From positions 162,200,576-162,264,575 of the forward strand of contig OZ038378.1 in assembly GCA_964036045.1 (NCBI GenBank): a DNA stretch of 64,000 bases, read 5' to 3'. The notes under the pieces are model-generated. The model was not told where the DNA came from. It saw only the letters and a list, made by a program, of their open reading frames with translations, and did no database searches. Of this stretch, positions 1 through 64,000 are shown in pieces. Numbering within the stretch: the first letter of the stretch is position 1; each line of letters begins with the position of its first letter. This DNA comes from Eutreptiella sp. 'Long Island Sound 2002'. Taxonomy: Eukaryota; Euglenozoa; Euglenophyceae; Eutreptiales; Eutreptiaceae. The position numbers and the translations under genes were made by a program.

Positions 1-116
1 GTGGAGCGATTGTGACAACACAAGGCACACACTTTTGCCTCATCCTCTCCCTCATCTTGCGCGGCGGCTGAGTTGCTCTTGTCCGTCCAAACATGAGGCG
101 GAACATGGTTCCATGT
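1..116 (-). mobile_element. Harbinger-like transposon fragment, truncated
   Basis: This stretch matches 6970-7085 and 18375-18490 with scattered substitutions. In those two copies it is the 3' part of a Harbinger-like element coding for the transposase tail. Homology stops at about base 116, and the left side is cut by the window edge. It is a third, broken family member. Confidence 0.75.
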
Positions 117-194
117 TCCCAGAAGCGCACGGCGTACGTACTTCGGCTTCCTTTGTCACTCAGTAGTGGCTGCTTAACCCCTATCGTCTCGGGG

Positions 195-400
195 GCCACA
201 TGCGGGCGGAAATGGCTCATCACCCCTGCCTTCTCGGGGGTCCCCACATGGGGACAAAATCAGAATTGGCTACCCCACACCTGCCTTCTCGGGGGTCCCC
301 AATAGAAGGGGACAAAATCAGAAGTGGCTACAGCAACCCTGCCTTCTCAGGGGCCCAGACATGGGCGGATTGGCTACTTAATCCTTGCCTCATATACGGC
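195..400. repeat. Dispersed ~57-60 bp tandem repeat, cluster 1
   Basis: About three tandem units run GGGTCCCCAATAGAAGGGG, ACAAAATCAGAAGTGGCTAC, then ACCCCTGCCTTCTCGG. The same unit recurs at 2220-2400, 2690-2830, about 7800-8030 inside the Harbinger-like element, 18920-18985, 29035-29420 and 30480-30770. It is a minisatellite family that has spread through the window. No coding function is evident; open frames across it are by-products of repetition. Confidence 0.8.
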
Positions 401-404
401 ACGA

Positions 405-640
405 AGTCGCCCCCCCGTACCTCGGAGGTACGGGGGGGGGGGGGTACCGGGGGGGGAGGGGTACGGGGGGGAGATATAGGGGGGGTACGGGCGGGGGGGG
501 GGGGATACGGGGGGGGATGTACGGCCATGAGGCAACGGAAACTGGGCTCGCATACGCCCCCGTGTCACAGGCGCATGGTCATAACCACATTGTTCAGTGG
601 GATGTACGGGGGGGGGGGGGGTCACGGGGGGGTTTGGCGG
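405..640. repeat. G-rich GGTACGGGGGG satellite
   Basis: G runs of 5 to 14 are separated mostly by TAC or ATAC. Proline- or glycine-rich open frames on both strands are artefacts. The G runs could form quadruplex structures. A second block of the same type lies at 2040-2215. Confidence 0.85.
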
Positions 641-758
641 TTCTCACACAAGGCGGCACACACAGCAGGCGGTACACACACAAGGCGGTGCACACAAAAG
701 GCGGTCTGTAGCCACCGCAGGAGTCTTGTTATTTAAGGGGCCATGGGCAACGCGGTAC
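640..758. repeat. 99-bp tandem array, left part
   Basis: It carries the units GGCGGTACACACA and CCACCGCAGGAGTCTTGTTA seen in the main array at 1465-1995. It is separated from that array only by the transposon at 762-1461, so the transposon appears to have inserted into a pre-existing array. Confidence 0.8.
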
Positions 759-761
759 ATA

Positions 762-1461
762 GGGGGAATCTTTGCACTGCGCGCGCACTGCACGCGCACT
801 ACGCGCTACTTTTAGACTATGTTCCCCCCGAAGAGCCCCCAAGCAAACCCCTTGGAAACGCCCTTAGAATTAGGTGACCCAAACTGCCCCAGCTCAAGAA
901 AGTTGAAAACTACCTTCCCTTCACATAACACACATCATGCACAACTGGAAAGGCCATGAACAGCGCATTGGTCGCCACCCTCAAGAACACACAACTGTCT
1001 TCCTGTTCCATTGTCAACTAAGTACACATGGACTCCATCTTGCATTGGCGATTCACCACCCGTAGTGCATCTTGGTAGTACTCCAAGTGGATGAGCCCAT
1101 CTCCCGCCATCCCAACCACCGTGGCAGGAACTCGCACGCCGTTGGAGCGGGTGTAGAACACCCGATCGCCAAGACTCAAATCCATGAAGAAAGTGCGTCT
1201 AAGAAAGGAGGAGGGGGGTATGAAGTCCTGTAGCATATGTGCAAGCACGATAGATCAATGTGTGCACACGAGCATTGCGCCTTGCCATGCCTTGACACAA
1301 CCATGCTACGCCTTGCCATGCCTTGACCCAAACGTGCTACGCCTTGCATAACCTTTGCTAGGGGTCACCATGATGCCCCTAGTATCTCAAAGTATGGGTC
1401 TCCAGTACGGCCAGGCGCCCAAATAGTTGCACTGCGCGCGCACTGCGCTTGAGGCTCCCCC
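762..1461 (-). mobile_element. Non-autonomous Harbinger-like element, 700 bp
   Basis: The left end reads GGGGGAATCTTTGC and the right end, on the opposite strand, GGGGGAGCC. The bases ATA stand directly outside each end (759-761 and 1462-1464), a 3-bp target-site duplication as in the PIF/Harbinger superfamily. Subterminal GCGCGC-rich sequence and the phrase AGTATCTCAAAGTATGGGTC link it to the element at 18108-19152. It has inserted into the 99-bp array. The only coding content is the short minus-strand frame at 1018-1248. Confidence 0.75.
1018..1248 (-). pseudogene. Small basic C-terminal fragment inside transposon
   Basis: This 76-residue frame includes FFMDLSLGDRVFYTRSNGVR and then VPATVVGMAGDGLIHLEYY. 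A GDRV...A.VVG...DG..HLEY pattern suggests a small beta-barrel (SH3- or Tudor-like) tail such as is found at the end of some transposon proteins; that is inference. It lies wholly inside the 700-bp element and has no catalytic domain, so it is probably a remnant of a longer transposon protein. ATG choice is uncertain. Confidence 0.45.
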
Positions 1462-1464
1462 ATA

Positions 1465-1995
1465 TAGAAGGCGGTACACACACAAGGCGGTGCACACAAT
1501 AGGCGGCCTGTAGCCACCGCAGGAGTCTTGTTATTGAAGGGGCCACATGCAAGGCGGTACACACAAAAGGCGGTGCACACAAAAGGCGGCCTGTGGCCAC
1601 CGCAGGAGTCTTGTTATTTAAGGGGCCACAGGCAAGGCGGTACACACAAAAGGCGGTACACACACAAGGCGGTGCACACAAAAGGCGGCCTGTAGCCACC
1701 GCAGGAGTCTTGCTATTTAAGGGGCCACAGGCAAGGCGGTACACACAAAAGGCGGTACACACACAAGGTGGTGCACACAAAAGGCGGCCTGTAGCCACCG
1801 CAGGAGTCTTGTTATTGAAGGGGCCACAGGCAAGCCGGTACACACAGAAGGCGGTACACACACAAGGCGGTGCACACAAAAGGCGGTGTGTAGCCACTGC
1901 AGGAGTCTTGTTATTTAAGGGGCCACACGCAAGGTGGTACACACAGAAGGCGGTACACAGAAGAGGCGGTCTGTAGCCACCGCAGGAGTCTTGTA
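1465..1995. repeat. 99-bp tandem array, main part
   Basis: The phrase AGGAGTCTTG starts at 1521, 1604, 1703, 1802, 1901 and 1984, giving periods of 83, 99, 99, 99 and 83. The 83-bp units lack one 16-bp GGCGGTACACACAAAA-type subunit. Because 99 is divisible by three, frames on both strands stay open as 33-residue repeats (1379-1942 minus, 1593-1976 plus). I treat those as non-coding. Confidence 0.9.
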
Positions 1996-2039
1996 ATCTA
2001 AGCGGGGGTGCGGGGGCTAGCCCCCGCGTCGAGCGAAGC

Positions 2040-2215
2040 GAGGAGAGGTACGGCTAGGGGGGGATACGGAGGGGAGGTAGGGGAAGGTACGGGGGAGGTA
2101 CGGGGGGGAGGTATGGGGGGGGGGGGTTCGGGGGGGGTACAAGGGGGGGGTACGGGGGGGGGGGTTAGAGGGGGAGGGGTTACAGGGGGGGGGTACGGGG
2201 GGGGGGGGGGCAACT
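2040..2215. repeat. G-rich GGTACGGGGGG satellite, second block
   Basis: Same composition as 405-640: long G tracts joined by TAC, TTC or TTACA. It directly follows the 99-bp array, and both G-rich blocks are followed or preceded by the ~60-bp repeat. The order G-block, 60-mer and 99-mer may have been duplicated as a unit. Confidence 0.85.
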
Positions 2216-2219
2216 TCGT

Positions 2220-2830
2220 GCCGACTATCGCATTCTCGGGGGTCCTCAATAGAAGGGGACAAAATCAAAAATGGCTGCATCCCCCCTACCTTCTCGGGAG
2301 CCCAAACATGGGCGGACTGGCTACATAATCCTTGCCTTCTCAGGGCTCCCCAATAGAAGGGGACAAAATCAGAAGGGGTTACATCACCCCTACGTTCTTG
2401 GCGGCAGATTGTTTGGTGGGGGGGAGGGGGGCAAAAAAACAGGCATGGGTGGGGAATGAGAATGCTTTGTGCGCTCCGCACGTGCGCCGCAGGCGCCGGA
2501 GGGTTTGAGAAACCTGTTTTATTGCAAACCGTTCCGGAAACAAACGAGATAACTGAGAAATAGCACACGTTGCTCCGCCTGGAGAGTAGATGGATCGGAC
2601 ACAATGCTCAATGTGGGTGGCGGCGGCCCGCGCCAAGGGCCCCTTGTCCGCGGGCTGATGATTGCATTTAACAAGTGTCCCCCGCAACTGGGGAGAAATC
2701 AATGGCTCCCAATGCTCAGCAGGGCAACAAGATCAGAAATGGCCCACATGTGGGCATAGTGGCTACCTAACCCCTGCCCCCGGGTTGACACCCCGTAATA
2801 TAACCCGTGCCTTCTCGAGGTCCCCATGGT
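2220..2830. repeat. Dispersed ~57-60 bp repeat, cluster 2
   Basis: Units with GGTCCTCAATAGAAGGGG and CCCCAATAGAAGGGGACAAA lie at 2230-2400, and diverged units at 2690-2830. Between them, at 2410-2690, is unique sequence with no recognised gene. See the cluster at 195 for the family description. Confidence 0.7.
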
Positions 2831-2839
2831 AGGGAGAGA

Positions 2840-5160
2840 TCAATATGGTTACATAAAGTGGCCATACTATATGGTAAGACCGGGCCCCAAGCCCCCCGGG
2901 GAGCACAACAAGGTGGAATCTAAAAAGCTCCACAAATTAGGCAGGTTTCCCAAACTGCGCGCCGCAGGAAAAGCATTCTCAATGGTCAAAAAAAGATGCC
3001 CGGCGCGCCGGGTGCACTAACCCCCCCCCCCCTCTTCTGATGTGTGTTGCAATCAAGTTACCCCTTCCATTGTGGTCAATTCAAATTTTTCTCCCCTGCC
3101 TTTGGCGCAAGAGACTTCAGGCCAAAAAAATTTGGCACCTTTGGTGCCAGCCATTTGAGGACGGGGCTCCAGGTGAAAACGACCAACCCTCCTACAATTG
3201 GCACAAACAATGTTACACACCTTTCACCTTCACCACCCACTTACTAGCCTCCCCGGGGGGGCAACTACAACTGGTCCTGATGCGACCCACCCCCCAACTA
3301 TCTTTCAAAATTTGGGGGGGCGGTGGGCCCGGAGGGAACACGAGGATTGCTCCTGTTCCCCGCAAAACAATGTCGTGTGGCAATTGTGATGCGGTATTTG
3401 TCACTGCGGCGACAGCCAAGCCCAAGTTGCTAACAAGGCATCTAACGTGGCTTCCAATCCGCGGCCGCAAGAACAAAGGGCGCAAGGTGCACCATGGCTA
3501 AGCTACCCACGGATCACGGTTCTCGGGGGCGTGGCAGTTCCTCTGCTGCCCTCTTCCTTTAGGCGCAGCCCGAGCTGACTGCGTGCACACTTCCATAACC
3601 TGTGCGTGGCTTCGGTGTGCATTTGTAGGCGCAACCATTGTGTCATTCCTCTCCAGAGGGGCAAGCCGACTCAAAGCCTGCGCCTCCCCCCGACCCCCCG
3701 GAGTACCTTTTGCACGTGCCGAGGGCAAGGGGGGGGGGGGGGAGTTGCGTAACCGAACTGAGGAGACGGCCCACCTGTGCTACGAACACTTGTCTTCCCG
3801 TGGTCAGGCCAAAATGGTGCATTGTTTTCAACTTGGGCCGTCGCTGTTCACGTGCTTTCCTTGGTCACTTGGTGCTCCATCACGGTGTCTTGATGCCCAT
3901 TGTGCACAAACGACGTGTGTGTGCAAGTGACGGTGTCCCACCAGGGGGGGGGGGGGGGGGCGACCATTCAAAGGGGCAGTGGGGAAAGCCTTGGGTACCC
4001 CAAAGTGTGTGGTTCGTTGGACAGTCCCCAAAAAGATGTCCAGCCATAATTGTGTTGCCACTACTTCACCTAATTGTGCAGCTACTATATTCTTTTTCAG
4101 ACCTTCTAGCGCATTCCACATGCTACAAAAGCATGCCCACAGTGTCCCCGGTGTTGCCCAAGGCAGCAGGGGTGGTACCCTTGGTAGCGTGCCGCTTGGC
4201 GAGTACCAACCCCAAGATACAACGGTTAGACGGATGTTTGCGGTCACCGACTTACCAATCTTGACCCACCAAACAGTCGCATGGCTCGCAAAACCCATTT
4301 GGATGCAGTTTGCTCAACACCGTGAGACCCGTTGTGTGCAAGGGCGGGTTTGGTGACAGCTATTGCTGTTTTTCTCTGCATGTTCCACAGGTTTTCCTTG
4401 CTTCCCCGGGCTCTTCCTCACCTTCTCTTGGCTGTTGAGTTCCGTGTTTTCCAGGCCCTTGCCAAAGATTCAGCTCCGGGTGCACTCAATGGTCGACGAC
4501 CCGCACAACAAGCATGCACGTCAGCACAGGTTCCACGTTGACATGGAGGCTCATCACCGTGCCCACTGCACCCCGGCGTGTGCAGGAACGGGCTGCTAAT
4601 GCGCAGTTCACCCGCATGCCCCCCTGCCTCTCGTTCTCACGACTAGAGGCGCAAACAGGTGTCATCTTATGTACCTTTCTCCACCACCAGAGCTGCGGGC
4701 AAAACAGGGGTTGGACTGGGTCACTATTCAAGGGGATGTCTGGCCATAAATGCCACGTTGACTGTTGCGCAGATCGTATCACTCCGTGAGAATGTCAACA
4801 AGGCGCCGTCAAATGGATGCTTGGGCAATGGGCGGGCTCTGCTACCCACCCTACACCACATCTTCTGGCCTCCTGGCGATGCGAGTCCTTTTGGTACCCC
4901 CAACCCATCTTCTCCAGACAACAGTTCCAAAAAATTGCGGAAACAGCACCTCGCTCTGTTTGGACAAAGGCGTTGTCTAGGCGCGCCTCCAGCAGACATA
5001 AGCCGTGAAAGGAAAGGGTACTCATTGACGTCCAGACTTTCATGCCATTCTGATGGAACCAATTATAATGACACACCACTTAGCAAACAACATCTATGGG
5101 GACAAAAGCCTCTCCCGGGGCACAAATGACATAAAAATCGAGACAGTCATCCAAAACCAG
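2840..5160. other. No recognised gene; decayed repeats
   Basis: No open frame here resembles a known family. At about 2985-3030 the phrase AAAGATGCCCGGCGCGCCGG followed by C-rich sequence resembles the right end of the Harbinger-like family (compare 8148-8186). G or C tracts occur at 3010-3030, 3730-3742 and 3942-3961. The phrase TTGCGGAAA with a following CACCTCGC recurs at 4935 and 5897, suggesting an old dispersed repeat. Confidence 0.5.
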
Positions 5161-5341
5161 AAAATAGAACCGCCAAATTCTATTTCCTTCGGCAGTGCAC
5201 CTCGAAGAGAGGTTGACAGTCAGCCAATCAGTCCCTGAGCCAGCAAGCAGGCAGTCAGACAGATACACACAGTTTGGGTTTTTTGTCAGTGGCAGATGCG
5301 TCCCCAAGCAGCAGGGAGGCCCTTCGCCGCAATCCAAGCAG

Positions 5342-5395
5342 TGGCCGAGTGGTAACGCAGCCGACTGGCATCCGTGTGGGCGTCAGTTCGAACCC
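5342..5395 (+). promoter_or_regulatory. tRNA-like Pol III promoter, A and B boxes
   Basis: Box A is TGGCCGAGTGG at 5342-5352 and box B is AGTTCGAACCC at 5385-5395, a spacing typical of type 2 internal Pol III promoters. I see no full cloverleaf, so this is a tRNA-derived promoter rather than a confident tRNA gene. Confidence 0.7.
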
Positions 5396-5450
5396 CGATC
5401 TGCCCACTTTGGCGCTGCCGCCGGCGGCCGCGCTAAAAGTAAGCAGACCA

Positions 5451-5503
5451 GGGTTCGAACCGACGCCTGCACATCTGGTATCGGCTGCGTTACCATTGGA
5501 CCG
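5451..5503 (-). promoter_or_regulatory. Second, opposed tRNA-like Pol III promoter
   Basis: On the minus strand box A reads CGGTCCAATGG (5493-5503) and box B reads GGTTCGAACCC (5451-5461), a perfect B box. Together with the plus-strand promoter this forms a tail-to-tail pair about 55 bp apart. The pair is conserved in the 29.7-kb copy. Confidence 0.7.
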
Positions 5504-5819
5504 CTGACCGTGTTACCAGCACTGTGCGTCCCCACTGCTTGTAGCCTATTAAGCAAAAACTTTTGACCCCCCCCCCCCACCCACCCCCCCACCCCCCCCC
5601 ACCCCCCCTCAAAAAAGTGATATCTAGTTTTAGGGGGTAGAGGCCACAAAATCAAAAAATCCATTGGGGGATGCTGTTATTGGGCAAAATAATGATTTTA
5701 CAAGGGGTTGAACATCCAATATCATGCCTTGGGGTATGCTACGCGAATGACCCCAAAAAAGGGGGGTATATGACGCCCGCACCTGCGCTTGATCTAACAA
5801 CCTCTCTTCGAGGTGATTC

Positions 5820-6670
5820 AATGGACCCAAAAGTTGCGGAAACAGGTCAGCCTATTCAGGTCCTGCACGCTGTGCGTAAAGGGGTCAACCCAAAAGTTGC
5901 GGAAAGAACACCTCGCGTTGGTTGGACATGGGCGTTGTTTGGACAAGGGGGCGGGCGGGTAGATGCCAGAGAAGCTTGGAGCGATGTCCCAAGCAGGCGT
6001 ACATGCATGTGCCCCAGCCCCTTTGGTGCGCATGTGGTGCATTCCTTTGTACAAAAATTGTGCATTGTGCAAAAAAATGCCACAAACAAACAACAAAGGC
6101 CTGGAGCCCGGATGGTGTTGCCAACCCCGGGTCCTGCCACTGGGTGCCGTCGGAAGGGCAAGGGGGGGATGCCATTGGAGTCGGTTCACCCCATGGACCA
6201 GGGCAGGAGGTCGTTGGCCAGGCGTACGGCAATCAGGTGCAACGTCCGCATTGGGCTGCGGCCGCGCCTCCCGCACCGCAACCTCCTCCACTGTCTTCAG
6301 CCCACGGACCCTCTGTCCGTTGTTCGTCAGAGCCACCGCTGTGCCTCTGTAGCGTGTGACAGAGGGAAGAGGGGAGAGGGGTGCAGCCACGGACCCCCCC
6401 CCCAGGTCCACGACACTCTCTTCGTTCTGTACAAAATGGCACAAATAGACCCCCCAGGAAAAAACCGTCAACACGGAGGGACACGGACACATGCCCATGT
6501 GAACACCGGACGCTAGCCTAGCGTTAGGTATGGTCTATGCACTTCACGGGCTGCAGTGCTTCTATTGTGTTCTATTGTGTTCTATTATTGTATCCTCTGT
6601 TTTTCGCGACATGAGGATATTGCTGACGTTGTGGAGTTCAGGCCTGCACAGTCGCAAGCAGTGCAGGCCA
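5820..6670. other. No recognised gene
   Basis: The phrase CCAAAAGTTGCGGAAA occurs twice (about 5826 and 5890) and begins a short repeat also seen near 4930. Long open frames exist on both strands (5671-6516 plus, 5818-6498 minus) but have no recognisable domain or compositional support. Confidence 0.45.
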
Positions 6671-6884
6671 GGGCATGGGGGGAATGTTTGCCCGGCGCGC
6701 GCCCGGCGCGCGCCCGGCGCGCTACTTTTGTATTAACTATCCCGACTTCAGCCCCAGATTTACCCTCCCATGGAGAAGCCCCCCAAGTAGACCACATTGC
6801 ACTGCACACCTTCCCTACAAAGCACGTTGCAAAATAAAGCAATATCTGTGACTTCAACCACTCCAAATGTCATTTGTGTTGCAC

Positions 6885-7150
6885 TTAACAAACAACATTG
6901 GTCCCACAAGTGTGGGTGTCAATACATTCCTTACAATAGTGCTCCTTACACTCATCACAAACTGCGACGGTGGAGCGCCTTTGGCAACACAAAACACACA
7001 CTTCCGCCTCATCCTCTGCCTCATCTTGCGTGGCGGCCGAGTTGCTTTGGTCAGTCCAAACATGAGGCGGGACATGCTCCCATGGTCCGTAGGGGGGGTG
7101 ACGGACTTGCCTTCGGATGCAAAACTGAGTGAAATGCAACAAAATGCAAC
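6885..7150 (-). pseudogene. Cysteine-rich tail of Harbinger-like transposase
   Basis: In a different frame from the catalytic part, the sequence runs FCIRRQVRHPPYGPWEHVPP and then an acidic stretch followed by CVLCC...CDECKEHYCKECIDTHTCG. The paired CxxC and CxxxxxxC pattern looks like a small zinc-binding module. It ends at the stop at 6885 near the right end of the transposase gene. The same tail occurs at 18292-18560. Joining it to the catalytic core needs a frame change at about 7145-7170, which both copies need. Confidence 0.55.
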
Positions 7151-7860
7151 TCATTGGGGCCGCCACGCCAGATGTTCCTAACCAAACCCCAATGCCACAA
7201 CCGAGCAAACAGCTGCTCAATGCGTGCCCTGTACCACCCATGGACATCGTTGTAACCTTGTTGGCGGGCTGTCAAAGTGCCATTCTTTCTTCCAATGAAT
7301 GGCACAATGACATGAATCCGGCCTTTATAAGCGCCATCATGGCCCCCAACTTCAAAATCAAAGAAATCCCCTCGGGTACGAGAAGGTCCGTACCCATCCC
7401 AAATCAAAACATCTGCTGATGTCCCGGGGGCCAAGGGGCAAATCCATACAATGTTGCCCAACATATCAACGGCAACAGTGACCTTGTAAACATGCGACGC
7501 ATACTTAGGATTCCACAGGTCTGCACTCCATATCCCGCCAATGGAACTGATGGGCATGGAGTCTGTGAAATGCGTCATAAAGAATGGAAAATGGGGACAA
7601 TGGTTGAAAGGATTCAACCTGTCGGCCCATCGAATCTCTTGAACAACATGGTTAAGGTATTCGCGAGCACGGGCAACACTCTGCCGCCAGGCAACCTCCG
7701 AACCTTCTGCGTGAGACATGAAAGCACCGCTCTCTGCCGGTGGGGTTGTCCCGGTTTCCTCAATAGCACCGGACGGTTGGGGCCCAAAAGAGGGCGGAAA
7801 TGCTACATCACCCCTGCATTCTCGGGGGTCCCCAACAAAGGGAACAAAATCGGAAGTCAA
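7051..7860 (-). pseudogene. DDE transposase remnant (DDE_4/Harbinger type)
   Basis: The frame encodes a nuclease of the DDE_4 (PIF/Harbinger, IS5-like) type that would cut and rejoin transposon ends in the nucleus. The central part contains FTDSMPISSIGGIW, then ADLWNPKYASHVYKVTVAVD, then GTSADVLIWDGYG, the usual context of the second catalytic aspartate. HGWYRARIEQLFARLWHW follows, the usual context of the catalytic glutamate. The first 47 residues are translated dispersed repeat; the likely family-related part begins at the ATG at 7717-7719. About 220 residues remain against roughly 350-450 for full proteins, so the N-terminal domain is missing. Confidence 0.75.
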
Positions 7861-8090
7861 AACCTACGCCGGGGGTCACCATGATGCACCACGCAACAAA
7901 GCGTGGATTCAAAGATTGTCCCGGTTTCCTCAATAGCACCGGACGGTTGGGGCCCAAAAGAGGGCGGAAATGCTACATCACCCCTGCATTCTCGGGGGTC
8001 CCCAACAAAGGGAACAAAATCGGAAGTCAAAACCTACGCCGGGGGTCACCATGATGCAGCACGCAACAAAGCGTGGATTCAAAGATTGTC
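7751..8090. repeat. 170-bp tandem duplication inside transposon
   Basis: Bases 7751-7920 are repeated almost exactly at 7921-8090; I noticed one difference, CACCACGC against CAGCACGC. Each copy includes one unit of the ~60-bp dispersed repeat. The near identity implies a recent duplication within this element. The related element at 18108 carries a single copy. Confidence 0.92.
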
Positions 8091-8407
8091 CTAAGTGCGC
8101 CCCTTAGCGCACCCCCTAAAAGGTCACCGGTGGGGCACGGGTCCAAAAAGATGCCCGGCGCGCGCCCGGCGCGCTAACGTTCCCCCATGGACCCGCATGG
8201 AGGTTTGCTCTCGGGTCATGGAGCGCAAGAGGTCAGGGTAAGGGTCCAGGGGGCAGGTCCAGGGTTGAGCGCCGGGTCATATATATGGGGCAAGGCTCCG
8301 GGCCTACAAGCGACGGGAAAATGGGATTGGAAACGCGAGCTCCTTCGAACATTAGGATTGACCAACGGGGGGGACCAACCGAAGGAGGCAAGATTTATAT
8401 CCACGAC

Positions 8408-9440
8408 TTCCACAGTAGATTGTCGTCTTCTGATTGTGGTGCAAAGGTGTTGCAAAGGAGACACATGGGCACATCACCAACATTGGAGCGAAGTGACGCG
8501 CAAAAATGTGTTTGCCGGGGTCAACGGCCACTTCCAACGCGTCTGGGTGCAAAAAGTCTCCTTGGTGAGGCCACTTCACAACTTGAATTGCAGCCTTCAC
8601 AATTCATAAATGCCTGTCTTCAGCGCCTTATTTGTAAGCACCCAATCTGTTGACAGCTGTTCGGGGTGTTCATGTCCTTGCCGCAAAGAAATAGGAAATT
8701 GGATAGACCCCAGCTATCCGGGCCCACCAACTTCTCCAAGTCAGGACGTAGCCTTATAATATGGGCGATTGAAATACCTAAACATCATGACGACATAAAT
8801 GCACTGCCATGATGCCACCGCATCAAAAGCCACGCCACCCTGATGCAAAGGCACCAAATACCAGGGCACCATATCGATACAGCACAATAATGCCGCAGCA
8901 CCAAATTGCCACAACACTATGACACGGCAATACAATTATTACACAACACCTTGATACCAAAACACCATGATGCAACAGCACCTTGATGCAACCACGGGAT
9001 GCGGCCACATAACACCATAATGGGACAACACCTTGATGTAACAGCAACATAATGTCACAGTACCATGTGGCCACGACAGCAGACCGCCACAACAACATGA
9101 TGCTACAACATTCCCATGCACTACACCATGAGGCCACTGCGCCATGATGGCACAGCACTATGAGGCTATGACGCCATAATGGCACAGCACCATTATGCCA
9201 AAGCAACATAATGCCACAGCATGCCTCAGCACCATGATGCTACAACAACAGTATAGCACAAACACAACAAAAGGGGGACAAAATGAATCAACAGAGGAGA
9301 AAATCACTTGGAGAGTTGCGGGTGTGTGTGTCGGTTCAGAGTGAAATACCTTCTCTCCGGGCTTGCTCGCCGGGATACCGCTGAAGTTGCAAAACATAAA
9401 GACTAAAGCGCATATGTGGAGTCCAGCCATATAGCATGCA
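8408..9440. repeat. Segmental duplication, copy 1
   Basis: Bases 8408-8654 match 10687-10933 and 8655-9440 match 11232-12017. Only a few substitutions are visible, so the duplication is recent. The second copy has 298 extra bases at the junction (10934-11231). The right edge falls at GCATGCA, and different exon-like sequences follow on the minus strand in each copy. Confidence 0.93.
8770..9250. repeat. Degenerate ACACCATGATGC minisatellite
   Basis: Units of about 16-18 bp such as GCACCTTGATGCAAC and AACACCATGATGC repeat imperfectly, and the same block is present at 11347-11827. Open frames on the minus strand rich in Cys, Val and Trp are repeat translations. Confidence 0.75.
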
Positions 9441-9584
9441 CCGTGTAGCGAGTTCCGTAAGCTGACTGCGGAGAGCGGCACTTTGCGGTGAAGCTTTGCC
9501 CCTTGTCTCGGAAAAGATCGCCACTCCCAACTGGCGAATCATTGCCTGCTGCACATCACCTGAGCACCACGTGGCAAAAAGCAA
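9336..9584 (-). pseudogene. Exon-like frame beside duplication copy 1
   Basis: The minus-strand frame reads DVQQAMIRQLGVAIF, then ETRGKASPQSAALRSQLTEL, an amphipathic stretch, before crossing at CMLYGWTP into the duplicated block. A possible donor, ACG then GTGCATGC, lies at the crossing. I do not recognise the family. It occupies the same position relative to the duplicated block as the coiled-coil repeat frame at 11913-12394. Confidence 0.35.
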
Positions 9585-10033
9585 GAGTTCTTAAAATCAT
9601 TTCTAAAAAGCACTTAAGGCTGTGGCGCATAATATGCAATGGATGGCTGTTGTTGAATGCCTCAGGTAGCCCTCATGGGATCTCTCTCATATGCAGTCAA
9701 TATGCTTTGTATGACTTCGCTTTTCATTCCGGACATGCCTCGCTGTGGGTGGTGCCATTGGTAGCTGGGTTCTCTGTGCCCTTCCTATTTGCTGCCCTTT
9801 TATCTGTGCACCATGCCTATGCATGCAGTATGTTGCGCGTTAGACGCTGCATCAATGAGCCACCCTGGAAGGCGGGTATATCGACATCACCCTGCCAACC
9901 CCCACCCCCTGCCAATTCACCCGCCATACCAATGGGCCCACCCCTTCAGATGAAGAAACATGGCCCCTGTTGCCAATAGACCCCCGATTTCGAAAGAAGA
10001 AACATGTTTGAAAATTTGATGTAACCCACGTAC

Positions 10034-10240
10034 ACTTTTTTTTTTAAAGAAAAAGGACAACAAGAACAATCCAAAAGCCGTCATTGCTACCGAAGGAGAC
10101 AAGCTTTATATCCACGATCTCCGTGAGGCTTGCAAGCGGAACACCAATCCGCGTGCAAAGCCCAAGTCATCAGACACAAAGTCCGAGTTGATTTACAAGG
10201 GTGTGTTTGCCGACTTGAGGCTTACGGCTCCGTTTTTATC
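10034..10240 (+). pseudogene. Coding-like fragment, unknown
   Basis: After a T-rich stretch at 10036-10045 a plus-strand frame without an ATG runs KNNPKAVIATEGDKLYIHDL and then REACKRNTNPRAKPKSSDTK before a GVFADLRL stretch. A diverged copy, TEGGKIYIHDFHSR, is readable at about 8378-8420, at the left edge of duplication copy 1. The composition is that of protein-coding sequence, but I recognise no family. It may be an exon or a remnant carried with the duplication. Confidence 0.35.
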
Positions 10241-10686
10241 TTGGTCACCACTTTAGATCACCGCTTTGGATCATCATTTTGGATTTTTGGTGCGGCTGCA
10301 AATACCCAAGCCGATGATACCCTCTATACCCTATTGGGGTGAGAGGGGTGAGCCTGAGGTACAGGATTTTGGGGTGGGGATGTGCATTGACAAGAATGCC
10401 AATGGGCAATGGTCTACTGGTTTATAAAAGCATAATAATGACATCCTAAGACCCAAGCCGGGTGTATCTTTCACTAGACCTCTTTGTAGTCCATGGTTGT
10501 TGCAATTCTACATTTGGGTGATGGATCCTCCTCTACTTACCAGCTTAGGTGGTGGAAGGGGGCGGAGAGAGAGGACATCAATATCCAATTAGAATAAACC
10601 AAAAGCAACAGAAAATCGAGGCATGATAATGGCATCATAACAGCCGAGCCGGATCTACAACCAAAAATTTTGTACTGTGAGAACCA

Positions 10687-12017
10687 CTCCATAGTAGATT
10701 GTCGTCTTCTGATTGTGGTGCAAAGGTGTTGCAAAGGAGACACATGGGCACATCACCAACATTGGAGCGAAGTGACGCACAAAAATGTGTTTGCCGGGGT
10801 CAACGGCCACTTCCAATGCATCCGGGTGCAAAAAGTCTCCTTGGTGAGGCCACTTCACAACTTGAATTGCAGCCTTCACAATTCATAAATGCCTGTCTTC
10901 AGCGCCTTATTTATAAGCGCCCAATCTGTTGACTGGAACGGGTCTGTGCCTTGACACTTCTAATGTTCCGGGCGGCATCTCCAAAGCGGCCGTCGAACAA
11001 GAGCACACCTGATGGATATGCTCCTGCAATACGGGAAGATGCCGCTTCTTCGCACCGCGCCGCGATGCGGCGGCGTGATGGAGAGGGGTGAAGCTCTTGT
11101 ACTTGTTGGCGTCAGTCTCCGTGTCGGTGCGTTTCCATCTGACAGCGTGAGGGGTCGAGCAGCACCAAGGGACCCCCCAAAGCCGGATTAGGGTGAGCCG
11201 GGGCGAGAAATCCGGGTGACCAGAGGTTGACAGCTGTTCGGGGTGTTCATGTCCTTGCCGCAAAGAAATAGGAAATTGGATAGACCCCAGCTATCCGGGC
11301 CCACCAACTTCTCCAAGTCAGGACGTAGCCTTATAATATGGGCGATTGAAATACCTAAACATCATGACGACATAAATGCACTGCCATGATGCCACCGCAT
11401 CAAAAGCCACGCCACCCTGATGCAAAGGCACCAAATACCAGGGCACCATATCGATACAGCACAATAATGCCGCAGCACCAAATTGCCACAACACTATGAC
11501 ACGGCAATACAATTATTACACAACACCTTGATACCAAAACACCATGATGCAACAGCACCTTGATGCAACCACGGGATGCGGCCACATAACACCATAATGG
11601 GACAACACCTTGATGTAACAGCAACATAATGTCACAGTACCATGTGGCCACGACAGCAGACCGCCACAACAACATGATGCTACAACATTCCCATGCACTA
11701 CACCATGAGGCCACTGCGCCATGATGGCACAGCACTATGAGGCTATGACGCCATAATGGCACAGCACCATTATGCCAAAGCAACATAATGCCACAGCATG
11801 CCTCAGCACCATGATGCTACAACAACAGTATAGCACAAACACAACAAAAGGGGGACAAAATGAATCAACAGAGGAGAAAATCACTTGGAGAGTTGCGGGT
11901 GTGTGTGTCGGTTCAGAGTGAAATACCTTCTCTCCAGGCTTGCTCGCCGGGATACCGCTGAAGTTGCGAAACATAAAGGCTAAAGCGCATACGTGGAGTC
12001 CAGCCATATAGCATGCA
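10687..12017. repeat. Segmental duplication, copy 2
   Basis: Partner of 8408-9440, with offset 2279 bp on the left part and 2577 bp on the right part. The offset change is caused by the extra block at 10934-11231. It includes the minisatellite at 11347-11827. Confidence 0.93.
10934..11231. other. 298-bp block present only in duplication copy 2
   Basis: The hexamer GTTGAC stands just before the block (10928-10933) and again at its end (11226-11231), and it occurs once at the matching place in copy 1 (8649-8654). Either a sequence was inserted here with a 6-bp target duplication, or copy 1 lost it by recombination between short repeats. No inverted ends or known domain are visible. Confidence 0.8.
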
Positions 12018-12394
12018 TTTTTCGGATGTGGACTCCTGCAGGGCGTCCAACTTGTTGGATGTGGCCTTGTTGATGTTGATCAGGGTGTTGAATTTTTCCG
12101 ATGTGGACTCCTGCAGGGCGTCCAACTTGTCGGATGTGGCCGTGTTCATGTTGATCAGGGTGTCGATTTTTTCCGATGTGGACTCCTGCAGGGCGTCCAA
12201 CTTGTTGGATGTGGACTCCTGCAGGGCGTCCAACTTGTTGGATGTGGCCTTGTTGATGTTGATCAGGGTGTCCAATTGGTCGGAAGTGGTCATCTTCAGA
12301 TCGACCATTTTCTTGTTGAGGTCCAGCAGGGCGTCCAATTGGCGAGTGCTGGTCTTGTTCAGGTCCACAAGGGTGTCCAACTGGTGAATGGCAC
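11913..12394 (-). CDS. Coiled-coil repeat exon, unrecognised protein
   Basis: A minus-strand frame opens after a good acceptor (TTTCTTTACCCTCCTCAG at 12395 onward) and reads HQLDTLVDLNKTSTRQLDAL, then repeated units. The unit LDALQESTSEK...LININKATSNK has a 25-residue period: GATGTGGACTCC on the plus strand recurs at 12025, 12100 and 12175, then at 12208 after an 11-residue unit. Leucine and isoleucine spacing suits a coiled coil. The last 35 residues lie in the duplicated block and end at a stop at 11913, so the natural C-terminus may have been replaced. The upstream exon is not identified and the family is unknown. Confidence 0.5.
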
Positions 12395-12399
12395 CTGAG

Positions 12400-13235
12400 G
12401 AGGGTAAAGAAAATGCAGTGCCTGGGTAGCTAGACAATCTACAGACTGCAGTGGGTGAAAATTGTAATGGGGGGTCAAAAAAGGTGCACTGCACTACTCT
12501 TACAAACAAACTTCACAACAGCAAAAGCCTCCACATGTACCAGCCACATGTGAGTGCTACAGCCTTCATTTGTCATGCCAATCATCATGCAATTTAAAAG
12601 AACCATTTGTCAAGATTGACTGGTCCTTTGTGTCAATCATAAGCCAAGCAATGTGCACAAAGGTGGACCACATAGTGATGTCTAGTCGAACCCTGCTTTG
12701 TTGTCATACGCTGCAGCAGGTGCACTATGAGGTGTCCAATCGAGATGATCATCTATTGGACAGCCAGGACAGGGGTTTGGTTTGATGTTGCGCGTACCAA
12801 AAGCCCGCCCCCTGCGACAGCCCCCCCCACCCCCACCCTGCTGCAGTGAACTTGCTGACAAACAGTGGCTGGGAGTGTCTATGGCGAGGGCATCCAGCAC
12901 AGTCTTACCGACCATTTGAAGCCCACCTTGCACAGTCTCCCAGTGGGGGGTGTCGCTTGCCCCAAGCGTCCTCTGATTACAAGGGAGTAGTCGTGGAAAG
13001 GTCGCGTTTACAGGTTTAGGTCCTCATGCATGCCCCCCTCCCCCCCCCCAAGGGGCCTGGGAGGTGGAAGGATGGGAGGGTGCAACAGGTTGTTAGGCTT
13101 GATTTGTTGTCATTTCATATTTCCACTGATGGATTTGCCATTTTCACTATTGAAACACTTGTATTTGTAGTCTGTTTAGCTGCCACAAATGCCCTGACGG
13201 CACACCTTGCGAACCCCTGCTCTCATCGTGCAAGA
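12400..13235. other. No recognised gene
   Basis: The sequence is mostly unique. Pyrimidine-rich tracts occur near 12395-12420 and a C-tract at 13036-13049. No open frame here has recognisable domains. Confidence 0.4.
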
Positions 13236-13237
13236 TG

Positions 13238-13392
13238 GCTCAAATGATCTCCACCACACAATCGGAGCCAACACCAGAATTGGATATTGATGTAATTGTT
13301 TTGGTGGGGTTGTGGTTGTGGGGGGCTCTGAAGCCCGATCTGTAGTCAAATCCCAACGCCGAAGGCGCCATAGGTGAACCCTGTGATAACAG
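13238..13392 (-). CDS. Possible last exon of the RRM gene
   Basis: After ATCACAG, an acceptor-like site, a minus-strand frame reads GSPMAPSALGFDYRSGFRAP, then HNHNPTKTITSISNSG and ends EII before a stop at about 13240. The composition looks like a low-complexity RNA-binding-protein tail. It lies about 300 bp downstream of the glycine-rich exon on the same strand. Linking the two exons is inference. Confidence 0.35.
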
Positions 13393-13692
13393 TTTCACAT
13401 CGTTGCCACAGGTTGCAACGTTTGCAATGGGTGTTCGACCCACTCCTGATTTATTAGGCGTGGTCCAGTTTGGACAAGTGACGTCCACAAATGTGGTGAA
13501 TTCCGATTGTCTGCCCCAACATCCTGAGTGCTAGATGCACGCCGTAGGCAAACAGCATCAATGATGGCCAGTGTACCAGATAACATGCACATGAACCAAC
13601 ACGGCACATCGTGCTGGGCGACTGCACGTTTCTTTGACACAATGCAACACACCATGTGGAATATCTTTGTGCATGGGGTCTCCGCTGCTTAC

Positions 13693-14260
13693 ACCTCTGC
13701 CTCTGCCGCCTTTGCTGCCTTTGCCACCTTTGCCCCGTTTGCTGCCACCATACAAGATCCCCTCGCCGTGGCCCCAATCCTCCCGGACGTGATGTCCGTC
13801 CAAAGAACTCCCCGTCATTCATCGTCTGAATCGCGGCGCTCGCCATCTCTTGCGTCTCGAACTCCACGATGCCATGCCCCTTCTTCACATGGGCACGCAT
13901 GACTGTTCCGCAGGTGGCAAAATGGTCCTTCAGGCTCTGCCACGTCACGTCGAAACCGAGATTGCCAACGTAGACACAATTCGACGGCTGCACAAGGCCG
14001 ACTTTTCCTCTCTTGCGCGTCTTGGCTCCCTCGTCATGACATACAAAGATGTGGCGGCCATAGAGCACTGTACCATCCAGCTCCGCCACGGCGCGCTCCG
14101 CCTCCGCCATTGAGCAGTACGACACCAGCGCGCCACGACCGTCTGGCACCCGGAAGCTGCTCACGCTCCGCACTTCCCCAGCCTTTCGCATGTGCTCCAA
14201 TAACTCCGCCTCCGTTGTACAATACGACAAATGCCCGGCGTACACCACCGGCTCAGACAT
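13693..14260 (-). pseudogene. Two-RRM RNA-binding protein, frameshifted
   Basis: The product would bind RNA, probably in the nucleus or in mRNPs. Translation most likely starts at the ATG at 14258-14260 (MSEPVVYAGHLSY), since RRM1 begins at once. RRM1 has RNP2 VYAGHL and RNP1 GRGALVSY; RRM2 has RNP2 VYVGNL and RNP1 GHGIVEF. Near 13796 the frame breaks just after NDGEFFGR. One extra G relative to the expected frame separates it from HVREDWG, the normal last strand of RRM2. A GGSKRGKGGKGSKGGRGRG tail follows in the second frame, ending at a GTAAGC donor at about 13692. The break may be a pseudogene mutation, a sequencing error or programmed. Confidence 0.75.
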
Positions 14261-14264
14261 GGCA

Positions 14265-15050
14265 CTTGATAAAGGAAGTGCGCTCATACAAAATTTGATA
14301 CTGTGGGACGAAACACAGGGGTCGACAAAGGGTGCCACAGCCCCACATCGTGCCAAGAAATGCAGGATGCGGGGATCTGTGGGCGTGCTACATTGAAGGG
14401 GAGGGCCGTTGAACACGCCTCGTGTCTACAGCTACTTTGTTAGGGGAGTAAGAATGATATTTCCTAGCAAAGTCAGGTTGGCCTACCGTGGGTTGCTGGG
14501 CGGCTAGCACCCTGCCATCTTCGGTATCTTCACTATCGTAAAGGTCGCCCCCCCCTGGGCCAATGCATGGGCTGCAGAGAGACCCCTGGCATCGCTCCCA
14601 TAGACTGCAGGAGGGCGACATATGTGAGCATGGGAGTTTCAGTGCGGGGGACGGGTGCACCCAGGGGGAACAGGAAGAACTCCGGGTGTACGCGCATCAC
14701 CTGCTGCATGCTGGTAACCTACTTGCGCTTATAAGCCCAGTATATTTGCCGCACCCCTATGCCTCCTTCCTTGGGCGGGGTCCCCAGCATGTGATGGTTC
14801 ATGGTGGCCTCCATGCCCTTTGGTGCGCGTTTCGGCTGTAACTTTTAGTGAAGATTTGACAATTTCTAACGTTCTTACGTCAAATTTTAGCGATTTGACT
14901 GATTGAACCGCTTACCCTTCCGCGAAGCCACAGGATTCACACCCTGTGACTTTAATTTTCTATTTTTTTCGGCTCTTAAAGTTTTGTGACCTTCATGGGG
15001 AGTATTGCTCCGCCCTAGCCTTTGGTCAAGACGTTTATTGAATTGCTGTT
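14265..15050. other. No recognised gene
   Basis: Upstream flank of the RRM gene, where its promoter would lie; no clear TATA or other motif is recognisable. Open frames at 14388-14841 have no recognisable domain. Confidence 0.4.
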
Positions 15051-15088
15051 TATACAACGATGACCGGTTGCATTAGAGCGATCGATCA

Positions 15089-15142
15089 TACCCTAGTGGT
15101 TAACCATGTGTGCTCTAGGGAGGAGGTCCTAGGTTCCAACCC
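15089..15142 (+). promoter_or_regulatory. tRNA-like SINE head (A and B boxes)
   Basis: Box A TACCCTAGTGG (15089-15099) matches the consensus at all but one position. Box B GGTTCCAACCC (15132-15142) carries a C in place of the usual G. Spacing of about 43 bp is normal for a tRNA-type promoter. The AT-richer downstream sequence to about 15460 could be the body of a SINE, but its end is not visible. Confidence 0.5.
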
Positions 15143-15149
15143 CACTACC

Positions 15150-16188
15150 CCCAAATTTTTGCCAAATGTTTTCGCTCAATTTTTGAAAAACTTGAGGAAT
15201 GCCCCTCGATGGGGACTTTGTACACGGTACTTTACGCTGTTTTACAAGGTACCAGCAGTGTAACATGCTTCGATGAACTGATGAGAGTGCCATTTGCTGG
15301 TATGAGGTATTTTCTAAGGGAATTTCTTGGGATTTTGAGCCTTTTTCCTTGGTCCTACTAGCTTGATCCACTAGTACTTCAGGGGGGAGTAAGAAAAAGT
15401 CACTAACCACGTCTTTTGTGGGGTTCTTGTTCCAGGCCAAGCCTGCCCTATTCTTTGGGAAGTATTAAAGACTAACATTTCATCACTTTCTATACTCTAA
15501 ACTTTTGAGTATCTAGGTCTTGAGGTGGGAGACCACTAGACTTAACCTTTAAGGAAAAAGGCCTGAAGTGCCTACTTTATTTCGGTATATACCTCCATGA
15601 AGGAAGATACCTCCGCTCCATTGACTGGTAGGGGTGAACTTCCTGGGGGCTAGGGTTATTACCCTAGTTAATTTGAAAAATGTGCCTAATGCTTCAAAAG
15701 GGCCCAGGATGGGTGGGCCATGAGGTGCCCCAAGTGCCGAAGTATTGGGGGACGGACCTTGTGGGGTACTCCCTCCCACTGCACGGTTTCATTGGTGGTG
15801 GAGGGGGTCCATTTGTATATTTTTTTTGGTGCAGTAAACATAGTGTGGAAGCTGCAAAGGTGAGTTCAGGTGGTTCATATAGTATCTTTAAAGCAGGCCT
15901 ACCCCTCACAAAGAGAGGGGACACTGCGGTCTCCTGTCGATACTACAGAGCACACCACCTGGCTACGGCCACGCCTTCAAATAGAAGACTCAGTCCACGG
16001 GCAGTGATAATGACGCGGCAGGAATACACATGTCTCCTCTCCTTGCTATCATCCTATACACACTGTGACGTGTACGATACCCCATACTGCTAACTATCCT
16101 GTTCTAAGGTACCGCAGATACCCTCCCGTGTCTGCTGTGGCCTTCCCCGTACATGTGTTGTGACGTCACTCCACTTTGTGGGCCCAAA

Positions 16189-16232
<44 letters not shown>

Positions 16233-18100
16233 ATACCCCTTATCCACATGCGATCTAAGCTGAACCTGGGGTGTACGTGTTCCCGTGATCCACATGTGAG
16301 GTGTCGCGCCCCTGTTATCTGTTACCCTCCCTCAACCACCCTGCAATGTGTCATTTTCCTTGGACCCTCTCCCTCACATGTGAGCAGTCTATGCACGCAC
16401 CCCCACCCGCATCCCATCTCCCCTGCTTGGTTGTGACCCGATGCATGGACGCCGTCGCTTGCACTGCTGCACCTGTAGTGTACATAATTTCATAGCGACA
16501 GGGTATCTGTAGAAAAAGGCTGAATGGCAGAGAGCATTGGTTGGTTCTGATTGGCTCAATGCCCCCGCCATAGGCACTTTTAGCCTTTAATCCAATAAGT
16601 GGTGTCTTGTACACTGAGCTTTATTCCACCATCCGTGATATGGATCTGGCATAATGGGGTGTGTGTGTGGGGGGGGGGGGGGTGTTACACTGCACTTTAT
16701 GCTAACCCCCCACCCTCGCCCCCAAGAATAGTCCCCCAAGGACGCTCGACGCCCACCATCCTTGGGAGGGCCACCAAAGGGGAGCAATGGTGCGTTCTGA
16801 TCGACTAAATGAGGGAGATGCACACGTGCACGCACTGTGAAAAGTTTCGATATATGTGTTTTCATGGGCACTGCTTTCCTCCCGCTTCCAAGCTCAAAGG
16901 CACCAAGTTATGGTATGGCGTGCTGCGTTGGGGTGCTTGTTACTAAATGTTACCTTCGCCTGCCTATTCTTGTATGTTGTAGTGTTCTTAAGGGTCATGT
17001 TTGTTGTCCCAACTTGGATTTGTCATATCTTTGTCCTGGGTCACCCGTGGTAGACATGTCTTCTACAATCGCGCGAGTTCAGGTGATCGAGTACCAACAA
17101 TTGTGTTGGGTTCTTCATTGTAGCCCGCGGACTTTTTGCGGATCAAATATGAAATTGGTGGCAAAGAAGTTGTCCATGAGGCTGTTGCACTCCACCGCAT
17201 TGAGTTCCAAATCATGAGCCCCTCCCCATCAGCCCCATTATCTCCATCACAACGCCATGAGGACAATGTACAACAATTACCTAAGTAATTGCGAAAATCT
17301 ACCGGGAAGTAACAAAAATCCCCCTGCAAGGCAGAAAGAAACACTAGGCATCATCCAAAGGCCTCTGGCGACCATCCACAAGCATTTGGGAACCCCCGCC
17401 AAAGTGGTTTGCAGTGGGCGTCTTCACCGGGTAAAATCTCCACAAACATCAGAAAGGTGCGCGCACCGTGCGACAACACGCTCAATGTTCCCGCCATAAA
17501 CACATTCAGCCATTAGTCCCTATTGTTTGCCGCAACCCATTTCATGAGCCCCCATCATGGTTGGGGTGCCCCACTGACTATGAGCACCAAATGATCCCCC
17601 CCTAAAGAAACTTTGCAGCGGGGGGGGGGGGGGGTTGAATTGTGGTTTTGGACGGTGCATTGAGGGAGTGTTAGCGCGCAGGGCGTGCACACGGCAACTT
17701 TTTGGGCTATTTCCAATCCCTACCCCTGTGGGACCCCTCTGATTTTGTCCCCGCGGGTCCTGGGGCGCCAACCCGGCAGCCTATGGGTACCACGTTTGCT
17801 TCCTCTACACTTTGGTGCATTTGAAGGGGTAGTACAATCAAAAGCAACCTAAAGGCATGTCCCTGTGTTCCAACGGCAGCCTCCAAAAGGTGGAAATCAC
17901 GGGCTCCGAGTACCAAGCCGCGGGAGCTGCGGTGACAAAAGGACCCTTGCGCATTCTGGCCCGGGTACATCGACAACATGACCGCGTGCCGACAAACGAC
18001 CCACGCGGGAGTGCTCTTATTGTGACGTCCGCCACAAGGTGTGTGGTCACACACAACACAAGCGAGTCATCATGGAGTAGATCCCCAATCACCGTGAAGA
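15150..18100. other. No recognised gene; microsatellites and G tracts
   Basis: Contains a GT repeat at 16191-16231 and G tracts at 16669-16682 and 17619-17633. No frame over this 3-kb stretch has a recognisable domain. Confidence 0.45.
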
Positions 18101-18107
18101 GTCCAAG

Positions 18108-19152
18108 GGGGGACATTTGCCCGGCGCGCTACTTTTCTATTCACTATCCCGACTTCAGCCCCAGATTTACCCTCTCATGGAGAAGCCCCCCAAGTAGACC
18201 ACATTGCATTGCACACCTTCCCTACAAAGCACGTTGCATAATAAAGCAATATCTGTGAAATCAACCACTCCAACTGTCATTTGTAGTGTACTTAACAAAC
18301 AACATTGGTCCCACAAGTGTGGGTGTCAATACATTCATTACAATAGTGCTCCTTACACTCATCACAGACTGCGACGGTGGAGCGCCATTGGCAACACAAC
18401 ACACACACTTTTGCCTCATCCTCTGCCTCATCTTGCGTGGCGGCCGAGTTGCTTTGGTCAGTCCAAACATGAGGCGGGACATGGTTCCATGGTCCGTAGG
18501 GGGGGTGACGGACTTGCCTCTGGATGCAAAATTGTGTAAAATGCAACAAAATGCAACTCATTGGGGCCGCCACACCAGATGTTCCTAACCAAACCCCAAT
18601 GCCACAACCGAGCAAACAGCTGCTCAATGCGTGCCCTGTACCACCCATGCACATCATTGTAACATTGTTGGCGGGTTGTCAAAGTGCCATTCTTTCTTCC
18701 AATGAATGGCACAATGACATGAATCCGGCCTTTCTAAGCACCATCATGGCCCCCAATTTCAAAATCAAAGAAATCACCTCGGGTACGAGAAGGTCCTAGT
18801 ATCTCAAAGTATGGGTCCCTAACCCCAACTCGAGGGGCCACACAACAAAGCGTGTTTTCAAAGATTGTCCCGGTTTCCTCAATAGCACCGGAAGGTAGGG
18901 GCCCAAAAGAGGGCGGAAATGCTATGTCACCCCTGCATTCTCGGGGGTCCACAACAAAGGGGGCAAAATCAGAAGTCAAAACCTACGCTAGGGGTCACCA
19001 TGATGCTCCTAGTATCTCAAAGTGTGGGTCTCTAGTACAGCCAGACGCCCAAATAGCTGCACTGCGCTAAGTGAGCCCCCTTAGTGCACCCCCTAAAAGG
19101 CCACTCGAGGGGCACAGGTCCAAAAAGATGCTCGGCGCGCTAACGTTCCCCC
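18108..19152 (-). mobile_element. Harbinger-like transposon, copy 2, deleted
   Basis: It starts GGGGGACATTTGCCCGGCGC and ends CTCGGCGCGCTAACGTTCCC plus C residues, as copy 1. Bases 18135-18796 follow copy 1 closely. Homology then jumps from GTACGAGAAGGTCC to TAGTATCTCAAAG, so the region encoding the first half of the catalytic core is gone. No clean target duplication is visible: AAG on the left and CGA on the right. The right end resembles that of the 762-1461 element. Confidence 0.8.
18292..18790 (-). pseudogene. Transposase remnant, copy 2
   Basis: Encodes SRTRGDFFDFEIGGHDGA, then a stop (TAG at about 18710) where copy 1 has tyrosine, then GRIHVI...RIEQLFARLWHWGLVR with the catalytic glutamate context. 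The cysteine-rich tail follows in another frame, as in copy 1. The first two catalytic positions are lost with the internal deletion. It cannot encode an active nuclease. Confidence 0.75.
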
Positions 19153-19154
19153 CG

Positions 19155-21620
19155 AGGCCTGTAGTGCTCAGAAACATGAGCAAATCCGGCGCAATGGGGG
19201 AGTGGACTTGCTCGCCAAAATGGCCACACGGCTACCGGTCCCAGACTACGATCCCATCCGTACGGAGGATATACCAGTCAGTGGCAGTCTGTTCAATGTT
19301 GTGCACAGATGGTTTGTTGCTTCATTTGGTAGGCAAGGGGCAGCTGTCGGTCTACTCGGGGGCTTCATACGGTAATGGTAAACTCTGGCACTCAATTTGG
19401 GAAAGTCATCATAAAAGTAGCGCGTAGGGTGCGCGAAGGGCAAACCCTCCCCCATTGTGGAGGGCAGGATTGTGGGGGGAACCTCAATGGAGGGGGAGGA
19501 AAGAGGGGGGGGGGGTCGGCGTAAAGGGTCCGGGCCCAGCACACGCCCATGATGGGTACGCTTGAGACTATGTGTCAAGCTGGGGTGTTCCCCACAATGT
19601 CCAACATGGCTGAACTTGCACAGCACACGATATCCCCTCCTAGGAATAGGAAGGTATCACTGGTCACAAGGCATTCACTCTTCCCACCGTGCTCTTTGAA
19701 CCTCGACCAAAATGCCCCCACTCACCCTCATAAATGTGCCACGTGCGCCACGTCACATGCTTCCCTCTGGAATGGTATCTTCAATCGCAGATGACGTCAT
19801 GAACATCATCTGAGAGCAACAGAAAATCCCGCATACCAATGCAACAAAAATGCCAATAATAAACAAAACTGATGCAAACATCATTTTTGTACAATCCATG
19901 AGGAGGAAATTCACACTCAATCACCAAAGCTGCCAAAGCATTAGTGCGCAGAGTGTTTGAGAGCGTAGGGGGGACAGCAACACAGGGACGGATGGGCTCT
20001 AATGATATATACAGCAGCAAAATAGTCACAGATGTTTGTAGGTTAGTCCTATTATGATTTTACTGAGGCCAACAGCACCATTAGGACACAATGCAACTGG
20101 TCAAGCACATCACATGAAATGACGCATAAACTTCCAACATTGGGGGTTGAAAATGTTTTTCTAGCAGGGTCAATGTGGAATCAAGGTTAAGGAGAGTAAT
20201 TTCCGGAAACTGAAATTCTCTTGACGCTTGTTTGTTGAAGGGGGGGTGTCACCCTGCAAGGCAAACGCTGAGGAAAGGCGCAGAACTGGGTGTTGGCAGA
20301 GTTATTTTCATGCTATGGCACCGAAAGCCTCATGCCTGGTACAATGTAAAATGAGTCCGCTGAACTTGACACAATGTGTCTGAACAGTGTCTGAATGTGT
20401 CTGAATACGTGAATTCTGGAGCAAACAGGCAAGACCATCCTTGATGGAAAAAAAATTGCTCCATTCCGCGTCACTGAAAAGCATTGCATGTGATGGTGCA
20501 TGGTGCATGATGCATGGTGCATGGTGCATGGCCCATGGTGCAAGGCAACTCGCCCGAGGCCAGTCAAAAACAGCGGTTGGCCAGTCACCTACACCACCGA
20601 TGGTGGCTGATTGCGATGGGAGTAGGTGCTGAGTCAAATCTGGTCATTAGCCACGGGCGGGAGGCGATTGAGCACTGCCGGTCGGCCGAGAACTGCGGGT
20701 CCAAAGGGCCGCCCTGAAGGACCGCCCGTAGTGCAGCAAAAGAAGAATCTGGGTCCTCAAGGACGGGCCTGGGGGCAAGGGTTTACTGTGCAGAACACAC
20801 TGCCCAAAACGGGTCGGGTTAAGGAAAGCTTTTCAGGTCAAGGGCGCAGCAGAAAACCGTGATCAAATGGTGTCCAGAATTCCAGGCAGAAACCTGATGA
20901 ACGCTCACAAACTTGTGGAAATGTCTGTGCATGCGCATGCGCCCAACACAATAGTTGTGCCTCTCCACCGGTCGCAATCCAATACTGTCTCATTGTGGGC
21001 AAGAGATCTCAGCTGTGATCCACTTGGGCCGAGCCCTGGACAGCCAGTAGGTGGTCATCTGCATAGTCAGGGCAAGGGTGGCTGGGAGGCCTGCAGTGCG
21101 GCATGGAAAATATTGACAAGGGGTGGTAAGACAGAACTCCACCTTCCAAATACACAAAGCCGCGAAACATAGCTATGGACAGAGGAGTGTGGAGGCAAGG
21201 CCAAACAAGACAGAGGTTAAGCAGGGTTCCAGACACCCCAGTTTCCCTGCACACGCACACAGCACATGCACTCTGACCCGCCGACTTTGTCTGTCTGTCT
21301 GTCTCTCTCGACACCGAAATTACGCATGAAAAATCAGACGCACTCAACAGACACTTACTGAGAACCTACGTCACAGAACAAGTCAGAGACAAATCGGGGC
21401 GCCAGAGGCTTGGCCCGTCCCAAAAGGCGAAGGGTGGGTGAGGGAGTTGTGGTTCTGGTTGGGCAGGGACAACTGGGCCTCTGGTTGGTGCTGTTGCAAC
21501 CGAAAGGAGAAAGAGTCGGGGAGGCCGGGAGGGGGGGGGGGGGGTTGACATGGGAGGGGACCTGACGCGGGCGGCGGTCCGCGTGGCTTGCCCCGCGACC
21601 CACAGAGGGACCCGGCGGGC
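19155..21620. other. No recognised gene
   Basis: Includes a short TGCATGG repeat at 20490-20545, G tracts near 19507 and 21530-21544, and a patch GTCTGTCTGTCTGTCTC near 21290. The frame at 20308-20637 has no identifiable domain. Confidence 0.4.
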
Positions 21621-21625
21621 TGCCG

Positions 21626-21778
21626 CTAGACATTCGGGGGGCGTAACGTGATGGGGTGCTCAACGGGGGCGGAGGGCCAAGAGTCGGGGTCCAGCTCCCC
21701 AGCGGCTGTCGAGGAGCATAGCATCGGGGGCCCTGCGATGGAACATCCCTCTGCCCGTTGACATAGAGGCCCACTCCA
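21626..21778 (-). CDS. Candidate last exon of coiled-coil gene
   Basis: On the minus strand a strong acceptor (TTTTGATCAGTTTGCAG) precedes a phase-0 frame of 50 codons that starts WSGPLCQRAEGC and ends LRPPNV at a stop at 21626. Phase and strand match the exon series at 24.2-43.4 kb. The composition is undistinguished, and another frame (proline- and serine-rich) is also open here. Confidence 0.2.
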   Translation of the reverse strand, partial: WSGPLCQRAEGCSIAGPPMLCSSTAAGELDPDSWPSAPVEHPITLRPPNV

Positions 21779-21784
21779 CTGCAA

Positions 21785-24220
21785 ACTGATCAAAACCCCC
21801 CGCCCGAACTTTTGGCCGCAGCGCATGGTACGCAGGCCCAGAGACTTCAGGCGCCAAGCAGCGCGGCGGGTAAAGCAGCACACATCACCAGCACCACGAT
21901 GCCCTTCGGCGTGTGTGTGCTCGGTGCTCTTGTCGAGTGTAGGCGTCGTTTAAAGTGCTGGGCGCTGTTGCAAAAGGGGTGAGCGGGTTGGGACCGGCTA
22001 GCGCCGGCTCCCTGGGACCCCTGCTGCTGTTGGGAGCGAGATGATCCAGGGAACTCTAACGGAGACCCCGACCCCCCACACCCCCAATAACTGGACAACG
22101 CCCCTCGTAAGCCCACCCCCCCACCCATCCCAACACACAGACCACCACCTCATGACACACTGGGGTGGCCGCTGAGGGTGGCACCGATACCGGCGTGCAA
22201 TTGCACCCGCTGGCCCCTGCCACCCCCATCCCCCCCCAAATGGAGCTACAGTCTACAGGGACTGAGTCGCCTACCCGCATGTCGGTGCACATGCGCGGCA
22301 CAGCCCCACCCAATCGTTCACCCATTCCCATGATGAGGGCATGCCATAGGCCCAAGGGGCCATGGCAAGCACCGCTACCAACCGCCTCCAAACAGACACG
22401 TCCCAATGACCACCCGCCAGGGAAAAGCGCTTTGACGCTGTGCAGGAGCAATACAGAACCCTTCCAGGGCGCCGCCGATGCACCACCGGGTGCGTGACAA
22501 CCCCCCGTTGAGGCTCGGGTACAATGGTATTTGGCCACGTGAGCCGGAGGCACACAGCAGTCTAAAGGGTTAGAACCCCCAAAACAGAACTACAATACCC
22601 CAAGATACGTCCTTTGGGCGTTCCACGATGGCTCACGATGGGGGGTATTCCTCCACTTCGATCCTGTCGCTTTGGATTTGATACCACGTCGTGGACGATC
22701 CTCTGCGGTCTCCGGTGATTGGCAAGGGGCCGGAGACCTTCGCGTCTGATTCGGGTAGCGGGGGCACGCGGGCCCAGGGTTCAGCCGGGGGGGCACAAGG
22801 GTTGGGTCTCGGGACCGCAAGGGGACGGCCTGCCGCTCAGGCCAAGAGCCGCGAAGGGGGCGTGTCACAAGCCCATATCGGCTCCAAGGAGACGTTTGGA
22901 TTTTCCCAGGCCAAGATTTTCAGTTGAAGCTCGGGATCCCTCGGGATCTGGCCGCTGCTTCACAACCGGGATGCCGTGTCATGGCCCTGGCTGAAGAAGC
23001 TGTATTATGGCCTCAGTTTTCTTCGATGGATGACCGGCCTGATTTTTCTGATGATCCGCTGCGTGACGGTTTACCCCCCGTGATACGACATGCCAATCTG
23101 ACCGCCAGCCACGCAAAGCAGGTCAGACTCAAGAAACCCCCTTCCAACGGGTACTGCCACCCCTTCACCCTACAAAATCTGGTGATCGCCGGCCATGTCC
23201 CCCGACACATGGATGGGATGCCCCCAGGGCCATGATCCGTGAGAACATGATCCGTTCGTTTAAAACCCAGAGGTCAACGCGAGGGAACTCTGGTGTTCCG
23301 CCTTCGGGTTCTCTTGGCAATGGGGGTGTATGCATTGCCTGAACTGGAGTCTCGCGGCTGCAGCAGCTTGCGGCGCTTCTGAGAGACGCGTTGTGATGCA
23401 GGTGGGAGTGCTGCAGGGAAGGGGAGGCATGGGTATGGGGGCGTATGAGGGGTGCGGGGCCATGGGGGGTGCAGGTGAATCGGGAGGGGGGAGTGAATGG
23501 GGTCGACAACAGGTGGTTCAACCCGCATGGACGCCCTGCCGGCCCAGGGGACTGTCCGGGTCTGAGCGTCTGTTTGGGCGATTCTGTGGCGTGGAGAACA
23601 CAAAAAGTGGGGGTTGCGGGTGGGCTCAGTGCCCCACATACAGCCCGGTCTTGTTTCGGGGCTGTTTCGGGGCATGTCAGGGAGCGAGCAGCCGAGAACG
23701 GCGTTTTTATCACGGGCAAGGGGTGGCACTTCCTGACGGTCAGCTTCTTTAATTCGCTGGGGGGCCATTTTGGGTGAAACACGGCTGTTTTTGGCACATA
23801 ACCGCGACCCGGGGCCAGTGCCGCAGGGCACAACCGTTTCGTTCAACTGTCACTGTCGCGGACCGCGAAATTGAATTGTCGCTGTCACTGTCGCTGTCAC
23901 TGTCGCTGTCGCTGTCACAATTCCTGTCACTATCACCATCACTTTGACTGTCATTGTTCGTGCCATGCTCATTGCGTCACTGACAGCACAGCTCAGTCTC
24001 CCAAGCTACCAATCAATATCGCCAACTTAAGCAAAGAAAGTCCCAACAGGCATGAGGCATGGGCCATTTTGGCCATGGCTTTCTTCGTTGCTGTGTTTGT
24101 GTCTATGGGAAGGTTGGATGAGGTACGTGTTCTTGGTTAGGGCCTCTCAGAAGTGCATTATAAGTGCAATGCAAGTCGGGGTGGCGGGGCTCCACAAAAG
24201 CATTCTTTGGCAGACCTCCC
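21785..24220. other. No firm gene; GC-rich sequence
   Basis: Several frames longer than 100 codons on both strands are a consequence of GC-richness. A CTGTCGCTGTCA-type repeat lies at 23866-23960. If the minus-strand gene runs to 21.6 kb, this stretch is intronic. Confidence 0.4.
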
Positions 24221-24225
24221 CTCAC

Positions 24226-24354
24226 CTGCAACGCCACCATGGTGCACGGAGAGACATAAGCAAAATGGACCTTGTCCTTGTCAGCAGTGGGCGCGTAGCT
24301 GTCGGGATCAAATTTCACACAGGACGACGACAGCCGCTTTCTTGACTTGTCCGG
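24226..24354 (-). CDS. Exon, coiled-coil gene, basic C-terminal region
   Basis: Acceptor TCGTTGCAG and donor CAG/GTGAGG bound a 129-bp, phase-0 exon of 43 codons. It reads PDKSRKRLSSSCVKFDPDS and then YAPTADKDKVHFAYVSPC. The splice sites are among the clearest in the window and only this frame is open across both. It has no coiled coil. Membership in the same gene as the upstream exons rests on strand, phase and order. Confidence 0.6.
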
Positions 24355-24530
24355 CTGCAACGAACACGAGGCAAATCCTTTACATGCACAGCAACCTCCC
24401 CCATTGGGACCGACTAGCCCTGTCAGACCCAACCCCCTGGCTTGTACCCTCTGGTTTTGTGGGCGTGCAGCTCGAGGGTTGGGCTCTGCCCATCCGCTTG
24501 CACACGTATGCCCGGAGCAACGTTACACAC

Positions 24531-24615
24531 CTCGTCTCCGCCTGAGGGCGAGGGCATGCACTCGGCTGTTCGTGCCCTCCGAGCTTTGCCCTTGGACTTG
24601 CGAGTGATCACAACA
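24531..24615 (-). CDS. Exon candidate, basic and serine-rich
   Basis: TTTCCAGGTTCCAG precedes VVITRKSKGKARRARTAE, which runs on as CMPSPSGGDE to a GAG/GTGTGT donor. It ends in phase 0, compatible with the exon at 24226-24354. Its start would be phase 1 or 2 depending on which AG is used, so an upstream exon of matching phase is missing from this annotation. The KSKGKARRAR stretch could be a nuclear-localisation-type basic cluster. Confidence 0.4.
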
Positions 24616-25570
24616 CTGGAACCTGGAAAGCAGTGCATCAGGGAGATGGTCGGCTTGAAGCGCACCCATAAACAAGCAAGCAGGGAGCCCCCACCCCCGT
24701 CAAGTTTCCGCCCACCACTCACACAAACAGAAAACAGCCTCACAGCCCCCCCAGTCACGTTGCATGCACTCTCCCCTCCCACCACCGAAACACACCTCCT
24801 TCCCCTTTCTCTGCAGGACCTACGCAGACGACCAACGAACAGTCGAGCCGTTCCTCCAGCCACACTGATGGTCTCTAATCGACACTAACCCTCCCCTCCC
24901 ATCCAGCAAAGCTCTCTTTGCCTGCCCTCCTTGTCCTTCCCCATGCTTCTAATCCCTGCAGTGCACTACAAAAAAAAACCACCATCAGACAGAGGGAAAC
25001 CCAACACAGTGTTCGTCACCACCAACATCAGACTACTGCCTGCAGTGAGTCCACTGTTCTGCCACAGGGCAGCAGTTTACCCAGAAGTGCCTTCATGACA
25101 GACAGTAGCCCAACAGAGAGAACTACCTTTGCACGGGGCGTTGGGGGGGGGGGGGGTATAGTCCTGGCCCTACATGCCAGAAATAGGCCCAATGGACCCA
25201 ATCCCAATCCTTGACGTTGACAGCCAGCCCTGGATGTCACCCAGACCCCGAACGCCAGCCCAATTGAAGATGTCCTACTTGGAATCAGCACGACAAAAGG
25301 GATTCGTTGTTGTGGCTGGTATTCGATAACATTGCGATTTCGTTGATTCTGATACCCCCCAAACAACTTTTCACCACCTTCAGCACCAGATTGCATCGTG
25401 GTGGGTTGGCCTGGTCGCCAGCTAAACTCCAAGCCCTGCCTCGGTCGCATGACCATGCGGAGGGGTGGATGTCGGATGTGTGTCAGCATCACTTACAGGC
25501 CCATCGACGTCAGCTGCAGCCCGTCGCACGTGCTCAACAAACCCCATTGCCTCTAGAGAAGCGTAACCGC

Positions 25571-25572
<2 letters not shown>

Positions 25573-25602
<30 letters not shown>
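25573..25602. repeat. AC microsatellite
   Basis: Fifteen AC dinucleotides. Confidence 0.95.
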
Positions 25603-25605
<3 letters not shown>

Positions 25606-25915
25606 GGGAACCGCAAAACAAGAACAGAGCAAGAAAAGCGGTTGGAGAAACTCCTCAGGAGCTGCAGAGCAGCCCTGGACGTCTTCCGGTCTGTCAAAGA
25701 GTGCACAGCGCATGCGTTGCGTGCCCCTGCGCCCCGCAACGGGCCTCTCACACGTAGATGACGCAAAGCGACCAAATCAAAGCACCAGAACACAAGCAAA
25801 AGCAGGGCAGGCACTGGTCGGAGGTAGAATCTTCTCAGGCCGCTGACAGTCAAAGAAAAGTCATGACCATCGGCGACTAGGCGCCTTTAGACACTCAGAA
25901 AGACACACGCGCGCG

Positions 25916-25916
<1 letters not shown>

Positions 25917-25960
<44 letters not shown>
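25917..25960. repeat. AG microsatellite
   Basis: About 22 AG dinucleotides, preceded by GCGCGCG. It lies just downstream of the exon candidate at 25977-26027. Confidence 0.95.
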
Positions 25961-25962
<2 letters not shown>

Positions 25963-25976
25963 CTCCCACAATCCAC

Positions 25977-26027
25977 CTGATGTTCTGGATGATGATCTGG
26001 ACAAACGGGAATTTCTGCCTTCAGCTG
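25977..26027 (-). CDS. Exon candidate, 17 codons, phase 0
   Basis: TTCTCTCGATCCAG precedes CAGCTGAAG; the frame QLKAEIPVCPDHHPEHQ ends CAG/GTGGAT. Length (51 bp) and phase fit the other exons. The sequence itself is not distinctive. Confidence 0.35.
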
Positions 26028-26200
26028 CTGGATCGAGAGAACCCCGAGCGCCACAAGCGGGTGCGTCTGTCGGGTGCACGACGTCAGCCCCGGCTTCCGA
26101 TTCTGCCCAAAGGCTCAGGCGATTTTGCTCCTGAAAAACAGGGTTACAGCCACAGGATCCCCTATGCCTACGGCTGCTGGCCATGTGTCAGGCACTGCAC

Positions 26201-26254
26201 CCCATACTGCCACTCAATAATATCCTCCACACCGGTGAGGGACGGTTCACCACC
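26201..26254 (-). CDS. Exon candidate, 18 codons, phase 0
   Basis: A strong acceptor (TTCTTCTGCTCGTTGATTTCCAG, 26255 onward) is followed by GGEPSLTGVEDIIEWQYG and a GGG/GTGCAG donor. The donor is weak. Included because strand and phase match neighbouring exons. Confidence 0.35.
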
Positions 26255-27123
26255 CTGGAAATCAACGAGCAGAAGAAATGCTGCGACTCCTTCCTCCCCC
26301 CCCCCGGCCAAAAAAAAAAGCCAATCTGCACAAAAGTGCCAGCCACCGCTGTAGGAGATCAAACAGGGTGCTCTCTCGCCGTCTTGGCAACAGGTAAACT
26401 GCTGCCAGGGGAGCGGAGGTCCATGGGGCAGCAATCACACAAGGGTGGCATTATTGGACTACTGCTGCTTCCCGATAACACATAACTATTTATGTCCAAA
26501 GGATGCCAAGCTGAGGTGAGTGACAATACATCCCCCCCCCCCACCACCAACCGGCAACCGGCACCAATCGGCAAACCCAGCATGGACTCGGAGTGTGCAC
26601 CTGGATGCACCTGGTCAACGGCACGGGCAACAGCCCGTCTCCGGGACAGCCGACCCCGGAGTAGTCAAACAGGACAAGCCATCCAGGGGCTCCGTTGACA
26701 CCACCAAAACACGTTCGGACCCACGGAGGGTCAGAATGAGCAGTGGCGAGAGGCCAATAGGCGCCGCCAAAGGCAAACAATCAGATACCGAGGCCTTGTG
26801 CCATACCCCCCCACACCACCAAAGAAATATTGACCCCGTGCCTGTCCCTCCTGCAATCTCTGAGAAACCCAAAGCTTTGCTTACCCACTGGGGAGGGGGC
26901 CAGGGCATTGGTTTGCCGTGCACCCCACCCTCCCACAATGCCCCAACTTCCCACAGTGGGGCACAAATTGAATGACAGGTTGCAGCCGAGGGCTGTGGAG
27001 GTTTGTGGGGGGCTGTGGAGGGTCGCCGACGGTTGTGCAGCTGTTGAAGGTTGTGGAGGGTTGTGGAGGGTTTTTCGGAGCTGTGGGGGTTTGAGGAGGG
27101 TGCTTGACGGATGTCAGCCACAC

Positions 27124-27540
27124 CTGCTCGCTCCGCAGCTCCTCAACCTCCAGCACCAACTGCTCATTGCTGGCCTTCAGCACCGCACATTCCGTCTGAA
27201 CCCCCGCCAATGCGTCCTGGTACTGCTTGGCAAACTGCCGCAGGCCAGCCAGCTCGTCCTTCAGGCGGCCGTCCAGGCGTGACACCTTCTCCAGCTCCCT
27301 CTTGTGCTGCTCGATGAGCCCCTGCTGGGTTTCGATGGTCCTGCTATTCTGCACGTTGGTGTCTCTGAGGCTGCTGATGGTCTTGGCGTGGTTCTTGTGG
27401 ATCTCCTCCTCCGCCTCCAGCGCTTCTTCCAGCTGCTGCACCTGCTGTCTCAGATGTCGGACCGCCTTCTCTTGCTCCTGCAGTTCGGTTTGGTGTTGCT
27501 GGTGGTCACATTCCTCCTCTTGCAATCTGTTTTCGAGCTC
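27124..27540 (-). CDS. Coiled-coil exon, 139 codons
   Basis: This is the best-supported exon of the window. Acceptor CGTTCCTCAAAG and donor GAGCAG/GTGTGG enclose 417 bp, exactly 139 codons in phase 0. The product starts ELENRLQEEECDHQQHQTEL and continues as an uninterrupted heptad-patterned coiled coil (for example LRQQVQQLEEALEAEEEI and LKASNEQLVLEVEELRSEQ), rich in Gln, Glu, Leu and Lys with no proline. Long rods of this kind occur in rootletin, centrosomal, golgin and myosin-tail proteins; coiled-coil composition alone cannot choose among these. The intron on its 5' side (27541-28210) contains a CCCACATC satellite. Confidence 0.82.
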
Positions 27541-27584
27541 CTTTGAGGAACGATCAGAAAATCGATGGTGCAACAAATCGTACC

Positions 27585-28030
27585 CACACCCCATACCCCA
27601 CATCCACACCCATACCCCACACTCCACATCCCACATCCTACACGCAAAATCACACATCACACACCCCACATGCCGCATCATCCCGCATCATCCCACATCA
27701 TCCCATATCATCCCATATCTTACACTCCACATTGCATATCTCGGGTCCCACATCCCACATCCCACACCCCACATCCCACACATCACATTCCACATTTTAC
27801 CCCCCCATCCCACACGGCCACACACCACATGCCACACTCCACCTCCACATCCCACACACCAAGTCCCACACCCCATATGCCGCACCCCACATTCCACACC
27901 CCACCCCTACATCCCAGGACTCACATCCCACGACCCACATCCCACAACCCACATCCCACACTCTACATCCCACACACCACACTCCCCTGCCCCCACATCC
28001 CACACACCGCATTCCGCACCCCCACACCAA
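27585..28030. repeat. CCCACATC/CCACACC satellite in an intron
   Basis: Irregular tandem units of 7-11 bp such as CATCCCACAC and ATCATCCC extend for about 450 bp between the exons at 27540 and 28211. Frames reading HIPHPTSHT are artefacts. The minus strand is GT-rich and starts about 45 bases 5' of the acceptor. Confidence 0.9.
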
Positions 28031-28210
28031 AACGTTGCAGCTGCAAAGCACAAGCCCAAACCCAGGCTAGCATGCCCCACACATCCTGCCCCCGTGAGCC
28101 CACGTGCCCGGGGAGGGTTAGCCATACAATACGGGCCATTCTGCACCCTTTTTGGGAGCGTGTGCAGCAAAGCACTGTGCCCCCGGCAGTGCTCATAGCA
28201 GAAGGGGTAC

Positions 28211-28273
28211 CTTGATCCGCAGTGTGCACTCATGCACTTCAGCATCACCCTTGCTTTTGTCCCCTTGCAGCAC
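28211..28273 (-). CDS. Exon, coiled-coil gene, 21 codons
   Basis: CCCTGCTCTGCTGCAG precedes VLQGDKSKGDAEVHECTLRI and K, then AAG/GTACCC. The exon is 63 bp in phase 0. An overlapping frame across the same bases has a run of cysteines (ALLCCRCCKGTKARV) but cannot be bounded in phase by the same splice sites. Confidence 0.5.
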
Positions 28274-28279
28274 CTGCAG

Positions 28280-29030
28280 CAGAGCAGGGCTTGTGAGTAA
28301 GGCTTGCTTTGGAACGTGCAATAGGAGGGAAAGTAAGGGAACCAGGTCTGTACCAACAATGACCTGAAAAAAGGTTGCCTCACAAACTTTGATCTCACTC
28401 CTCAGGAACGGACCGCTGGGGAGGGGGCACTTGAACTCGAGGGAAGGTGAGGTGGGACTCGCAAACACAGCACACCAAAAAGACTGAGTGGCAAATTCGG
28501 CCAGCTTCGAGATGGGGGGACCATTCAGTGCATTGGACACCCCCTGTATGAGGGTACCCCTCCACCCTGTGAGGATCTGAGATGGGATGGACCCCCCGTC
28601 AGAAAAAATTTCCAGGCACCCCAATGCTCGCACAGTTCTGTCAAGACATGTCAACTCCCCCACTGTTGTTGCGATCCAAAGGCTGGGGAGCTGCAATTCA
28701 AATCAAGCTGAAATGCGCATCAACCCGGGCAGGGATTTGGAAATATGGATTTGGTTGGACAAAATACCTACATTTCCTCGTCGAAATGGACTGCAGACTA
28801 CATTGAAACCACACCCATTTGTTGACTTCAAAACGCAAATTATATTTAACAATTTGGTTGAATGTTTTGTCACCCCATCCCATCTCACAACATTTTATCC
28901 CCTCCCTTGTAAGCCCCTTCCCCCTCATGTAAGCACCGCCCAGACACCATAATCAAGTTGTTATGGAGCAGCGAACAAATTTAGGTCATTCTTTGGTGGT
29001 AGTTGAAATACATATTTAACACGGGGGGGG
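28280..29030. other. Intron-like sequence, no further exon seen
   Basis: Frames on both strands are short and featureless. By position it belongs to the intron between the exons at 28211-28273 and 32331-32408. Confidence 0.4.
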
Positions 29031-29034
29031 ACCC

Positions 29035-29440
29035 CCCAAATCAGGGAGGAATCAAAATGTTTACATAACCCCTGCCATCTCGGGGGACCCCTAAGCGGGG
29101 AGGAGTGTCAAGGGCGACATGACCCCTACCATCCAAGGGTTTCCGGGATGGGCAGGAATCAACACGGCTACATAGCCTCTCCTATCCCAGGTCCCCAAGA
29201 TGAGGACCACACAACCCTGCCGTCTTGGAGTCCCCAAGATGGGAGCGAATCAGTGGCTGCATAACCCCTACTGTCAAGGGGTACGCTGAACATGGGGGAA
29301 TCAAAATGTCCACATAGCCCCCGCCTTCTCACGGAGCGGGAAGGAGCGTTTCAGGGAGGAATGCAAAGAGGTATATGACCCCTGCCGTTTCAGGGGCCCC
29401 AAGATGGGGAGGAATCGCAAGTGGCTGTACAACCCCTACA
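29035..29440. repeat. Dispersed ~57-60 bp repeat, cluster 3
   Basis: About seven diverged units built on CCCCAAGATGGGGAGGAATC and CATAACCCCTGCC. They lead into a G tract (29440-29454) and then the TTTTCGGCGGGG block. Confidence 0.8.
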
Positions 29441-29470
29441 GGGGGGGGGGGGGGATTTAGGCTGGGTATA

Positions 29471-29530
29471 TTTTCGGCGGGGGATATTTTCGGCGGGGAA
29501 AATTTCGGCAGGGGAAAATTTCGGCACCCC
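29471..29530. repeat. GGGGAAAATTTCGGC short tandem repeat
   Basis: Three to four units of about 17 bp (TTTTCGGCGGGG, then GGGGAAAATTTCGGC twice) immediately precede the left end of the double-tRNA element. An inverted match, GCCGAAATTTTCCCC, stands at 30381-30395 on the other side. Confidence 0.8.
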
Positions 29531-29553
29531 AAATTCTATTGCCTTCGGCAGTG

Positions 29554-30146
29554 CACCTCGAAGAGAGGCTGACAGTCAGCCAATCAGTCAGTTAGCCAGG
29601 CCAGCAGCCAGACAGAAAGAAACACACAGGTTGGGTTTTGTGTCAGTGGCAGACTCGGCTCCGAGCAGTGGGGAGTACATTTGCCCCTAGGGCAAGTAGT
29701 GGCCGAATGGCAATGCAGCTTACCGCAGTCTTTTTGGTCGGCGGATCGAACCCTAGTCGGGCGAACATGGCGGCGATGCAGGCGATGACAGTTGACCGTC
29801 CAGGATTCGAAACTGCCAACCCAAAAGTCTGCAGCCGGCTGCGTTACCATTCGACCGGGGTTTGTTGTAACAGCAACATGCCCCCCCACTGCTTGGAGCC
29901 TTCTGACCACAAACTTTTGACCCCCCACCCCACCCCCCACCCCCATCCCCCCCCCCCCCCCCCTCAAAAAATGATCTACAGTTTTAGGGGATAGAGGCCT
30001 CAGAATCAAAAAATCCATTGGGGGATTGTCTTATTGGGCAAAATAATGATTTTACAAGGGGTTGGACATCAAATATCATGACCCCAAAAAAGGGGGGTAT
30101 ACGACGCCCGCACTTGCGCTTGATCTAACAACCTCTCTTCGAGGTG
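29554..30146. mobile_element. Double-tRNA element with TIRs, copy 2
   Basis: Bounded by CACCTCGAAGAGAGGCTG at 29554-29571 and CAACCTCTCTTCGAGGTG at 30129-30146. The tRNA-like promoters are at 29700-29753 (plus; boxes TGGCCGAATGG and GGATCGAACCC) and 29803-29858 (minus; boxes CGGTCGAATGG and GTTTCGAATCC). The C-tract and the block ending AATAATGATTTTACAAGGGG match copy 1. Divergence from copy 1 is clear, so the family is not freshly amplified. By position it sits in an intron of the coiled-coil gene. Confidence 0.82.
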
Positions 30147-30149
30147 ATT

Positions 30150-32320
30150 TTGGTGCCTTGGAGACAGTTGCGGGAAATTTCGGCACACCCAAATTCTGCG
30201 GAACAATACATGCCAAATCAGCAAGGCGGTCGGCTCTCCATATTGAGGGGGGTACTAACTCGAGGAAAGGGTCCAGTTTCCTCAAGTCCACACAATTCCC
30301 CACATGGCGAGTAGTGCCCAAATTACTGGCCCTAGTCGCGCAAAATATTTCACGGGGAAAACCTCGGCACCAATCTGAAAGCCGAAATTTTCCCCACGAA
30401 ATTGTCCCCTGCCAAAAGCCCCCCCCCCCCCCCCCCCACTGTCCCCTTTGAGGGTCTCCAAAGCAGGGAGGAACGTCAAGGGCAAATACCCCTAATAATA
30501 ATACCGAGGTCCCCAGGATAGGACGGATCAGAAATGGCTGCATACCCTTACAGTCCTGGGTCCCCACAGCGGGAAGGAATGTAACCCCTGCATAACCCCT
30601 GCCGTCTAGGGGTCCCAGAAAGGGGAGGAAATAGACGTGGCTGCATGACCTCTGCCATCTTGGGGTCTTTAAGGCCGGGAGGAATGTAGAGGGTGCGCAG
30701 GTCCTCCAGATGGGAAGGAATCAAGAATTGGCTACACAACACCTGCCGTCTCGGGATCCTGGGTCTCGGGGCTCAAAAATTTTGTCACCACAAACATTAT
30801 TTGTAAAAGGGAGGGCTTTGTGTCGCCAAATGCCCTTAAACCCCTCCCACGGAGCTTTTTTTTGGCGGGGGGGGGGGTCCAAACCAAGTCACGATAAATG
30901 ATTTCTTCGCCATTCCCCCTCCCCTCTTTATAAAACCATGGGGAACAATGAGGCTTGCCTAGTGGTGGCCATGAGCACCCCAAAAAAAGGACTGTTTGCA
31001 GACCATCATCGTGAGGAGCATTTCCCTACGAGGTGGGTGTGCGAAACGTAATTAAATGGCAATGTTTGGGCGACCCCCCAATGAGCCCAGGACGGTTGGC
31101 CCAAGGTTTGATCAAGATTTGCTGGCACTACAGGCACATGCAAGCTCGTGGGCCGCCATCGCACCCATTAGGCCTCCTACCACAAAAAATAGAATGTTTC
31201 AGCAACCACTTCTTGCACCCCCCTTCAGCCTCTTGCCTCCCAAGCGCATCTAGGAATGTCCCTCGGTAACCCTCGCACCCAAGCGGACTAGAGCACACAG
31301 CGAACCAAAAAATGCTTGAAGGCAAAAGAACACGTTTTGTTTCCTCAAACCCTGCCTCGGACTGGCTGTAGCCTCTTGAAACCCCAGACATTCCGGCTTG
31401 CACTGAAAACAGGGTTGAAATGCAATGGCTGCGAAATCAACAATGAGGGTGACAAAATCCAACTTCCCAGACTGCAGTTGTTTTATGAACAATGGTGACC
31501 ACGTACAGTGATTGCAAAACACTTTTTATTTTGTGCTTTTGGGCGGGTGTGACCCTTCAGCTTCAGGGTGGGAGGGGGTGCTATGGCTTGACCTTGGGTC
31601 CTCCGTGTTCAGCCTCATGAGGTCACTGGGTGCGGACTGGCAGATCACACTGCAACTCCAACCTGCCCGAACCACTGCACCTTCAAGAGTTCGTTGTGCT
31701 GCTCCCACGTGCTTGCCTCCCCATATCATGAGCCCACAAAGCCCTGTGTTGTGCTGGAGTGTGGCAGGGCTGATGGTGGTGGGTGGGGGGGGAGCAGCCC
31801 ATCGTGACGCCCCCCCTCCAATCTGATAATGGGGGAATGTTTTCCAATTCACATCAACCCTGCACCCTCGGACGTCAGTCTTCCCCCCGACCTCAGCTGC
31901 AGCACACCCCTACACCCCTCTTGCCCGCAACCAACCCTTTCCACACACCCCTCGCCCTCAACCAACGGCCCCCAACCAACCCCTTTGCCCGCGCTCCTCC
32001 TGTCCTCAATCTAACCAAGTGCTTGAATTCGGGGTGTCACCCCTGATCAAAATCTTTATTCTGTCCAACTGCAGCATCCTCCAATGATCTCATGGTCGAA
32101 GGTTCCCCATACCCCCTGCACCGAGAACCCATTTTTGAAGGGGCTGGGGGTGGGGGTGGGGGTGGGGGTGGGGGGGGCTCATATAAAACTTGGCCTTTTG
32201 CGGTCATTATGCTTCAATCCAGACCCAAGTCCGGTTCAACTTTTAGCTTTTACATGACCCCTGCCCAATTACACTGCACGCACTGGAGCACAGGGCGTGG
32301 CGCATCCCCCTCACAGCGCC
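30150..32320. other. Intron-like stretch with repeats, no exon seen
   Basis: Carries 60-mer units at 30480-30770, a C tract at 30419-30439, a T/G tract near 30857-30878 and a GGGGGT repeat at 32142-32177. No frame has recognisable domains. Confidence 0.45.
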
Positions 32321-32330
32321 AAACACACAC

Positions 32331-32408
32331 CTTGAGTCGGCATTCCAGAGCAGCATTGGCCTTGTTTAGAGAGACCACTTCGTTTTCCAGGGAAATAATT
32401 TGCTTGGA
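32331..32408 (-). CDS. Coiled-coil exon, 26 codons
   Basis: GCGCCAACAG precedes SKQIISLENEVVSLNKANAA, then LECRLK and AAG/GTGTGT. The exon is 78 bp in phase 0. Heptad spacing of I, L, V and L continues the coiled-coil theme and links it to the 139-codon exon. An alternative AG 10 bp upstream would break the phase. Confidence 0.65.
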
Positions 32409-32688
32409 CTGTTGGCGCCTGCAGCCGCACGAAGACACGAGGCAGAGCTGGCCAGCACTCACAGCCCCGCGTGCCCGCACCAGGCGCGGCAGGTGTGTGT
32501 GGGGGAGGGGAACCCGCACCGGGATATGACGGGTGCAGATGGATGCCCTCCTTTGGGAGGAGCATCGGAGGAGGAGGTTCGGGCTTTTGCATACATCACT
32601 GCGCTGTTGTTGAACAAAGGGAACGTCCCAAACAAACCCAAAGGCGAGCAATGTGCAGCACCCGTTCAGCTTTGCAACACTGTGGAGA

Positions 32689-32748
32689 GAGACAGACAGA
32701 CAGACAGAGAGAGAGAGAGTGTGTGTGTGTGTGTGTGTGCGAGAGAGA
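32689..32748. repeat. GACA/GA/GT compound microsatellite
   Basis: GACAGACAGACAGACAGAGA passes into GAGAGAG, then GTGTGTGTGTG and GAGAGAG. Confidence 0.93.
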
Positions 32749-33560
32749 CCGCCACGTGGCCCGTGCAATTGCGATCAAGCTCTGTTCCTGCGGCAGTACC
32801 GTGTGCACAGGGACGGGGTGCCACGGAACAGGACATCGGGGGGCACACCAACAAATCTCACAACTTCACTCGGGGGGTGGCAGGGCGGGTGGTTGTCTGG
32901 CCCTCCTGACCTGATGGCGCAGTGTGCGGCAGGGGCCCTCCGCTCTCAGGCCCCATACGGGGCACAGAGCCTGAGAATGGGGCGTTCCCTAAAAAGGAGG
33001 CATGAAAACTCGGCCAACATATCTGGATGACCGCCACGATGAGACAGAGAGTCAACGGAGGCTCGGTACCAGGGATGCATTAGAAGGGAAGGGATCTCAG
33101 GGGCCGCCGCGGAGGCGGTTAGACGGGTGGTTGCAGGAGGGTGCCAAAGCGGTTGGGGGCGGTTACTGTCGGTTGCACATGTCATTGAGGCTGGCACTTG
33201 CCATCAGGGGGACAGTGGCTGGGCATAGGCTGGGCATAGGCTGGGTACCTCCCCCCGCTTCCAATGCATCCCTGCTCAGTACCAGTGTTTGGCACCGCTG
33301 CCGATTCATGCAGCCCCCAACGCCCTGTTCCCCGACCGGTGCCCGCGGGCTTCACGCGCCGCATGTCTCAGACCGGCGCGGCCTGCGGGGCACTCGCCAG
33401 GGGTCCGGATCACCAAGTGTTACCCAGCGGTGGTGCGCCGCTCGTGCCCCAGGACATCGCGGCATGCGGAGAGGTCGGACACGGAGCGCCTGTTTGGGGA
33501 GGGGGGGGTCAGGGTCGGCCCGCCCCACCCCCTTTGCGCCCCCCCCCCTTCCGTCGCAAC

Positions 33561-33713
33561 ATACATGTGCTCCGTGTCATGCAATCCCTGCGTCTGCTTC
33601 AGGGACACCAGCTCCTCCTGCACGCTCTGCTTCACGCGGGTCTCCTGCTCCAGCTGCGCGAGCAGACTGGACACGCGCCGCTCCATCTGCTTCAGCTGCG
33701 AGCTCGTCCAGGC
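33561..33713 (-). CDS. Coiled-coil exon, about 51 codons
   Basis: A C-rich acceptor (CCCCCCCCGCAG) precedes AWTSSQLKQMERRVSSLLAQ, which runs on as LEQETRVKQSVQEELVSLKQ. The stretch is strongly coiled coil. The 3' end is uncertain. A TAT/GTTGCG donor gives 153 bp in phase 0 (low end 33561), while the stronger AT/GTATGT donor would end the exon at 33565 in phase 2. Phase consistency with the other exons favours 33561. Confidence 0.68.
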
Positions 33714-34029
33714 CTGCGGGGGGGGGGGGGGCACCGGAGGGTGTGGGGGTGAAGGACGCACGCCTCCGGACGTTCGCGGAGATCTGGGGCCCACCGGTGG
33801 CACTTGTACCAGAGGCCCGGACTCAAAACACATTGCCCTGTCCCAGTGCCGGCGGTGCACGAACTGCAGGCAGTCGACCACCGAATCGACTGCTGGCGGG
33901 TCGCCGCCGACCGCCAACCGCGCGGGTCTGGACGTTCCCAAAAGAAAACGCGAATGCCGGCGTTGGAAGGGGCCTTATGGAAGGCCCTGCATTGCACACA
34001 AGTGAACAGCACCTTCCGACGAGCGGTCG

Positions 34030-34351
34030 ACCTGTATGGGCCCGCGGTCCATTGCAACTCCGGGGGAGGGGGGCCCTTCGAGCCGATGTGAATTAGGGGA
34101 GGCGGGGGTCTGGAAAACAGACTCGAAGGGCCGGGCCTTATTTGTCCCGAGTGCCAAAAAAAAATTGGGTGGTGGACCGGATTTGCCAGATTTATGTGTA
34201 AAATCACGTGCTTCAGCGCTTTTTAGACGTCCTGCGGTGCTTGTGGTGGGCCCGGCCCTTGGGGCCTAATGAGAGGGGGGGGGGGTGTCTGGGGGAGAGG
34301 CTCGAAGGGCCCTCCTCCCCCGGAGTTGCACTGGGCCACGGGCCATAGGGT
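34030..34351. repeat. Inverted repeat pair, ~53 bp arms
   Basis: Bases 34030-34084 (TGCAACTCCGGGGGAGG core, ending CCCTTCGAGCC) are repeated in inverted orientation at 34299-34351. The loop is about 215 bp. This may be a small foldback element. No target duplication could be assigned. Confidence 0.65.
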
Positions 34352-34805
34352 GTCCTGCAGAGGGGCTGAATGGGATCTCCAAGGGACCATCGACCGCCGG
34401 AGATGTCGGCCATGGAGAACGCCAAAGGCGCGCCACAAGCACTGCAGGATTTGAGACTTCCCCTGTTTGTGCAGGACGGCAAATCCCCGGAAAAAGATCG
34501 CCGGAAATTCGGGTTCCTTTTTGGCCTTTTCCCAGAGCAAAGCGGCAACGGACGGGCGCGGTGATCTCGCTCTCTGGAGACGACGTGCAAGACGTAGTCG
34601 GGCGAGCTTCCGATCTCGGCCCAACGCTGCACGAGTGCATTGAAGTGTTTCCGGTGTACTATCGTATGCTGCCCCGCGGGGGTGCGCGTTCTGGTGACGT
34701 GTGCCGCAAAACCCCACCACCGATCCAGCACCACCGTCATTGTCCCCAATCACAAGCCCAGCAGCAGCAAATGGCACTGAACACGCACCGACCCCTGCAA
34801 TATAC

Positions 34806-34889
34806 CTCAGTCGGCTCCGCCTCGTCACCAGAGTCGATCACGCTGGCACTGGTGCGGCTGCAATTTAGCATTTGGTCCCGGCGGGCAAT
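34806..34889 (-). CDS. Exon, coiled-coil gene, 28 codons
   Basis: A good acceptor (TTCCGCTGTCTTCACAAG) precedes IARRDQMLNCSRTSASVIDS, then GDEAEPTE and GAG/GTATAT. The exon is 84 bp in phase 0. It is acidic and serine-rich, not coiled coil, so it may be a linker between rod segments. Confidence 0.55.
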
Positions 34890-35814
34890 CTTGTGAAGAC
34901 AGCGGAATGGTGGACGGGGCATGCGGAGGGCAGAAGCTTGGGAACCCAAAGCACAGTGGGAACCCGTCTGCAGGACACACACGTCAACATTGGCTACCAC
35001 ACCATGTTCTAATGATGCATGACCACGAACCCCGGGTGGGGAAGCCGGGATAGATATAAAGGGGCCCAAGCGCCCTCCAGGGGGCAGGGGGGCAGGGCAG
35101 GGATGTATTGGAAGAGAGGAGGCATTCGCCTTTTCAAGTCCTGGACGCTAGTGCGATTGAGGGGATCAGGGGGTTAGCGGGTGAGAGCTCATCTATATAC
35201 AGTGGAAGAGATTGGAGGGAGGGGCGGGTTTGGCTGGACCCCCCTTCCTCCTTCCAGGTGTCACACCCTCTGGTGGGGGCGGTCCCCATGATGAGCCAGA
35301 GGCACCCATTTCCTGTGAGCAGGCTCAGCCTCGCAGATGAGACGCCGTGCGTCGCCGCCCAAGTGACAGGCGCGATGGCCCAGAGGGCCCCGCGAGTGCG
35401 TATCAGCCTACCCACACAATCCACACCAGGCTGATCCAAACCTGTTGCGCCGGTCCTTGTGGGACCCAGGGCGTAGAGACAAAAAAAAAATAAAAGGAAA
35501 CCCAATGCGACGCGTAACCCCACACAAGTGACACCGTCCTGGAGGCGGCCCCATACCCCGCTGAAGGGATCACCATGAAGAGACATGGTGCCTAACTAGT
35601 CATCATGTGGTGCTGGGCGGTCCAGTGCTGAGCCGGCCTGCGTGAGCTGAGGAGGGTGGTCCTCCCTAGAAACGCACACGACAAGTCCCACAACAAGGAC
35701 ACCGCGCAGTGCACGCGGCGCACGACGCGACGCACAGGTGCACGCGGAGCGACACGAGAGACAACAAGACGCACGACGCAGTGCACACCGCACAGGCCAC
35801 ACAGCAGGCTCCAA

Positions 35815-38600
35815 TAGTCCCTTGATTGGTAACGGGACTGGGGCACACCAGCAGTGACTGCAGCATGCGAACGTGCTGCCAATAGGCTGTGGTGCACAAG
35901 CTACAGCACAAGGAATGCAGGCCCCAAGAGCCCCTTGATTGGTGACGGGACTGGGGCATTACTGCAGCCAGTGGCCGCAGCATAACAGCGCTGCAAAGAT
36001 GCTGCACAAGCTACAGCACAAGGGCAGCAGGCTCCAATAGTCCCTTGATTGGTAACGGGACTGGGCACTCCTGCTGTGACTGCAGCATGCGAACGTGCTG
36101 CCAGTGGTCTGTGGTGCACAGGCTGCAGCACAAGGACTGCAGGCCCCAAGAGCCCCTTGATTGGTGACGGGACTGGGGCATTACTGCAGCCAGTGGCTGC
36201 AGCATAACAGTGCTGCAGAGATGCTGCAGCAGTCAGGCTGCGAAAGAAGGGCTGCAGGCTCCAATAGTCCCTTGATTGGTAACGGGACTGGGCACACCTG
36301 CAGTGACTGCAGCACGCGAACATGCTGCCAATGGGCTGTGGTGCACAGGCTGCAGCACAAGGACTGCAGGCCCCAATAGCCCCTTGATTGGTGACGGGAC
36401 TGGGGCATTACTGCGGCCAGTGGCCGCAGCATAACAGCGCTGCAGAGATGCTGCAGCAGTCAGACTCCGCGGTGGAGGCACAAGACCTCCGTTGTGGAGG
36501 CACAAGACCTCCGCGGTGGAGGCACAACACCTCCGCGGTGGAGACACAAGACCTCCGTTGTGGAGGCACAAGACCTCAGCCGTGGAGGCAGAAGACCTCC
36601 GCACGACACAAGGGCTGCAGGCTCCAATAGTCCCTTGATTGGTAACGGGACTGGGGCACTCCTGCAGTGACTGCAGCATGCGAACGTGCTGCCAATGGGC
36701 TGTGGTGCACAGGCTGCAGCACAAGGACTGCAGGCCCCAAGAGCCCCTTGATTGGTGACGGGACTGGGGCATTACTGCAGCCAGTGGCTGCAGCATAACA
36801 GCGCTGCAGAGATGCTACAGCAGTCAGGCTGCGACACAAGGGCAGCAGGCTCCAATAGTCCCTTGATTGGTAACGGGACTGGGCACTCCTGCAGTGACTG
36901 CAGCATGCGAACATGCCGCCAATGGGCTGTGGTGCACAGGCTGCAGCACAAGGACTGCGGGCCCCAAGAGCCCCTTGATTGGTGACGGGACTGGGGCATT
37001 ACTGCAGCCAGTGGCTGCAGCATAACAGCGCTGCAGAGATGCTGCAGCAGTCAGGCTGCGACGGGCACTCCTGCAGTGACTGCAGCACGCGAACGTGCTG
37101 CCAATGGCCTGTGGTGCAAAGGCTGCAGCACAAGGACTGCAGGCCCCAATAGCCCCTTGATTGGTGGCAGGACTGGGGCATTACTGCGGCCAGTGGCCGC
37201 AGCACAACAGCGCTGCAGAGATGCTGCAGCAGTCAGACTCCGCGGTGGAGGCACAAGACCTCCGTTGTGGAGGCACAAGACCTCCGCGGTGGAGGCACAA
37301 CACCTCCGCGGTGGAGACACAAGACCTCCGCGGTGGAGGCACAAGACCTCCGCCGTGGAGGCACAAGACCTCTGCACGACACAAGGGCTGCAGGCCCCAA
37401 TAGCCCCTTCATTGGTAACGGGACTGGGGTACTCCTGCAATGACTGCAGCATGCGAACGTGCTGCCAATGGGCTGTGGTGCACAGGCTGCAACACAAGGA
37501 CTGCAGGCCCCAATAGCCTCCTGATTGGTGACAGGACTGGGGCATTACTGCAGCCAGTGGCTGCAGCATAACAGCGCTGCAGAGATGCTGCAGCAGTCAG
37601 GCTGCGTGCGACACAAGGGCTGCAGGCTCCAATAGTCCCTTGATTGGTAACGGGACTGGGGCACACCTGCAGTGACTGCAGCATGCAAACTTGCTGCCAA
37701 TGGGCTGTGGTGCACAAGCTACAGCACAGGGACTGCAGGCCCCAAGAGCCCCTTGATTGGTGACGGGACTGGGGCATTACTGCAGCCAGTGGCTGCAGCA
37801 TAACAGCGCTGCAGAGATGCTGCAGCAGTCAAGCTGCGACACAAGGGCTGCAGGCTCCAATAGTCCCTTGATTGGTAACGGGACTGGGCACACCTGCAGT
37901 GACTGCAGCATGCGAACGTGCTGCCAATGTGGTGCAAAGGCTGCAGCACAAGGACTGCAGGCCCCAATGGCCTCTTGATTGGTGACGGGACTGGGGCAAT
38001 ACTGCGGCCAGTGGCCGCAGCATAACAGCGCTGCAGAGATGCTGCAGCAGTCAGACTCCGCGGTGGAGGCACAAGACCTCCGTTGTGGAGGCACAAGACC
38101 TCCGCGGTGGAGGCACAACACCTCCGCGGTGGAGACACAAGACCTCCGTTGTGGAGGCACAAGACCTCAGCCGTGGAGGCACAAGACCTCCGCACGACAC
38201 AAGGGCTGCAGGCTCCAATAGTCCCTTGATTGGTAACGGGACTGGGGCACTCCTGCAGTGACTGCAGCATGCGAACGTGCTGCCAATGGGCTGTGGTGCA
38301 CAGGCTGCAACACAAGGACTGCAGGCCCCAATAGCCCCTTGATTGGTGACGGGACTGGGGCATTACTGCAGCCAGTGGCTGCAGCATAACAGTGCTGCAG
38401 AGATGCTGCAGCAGTCAGGCTGCGACACAAGGGCTGCAGGCTCCAATAGTCCCTTGATTGGAAACGGAACTGGGGCACTCCTGCAGTGACTGCAGCATGC
38501 GAACATGCTGCCAATGGGCTGTGGTGCACAGGCTGGAGGCACAACACCTCCGCCGTGGAGGCACAAGACCTCCGCGCTGGGGGCATAAGAAGTCCGCAGC
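35815..38600. repeat. 2.8-kb higher-order satellite
   Basis: The basic unit is about 223-232 bp. Each carries CCCTTGATTGGTAACGGGAC, a GCAGTGACTGCAGCATGCGA segment and a second, diverged half with TTGATTGGTGACGGGACTGG. CTTGATTGGTAAC occurs at about 35821, 36044, 36271, 36644, 36862, 37639, 37867 and 38225, with related forms at 37407 and 38453. Three longer units hold an extra array of a ~20-bp box, CGCGGTGGAGGCACAAGACC, at about 36470-36600, 37245-37375 and 38055-38195; a shorter one is at 38530-38600. Open frames on both strands are repeat artefacts. Confidence 0.93.
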
Positions 38601-38792
38601 GGAGGCACAAGCAAAGACGCCGAGCCCGCGCCAAGCACTGCGCATGAAGAGCACGAAGCGCACGCGCCAGCGCACGCGACGAACCCCGAGCACGCTCTGG
38701 GCCACCTGAGGGTGAGGTGACTGCCCTAGCGTCCGCCGGAGGCCGCCACCGGCAAAGCGAGAGGCAACCCACGGGCAGCCGATACCGCACGG

Positions 38793-38819
38793 CCTAACTA
38801 ACCTAACCTAACCTAACCC
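38793..38819. repeat. CTAAC pentamer repeat
   Basis: CCTAACTAACCTAACCTAAC followed by CTAACCCC. Short and interstitial. Confidence 0.85.
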
Positions 38820-38824
38820 CCTTC

Positions 38825-39530
38825 CTCCTATGGTTCCCCCTACCCGAGCACCAGAAGCGCTGGAAAAAATTTCAGGAAATGAATTTTAAGCTTAAATCCT
38901 TTTGCGTGGAAGAAAGTTTGCCTCAAACAGTGGAAGAGGAGGAGGGGGGGACCCCTCCTCCTACGGTTGTCAGCCGCTCTAATACATCCCTGGGGCGGGG
39001 CCTTGCAGGAGGATGGACCGCAGACCCCTTCGAGGGGATGCGGTGCAGCGCCTGTGGACCCTGGTAATTCCCTTGTTTGCCTCTTCTCCCTCGAAAGACG
39101 GCCCTTAGGGATCCCGAAACGGGGGGCATCTCAGTCGAGTTCTGGACCGCAACGGCGTGAGCAGGGGAGTCTGGAGGGGCTGGAGGTGGTGGGGCGGGGG
39201 GGGGGGGGGCTAGCCCTACAAGCGACCGCCACCCCAGGCGACCCACCTCCTCTGTTCTCATGCCCCCCCTGGACCCGCCAGGAAACAAGGCACAAATCCA
39301 AATGAGAGCAGTGTGCGAAGGATTGGGGGCTGGTGACCACATGTGCCACCCGCACGGCGCAGAAGGCGGAAGGAGCAAAGGAAACCGCGGCCATCAGACT
39401 TGTGCAGGACCGTGACTGTGCCCACACGTCCTCTTGTCTCAGCCCACACACCCCCTCTCCTTCGCAAGGGGCAAAGCCAAGGCACCGAGCTTTGGAGATG
39501 TGCCCCATTTGGGATGCAGGCCACCCCTTT
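38825..39530. other. No recognised gene
   Basis: By position an intron of the coiled-coil gene. Contains a G tract at 39195-39209. Confidence 0.4.
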
Positions 39531-39536
39531 GGTCCA

Positions 39537-39722
39537 CAATGGCCCCCCAATGACCCCCCAATGACCCCCCAATGGCCCCCCAATGACCCCTCAATGACCC
39601 CTCAATGACCCCCCCCAATGAACCCCCAATGGCCCCTCAATGACCCCCCAATGACCCCCCCAATGACCCCCCAATGACCCCCCAATGACCCCCCCAATGA
39701 CCCCCCCAATGACCCCCGACAG
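39537..39722. repeat. CCCCCCAATGA minisatellite
   Basis: About 15 units of 10-12 bp, mostly CCCCAATGACC, in an intron-like stretch. Confidence 0.93.
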
Positions 39723-39724
39723 GT

Positions 39725-40670
39725 GCGTCCCCTGCGCGTGCTGGAGGAGAAACCCACCCGTAAAAGTGGTGTTGAACCTTTCGGCTGCTTGAAAATACAT
39801 TCCGGCAGCGAGGCGGGCTAGTGTGGGCCCACTGGCATTCACCGTTGAATTTTGCATTTGGATGTTGCTTTTGCAGGAACATGGGACCACATGCCAATGA
39901 GCCTAGCCATCGTGGGGCCTGGAGGAGGGGGGTAGGGCACACGTTGCCTGCTTCTACATTTAGCAGAAAATGTTGCTACTTGGAATGCGTGTGAGGTACT
40001 TCACAATGAACACAACTGGGGGGGCGGCAAAGCACGCTGCAGTTCACTCAGAAAGTTGGGGATACCAAGATCCCTCGCAAACTTCACGCCCCACGACACC
40101 AACCGGAGAAGCTGGTTTTCCACCCAAGCCAGGGGGATCCGCAGTACCAAGACAACATTCCCAGCCACCGGTCCCATGCCCTGTCCCGAAGCCCCCATCC
40201 CTTCCTCCATCTGGCTGGAGTTGCTGGATGGCTGCTGCTCAAGCTTCGGGACCAGTGTGCACCCGAAGCGTCCGGGGGTCCAATCCCTCTGCTACGCGGT
40301 CCGGCACTTTTCAACAGCTTTCAATCGCCTCGGGGTCACATTCCCAACCAAATCACCGAACCACATTGCATATGTGTCACGCCGCTATCCGGCCTCTTTG
40401 CCCTTGGGGTGTGCTTCCTGTGTGCCGCAGGGGAAGAGAAACCACGTTGCAACACGCCACCCCAAAACATTGTCATCCACCCCTAAACAGTGTCGTTCAT
40501 TCATCCACACGCGAGCCTGTTGGATTTGTCGGGGGGTTGCTGTGTTCTTGATTCCACCAGCGCCTGCCTTTGAAGCAGCACTTGGGATATGAACGAAAAC
40601 AAATATGCGTGTGGGGGGGGGGGGGGTTCAACTGCCAAGTCAAAGCCAATATCAGAGGGCTGGCAACTCA
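39725..40670. other. No recognised gene
   Basis: A plus-strand frame (39970-40551) has no recognisable domain. A G tract lies at 40612-40626, about 50 bp from the exon at 40679. Confidence 0.4.
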
Positions 40671-40678
40671 GGGGGCAC

Positions 40679-40750
40679 CTCCTCTCCCAGCCGGTCAATC
40701 TGTGCTCTGTAGAACCCCTCCTGCTGCTGCAGACGACGCTTGTGCCCAAC
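40679..40750 (-). CDS. Coiled-coil exon, 24 codons
   Basis: CCTCTCCTCTGCAG precedes VGHKRRLQQQEGFYRAQIDR, then LGEE and GAG/GTGCCC. The exon is 72 bp in phase 0, charged and helix-forming. The acceptor is excellent. Confidence 0.65.
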
Positions 40751-41038
40751 CTGCAGAGGAGAGGATGGGACATGGAAAGCAGCCCAAAACAAACCAGGAA
40801 CAAGTCGCTGGGCCTTTCCTTGCGAGTTGTAACAAGGCATGAGTTAAGAGGCAAGGGGACGGGACAACATTGTCAGTCAATGCACATTGAGTGTGTTGCT
40901 GGAATTACAGACCTGTGCCCCTCCCCTTCCTTTCTCTGAACACTTTGGACCTACCGGGTGGGAAATCTCACAATCCCGGGAACTGGCTCGCTCCTCGCAT
41001 GTCCGCTTGCATGCTCGCTGCTTGTGTTTGTGCGTCAT

Positions 41039-41043
<5 letters not shown>

Positions 41044-41114
<71 letters not shown>
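41044..41114. repeat. GT microsatellite
   Basis: About 35 GT dinucleotides followed by CTGCGCGCGCGC. Confidence 0.96.
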
Positions 41115-41115
<1 letters not shown>

Positions 41116-41846
41116 TGCGCGCGCGCCCGTTTGTGGTTTGAACGGCGCCTGTACCACCGTGTTCTCTTGATGTTCCTTGCCTCATTTGAAACGCCGGTAT
41201 GGACACTCGAGGCTGATTGACATGCTCAGCACTGGTCTGCCAATGGTTGGCAACCGCAGCAAGCTCACATTTGCTGCCATTGGCAACCTCCACAAGCCCC
41301 GATAGCACTTGTGCACCAAAACAGAATGGCCTCGCCTGGCCCCCACGCCATGCTTACCAAATCTGTAATGACTGCAATGACACGTGGTGTTCAGGGTCCG
41401 GGAATGTATGGCCTCGATCTGCTATGAGCTATGGACGGCAATGGTGATGTTGCCCAGGGACGTCACGCGCACACTGAGGTGTCGTGACCGACTGCTGCGA
41501 GCCAGTTTAGACAAGAGCACATCAGGGACTGAAGGAGGGAGGAATGACCAAGGATGAGGCAAACGTGCGGAAGCAGGACTTGAACGCGAGACGGATGCCT
41601 ATTGGGGACACCCTACTGAGACGTTGTGTCGTGCAGGGGTGTCCGGCACCCCTTTGAAACGGCTTTAATCGATGGATGAATGGATGGGGGTACCAGGCGA
41701 GACATTGAGCGGACGCGCTGAAGCAGACGAAAAACACTCGTTCAAGGGAAGGGGCTTACGTGGCAGTGAAGGGTAGTGCGAGTCTCGAGGCATCTTGCCG
41801 TTTTCTGCTGACACGACTGCTGCCCCGTTGGGGCCCCCAGTGGGAC

Positions 41847-42223
41847 CAGGGCGGTCCTTAACCGAAAAAAAAAACTGTTCCAGAACATGGTTTTTTTCAA
41901 AAACGACCGCGTGTAGCTCATATGTTCAACCATGGTTGGTGGCAATTGGCGGTTGGCGGCTGGTGGAGATTGCCGGGTGGCAGTTGGCAGTTGGTGGTTG
42001 GCGGCGGTTGGCGGCGGTTGGAGGCAGTTGGCAGTTGGTGATGGGTGGTTGGCTGCGGTTGACAGCGGTTGACGGTTGGCGGTTGGTCGCGGTTGGCGGT
42101 TGGCGGTTGGTGGCGGTTGGCGGTTGGTGGCAGTTGGCGGTGAGCGGTTGGTGGTCCCTTGGGGCGGTCCTTAAGGGCAGTCCTTAACAAAAAAAAAAAT
42201 CTGGTCCCTTAAGGACCGCCCTG
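41847..42223. mobile_element. hAT-type MITE, 377 bp, with minisatellite
   Basis: The ends are a perfect 15-bp inverted repeat, CAGGGCGGTCCTTAA at 41847-41861 and its complement at 42209-42223. AGTGGGAC stands directly outside each end (41839-41846 and 42224-42231), a perfect 8-bp target-site duplication, diagnostic of hAT-type insertion. No transposase is present. The interior at about 41940-42160 is a GGTTGGC / GGCAGTTGGC minisatellite, and an internal copy of the terminal motif lies near 42163. Confidence 0.9.
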
Positions 42224-42239
42224 AGTGGGACGCTCAATG

Positions 42240-43225
42240 ACGTGCTTCTCCAGAAGTATGGCGATCGGAGGAGCCCGCTTTGAGCATGCCCCCAGGGCAG
42301 TTGGGGAATTCACCCCTGGTCTCGTCTCCCCAGGGAGGTGCCAAATCCCTCAGTGCAGTCCCCTTCCGTGTGGATCCCGAAAACTCTTGCTGTCATCTGT
42401 CAACGTTTGATTCCGCCCTCTCGCCCCCCGGCCGATGCCGCCCTCGCGCCCCCACAACTCTGTAACGGAAACCCAGCGTTCCTTCTGCCTCTGTTGGGGA
42501 GCGGGCACGGGGGGGGGGGGGGTGGCGACTCCGCGGGTCCTGGGACGCCAACTACCCCTGCCCCCCCCCCCCAAAGGCGCCCGATGCTACATGAACACCA
42601 AAGGTGCCCTAAGGAAAATTTTGTCCAATTTGCACCCCAGCACTATCCTTAAACCCAACCTTGACTCCAACACCCACCCCCAACCCTCAGCCTACTCCTA
42701 TCCCTACACCTAACCCTAGCCCTGACCCTAGCCCTAACCCTAGCCCTGGCTCTCACCCTAGGCTAGGGTCAGAGTGAGTGTTGGGGTCCAGAATGGAGAG
42801 CAATGATGTGGCAAAAGCAGCCATGAACGAAATTGGGGGGATCTTGTTCAGCCCAATCAACATGGCTGGCATGGCCAAACCAACTGGCTGCAAAGGTTAG
42901 GGTTAGGTTTATGGTGATGGTATGGTTAGAGGGAGGGCAAGGGGAGGTAAGGGGAGCCTGTGCCCCCCACCCCCCCCAACACCCCAAATTGCCCAACCTG
43001 GACCCCCCCCCCCCCACCACCACCCCGAATTGCCCCACTTGGACCCCCCCCCAACCGACCCTCCCGGAGCCCCCCCCCCCCCCCCCCCCCCCCCCAAGGG
43101 GCCTCCGGCCAACAGTTAGTTGGGGGGGTAGTTGGCGTCCAGAACCGAGGGGTCGCCCCCCCCGTGGGAGCGGGGCTGGAAAGCCCCGCGTGCTTGCAGC
43201 TCAACGCGCGCGCGCATACGCACGC
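42240..43225. other. Low-complexity stretch, no gene
   Basis: Contains C and G tracts at 42509-42523, 42563-42573 and 43072-43095, and an interstitial telomere-like patch at 42700-42766. Proline- and glycine-rich frames are artefacts. By position intronic to the coiled-coil gene. Confidence 0.5.
42700..42766. repeat. Interstitial CCCTAA/CCCTAGC repeat
   Basis: Units ACCCTAGCCCTGACCCTAGC and CCTAACCCTAGCCCTGG resemble degenerate telomere repeats. GGTTAGGGTTAGG follows in the opposite sense at about 42895-42908. Confidence 0.75.
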
Positions 43226-43235
43226 ACACGCACAC

Positions 43236-43358
43236 CTCAAGCTGCTGCTGCAGCTCTTCCTGGCTCTCCAGCATGCACAGCTGCAACTGCCGGAGTCCGT
43301 CCACCCAAGCCTGTGACATCTTGCCCCGAACCTCCAATTCCTTGTGGAGGCTCGCCAC
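43236..43358 (-). CDS. Coiled-coil exon, 41 codons (most upstream seen)
   Basis: GCGACTGCTGCAG precedes VASLHKELEVRGKMSQAWVD, then GLRQLQLCMLESQEELQQQL and GAG/GTGTGC. The exon is 123 bp in phase 0 and strongly coiled coil. It is the first recognised exon in transcript order, followed by those at 40679, 34806, 33561, 32331, 28211, 27124 and 24226. No start codon exon was found upstream, so the gene's 5' end is unknown. Confidence 0.7.
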
Positions 43359-43364
43359 CTGCAG

Positions 43365-45790
43365 CAGTCGCGGTAGCTGGCGCAATACACATCCACACAG
43401 ACGCCCTCTGCTGCCCGGCAGACAAATGTTCGCGACAGGCAGTGCAGACCCCTTAGTAATCATCAAAATGAGCACTGGAAAGCTACGACTGAAGTGGGGG
43501 AAACCGGGCGCAAAGGTGAAGCCAATGTGCACACTTGGCGGTGCAAAGCGAATTAGTGCGTGCGCAGAAATACGCATGATAAAAAAAATATGGCAAGTGT
43601 GGACGGAGCTCCGGAAAGCGTTTGTTTCACAGAGCCGTCCACCAGGTGCTTGTGAAACTGGTTCATTTGGAGGAACATAACCGACATCGGCTGCTCTCTC
43701 TTCTTTTCTCTCGTGTTGGATTGGGGGCGGGGCAAACCATAAAATGACGAAAACTGCGGGGGGGAACCGTGCAGTTCCGATCCGCCATGATCCCCCGTAT
43801 TGCAGTGTGCACGTCGAAAGAAGATTCAATGAGGGAGGCTGTCAAAAGCTGTGGAAACGGGAATTGTTGTCCAAAATGCCCGCCGCCGATGTGCATGTCG
43901 TGGCCAGCCGTTGCTGCACACAGCATATGAGGCTCTGTATTGGATGGGCCCCGATGGTTGCAGGCCCCTCATGCTCGCTATTGCTTGCCTGCTCCAGAGA
44001 GAATACAGAGGGGAGGATACCCGAAAATTTGGCGAGAAAAAAAAAAGAAAAAAGCGGCCGTTAAAGAAGAACGCCTGGGTGGCGGTAATCCACATCAGGC
44101 TCGACTTGGTGTGACTCCACCTCGCTGATACGCACCCCTGCCCACGGTTCCGGAACCCTCCTCCACTCCCACAGACACGTAGCAAACCATCAGTGAATGG
44201 ACAATGAGTACTGAGGGATATTTCTTTTGTTGTGACCACAGGGGCGGCGGCACCCAGGAGGAGGTGATGCATTGGTGGACGCCCCCCCCCCCCCTGGAAA
44301 TAGGCATGTCACTTAGCCGTTCAGCCATAGCACTGTCTCATCGCTGTGGGCTCCACACAGCCACAAGTTTTATATTGACATGCACCCAAGGAAAATGAAT
44401 GCCATGTACCGCACCCGTGCCATTCCCATACTCAACAAACACCCTCAAGAGGGCCAGAAACAGCCCCAACCAAGATCAGGCCATATCTTAGTGTACATGC
44501 TTGAGATCCAATTACAAAAGCACCTATTCCATCTGCAATCAATGCTCCAAGGTGATCCCAGGCCACTTGAGATGATCAAACAAGTGCTTTTAGTTCTTTT
44601 TGAGCCTGTTCAGCCCCATTTGAGCCCTGCAACGTCCAAAAATGCCCTACAATGCCCCCCCCCCAAAAAATTAGGCCATTTTGGGACAGAAAATGGTTTA
44701 ATTCGGTCACAACTCCTTTTTTCCAAAATCAAATATGACCCATACCACTTGGGACGGGTGTTTGGTAAGATAGAATAACAAATGAAGCAAAACTGAGGAG
44801 AAATGAAATAAAACTGAGCAAAAAATATATATCTGAACTTTTTTTTACTCAGTGGCGGCTACACCCTCTTGCTTGATGAAGTTGGAGCACAGGAGTGCTG
44901 TCGCAAAAGCAAGACTGCCAGAAGCAACCAAAAACTTGTCTCACTTCCTCCACGGCTTTGGTTGAATGCCTTCTTGCTGGGCAATCAACCCCACAACAGT
45001 TTTGGGAGGGAAAGAGGGGTCTTTAGGAAATTGTGAGCCACAAAAGCAGGAAAGCCTTTGGGGCCAGTTTGGCTTGGGTCTTGTGTGCAGATTCAGTGTG
45101 CATGCCCTCCACCACTCAAAAAAGGTGTGGGTGGGGGGGCTGTGTCATTCCTTACACAAGGTTCTTGGGCTTTGGGGTGCCTCACCGTGCTGGGCCACTG
45201 CCCGGAGGCAGCAAGGGTGGTGTGGCCCTTTTGATTCCTCCGTGCTTCGGGGACCCCAAGCAGTCAGGTTGTGTTTTTGGTACAGACAGGGCTGAGGTTG
45301 TGGTACAGTACCAAGCAAGCCAGGACGGCTTTCAACACAGCTTGGGGCATGATTGGTGTGGCATGGGTTGTGTGTGATTCATTGTGGAATGTGTCATTTG
45401 GGAATACTTGGGTTAATCACGTGCGCACCACACTTTGCAACCAGGGCCCGTTGATATGAACGCAGCAGCGGAAGCATATGTGAATGACAACCACCCCTTC
45501 TCCCCCACAAACAGTATCTCCCCTTGAATAGTCCCCTCCTCTCCACCGTGTCCCAGGTAGCACAAGCCCCCACAAAACGGCCCCCCGCAGCACACACCCC
45601 GACGCAGCGGGGCTATCGCAGCTTTCGTTTTTTCCAGTGGTAGGGTTAGGGCTTGTGGCCACGCCTGTTTTTGGGCAGACAATTATTCCACCAGCAGCAG
45701 CACACAGAGGGTGGGCAGGATGAGACCTTCATATCGGATAATTGAGCACTTAGGGAGTGCAGCTCTGTCAAAGCTTGCTGCAAATTTGTG
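43365..45790. other. No recognised gene
   Basis: Should hold the 5' part of the coiled-coil gene if it begins here, but no initiating exon is recognisable. Some A-rich tracts occur (44035-44055). C tract at 44283-44296. Confidence 0.35.
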
Positions 45791-45794
45791 ATGG

Positions 45795-46235
45795 TTGCCT
45801 GAGACAAGCGTCAGCAGATGCAGCGGCGCAAAAACATGCATGTGTGTGGAACATCCATCTTCAACAGCGAACCAAGCACAACCACGTGATCTAAACGAAA
45901 ACCAAATCATTTTCCTGGTACCACTTGGCACTTCGGTGAAAGAGGCAATGACCAACACCGCTATCTTTGGGGGGTTCTCTGCTTTTCAATCCCTTGATAT
46001 CGAGAAATCCATAATGATTGGCCAAAAAACTTTTTTGGTTTCTTACGACATCCCCATACAATCTTCACCTGCGCGCGCAAAGAAGTTTAACAAAATGTGT
46101 GCATCCGGTAACGATTCAATCAAGAAACTTGCCATTCAAAGTGAATTGAAGATTCTTCTTGCTGGCAACCACGACCCACACCTTGGCAACAACTACTTGC
46201 CATGGGGACACGCCTCGGCAGCGAAGAGCAATTGA
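45795..46235 (+). CDS. Hypothetical protein, unrecognised
   Basis: A 146-codon frame with balanced composition (for example DLNENQIIFLVPLGTSVKEA and FGGFSAFQSLDIEKSIMIGQ). The sequence is less GC-rich than the preceding 20 kb. It overlaps by 34 bases the frame that starts at 46202 in another phase, so the two may be one gene broken by a frameshift or joined by splicing. No domain is recognised. Low-copy transposon origin is possible given the neighbours. Confidence 0.4.
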   Translation: MPETSVSRCSGAKTCMCVEHPSSTANQAQPRDLNENQIIFLVPLGTSVKEAMTNTAIFGGFSAFQSLDIEKSIMIGQKTFLVSYDIPIQSSPARAKKFNKMCASGNDSIKKLAIQSELKILLAGNHDPHLGNNYLPWGHASAAKSN

Positions 46236-46633
46236 GACGAGTCTCAACCACACTGGGCCTTCCAACGATGCCAGAAGCCATGAACAAAGACCCGGGGATT
46301 TCGCTAGACCCTCTTTCAATGGGCAACAATTATCCCCATCCCTTCCCCATGGACGACGATTCCATCAAACTAGGGACTGACGGGGATGAACCTTCAGAGA
46401 CCCCTCCCATCTCACACGATAACAATGACAACTCGGACAAGCAAGAGTCGATTGTAGGCCCCTCCGAACCTACTAACACTTCTAGTGCTCGATCCACTGA
46501 TACAGAAAAACATGGCACTCCCACGCCCGGTTCAACAAACACGGATGCCTTTCAAACACCCTTACACACTCAAACAAGTTCTAGCCTGGAGCATTTCATA
46601 TTGCCCATCAATGCATTGGCCTTGTACGGCTAG
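46202..46633 (+). CDS. Hypothetical acidic, Ser/Thr-rich protein
   Basis: A 143-codon frame: MGTRLGSEEQLRRVSTTLGL, then an acidic and polar stretch (MDDDSIKLGTDGDEPSETPP, DNNDNSDKQESIVG) ending ALALYG. This looks like a disordered region. It may continue the protein begun at 45795. No known family is recognised. Confidence 0.4.
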   Translation: MGTRLGSEEQLRRVSTTLGLPTMPEAMNKDPGISLDPLSMGNNYPHPFPMDDDSIKLGTDGDEPSETPPISHDNNDNSDKQESIVGPSEPTNTSSARSTDTEKHGTPTPGSTNTDAFQTPLHTQTSSSLEHFILPINALALYG

Positions 46634-46864
46634 AGGAGGGTACAATGGATGATAAAAATACCATATTACAAGGCCAACCGGCATTGTTCGGCACTCCTGT
46701 TTTAGGATTGGTGTATTGGGTCGTCGAGGCGCATTGGCAAATGACATCTGCTGTGGGTGCCACTTTGGCAGGGAATCATTGTAAGGGCATGGAGTTCACA
46801 TTGGTCATTGGGTTGCGATCTTGGGCGAGGTGTCATAGGACATAGAATTTGTGCAATAGCTTGA

Positions 46865-47374
46865 TTGCATGCTTCAAGAGGCATATCACGTGCAAACATT
46901 GACCAATTCATTCGACAAAGAGTTCCATCAGCTAATCCTAAAGTTGAGGATATTATCTTCCAAAACTTTGCGGCTCAGGCAATATTTGTATCGACAGTGG
47001 CTGATGCACAACGCTTGTACTACGGCGCAAGAAATCTCGTCGAAAATTGCCCGAAGTCCAGAACCCGTTCCGTCCTCCGCGCACAAGGTGTCTCCGTGGA
47101 TGGGGTCCTCCGTGGCGCACGTTCGGAAGACGCTCGCATACTTCGTGGATGGTACTGGAAACTACTAGGTGCATTAATGATGGGCAAAGAGGTGCGTGCC
47201 AACTTGGCACTTGTGGTGCTAATGAGGGGTGTGCCAACTTGGCACTTGGGGCACTTTTATGGGGTCATCCAATGGATCTGGTCACTCCAACAGCCCCTTG
47301 ATGCTCTCGCAAAGGCTAGCATCACCGCCCAAAACTTGCTTGATGAGTTTTTCAACACAAAAGAACGTGCATAG
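46865..47374 (+). CDS. Hypothetical protein, 169 codons
   Basis: Frame with FIRQRVPSANPKVEDIIFQN and then FAAQAIFVSTVADAQRLYYG, plausible coding composition. From about 47190 it runs through two copies of the palindrome GTGCCAACTTGGCAC (47197-47211 and 47231-47245), which looks like inserted repeat, then LDALAKASITAQNLLDEFF. Unrecognised. Confidence 0.35.
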   Translation: MHASRGISRANIDQFIRQRVPSANPKVEDIIFQNFAAQAIFVSTVADAQRLYYGARNLVENCPKSRTRSVLRAQGVSVDGVLRGARSEDARILRGWYWKLLGALMMGKEVRANLALVVLMRGVPTWHLGHFYGVIQWIWSLQQPLDALAKASITAQNLLDEFFNTKERA

Positions 47375-47579
47375 GGGTGCCAAGGAGAAATGGAAATGAG
47401 GGGCTTTTCCTATTTGCCGGACCTAAAAGTCGTAGAGAGCAAGGGGGGGGGGGGGGCGGGGGCTAGTAACGGCGCAGACTTGTTGTTTAGTTCAATAAGT
47501 TTTCCAAGGACTAAATTATGCTGCTAAAGATGTGCCCAAGACCCAACGCTGGCCAGTGTGTTCACCCCGCGAATCGTGT

Positions 47580-47895
47580 GGTGATGTTGATCACCACAAG
47601 TGCCAAGTTGGCATGCCCCTCGCTCACACCTAAAGTGCCAAGTTGCAACGCTTCGCACTGACAACACAAGTTCTACGTTGGCATGCCCCTCTTTGACACC
47701 AGAAGTCGCAAGTTGGCACGCCCCTCTTGGACACCACAAGTGCCAGGGTGCCATGGCCCTCTTTGACACCACAAGTGCCAAGTTGGCAAGCACCTCTTTG
47801 ACACCATAGGTGCCACGTCGCAAGGCCGCTCATTGAAAGGACAAGTGCCAAGTTGGCACGCCACTCTTTGGAAACACAAGTGCCGACATGGAACA
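47580..47895. repeat. ~42-bp GTGCCAAGTTGGCA repeat
   Basis: About seven diverged units, ACAAGTGCCAAGTTGGCAYG then CCCCTCTTTGACACC. Translated on the minus strand they give a 14-residue repeat (RGACQLGTCGVKEG). Related to the two palindromic units at 47197-47245. Confidence 0.85.
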
Positions 47896-48173
47896 CCCTT
47901 GGAGCTTCCTCGGTGCTTCGAAGCGACACCATTTGTTCTTCTTTTTGTGCAGTGTAATGCTTCTCGTTACCCTTTTTTTCTGATTTATTCACAGTTAGAT
48001 GGAGTGCCACCAGACGTGCATTGGTTGCGATGTGCCGTATTGTACCCACAAATACATCCACATGAGAGAGGATATGTTGATGGGGGCATGGAGTGACAAA
48101 AACAGAAAGGGACAGTTCACGTGGGATCAAAGTAACATGTATCCTCATCATCCTCGGCATCGCCACCCCTGTC

Positions 48174-48283
48174 ATCATGGTTCTTCCCGCATCGCACTCA
48201 ACAGTCTTGTACTATTTTGTTCTATGTCATCATGGTTCTTCCCGCATCGCACTCAACAGTCTTGTACTATTTTGTTCTATGTC
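48174..48283. repeat. 55-bp perfect tandem duplication
   Basis: TTCTTCCCGCATCGCACTCA to CTATGTCA at 48181-48235 is repeated at 48236 onward. Confidence 0.93.
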
Positions 48284-48289
48284 ACCAAT

Positions 48290-49925
48290 CTACTATGTTC
48301 TTTCCACCCATTTGCAATCTTTACCCTCCTGATGTGGTGGAAGCTGGTTGGTTTGGTGTAGTTTTTCTGCCCGACCACTTGTTTTGGTATGCCTCTACTT
48401 ACTCCGTACCTGACGATGGCACATATAGTGACAAAGGTGATTATGGCATCATGAACATCAGCAGTAGCATTAGTAGCATGGTGGGCATTGGCATCATATT
48501 CATCGTCCTCATTCTCATCATTAGACGTAGCATCATCGTTGTGGTTTTTGTCATGGTTGTTCTCGTCGTTTGAGTCGTCATAACTCTCAACAATGTTCCA
48601 AGCTGCACGGTCGTTTCTGCGTACAAAAGCCCCATATAGGACAATGGTGCAGACCAAACAACAGACGTCTCACCAACTCCCCGTCCAGGATCGACATCAT
48701 CCTCGCCTCCAATTCATTCATCTCAAGGTTCAACCCCCAAAACATCTTCACCAATGCATCCATTTCCACAACCGCCCACCAAAACGTTACCTCCACCAAT
48801 AATACCCCTAACAATCCACTCAACATTTACCATATCCCCCACGCGGAAATTGACTGAATTCCTCTAACCAAAAAACAAACAAAAAAATTCTTTAACACAC
48901 TTGCCCCCATCAGAATCGAGGCCAAGTGAGATTCAGCCTCCTTGCTTACCAGATCTACAAAGACCATTGTCGCCCTCCCCAACAACATCCTAGCTTCTCT
49001 CGTCAACTCTTACAAAGTAGCCTCCAATCAAGGCCGCTCTCACAAACCCACTCAAAAAATGAAAAAAGGAAAGCCTTGAACAAATCACCACCTTTGAGTA
49101 ATTCAACTCCCTTACCCCCAAAGATGCCAACACTCTACAACGCTGTCATTTTGAATAGAATGAAAAGGAAACAAAATAAGCCAAGAAACGCCTTCATTAT
49201 TCTCAGATTAAAAGAAACCAAATAAAAAAAATCTATTAAAAACCTTCTTCATCCATGGGGCTCGGATTTAGACAATAGGGTGGTAAAGAAAGGGTCTATG
49301 AATGGGGATTATGGAGCGGATGAGGTAATAGAGGGTCAGAATTACTAGTGGGTTAGTTTGAAAATCAATACGGCCTGCGAGACGCACGCGCCTAGTTGAA
49401 ACTATGTAGGGATGGGAGCATCACTCGACATTCCAAATGCGGGCATCTTTTAGCTCTTGGCATTCCTTCCAATGAGTGTCCATGACAACCAACAAAAGGG
49501 TTGCTAGTACTACTAAACGTGTTGTGCTTGGCTAAGAGACTTGTAGCTCCCAAACCACGGAACAGGGCATGAAATTGCAATGGCAACCTCTTGCTAGCAT
49601 TTATTGCCCACAAAGTCTGAACATCTCGCCTAACACAAAGATACAATCTTGCCGTTCGTTTGGCTGCAATTTAGTTCCAACGTGTTCTTGTGAATATTGT
49701 TTTCACCTTATCACTCTCATGTGCTTCGCACTCCTCGCTCTCCTCCAACTCAGCCTTAAAGGGGGGGCGGGGTGGCGGGAGATGCCGGAGAACATATTGT
49801 AAATGTGGTCAGCCGTGCGGTGGTTGAGGATTGCACTGCATTGCGAGCAACGAAGGAGGCTCTAGTGAGTGGTTTAGAAGGAGAGGGTCTGGAAATTTTG
49901 TAGATGGTTTGTAGCAATTCTATGG
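48290..49925. other. AT-richer stretch, unrecognised frames
   Basis: Frames at 48570-48857 (NTPNNPLNIYHIPHAEID end) and 48926-49225 (KNEKRKALNKSPPLSNSTPL) look coding-like but are unrecognised. A minus-strand frame at 49392-49646 contains LPLQFHALFRGLG, faintly like FLSQFHALYCLLRL in the gene at 58136-58885; this may be a decayed relative. Confidence 0.35.
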
Positions 49926-49926
49926 T

Positions 49927-50604
49927 TCAAAACCTGATGGGGTTGTGCAGGTCCCGCTTCCTGTCGGGGAGGAAGATGCGGGCGGCGAGCCATTGTGTAG
50001 GTGGACAGTTGGGGATGCGGTGGTGGCAAACTCGATAAAATAAATGTTTCATATGGGTGGGAGCTATGTGATAGAGGTAACCATTGGTGTTATTGAATCC
50101 TAGAGTTGTGGCCCACAGCTTCCATGGCACTACACCATCGGAACCACAACCTTTCTTCGGACCCATTATGCCACTGTTCAAAGGTTGGTCAACATGCCGA
50201 AATCCGGCAAAAGTAATGATGGTATGTTTGGCCACTTGTTGCAACAATGTACACCACTGATGTTTGTGGCGGATGAAGGCCACGAGGTGGCTTACGCACA
50301 TGCGGTGTTTCAGCAACCATGGAAGGAGTTCGGTGTTGTGGCTTGGCACCAATTCCCGAATGATCCATAGTTGGGTGCCACTACTGCTGCTACAGCCGAC
50401 GATGCCCAGTGAACCATTGAGCGGCACATTAGCACTCACCAAGGATCCTTCTTTGTTCATTATTCCAAGACAATATTGATTTGCTTTTTGAAAGTGTATC
50501 ACAGTGTGCATCACATGCACACATGAACCAGATCTTGGATTTTGTTCGGGGCTCACATGCGCTTGCATATGGTTCATCTCTCGAGAACGTGAAGTGGTAA
50601 ACAA
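49927..50604 (-). CDS. Hypothetical protein, 225 codons
   Basis: The longest open frame in this part; it contains MCVSHLVAFIRHKHQWCTLL and KKGCGSDGVVPWKLWATTLG. No domain recognised, and the plus strand over the same bases is also partly open, so coding status is uncertain. It abuts the piggyBac-like remnant on the opposite strand. Confidence 0.3.
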   Translation of the reverse strand: MFTTSRSREMNHMQAHVSPEQNPRSGSCVHVMHTVIHFQKANQYCLGIMNKEGSLVSANVPLNGSLGIVGCSSSSGTQLWIIRELVPSHNTELLPWLLKHRMCVSHLVAFIRHKHQWCTLLQQVAKHTIITFAGFRHVDQPLNSGIMGPKKGCGSDGVVPWKLWATTLGFNNTNGYLYHIAPTHMKHLFYRVCHHRIPNCPPTQWLAARIFLPDRKRDLHNPIRF

Positions 50605-51740
50605 AGTTTTTGAAGAACAATGGTGTGAAAATCATGAGCTACACAAGGAGCACAAACTAACAAACCAAACATCTCGTGCTCAACACATTTCGGTCCGCTT
50701 CAATGGGTATTTCAGTTGGCGCATGTGCGCTAGAGATGGGTTTCTATTTCCGGCAATGACAAATGTTGCTCTTCGGCACACTTCAAAAAGTGTTCCTTCA
50801 TATTGTGCAACTAGCGAAAGGTTTGGGTAGTGGTGGTCTAACATCAGCTGTGCTTATCAAAACAAGTGGATGTTCTCCGCTGTTATTACAACAAAGTCAA
50901 AAAAAACGGAGGCGACGCCACACTTGTTGAGCAAGGTTTTGTCCACATGTCCCAACTGGTGAACCGACTTGAATGCCGTGGGCAAGTGAAACTTCCTAAA
51001 TTCCATTAAGGTTTGTTAAAAAAGAGGTTGGGTGTGTGAAGTTTTGCACACTGCTTCCACCATTCTTGCATTGTTTGGTGAGTGCATTTCAATCTTTGGG
51101 AGGCGGAACACCATTCTACACCGATCTCATTGGTAAGTGGCAAGGTAGCCGAGAATCGGGCCTTAAAGAGCAAGGAAGCCTGTTGTTGTCATATGCCCTT
51201 CTTTGGGGTTTCTTGGCATTGAAAGCTTAACTTGGGAGGGGGGGGGATTCGTGTCCTATATTCTTCCGCAACCCATGATTTGACAAGCGTTCATTTTGGA
51301 AGGACCTCTGGGTTAGCACTTCAAAATTATGTTGGTGATGGTGCTATTGGCAACACCAAGCCATTAAAAACAATTGGTATTCTTATACGTTAGCAGTAGA
51401 TGTGGATTGGACATCCGGAACAGCCTTGACAGGGGACAAAACAATCGCTCCCGGCAGTTTGTACCCCGGAAGCCTGACAGCATAGGGTTGAAATTGTACT
51501 GTTTGGCTGATGGAGTAAGGCCTCACATGCTAGAAATGTATTTGAATTCCGGCCGGCGGGGCGAATTAGAGAACCCCATCTTTGAAGTAACGGGGAAGCT
51601 AAAACCCGCGCAAATGGTGTATAGGTGGGCGGACATGTGTCCAGAGAATCGCATCCGTGCATGCGACTCATATTGTGGTGGCGCCAAGGTGTGTCACAAA
51701 CTGAGCAAGCGAGCACATTCAACCGTGCATTTTACTTAGG
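50588..51740 (+). pseudogene. piggyBac-like transposase remnant
   Basis: At 51440-51690 the plus strand encodes NNRSRQFVPRKPDSIGLKLY, then CLADGVRPHMLEMYLNSGRR. This matches the piggyBac (DDE_Tnp_1_7) core pattern of fkGRs..rQY.PkKP...GiK.w.Lad....Y.l...vYtG. The frame continues MVYRWADMCPENRIRACDSYCGG, the region of the second catalytic aspartate. Upstream coding-like pieces (FEEQWCENHELHKEHK at 50588-50830) are in other frames with stops between. It is a decayed cut-and-paste transposase. A TTAA target duplication was not located. It ends only 200 bp from the giant palindrome. Confidence 0.6.
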
Positions 51741-51939
51741 CGGCAATGTACCTGCGGCTCACTGGTGGCTAAGTGGAAATGTGAAGTTGGGGCTCAGTTG
51801 GGGCTCAGTTGTGCATTGCGATGTCTTTGTGCTTGTTTGTTGTGCGTTTTGCATGCTAGGTAATGTGCATTTAATGTTTTTAGAAGTTTTAGATACTCAC
51901 TTGGTCAAGGTTCAAGGTGGGGGGTACTTTTTTTGGCGA

Positions 51940-52080
51940 CGGCTCAGTTGACTGAGCGCCCGACTGAGCCGTCAGTGAGCCGTCACTGAGCCGGCTCACT
52001 GAGCGCTCATTGAGCGCTCACTGAGCGCGCCAAATGGCTCAGTGAGCGCTCAGTGAGCGCTCACTGAGAGCTAATTGGGG
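51940..52080. repeat. CTCACTGAGCGC satellite, left outer block
   Basis: Units around GAGCGCTCACTGAGCG and GAGCCGTCACTGAGCC. Each unit contains GAGCGCTC, itself a palindrome. Mirror block at 57830-57987. Confidence 0.88.
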
Positions 52081-53124
52081 GCTCACTCAGGGCTCACTCA
52101 GGAGTTTCTCCCCCTTTCCGCCCTCTCTTCCCACCCTTGCTGGCCCACACTTCACCCTTTTCACACCAACATTGGTCCGCAGTTCTCACCACGTCTTTTC
52201 TCCAAGAACTTGAGCGTGCATGCACACATACATACTTGCATACATGTACCCGTGGCGACAAACACACAAACATCCAAACACACACACTTCGTCAGGGACA
52301 CAAATATCCAAACACATACACACACATACACCATACACACGTCCACACACACATGCACATGCACAAATTGACAACCACATTCATTCTTGTGTGCAATTAT
52401 CTTGCGTGTACATAAACACATGGCCACATTGAACCATGTGAAGTGAGGGGCTAGGGAGAGATGGTTACGGGGTTGGGGTTTGGGGATATGAACCTAACCA
52501 TTTGCGAGGGTGTTCCTTGTTGCCTCATGACAATGGCACCCCCCCCCCCCCAGACACACACACACACACGGGCGCGCGCGCCATGAAGCACAAATAGGGC
52601 ACAGAGGATATTGCTCGCTTTTGTGAGGTTGATCATACAACCATCGTGACCTACACCATGACACACTCATTCCCCTCCGTCCTTATCCCCCCCCGTCCCC
52701 TTTTGCCATGCCTGATCCCCCCGCTTACCCCATGCCAACCCCTTCTCTTATCTTGCCTGTCGCGTCCCCTTGCCCAGCCCTTGCCATGCCTTCCCTATTT
52801 ATTGCCATGGCATCGAGTGCATGATGGTGGCGGCAATGACGATGACCTTTGCAGGTATGTTGTGCTAGTGTGTGTGTTCGCGGGTGTGTGCTTGTGCCCA
52901 TGCGTATGTGCGCAAGTGTGGATGGTTTGTTCCCTCTTGGTTTCTCTCATTTAGTGTGTTTGTATGTATGTTTGTGTGTGAGTCGGGGGGGGGGGCGGGG
53001 GCTTGCTTGGATCGATGCATGGGTGAAGGTGTCCTTGTGCGTCACTGTGAGTGTGTGACTGCATTCTTTGGTTTCCGGTTGTCTAGGTTTGTTTGCGTAC
53101 GTGGATTCGTGAATGTGTGTACGC

Positions 53125-53186
53125 GCAGGTGTGTGTGTGTGTGTGTGTGTGTGCCAATGTGTGTGTGTGTGTGTGTGTGTGTGTTG
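53125..53186. repeat. GT microsatellites in left arm
   Basis: Two runs of GT (about 53130-53152 and 53159-53183). The right arm is much shorter here: a CA run near 56765-56783 only. Confidence 0.9.
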
Positions 53187-53399
53187 CAGCTTTTGCGGCT
53201 GTTGTTTTGGATCCTGTTGTTGGTTTTGGTGTTGTGTGGCATAGGCTTTGATTGTGTGCGCATAACATTGTGTTTGTGGCTGCAGATGCAGGTATGCTTG
53301 TGTTTGTGGTTGTGGCTGTGGTTCTGGGCTTGCGTGAGGTTGTTGCCATGGCTGTTGTGGTAGCTGTCGTTCTTGGTGTGGTTATGGTAGTGGCTGTGG

Positions 53400-53490
53400 T
53401 TGCGGCTTTGCTTGTGGACGTGGGTGTGGGTGTGGGTGTGGGTGTGGGTGTGGGTGTAGGTGTGGGTGTGGGTGTGGGTGTGGGTGTGTG
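53400..53490. repeat. GTGTGG hexamer repeat, left arm
   Basis: About 14 copies of GGGTGT. The right arm has only three to four copies (56520-56545, as ACACCC), so the arms differ by unit number here. Confidence 0.9.
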
Positions 53491-53694
53491 TCTGCAAGCT
53501 GTGTTGTGTGTGGATTTGGTTGTGGTTGTGTCAGTGTGTGTGGCCCTGGCTGTGGCGAAGGCTGCAGTTGCAGCTTTCACTGTGGCTGCAGCTGTTCTTT
53601 GGGTGTAGCTGTGGGGGGGGGGGGTGGTAAAGGACTACAAAGAGGGGGGCTGAAATCACCATCCACCCCCTCCCAAAAAAGACCGCACCAAGTT

Positions 53695-54060
53695 TACAGT
53701 GACAGTGTACAGTGACAGTGTACAATGACAGTGTATAGTGAGAGCATACAGTGCGTGTAGAGTGACAGTGTAGAGTGCTAGTATAGAGACTTGGGCGTTG
53801 TGGCGGACGTACTGTGTGTGGGGATACATTCTATGAGACCTTGGGGAGTACAGTGTACAGAGTACAGTGTACAGTGTACAGTGTACAGTGACAATGTACA
53901 GTGATAGTGTATAGTGACAGTGTGCAGTGGCAGTGACAGCGTACAGTGCCAGAATACAGTGTACCATGTACAGTGACAGTAGATAGTGACACCATTGACC
54001 GTGTACATGGACAGTGTACAGTGACAGTGTACAGTGACAGTGTACAGTGACAGTGAACCA
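53695..54060. repeat. TGTACAGTGACAG satellite, left
   Basis: Units of 6-12 bp, GTGTACAGTGACA, diverged in the middle. Mirror block at about 55925-56312 as CACTGTACACTGT. Confidence 0.9.
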
Positions 54061-54242
54061 TGAGTGAGCCCTCACTGAGCGCTCACTGAGCCATTTGGCG
54101 CGCTCAGTGAGCGCTCACTGAGCCATTTGGCGCGCTCACTGAGCGCTCACTGAGCGCTCACTGAGCGCGCGAAACGGCGCAGTGAGCGCTCAGTGAGCGC
54201 GCCAAATGGCTCAGTGAGCGCTCAGTGAGGGCTCACTCATGG
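54060..54242. repeat. CTCACTGAGCGC satellite, left inner block
   Basis: Blocks of GAGCGCTCACTGAGCC and CATTTGGCGCGCTCAGTG, arranged as a local palindrome between GGTTCACTG-type flanks. A similar block is at 55795-55925. Confidence 0.9.
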
Positions 54243-55780
54243 TTCACTGTCACTGTACACTGTCATTGCACACTGTGTATTGCACACTGCACACCGCACA
54301 CTGTGTATTGCACACTGCACACTGCATACTGTGTATTGCACACTGCACACTGCACACTGTGTGTTACAAATTGCACACTGCACACTGCAATGCACACTGC
54401 ACACTGTAATGCACACTGCACACCCTGTAATGCACACTGCGCACTGTGTATTGCACACTGCACACTGCACAGTGCACCGTGTGCAGTGTGCAATACCCAG
54501 TGTGCAGTGGCACAGTGCACACTGCGCAGTGCACCGTGTGCAGTGTGCAATGCCCAGTGTGCATCGTGCAGTGTGCAATACACGGTGTGCAGTGTGCATT
54601 ACACAGCGTGTAGTGTGCAATGTACACTGCGCACTGCACACCGTGTACTGCACACTGCACACTGTAATGCACACTGCACGCTGTGTATTGCACACTGCAC
54701 ACTGTAATGCACACTGCACACTGTGTCATGCACACTGCACACTGTGCATTACAAACTGCACACAGCACGCTGTCATGCACACTGCACACTGCAGTATTGC
54801 ACACTGCACACTGCACACTGTGTGTTACAAATTGCACACTGCAATGCACACTGCACACGGTGTATTGCACACTGCACACTGTATACTGTGTATTGCACAG
54901 TGCACACTGCATACTGTGTATTGCACTGTGTGTTACAAATTGCACAACGCACACTGTAATGCACACTGCACACTGTGTAATACACTCTGCACACTGTGTA
55001 TTGCACACTGCACACTGCACGCTGTGTATTGCACACTGCACACTGCACACTGCACACTGTGTGTAGTGTGCACTACACAGGGTGTAGTATGCCGTGTGTG
55101 ATGTAATCCACACGGCACACCGTGTAATGCACACTCCACACTGTGTCATGCACACTACACCCTGCACCGTGTGTATTGCACATTGGGTATTGCACAGTGC
55201 ACCGTGTGCAGTGTGCAATACCCAGTGTGCATTACGCAGGGTGCGGTGTGTAGTGTGCAATACACAGTGTGCAGTGTGCATTACAGTGTGCAGTGTGCAA
55301 TTTGTATTGCACAGTGTGCAGTGTGCAGTGTGCAATACACAGTGTGCGGTGTGCATTACAGTGTGCAGTGTGCAATACACAATGTGCAGTGTGCAATACA
55401 CAGTGTGCAGTGTGCATTACAGTGTGCAGTGTGCAATACACAATGTGCAGTGTGCAATACAGAGTGTGCAGTGCGCAGGGTGCAGTACACAGTGTACACT
55501 GCGCACTACACACTGTGTAATGCACACTGCACACTGTGTCATGCACACTGCACACCGTACAGTGCAAGCATTTGGGCGCTCAGTGTGCAGTGTGCAATAC
55601 ACAGTGCGCAGTGTGCATTACAGGGTGTGCAGTGTGCATTACAGTGTGCAGTGTGCAATTTGTAACACACAGTGTGCAGTGTGCAGTGTGCAATACACGG
55701 TATGCAGTGTGCAGTGTGCAATACACAGTGTGCAGTGTGCAGTGTGCAATACACAGTGTGCAATGACAGTGTACAGTGAC
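54243..55780. repeat. TGCACACTG central satellite
   Basis: Plus-strand ACACTGCACACTGTGTATTG units from the left give way to CAGTGTGCAATACACAGTG units on the right, the changeover being near 54.5 kb and again near 55.05 kb. The block is thus itself a mosaic of inverted segments. Cysteine/histidine-rich frames are artefacts. Confidence 0.92.
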
Positions 55781-55794
55781 AGTGAACCATGAGT

Positions 55795-55925
55795 GAGCCC
55801 TCACTGAGCGCTCACTGAGCCATTTGGCGCGCTCACTGAGCGCTCACTGCGCCGTTTCGCGCGCTCACTGAGCGCTCAGTGAGCGCGCCAAATGGCTCAG
55901 TGAGCGCTCAGTGAGGGCTCACTCA
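55795..55925. repeat. CTCACTGAGCGC satellite, right inner block
   Basis: Partner of 54060-54242, slightly shorter. Confidence 0.9.
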
Positions 55926-57829
55926 TGGTTCACTGTCACTGTACACTGTCACTGTACACTGTCACTGTACACTGTCCATGTACACTGTCAATGGTGTCAC
56001 TATCTACTGTCACTGTACATGGTACACTGTATTCTGGCACTGTACGCTGTCACTGCACACTGCACACTGCCACTGCACACTGTCACTATACACTGTCACT
56101 GTACATTGTCACTGTACACTGTACACTGTACACTGTACACTGTACTCTGTACACTGTACTCCCCAAGGTCTCATAGAATGTATCCCCACACACAGTACGT
56201 CCGCCACAACGCCCAAGTCTCTATACTAGCACTCTACACTGTCACTCTACACGCACTGTATGCTCTCACTATACACTGTCATTGTACACTGTCACTGTAC
56301 ACTGTCACTGTAAACTTGGTGCGGTCTTTTTTGGGAGGGGGTGGATGGTGATTTCAGCCCCCCTCTTTGTAGTCCTTTACCACCCCCCCCCCCCACAGCT
56401 ACACCCAAAGAACAGCTGCAGCCACAGTGAAAGCTGCAACTGCAGCCTTCGCCACAGCCAGGGCCACACACACTGACACAACCACAACCAAATCCACACA
56501 CAACACAGCTTGCAGACACACACCCACACCCACACCCACACCCACAACCAAAGCCGCAACCACAGCCACTACCATAACCACACCAAGAACGACAGCTACC
56601 ACAACAGCCATGGCAACAACCGTACGCAAGCCCGGAACCACAGCCACAACCACAAACACAAGCATACCTGCGTCTGCAGCCACAAACACAATGTTATGCG
56701 CACACAATCAAAGCCTATGCCACACAACACCAAAACCAACAACAGGATCCAAAACAACAGCTGCAACACACACACACACACACCTGCGCGTACACACATT
56801 CACGAATCCACATACACGCACGAACCTAGGCAACCAGAAACCAAAGAACGCAGTCACACACTCACAACCACTCACACACAAAGACACCTTCACTCACGCA
56901 TCGATCCATGCAACCCCCCCCCCCCCCCCACACACACACAAGCAGACATACAAACACACTAAATGAGAGAAACCAAGAACGAACAAACCATCTATAGCTG
57001 CGCACATGCGCATGGGCACAACTACACACGCACGCAAGCACGCACACACGCACCCACACACATAATAGCACAACATACCTGCAAAGGTCATCGTCCTTGC
57101 CGCCACCATCATGCATGTGATGCCATGGCCAAAAAATAGGAAAGGTAGGACAAAGGGGACGGGACAGGCAAGAGAACAGAAGGGCTACGCACGAGGGAAG
57201 CGGGGGAACGCAGCATAACGAAAGGGGAGGGGAGGGGACAAGGAGGGAGGGGTATCAATGTGTTATGGTGTAGGTCACGATGGTTGTATGATCAACCTCA
57301 CAAAAGCGAGCAATATCCTCTGTGCCCTATTTGTGCTTCATGGCGCGCGCGCCCGTGTGTGTGTGTGTGTCTGGGGGGGGGGGGGTGCCATTGTCATGAG
57401 GCAACAAGGAACACCCTCGCAAATGGTTAGGTTCATATCCCCAAACCCCAACCCCGTAACCATCTCTCCCTAGCCCTTCACTTCACATGGTTCAATGTGG
57501 CCATGTGTTTATGTACACGCAAGATAATTGCACACAAGAATGAATGTGGTTGTCAATTTGTGCATGTGCATGTGTGTGTGGACGTGTGTATGGTGTATGT
57601 GTGTGTATGTGTTTGGATATTTGTGTCCCTGACGAAGTGTGTGTGTTTGGATGTTTGTGTGTTTGTCGCCACGGGTACATGTATGCAAGTATGTATGTGT
57701 GCATGCACGCTCAAGTTCTTGGAGAAAAGACGTGGTGAGAACTGCGGACCAATGTTGGTGTGAAAAGGGTGAAGTGTGGGCCAGCAAGGGTGGGAAGAGA
57801 GGGCGGAAAGGGGGAGAAACTCCTGAGTG

Positions 57830-57987
57830 AGCCCTGAGTGAGCCCCCAATTAGCTCTCAGTGAGCGCTCACTGAGCGCTCACTGAGCCATTTGGCGCGCT
57901 CAGTGAGCGCTCAGTGAGCGCTCAGTGAGCCGGCTCAGTGACGGCTCAGTGACGGCTCAGTCGGGTGCTCAGTCAACTGAGCCGTCG
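57830..57987. repeat. CTCACTGAGCGC satellite, right outer block
   Basis: Mirror image of 51940-52080, ending at the palindrome boundary GACGGCTCAG...CTGAGCCGTCG. Confidence 0.88.
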
Positions 57988-58135
57988 AAAAAAAGAAACC
58001 CCCCCGGTCAAATCCTCTTGGCCTAGGGATTGGTGTCCCTTTGGGGACATTCCAAAACCCCAACCCAACCCCGAAAGCCACAACTTTTCACATGAAACCC
58101 CTTGAAAAACACCACTTAGCCCCAAATGAGCCGTT

Positions 58136-58885
58136 TTAGCCCCAACTGAGCCCCAACTTCACATTTCCAAGTGAGCCACAGGTACAAATATCTAAAGGAG
58201 CACAAACCCAAACTCTCTGAATACCTAGGTTGGCAACATCAATACGATCAAACAATGCTCTATGTGAGCGAAAGATGTCATCTGCAACCTTTGGTACCCT
58301 GGCCTCAATTTCGGCCAGCTCCGGCAAACCCGGGTATGCAGGTAGGGCAGTAGTGTGCAAAACAGCAGCAGCTATATAGTTTAGGGTTAAGTCGGGTGAA
58401 TGGGGATTGGCTCCCGACCTGTAACGCCTCAGGTTATCAAACCATATACAAACTTGCCTACGGTGCATGGTGTTCCACAAGTTGTGTGCTGCTAGTCCAG
58501 CACGATGTTGAATGGACTCCTGCTTAGTGTTACACTGACCAAAGACTCCTACCTTGCGGCGTTGGCGGCGGGACATAATACCCCAATTGTAACCAGACCC
58601 ACAGTTAGAGTATGGGAGGGCCATAAGACGCAGAAGGCAGTACAGGGCATGGAATTGTGACAAAAATGTCAAGTACCATCGTGGGGGCTTCTTCTCGGTG
58701 GTGGCAGCCTTCAACTGTCTCATAGAGTGCCGGCTCCTGCGATTCTTCCGCAACATGAGGCAGAATTGAAAAAGCTTTTGCAGAGTCCCACCACGTAATG
58801 CATTTCGCAACAGCCCTTTGGCTTTAGTAGCAAAAGCACCAGTAACTGCAGCATGTACGACATTTACAGCAATAGCAGAAGACAT
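58136..58885 (-). CDS. Unrecognised protein, 249 codons
   Basis: An intact minus-strand frame starts at MSSAIAVNVVHAAVTGAFAT. A basic segment follows (MLRKNRRSRHSMRQLKAATT), then WYLTFLSQFHALYCLLRL, MSRRQRRKVGVFGQCNTKQE and NTMHRRQVCIWFDNLRRYR. Arg-rich and Trp/Phe-containing segments suggest a nucleic-acid-related protein, perhaps transposon-borne, but no family is recognised. The last codons (GNVKLGLSWG) run into sequence shared with 51748-51807, so the original C-terminus may have been replaced. One copy of the GGCC...GGCC palindrome (58299-58319) lies in the coding region. The five-copy array lies just upstream of the ATG. Confidence 0.55.
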   Translation of the reverse strand: MSSAIAVNVVHAAVTGAFATKAKGLLRNALRGGTLQKLFQFCLMLRKNRRSRHSMRQLKAATTEKKPPRWYLTFLSQFHALYCLLRLMALPYSNCGSGYNWGIMSRRQRRKVGVFGQCNTKQESIQHRAGLAAHNLWNTMHRRQVCIWFDNLRRYRSGANPHSPDLTLNYIAAAVLHTTALPAYPGLPELAEIEARVPKVADDIFRSHRALFDRIDVANLGIQRVWVCAPLDICTCGSLGNVKLGLSWG

Positions 58886-58955
58886 TAATGCTCAGACAAG
58901 AAAACAGTTATGTAGGAGTGTAAGGTGTAATACTCATGAACAATGACGATTGCAA

Positions 58956-59246
58956 GCTAGCTGAAATTTCGGCCAGGTGTGTTCGAAGGGGAAACAACTG
59001 CTTATATGTGCAAAAATAGGAAAAGCTGGCTGAAATTTCGGCTAGACCGACCAAAAACCAGAATATGAGTGCTTGAATAGTGAAGAGACCAAAAACCTGG
59101 CCGAAACTTCGGCCAGCCCGAAGAAAAATGAAAATATCTATGCCTACCAAAAAGCTGGCCGAAATTTCGGCCAGAAGGGTCAAAAACTGCATATGCACAT
59201 AGTTGTTTGCAGTGTTACCCAAAAGCTCGCCTCAATTTCGGCGAGC
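58956..59246. repeat. Five spaced GGCCGAAATTTCGGCC palindromes
   Basis: Twenty-two-base palindromes centred on GGCCGAAATTTCGGCC, with minor variants, lie at 58956-58977, 59025-59046, 59096-59117, 59154-59175 and 59225-59246. Start-to-start spacing is 69, 71, 58 and 71 bp. The spacers are dissimilar and A-rich. The array lies between the divergent units at 58136-58885 (minus) and 59.47 kb onward (plus). It could be a repeated protein-binding site, a recombination site or a family of tiny mobile palindromes. Confidence 0.92.
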
Positions 59247-59473
59247 TTCAAAAAAACGTCAAATACAACACACTAGGAGAAGTGGATACACAAGGCTAAC
59301 ACATCAACACGTATTTCAATGGGTGTCACACAGCGCTGCCAACAACATTGGTCACATATGTCAAATAGCATACTCAACGTAGAAATGTAGAATGTTCTCA
59401 CATCGCGCGTATACGGGGTCCTAGAGGGTGGGCAGCTTGTGAAGTTTTATAGGGGAAGCCCAATGAGATTGGT

Positions 59474-61912
59474 GTGACGGAAATCGGCAGGCCCTTAAAA
59501 TCCGGGGATGCGGTAATTTGCCACAACCCCTCAAACACTTGGCCGCTTCACGTATCTAAGAACCCAAAGGTGTGTGCAAAGCCGGCTCGTGTCGTCCCGG
59601 TGTATACCACTTGCACAATGGACACCGAACGACTTGGGCGGCCTTGTGACGATGACCTTCCAGCCATCGTGGGAGCATACCGCAACATGGTGGGGGGGAT
59701 AGACTAATGCAACGTGTTGGCCCTAGGCCTCCGTGAATTGCATCTCCATACCACGTGGGCTGCAGCATTACGTTGGTTTATACTGCGCTATGCCCTGGTA
59801 AATGCAATGTCCTCAAAACCCAAACCGCGAAATTTTGTACGTGGGGAAGGTGCCGTATGTCCGTACGCTTTCTGGGCTAGGGTGTTCGGGTTGCATCCAA
59901 GGGTGTTCGGGTTTCATGTGACGTTCCCCACGTTTTCGTCCAGAAACGTTTTTTATGTTGTAAACTCACAAAGTAGAACACTTTTTCTGTGGATTGTTAC
60001 CAAAAATGGTACCATTATATGGCTAAAAATGACATCCACGATGCATTGATCACATTGAGCTATATAATGGGGAAGACAAACTTTCTGAAGCTTTTTTCGT
60101 CCGGGCCGCTTCGCGGCCTAATTACCGAGGCATCATCACTCCTTAGATTGCCCTTTCCTGGACCCCACTCCCCACGCCGCCTTAGCGGAGCGAAGCCCCC
60201 CGCGCGCAAGCCGCATGGCAACTTAACAGAGTTCCCGTGTATTGTATATACCTTCAGCCCCTTGGTGGGACTCTATTGTTGATGTACCACAAGTGCATCA
60301 TACTTAGTGCCGATGGGTGGACTAACATTTTTTAAGCTCAATCATTTTCGTGATCCACTTGGTTGTGTGTTACGTGACATGTTGGACACGTTGGAGCGCT
60401 TACGCAAACTGAAGTCGAAGCAATTTCAACGTATGCCCACCATTGATTTTGCGTCTTTACACACCACCATTCGATGGTCCGATCTGTCATGTGCCCATCA
60501 CAATTGGCGACAATTGCATGGCCTCAATGTGATGGGAAAAGACATTGTAGAGGAAGAGCGAAGCAGCATGGAAATGTGATACCAACAAGATCCACAAGAG
60601 GAGTTTGACTTGCTTAAAGCTTCATTTCATTTCTACTCGTTGCACCACTGACCCAACTTGCCGGTGGGGGAATGCTTTTTTAAAATTTGTGTTTTTTCAC
60701 ACGGCTTTGGAGACCCCCGGTTTGGGGATATTTCTTCACCTCATTGGTTGTCCAATGGGTACTTATTGCGTGCCAACGTGGGCGAACTTGGTACACCGTT
60801 GCTACCAACGCGTGCAACCCATTTCAGATGCACTCATGTTTCGCTTCATTGATCCTGGCATAGTTTTGCATGGAGCACGTTAAACACAAGATGCATTGTT
60901 GGCATGACTACAAGCATGTTATCCTTCCTACTTACGTGTGGGCATTGAAAGTTTCAACCGTGCAGGTAGTTTACCTTTCATGGACCTCTAAATTTTACGA
61001 TTGCGCCCATTTCGTACGAGTGCATACTCAAACCACCACACATGTGCGCCTACATTCCATGGAACTCAAATACCCCACGGCATGTGAAAAAGGGTTGGAT
61101 CGTGGGAGAGTGTGTAAGGTTATTGCCACTATGCTCCCATGATGAATATTATTTGATGTGTTGGTCCCACTTACCGGCCGCACTTGTTCGTCTTCATTAT
61201 CCCAAACATGTGTATCATGTGCCTGCGCGCAGTTGGTGTGACCTTGAGAGGTATTTGAAAGCCAAAGTGCGCCCTACGAATGTCGTGCACGTGCTGCGTG
61301 TCCCTTTTAATGCTTCCATGCCCATTTCTTGGTCGGCCCTCTTTAAACCTAATCGTGGCAAATTTGTAAAGAATTATCTGAATCTCCAGGTACGTGTAAC
61401 AACAAAGCCGTCTCCTAATGTGCGCTTATTGTTACGTTCGAAAAGGATGCGTGCAGTTCGCGGTGCCTTGGCTCCTTCATGAGCGGCTGACCATTTTGCA
61501 AGGTTGCACGCCAAGCGGTACCGCCGGCATCGGCGAATGCGATTTTTCACGTTCTGTGCGATGGTTCTATCAATTTTTTCTGGTTGCGAGATTAATTGTA
61601 TTGTGCACGCAAGTCGTTCCGCGAATTCCGGATGGGCGCACGCACTGCGGAGGCACAACGCGACCACGGGCGACTGTTGCACGGATCAGGTTGCTTAAGC
61701 AGGTTGGTTCAACATTGTCTTTTTGCATTCCCCCATCCTATAGTGATGCCATTTTCGATTTTCTTGATTTTTGGGGTGGTGTTAGTCAATGCCTAACTCC
61801 ATACCCAATGATATCACATTATGTGTCCCTTTGGTTTGTTGATTGGCCGAGGAGGATCCCTCTAGGGTCGAAACGAGTACTTCACATTGGAGTCAGGTGG
61901 ACTTGTGCTTAA
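59474..61912 (+). pseudogene. Reverse transcriptase pseudogene
   Basis: Motifs of an RT family with the GxPMGTNCAP signature appear in order but in changing frames. RMPTIDFASLHTTIRWSDL (about 60430-60490) is the DFSxLYTxIP motif. GCPMGTYCVPTWANLVHRCY then FRFIDPGIVLHG (about 60745-60880) are the PMGTNCAP and RYIDD motifs, with DD decayed to DP. YIPWNSNTPRHVKKGWIVGE and CVRLLPLCSHDEYY (61045-61160) match the conserved region after the palm. A possible GIY-YIG-like tail (THCGGTTRPRATVARIRLLK, about 61630-61700) is very weak. At least three frame changes make it inactive. The upstream frame at 59474-60049 is probably its N-terminal part but is unrecognised. Confidence 0.72.
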
Positions 61913-61914
61913 CA

Positions 61915-62670
61915 CTTATCATTCTTGGTGATTATGGTAGCGGGGTAGCGTGTCTTGAAACTTATTTTATTGAAAAACATTTCCGTGCAAGCGCCAAAAA
62001 AATGGAGTTTCAACACATTGCCCAAGGGCTGAACATCTGCCCGACGTTTTTACCTGCACGCGAGAATTGTTGTCCGTGCAGTGCCCATTCTGCACAGATG
62101 GGATCTAGCAAAGCATGACACCAATCACGGGTCAATTTATCTGCTCTCAACAAGAAGGCAAACGCAAAGCAAGCGCCTATGGACGCGAGTAGACACTACA
62201 GAGTGGCCAGTGCCCGGTGCAATGAGGCAGTGGCATCACTTTTCCTGGTGTGCAAGGGTGCAGGCAGTTGTGCAAGCTCCAAAGGTCATCGACCTCACCA
62301 ACCATGCCCTAGGAGTCCCAAAAATGATAGCGGAAGATCACATTGATGAAATCCCCGTGTTTGCGATGTAACACCTGAAGTGTGTCGGCACAACTCGCGA
62401 GTGTGAGCCATCGGTCTACGTGGCCCCTCCATGATCGGTGTGGGCGGCTATCCTTGGCCCATGTGCCCGCTTAGTGCACGGCAACACTATCAATGGCACG
62501 TGCAACAAGTGTGGTGTGCCATTTACCTACTCCCTGTCGCACAAGCGCAACCTCTGGCGGCAGCCCGCATAATACGTGGGCTATGCCGCAAGCATGCGAG
62601 GCAATCAATGCACATATCCCGCGCGTGGGCTACAATTCAACTCCTCAAAACTTGGGATGAGGTTTTCGTT
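61915..62670. other. Unrecognised frames
   Basis: Short plus-strand frames (62081-62371, 62431-62742) are unrecognised and may be remnants downstream of the RT pseudogene. Confidence 0.35.
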
Positions 62671-62901
62671 GTGGCATGGCATGTGAGGCGGATGTCCTAT
62701 ATGGGGCCATGCCCATGGGCATACCAATGGGGCCAGCCATGATGGGCGTGTCCCCCATCGAAGCAGCGCATGGCGTGGTGCGGTCATCCACGGACATACC
62801 AGCTGCCGTATTCTGGCAATATAGCAAGAAGCACCAGACACCGTGGTCCGCGTCGACGGCACCTCACAAGGATGGCCTAGGTTTGGTAACAATGTACCTG
62901 A

Positions 62902-63213
62902 ATGCGGCGTGCATATATGGTTGCGGGATCAGTCTCTTGTAGACCCCCGACAAAGGGACACCACCAAATGGTGTGGCAAGCCAAGCGCTCGTTCGGGGTG
63001 GCAGTGCGCAAAGAACGCCTCATCAAACATATGAAGTCGCCCTCATGTGCACACGGTGGCTGCGCCACTCGTTCAAAATTCCATGTTACCATTGCACAGG
63101 GCGGGGCCCTGAGCGTGCAGATGGAAGCCGTGGACAAGAGTGAGTTCACGAACGTCAACGCGATTGGGAATGTGATTGCTCCGGCGGCAACTACGGGTAC
63201 ACCAGCCTCGTAG
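62902..63213 (+). CDS. Hypothetical protein fragment
   Basis: Frame with KRSFGVAVRKERLIKHMKSP, then GGALSVQMEAVDKSEFTNVN and AIGNVIAPAATTGTPAS before a stop. After the stop the same frame stays open with EKNEEPHSGDHVKEANEMLA to about 63370, suggesting one nonsense change in a longer gene. A minus-strand frame (62877-63470) is also open. No family recognised. Confidence 0.35.
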   Translation: MRRAYMVAGSVSCRPPTKGHHQMVWQAKRSFGVAVRKERLIKHMKSPSCAHGGCATRSKFHVTIAQGGALSVQMEAVDKSEFTNVNAIGNVIAPAATTGTPAS

Positions 63214-63379
63214 GATAGTAAGGAAAAGAACGAGGAGCCGCACAGCGGAGACCACGTAAAGGAGGCAAATGAAATGTTAGCATCATCACCTAGAGCCAGA
63301 AGATTCATGGACAAGACCAAGATCTCGCTATGCCGCAATTTCCACACATGTTCCACCTCAAAAAGGTCAGAGTAGCTAA

Positions 63380-64000
63380 TCTTCCTGAATTCCGGATTGC
63401 ACGGATCCCTACATGCAAGTCTGCTAGCAATCGCAAGTCTGTCGCTTTCAGGGAACACGGGTCTCCTCACACAGGTCTGCAGCGCACCATGTATTCACCA
63501 TGTGGTAACCATACTCAACAACTCTCGCGGCACGCGCTGCTGTGCAGCACATCACAGGACGAATGTTAGCAGTGCACCACATGTGCGTGACGTAATCGCA
63601 GTATACCCTTGACTTAAGTCAACGCCACTCTGCAAACGTAGGTAGAACCCCGCGAGGATAGGGATAATTGGTCTGTCAATCTATGTTGCGTCAGCATAAG
63701 TGGGTGCCAAAAGACCTTTCGAATGGTCTGAATGATGTATGAGGTCATGGGTTCCCAGCTGTTCAACCATTTTTTCCTAGCCCCACATGTGTTCAATCAT
63801 ACGACCATTGATCCTACCCCCACATGTGGTGAATGATTCCATCCCGACCCTATTTGACACAACATGCACAAAAGCAGGTTTTTTTGGCAAACAAAGTTTC
63901 ACAGCCCTTGGCCACCCAAATGTTCCGCTGTTCGATTTCATCTTTTTTACCGGGCCGCAAAGAACTGAGAAAATTACGCAGCCACTGGTGCAGCTCGAGC
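63380..64000. other. No recognised gene
   Basis: The phrase CCCCACATGTG occurs at 63781 and again near 63818. Nothing else is supported. Confidence 0.4.

What the first reader, a model, noticed from the sequence alone, without database searches (positions are those of the whole stretch)
51937..57987. A 6-kb palindrome built from nested satellites
The sequence reads the same on both strands over about 3 kb per arm, with no unique spacer. The ends share CGACGGCTCAGTTGACTGAG. Such perfect long palindromes are unstable and rare outside foldback elements, amplicons and sex-chromosome arms. Satellites inside are themselves palindromic, so structure repeats at 8 bp, about 150 bp and 6 kb scales. It could be a foldback-type transposon, a replication or chromosome feature, or a hairpin-derived assembly error.
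Basis: seen in the sequence. Interest (0 to 1): 0.88.

Follow-up and report, generated by a model that had tools for sequence, protein, structure and literature searches.

The report
Foldback DNA transposon, probably of Euglena
The 6-kb palindrome is one of many recently spread copies of a gene-less jumping DNA element that can fold back on itself, probably moved by an unusual gene-carrying relative in the same protist genome.

Summary
It is a dispersed non-autonomous foldback DNA transposon, not a hairpin artefact. The terminal pattern occurs 891 times in the 2.28-Gb genome (reversed control 0). On contig C1, neighbouring ends within 20 kb face each other in 34 cases (1 divergent, 0 same-direction). 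All 27 elements read in full have 2-bp flanking duplications; one has a paralogous empty site. Left arms match left arms (99.4%), right match right (98.6%), left-right only 88%, so one master palindrome spread. An 8.19-kb relative has the same ends and three genes: a 2OG-dioxygenase-like ORF1, coiled-coil-like ORF2, and a candidate transposase with RAG1/CMCT-like C2C-H4H-E spacing, stop-free at 65 of 75 scored places. It is the likely mobiliser. A second family (TGTACCCTTCGTGAAC ends) repeats the plan: in both, four islands of a family-specific 11-bp palindromic satellite sit at the ends and between the genes. Spliced-leader matches point to Euglena. New variant of a known kind; the transposase call rests on motifs because structure predictions failed.

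The parts
51747..58186 (.). complete non-autonomous foldback element, 6440 bp, inverted along its whole length
51747..51763 (+). left terminal inverted repeat TGTACCTGCGGCTCACT
58170..58186 (-). right terminal inverted repeat (reads TGTACCTGTGGCTCACT on the - strand)
51745..51746 (.). 2-bp target site duplication AA, left copy
58187..58188 (.). 2-bp target site duplication AA, right copy
51951..52098 (.). palindromic island 1 (11-bp unit, CTCAGTGAGCGCTCACTGAG type), left end
54065..54237 (.). palindromic island 2, inner left
55794..55923 (.). palindromic island 3, inner right
57822..57961 (.). palindromic island 4, right end
53691..54055 (.). ACAGTGTACAGTG satellite (13-bp period), left arm, in two blocks
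55931..56316 (.). the same satellite in inverted orientation, right arm, in two blocks
54251..55778 (.). central TGCACACTG-type satellite (7/21-bp period); contains the midpoint of the palindrome near 54966

Best explanation
Window 51747-58186 is one insertion of a recently amplified, gene-less foldback DNA transposon in a genome that is probably Euglena's. It is most likely cut and pasted in trans by the ORF3 transposase of an 8.19-kb three-gene relative that has nearly the same ends. Shown: shared ends, 2-bp target duplications, an empty site for one copy, and descent of the compared copies from one palindromic master. Inferred: that ORF3 is a DDE transposase of the CACTA/Mirage/Chapaev/Transib/Plavaka (CMCT) clade; that the 11-bp palindromic islands are binding arrays for it or for ORF2; that the palindrome arose once in a master element and was then copied, with later internal deletions.
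For: TSDs: 21 of 21 copies have a 2-bp duplication (3-bp match in 0 of 21; 2000 permutations of right flanks: mean 3.1, max 10), plus 3 of 3 by inspection and 3 of 3. Paralogous empty site: L015 carries L019's flanks uninterrupted, 156 of 158 bases, overlapping by exactly the 2 bp TG. Terminal pattern 891 vs control 0; 34 convergent vs 1 divergent vs 0 same-direction neighbours within 20 kb on C1. Partner: L029 shares 355 bp (95.8%) and 373 bp (94.1%) of the two ends, carries three long ORFs and four islands. ORF3 has no stop at 65 of 75 scored places (one of these cut by a contig end), 32 with one identical score; the 5 ORF3 places listed on C1 all lie 394 bp from an exact terminal repeat (listings compared). 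Motifs conserved between two ORF3 lineages at 39% identity: C(2)C, H(4)H, H to E 20/20, D2 to E 251/254; RAG1 residues quoted in PMC4914335 give 20 and 254. Single master: L-L 99.4%, R-R 98.6%, L-R within copies 88.4% and between copies 88.4%, 17 copies.
Against: No Pfam model up to E 10 and no NCBIfam model up to E 1 matches P0001 or the second lineage's ORF3 (the filters drop most matches above E 0.1), and the first-to-second D distance is 77/76, not RAG1's 108. Some ORF3 relatives lack motif residues: P0006 reads VHGT at the first D and RHCC at C(2)C, P0008 GHCC. AlphaFold models of ORF3 and ORF1 are unusable (pLDDT 39.7 and 26.5). No transposition or expression data. The comparison copies come from the 40 best matches to the window's left arm, so identities, L-L above all, are biased upward. 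Islands are not all indispensable: 6 of 21 copies have only two or three, and the 15.7-kb element B has one island only, at its left end. 27 of 97 exact terminal hits on C1 have no exact partner. Window and L029 interiors share only the ends and islands. The window copy's own empty site was not obtained.
Confidence: 0.85

Rival explanations
1. Same foldback transposon, but mobilised by a different transposase (that of the second, TGTACCCTTCGTGAAC-ended family, or one not yet seen).
For: Two related transposase lineages coexist, both mostly without stops in the matched stretch (65 of 75 and 94 of 103 scored places), and their termini share TGTACC. A second-family element has inserted inside a foldback copy.
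Against: Of the two, only the L029 type shares the foldback's extended ends and the same island sequence; the second family has its own.
Confidence: 0.1
2. Hairpin-derived or collapsed assembly error.
For: Long palindromes are a known assembly hazard (recalled); no reads could be mapped here.
Against: Left and right arms differ by about 12% in the outer 1.1 kb and do so alike within and between 17 copies; each of 21 copies has its own 2-bp duplication.
Confidence: 0.01
3. Chromosomal or replication feature rather than a transposon.
For: Short-period satellites and self-complementarity.
Against: Dispersed on many contigs, precise insertion with 2-bp duplication and an empty site, deletion derivatives down to 1,026 bp that keep both ends.
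Confidence: 0.02
4. A Mutator- or P-type foldback such as Tetris, Tm1 or Galileo.
For: Same architecture: long inverted repeats with internal tandem repeats and no genes (PMC4079207 passages).
Against: Tetris makes 8-10 bp duplications; here it is 2 bp in 27 of 27.
Confidence: 0.02

Closest known systems
Foldback elements: Tetris (PMC4079207, passages), Galileo (PMC4168063, listing and abstract start), Tm1 (PMC3169594, listing and abstract start)
   Same: Long inverted arms containing tandem satellites, non-coding interior, dispersed copies with target duplications. Internal tandem repeats as additional transposase binding sites are reported for Galileo (as cited in a passage of PMC4079207).
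   Different: 2-bp instead of 8-10 bp duplications (Tetris); an abundant gene-carrying relative with the same ends is present here, whereas none was found for Tetris; a palindromic 11-bp satellite in up to four islands.
PlavakaA transposons of fungi (PMC12730594, passages)
   Same: 2-bp TSDs and 5'-TGT..ACA-3' termini; CMCT-type C(2)C and H(3-4)H motifs between second D and E.
   Different: ORF3 matches no Pfam model up to E 10; the host has a Euglena-type spliced leader; ORF1 is not recognised as TET/JBP; no island layout is mentioned in the passages read.
Transposons carrying a TET/JBP dioxygenase (PMC12730594, passages)
   Same: A transposase gene travels with a putative 2OG-Fe(II) dioxygenase gene.
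   Different: ORF1 gives only a sub-threshold 2OG-FeII_Oxy_3 match (P0012, E 0.096) and no TET/JBP match.
CACTA/EnSpm elements
   Same: CMCT-type motifs; subterminal arrays of short repeats in both orientations (recalled, from no call).
   Different: Termini are not CACTA and the TSD is 2, not 3 bp; islands also lie between genes.

Membership tests
Foldback transposon (structural class) | long inverted repeats with internal tandem repeats | tested here: met
Foldback transposon (structural class) | dispersed copies flanked by target site duplications | tested here: met
   27 of 27 with 2 bp; one paralogous empty site
Foldback transposon (structural class) | no transposase gene inside | tested here: met
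   tblastn of the three L029 proteins against the window: no match up to E 0.01
Mutator-type foldback (Tetris, Tm1) | 8-11 bp target duplication (8-10 bp for Tetris; 11 recalled) | tested here: not met
   3-bp match in 0 of 21, 4-bp in 0 of 21
PlavakaA | 2-bp TSD and TGT..ACA termini | tested here: met
   definition from passages of PMC12730594
PlavakaA | transposase recognisable as Plavaka | tested here: not met
   no Pfam match of ORF3 up to E 10; the genome search with the Plavaka model did not complete; no tree with Plavaka proteins was made
CMCT clade (EnSpm-Mirage-Chapaev-Transib-Plavaka) | C(2)C and H(3-4)H between second D and E | tested here: met
   met in both lineages' full-length ORF3. 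Of 61 homologues, many of them fragments, 26 match the C2C search pattern (25 truly, P0006 reads RHCC), 18 the H4H, and 14 of 14 with both H4H and E have 20-residue spacing; P0008 reads GHCC
CMCT clade (EnSpm-Mirage-Chapaev-Transib-Plavaka) | RNase H-like fold | tested here: inconclusive
   model pLDDT 39.7; no credible PDB sequence match
Transib/RAG | 5-bp TSD (recalled) | tested here: not met
   2 bp
TET/JBP-carrying transposon | TET/JBP dioxygenase domain | tested here: not met
   no such Pfam match; an H-x-D...H signature only

The most novel reading that the evidence does not exclude
Euglena holds a separate lineage of RAG-like (CMCT) DNA transposons with 2-bp TSDs. It carries its own 2OG dioxygenase and an accessory protein, and marks its ends and gene borders with four arrays of an 11-bp (about one helical turn) palindromic code that differs between families along with the transposase. 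The foldback element would be a parasite that kept the code and dropped the genes.
Probability: 0.5. Interest if true: 0.78.

Novelty: new variant of a known kind. Interest (0 to 1): 0.62.

Why it matters
For Tetris, a well-described foldback element, no mobiliser was found (PMC4079207). Here parasite and probable mobiliser are young and abundant in one protist genome, so how foldback palindromes arise and spread becomes testable. If ORF3 is confirmed as a transposase of RAG1-like spacing, it widens the known range of the group from which RAG1 came. A transposon-borne dioxygenase in a relative of organisms with the modified base J (relationship recalled) would be a candidate tool against host DNA modification. 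The family may also name part of the roughly one third of the E. gracilis genome listed as unknown repeats (PMC11252322, section read).

Tried and rejected
The 13.2-kb element C (L032+L033) was first read as a foldback with its own genes (note). One search showed it to be a foldback into whose left arm a second-family element had inserted (TSD CA), so that claim was dropped.

Structure predictions of ORF3 and ORF1 gave no usable models, so no fold search was run. PDB sequence searches gave nothing credible. A pattern-limited scan of viral contigs found 223 pattern matches, none of which encodes a relative of ORF3 by tblastn. The first arm comparison mixed in four copies with a shared right-arm deletion (L012, L014, L015, L016); one search dropped these 4 of 21 and used 17.

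Not obtained because searches did not complete: the genome-wide count of ORF1, the empty site of the window's own copy, the Plavaka model in the genome, and ribosomal RNA. The Euglena assignment rests on a spliced-leader segment recalled from memory and is not a species name.
Full report
What is there. The window lies at C1:162200576-162264575 of a 2.28-Gb genome in 2205 contigs. The palindrome is real but is one copy of a dispersed repeat. Conservation between copies starts at 51747 and stops at 58186, giving a 6,440-bp element that aligns to its own reverse complement over its full length at 83.4%. The termini are TGTACCTGYGGCTCACT. The two ends differ just inside these (63% identity in the first 150 alignment columns), then become nearly identical (about 99% in columns 300-750).

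Why it is a transposon. Besides the window I fetched 20 of the other 39 scored places. In all 21 the flanks repeat 2 bp; a 3-bp match occurs in 0 of 21, and permuting right flanks among copies gives on average 3.1 two-base matches, at most 10. Six more elements chosen also show 2 bp (three by inspection, three), so 27 of 27. The duplicated dinucleotide varies (CA 6, TA 5, AA 3, AC 3, TT 3, TC 2, TG 2, CC, GA, CG 1 each). Locus L015 contains the two flanks of L019's insertion as uninterrupted sequence, 156 of 158 bases around the junction and 847 identities in 859 aligned over the longer stretch, overlapping by the 2-bp TG: a paralogous empty site. The terminal pattern occurs 891 times, 0 in the reversed control. 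On C1, the only contig listed completely, 97 hits give 34 facing neighbours within 20 kb, 1 divergent and 0 same-direction. With the limit at 35 kb there are 35 facing pairs; their lengths cluster near 6.45 and 8.2 kb and range from 1.0 to 29.8 kb; 27 of the 97 hits have no exact partner.

One master palindrome. In 17 copies (the 4 with a shared right-arm deletion left out), outer left arms are on average 99.4% alike, right arms 98.6%, but left versus right is 88.4% whether within one copy or between copies. The palindrome was therefore inherited, not made anew at each locus. This speaks against a hairpin assembly error and shows no sign of arm-to-arm conversion since amplification. The copies come from the 40 best matches to the window's left arm, so the figures, the first above all, are biased upward. 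Internal deletions are common: lengths run from 2,475 to 6,556 bp in the 21 and down to 1,026 bp in L036.

Probable mobiliser. L029 (8,191 bp between ends) has the same termini, shares 355 bp (95.8%) and 373 bp (94.1%) with the foldback's two ends and has a 2-bp CG duplication, and carries three long ORFs on one strand. ORF3's homologue P0001 finds 75 scored places among 7,807 candidates; 65 have no stop (one of them cut by a contig end) and 32 share one identical score. The five ORF3 places listed on C1 all end 394 bp before an exact terminal repeat, four of them in complete pairs (listings compared). P0001 and the second lineage's ORF3 match no Pfam model up to E 10 and no NCBIfam model up to E 1. 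Yet the two lineages, 39% identical, conserve D, D, C(2)C, H(4)H and E with spacings D1-D2 77/76, D2-C 23/23, C-H 200/203, H-E 20/20, D2-E 251/254. The RAG1 residues quoted in PMC4914335 (passages) give 108, 19, 207, 20 and 254, so all but the first are close. P0006 and P0008, which are fragmentary relatives, lack some of these residues. PMC12730594 (passages) states that CMCT transposases, including Plavaka, share C(2)C and H(3-4)H between second D and E, and that PlavakaA elements have 2-bp TSDs and TGT..ACA termini. The match in termini, TSD and motifs is close, but ORF3 is not recognised as Plavaka, so I call it CMCT-like, not a Plavaka member. ORF1 has an H-x-D...H signature and a sub-threshold 2OG-FeII_Oxy_3 match at the same place in P0012 (E 0.096); one aligned relative, P0016, reads H-T-N. 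ORF2 is coiled-coil-like with no credible family.

Four islands. Island motifs (CTCASTGAG, GAGCGCTC) occur 46 times in the window's element in four clusters and 0 times elsewhere in the window; L029 has 59, also in four clusters: at both ends, between ORF1 and ORF2, and between ORF2 and ORF3. A second family, found through P0010 (94 of 103 scored places without stop in the matched stretch) and read in L034 and L035, has ends TGTACCCTTCGTGAAC, TG duplications, the same gene order and four islands of a different sequence, AAATTCGTACG. The repeat step of 11 bp is the strongest or second strongest in all 12 islands of the three elements examined, window, L029 and L034. In the 21 foldback copies both outer islands are present near fixed distances from the ends (249 bp left; 265-276 bp right), while four islands remain in 15, three in 5 and two in 1. 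Against a strict need for them, the 15.7-kb element B has one island only, at its left end, though it may have lost the other after insertion. Inference: the outer islands help movement, as binding arrays; the inner ones help or are merely inherited.

Organism. A spliced-leader segment of Euglena gracilis, recalled from memory, occurs 3,569 times with 0 in the reversed control, so I place the genome in or near Euglena. PMC11252322 (abstract start, passages and one section seen) describes a 2.37-Gb E. gracilis assembly; the chromosomes listed in the passage have 26-72 Mb, while C1 here has 201 Mb, so it is not evidently that assembly. About one third of that genome is listed as unknown repeats. 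PMC12455990 (passages) mentions abundant transposases in E. gracilis without describing this family there.

Novelty. Foldback elements are known; this one differs in its 2-bp duplication, its CMCT-like gene-carrying relative and the island plan. My library searches with foldback, Euglena and transposon terms showed no paper on such a family among the titles listed; most listings were capped (for example 12 of 147, 12 of 2,037, 12 of 24), so this is no proof of absence from print. Two steps remain unproven: that ORF3 moves the foldback, and that islands bind a transposon protein.

Noticed in passing
L032+L033 (C1:120731030-120744240): A foldback copy with a 6.5-kb second-family transposon inserted in its left arm (TSD CA): a transposon inside a transposon of a related family.
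   Followed up: yes
L030+L031 (C1:39994150-40009950): 15.7-kb element with foldback-type ends and TSD TC, only one island (left end), no match to the three L029 proteins, and long Ser/Pro/Thr/Leu-rich repeat frames inside.
   Followed up: partly
L013: The left flank of this foldback copy holds a further fragment of about 680 bp of the same family's right end.
   Followed up: no
window 35804-38611: Alternating 112/227-bp tandem repeats and 22-bp CTCCGCGGTGGAGGCACAAGAC arrays, with segments repeated at 94-95%.
   Followed up: no
window 7051-7863 (-): DDE_Tnp_4 transposase fragment, E 6.2e-7.
   Followed up: no
window 8649-9440 and 11226-12017: Direct repeat of 792 bp at 99.5% identity, 2.6 kb apart.
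   Followed up: no
window 6712-7389 and 18119-18796: 678-bp direct repeat at 95%; the first copy overlaps the DDE_Tnp_4 frame.
   Followed up: no
window 13454-14425 (-): Open frame with two matches to RRM_1 (E 1.8e-25).
   Followed up: no
window 58136-58891 (-): 251-codon open frame (stop to stop) that runs across the right end of the element into the flank; no Pfam match. It may be host or other repeat sequence split by the insertion.
   Followed up: partly
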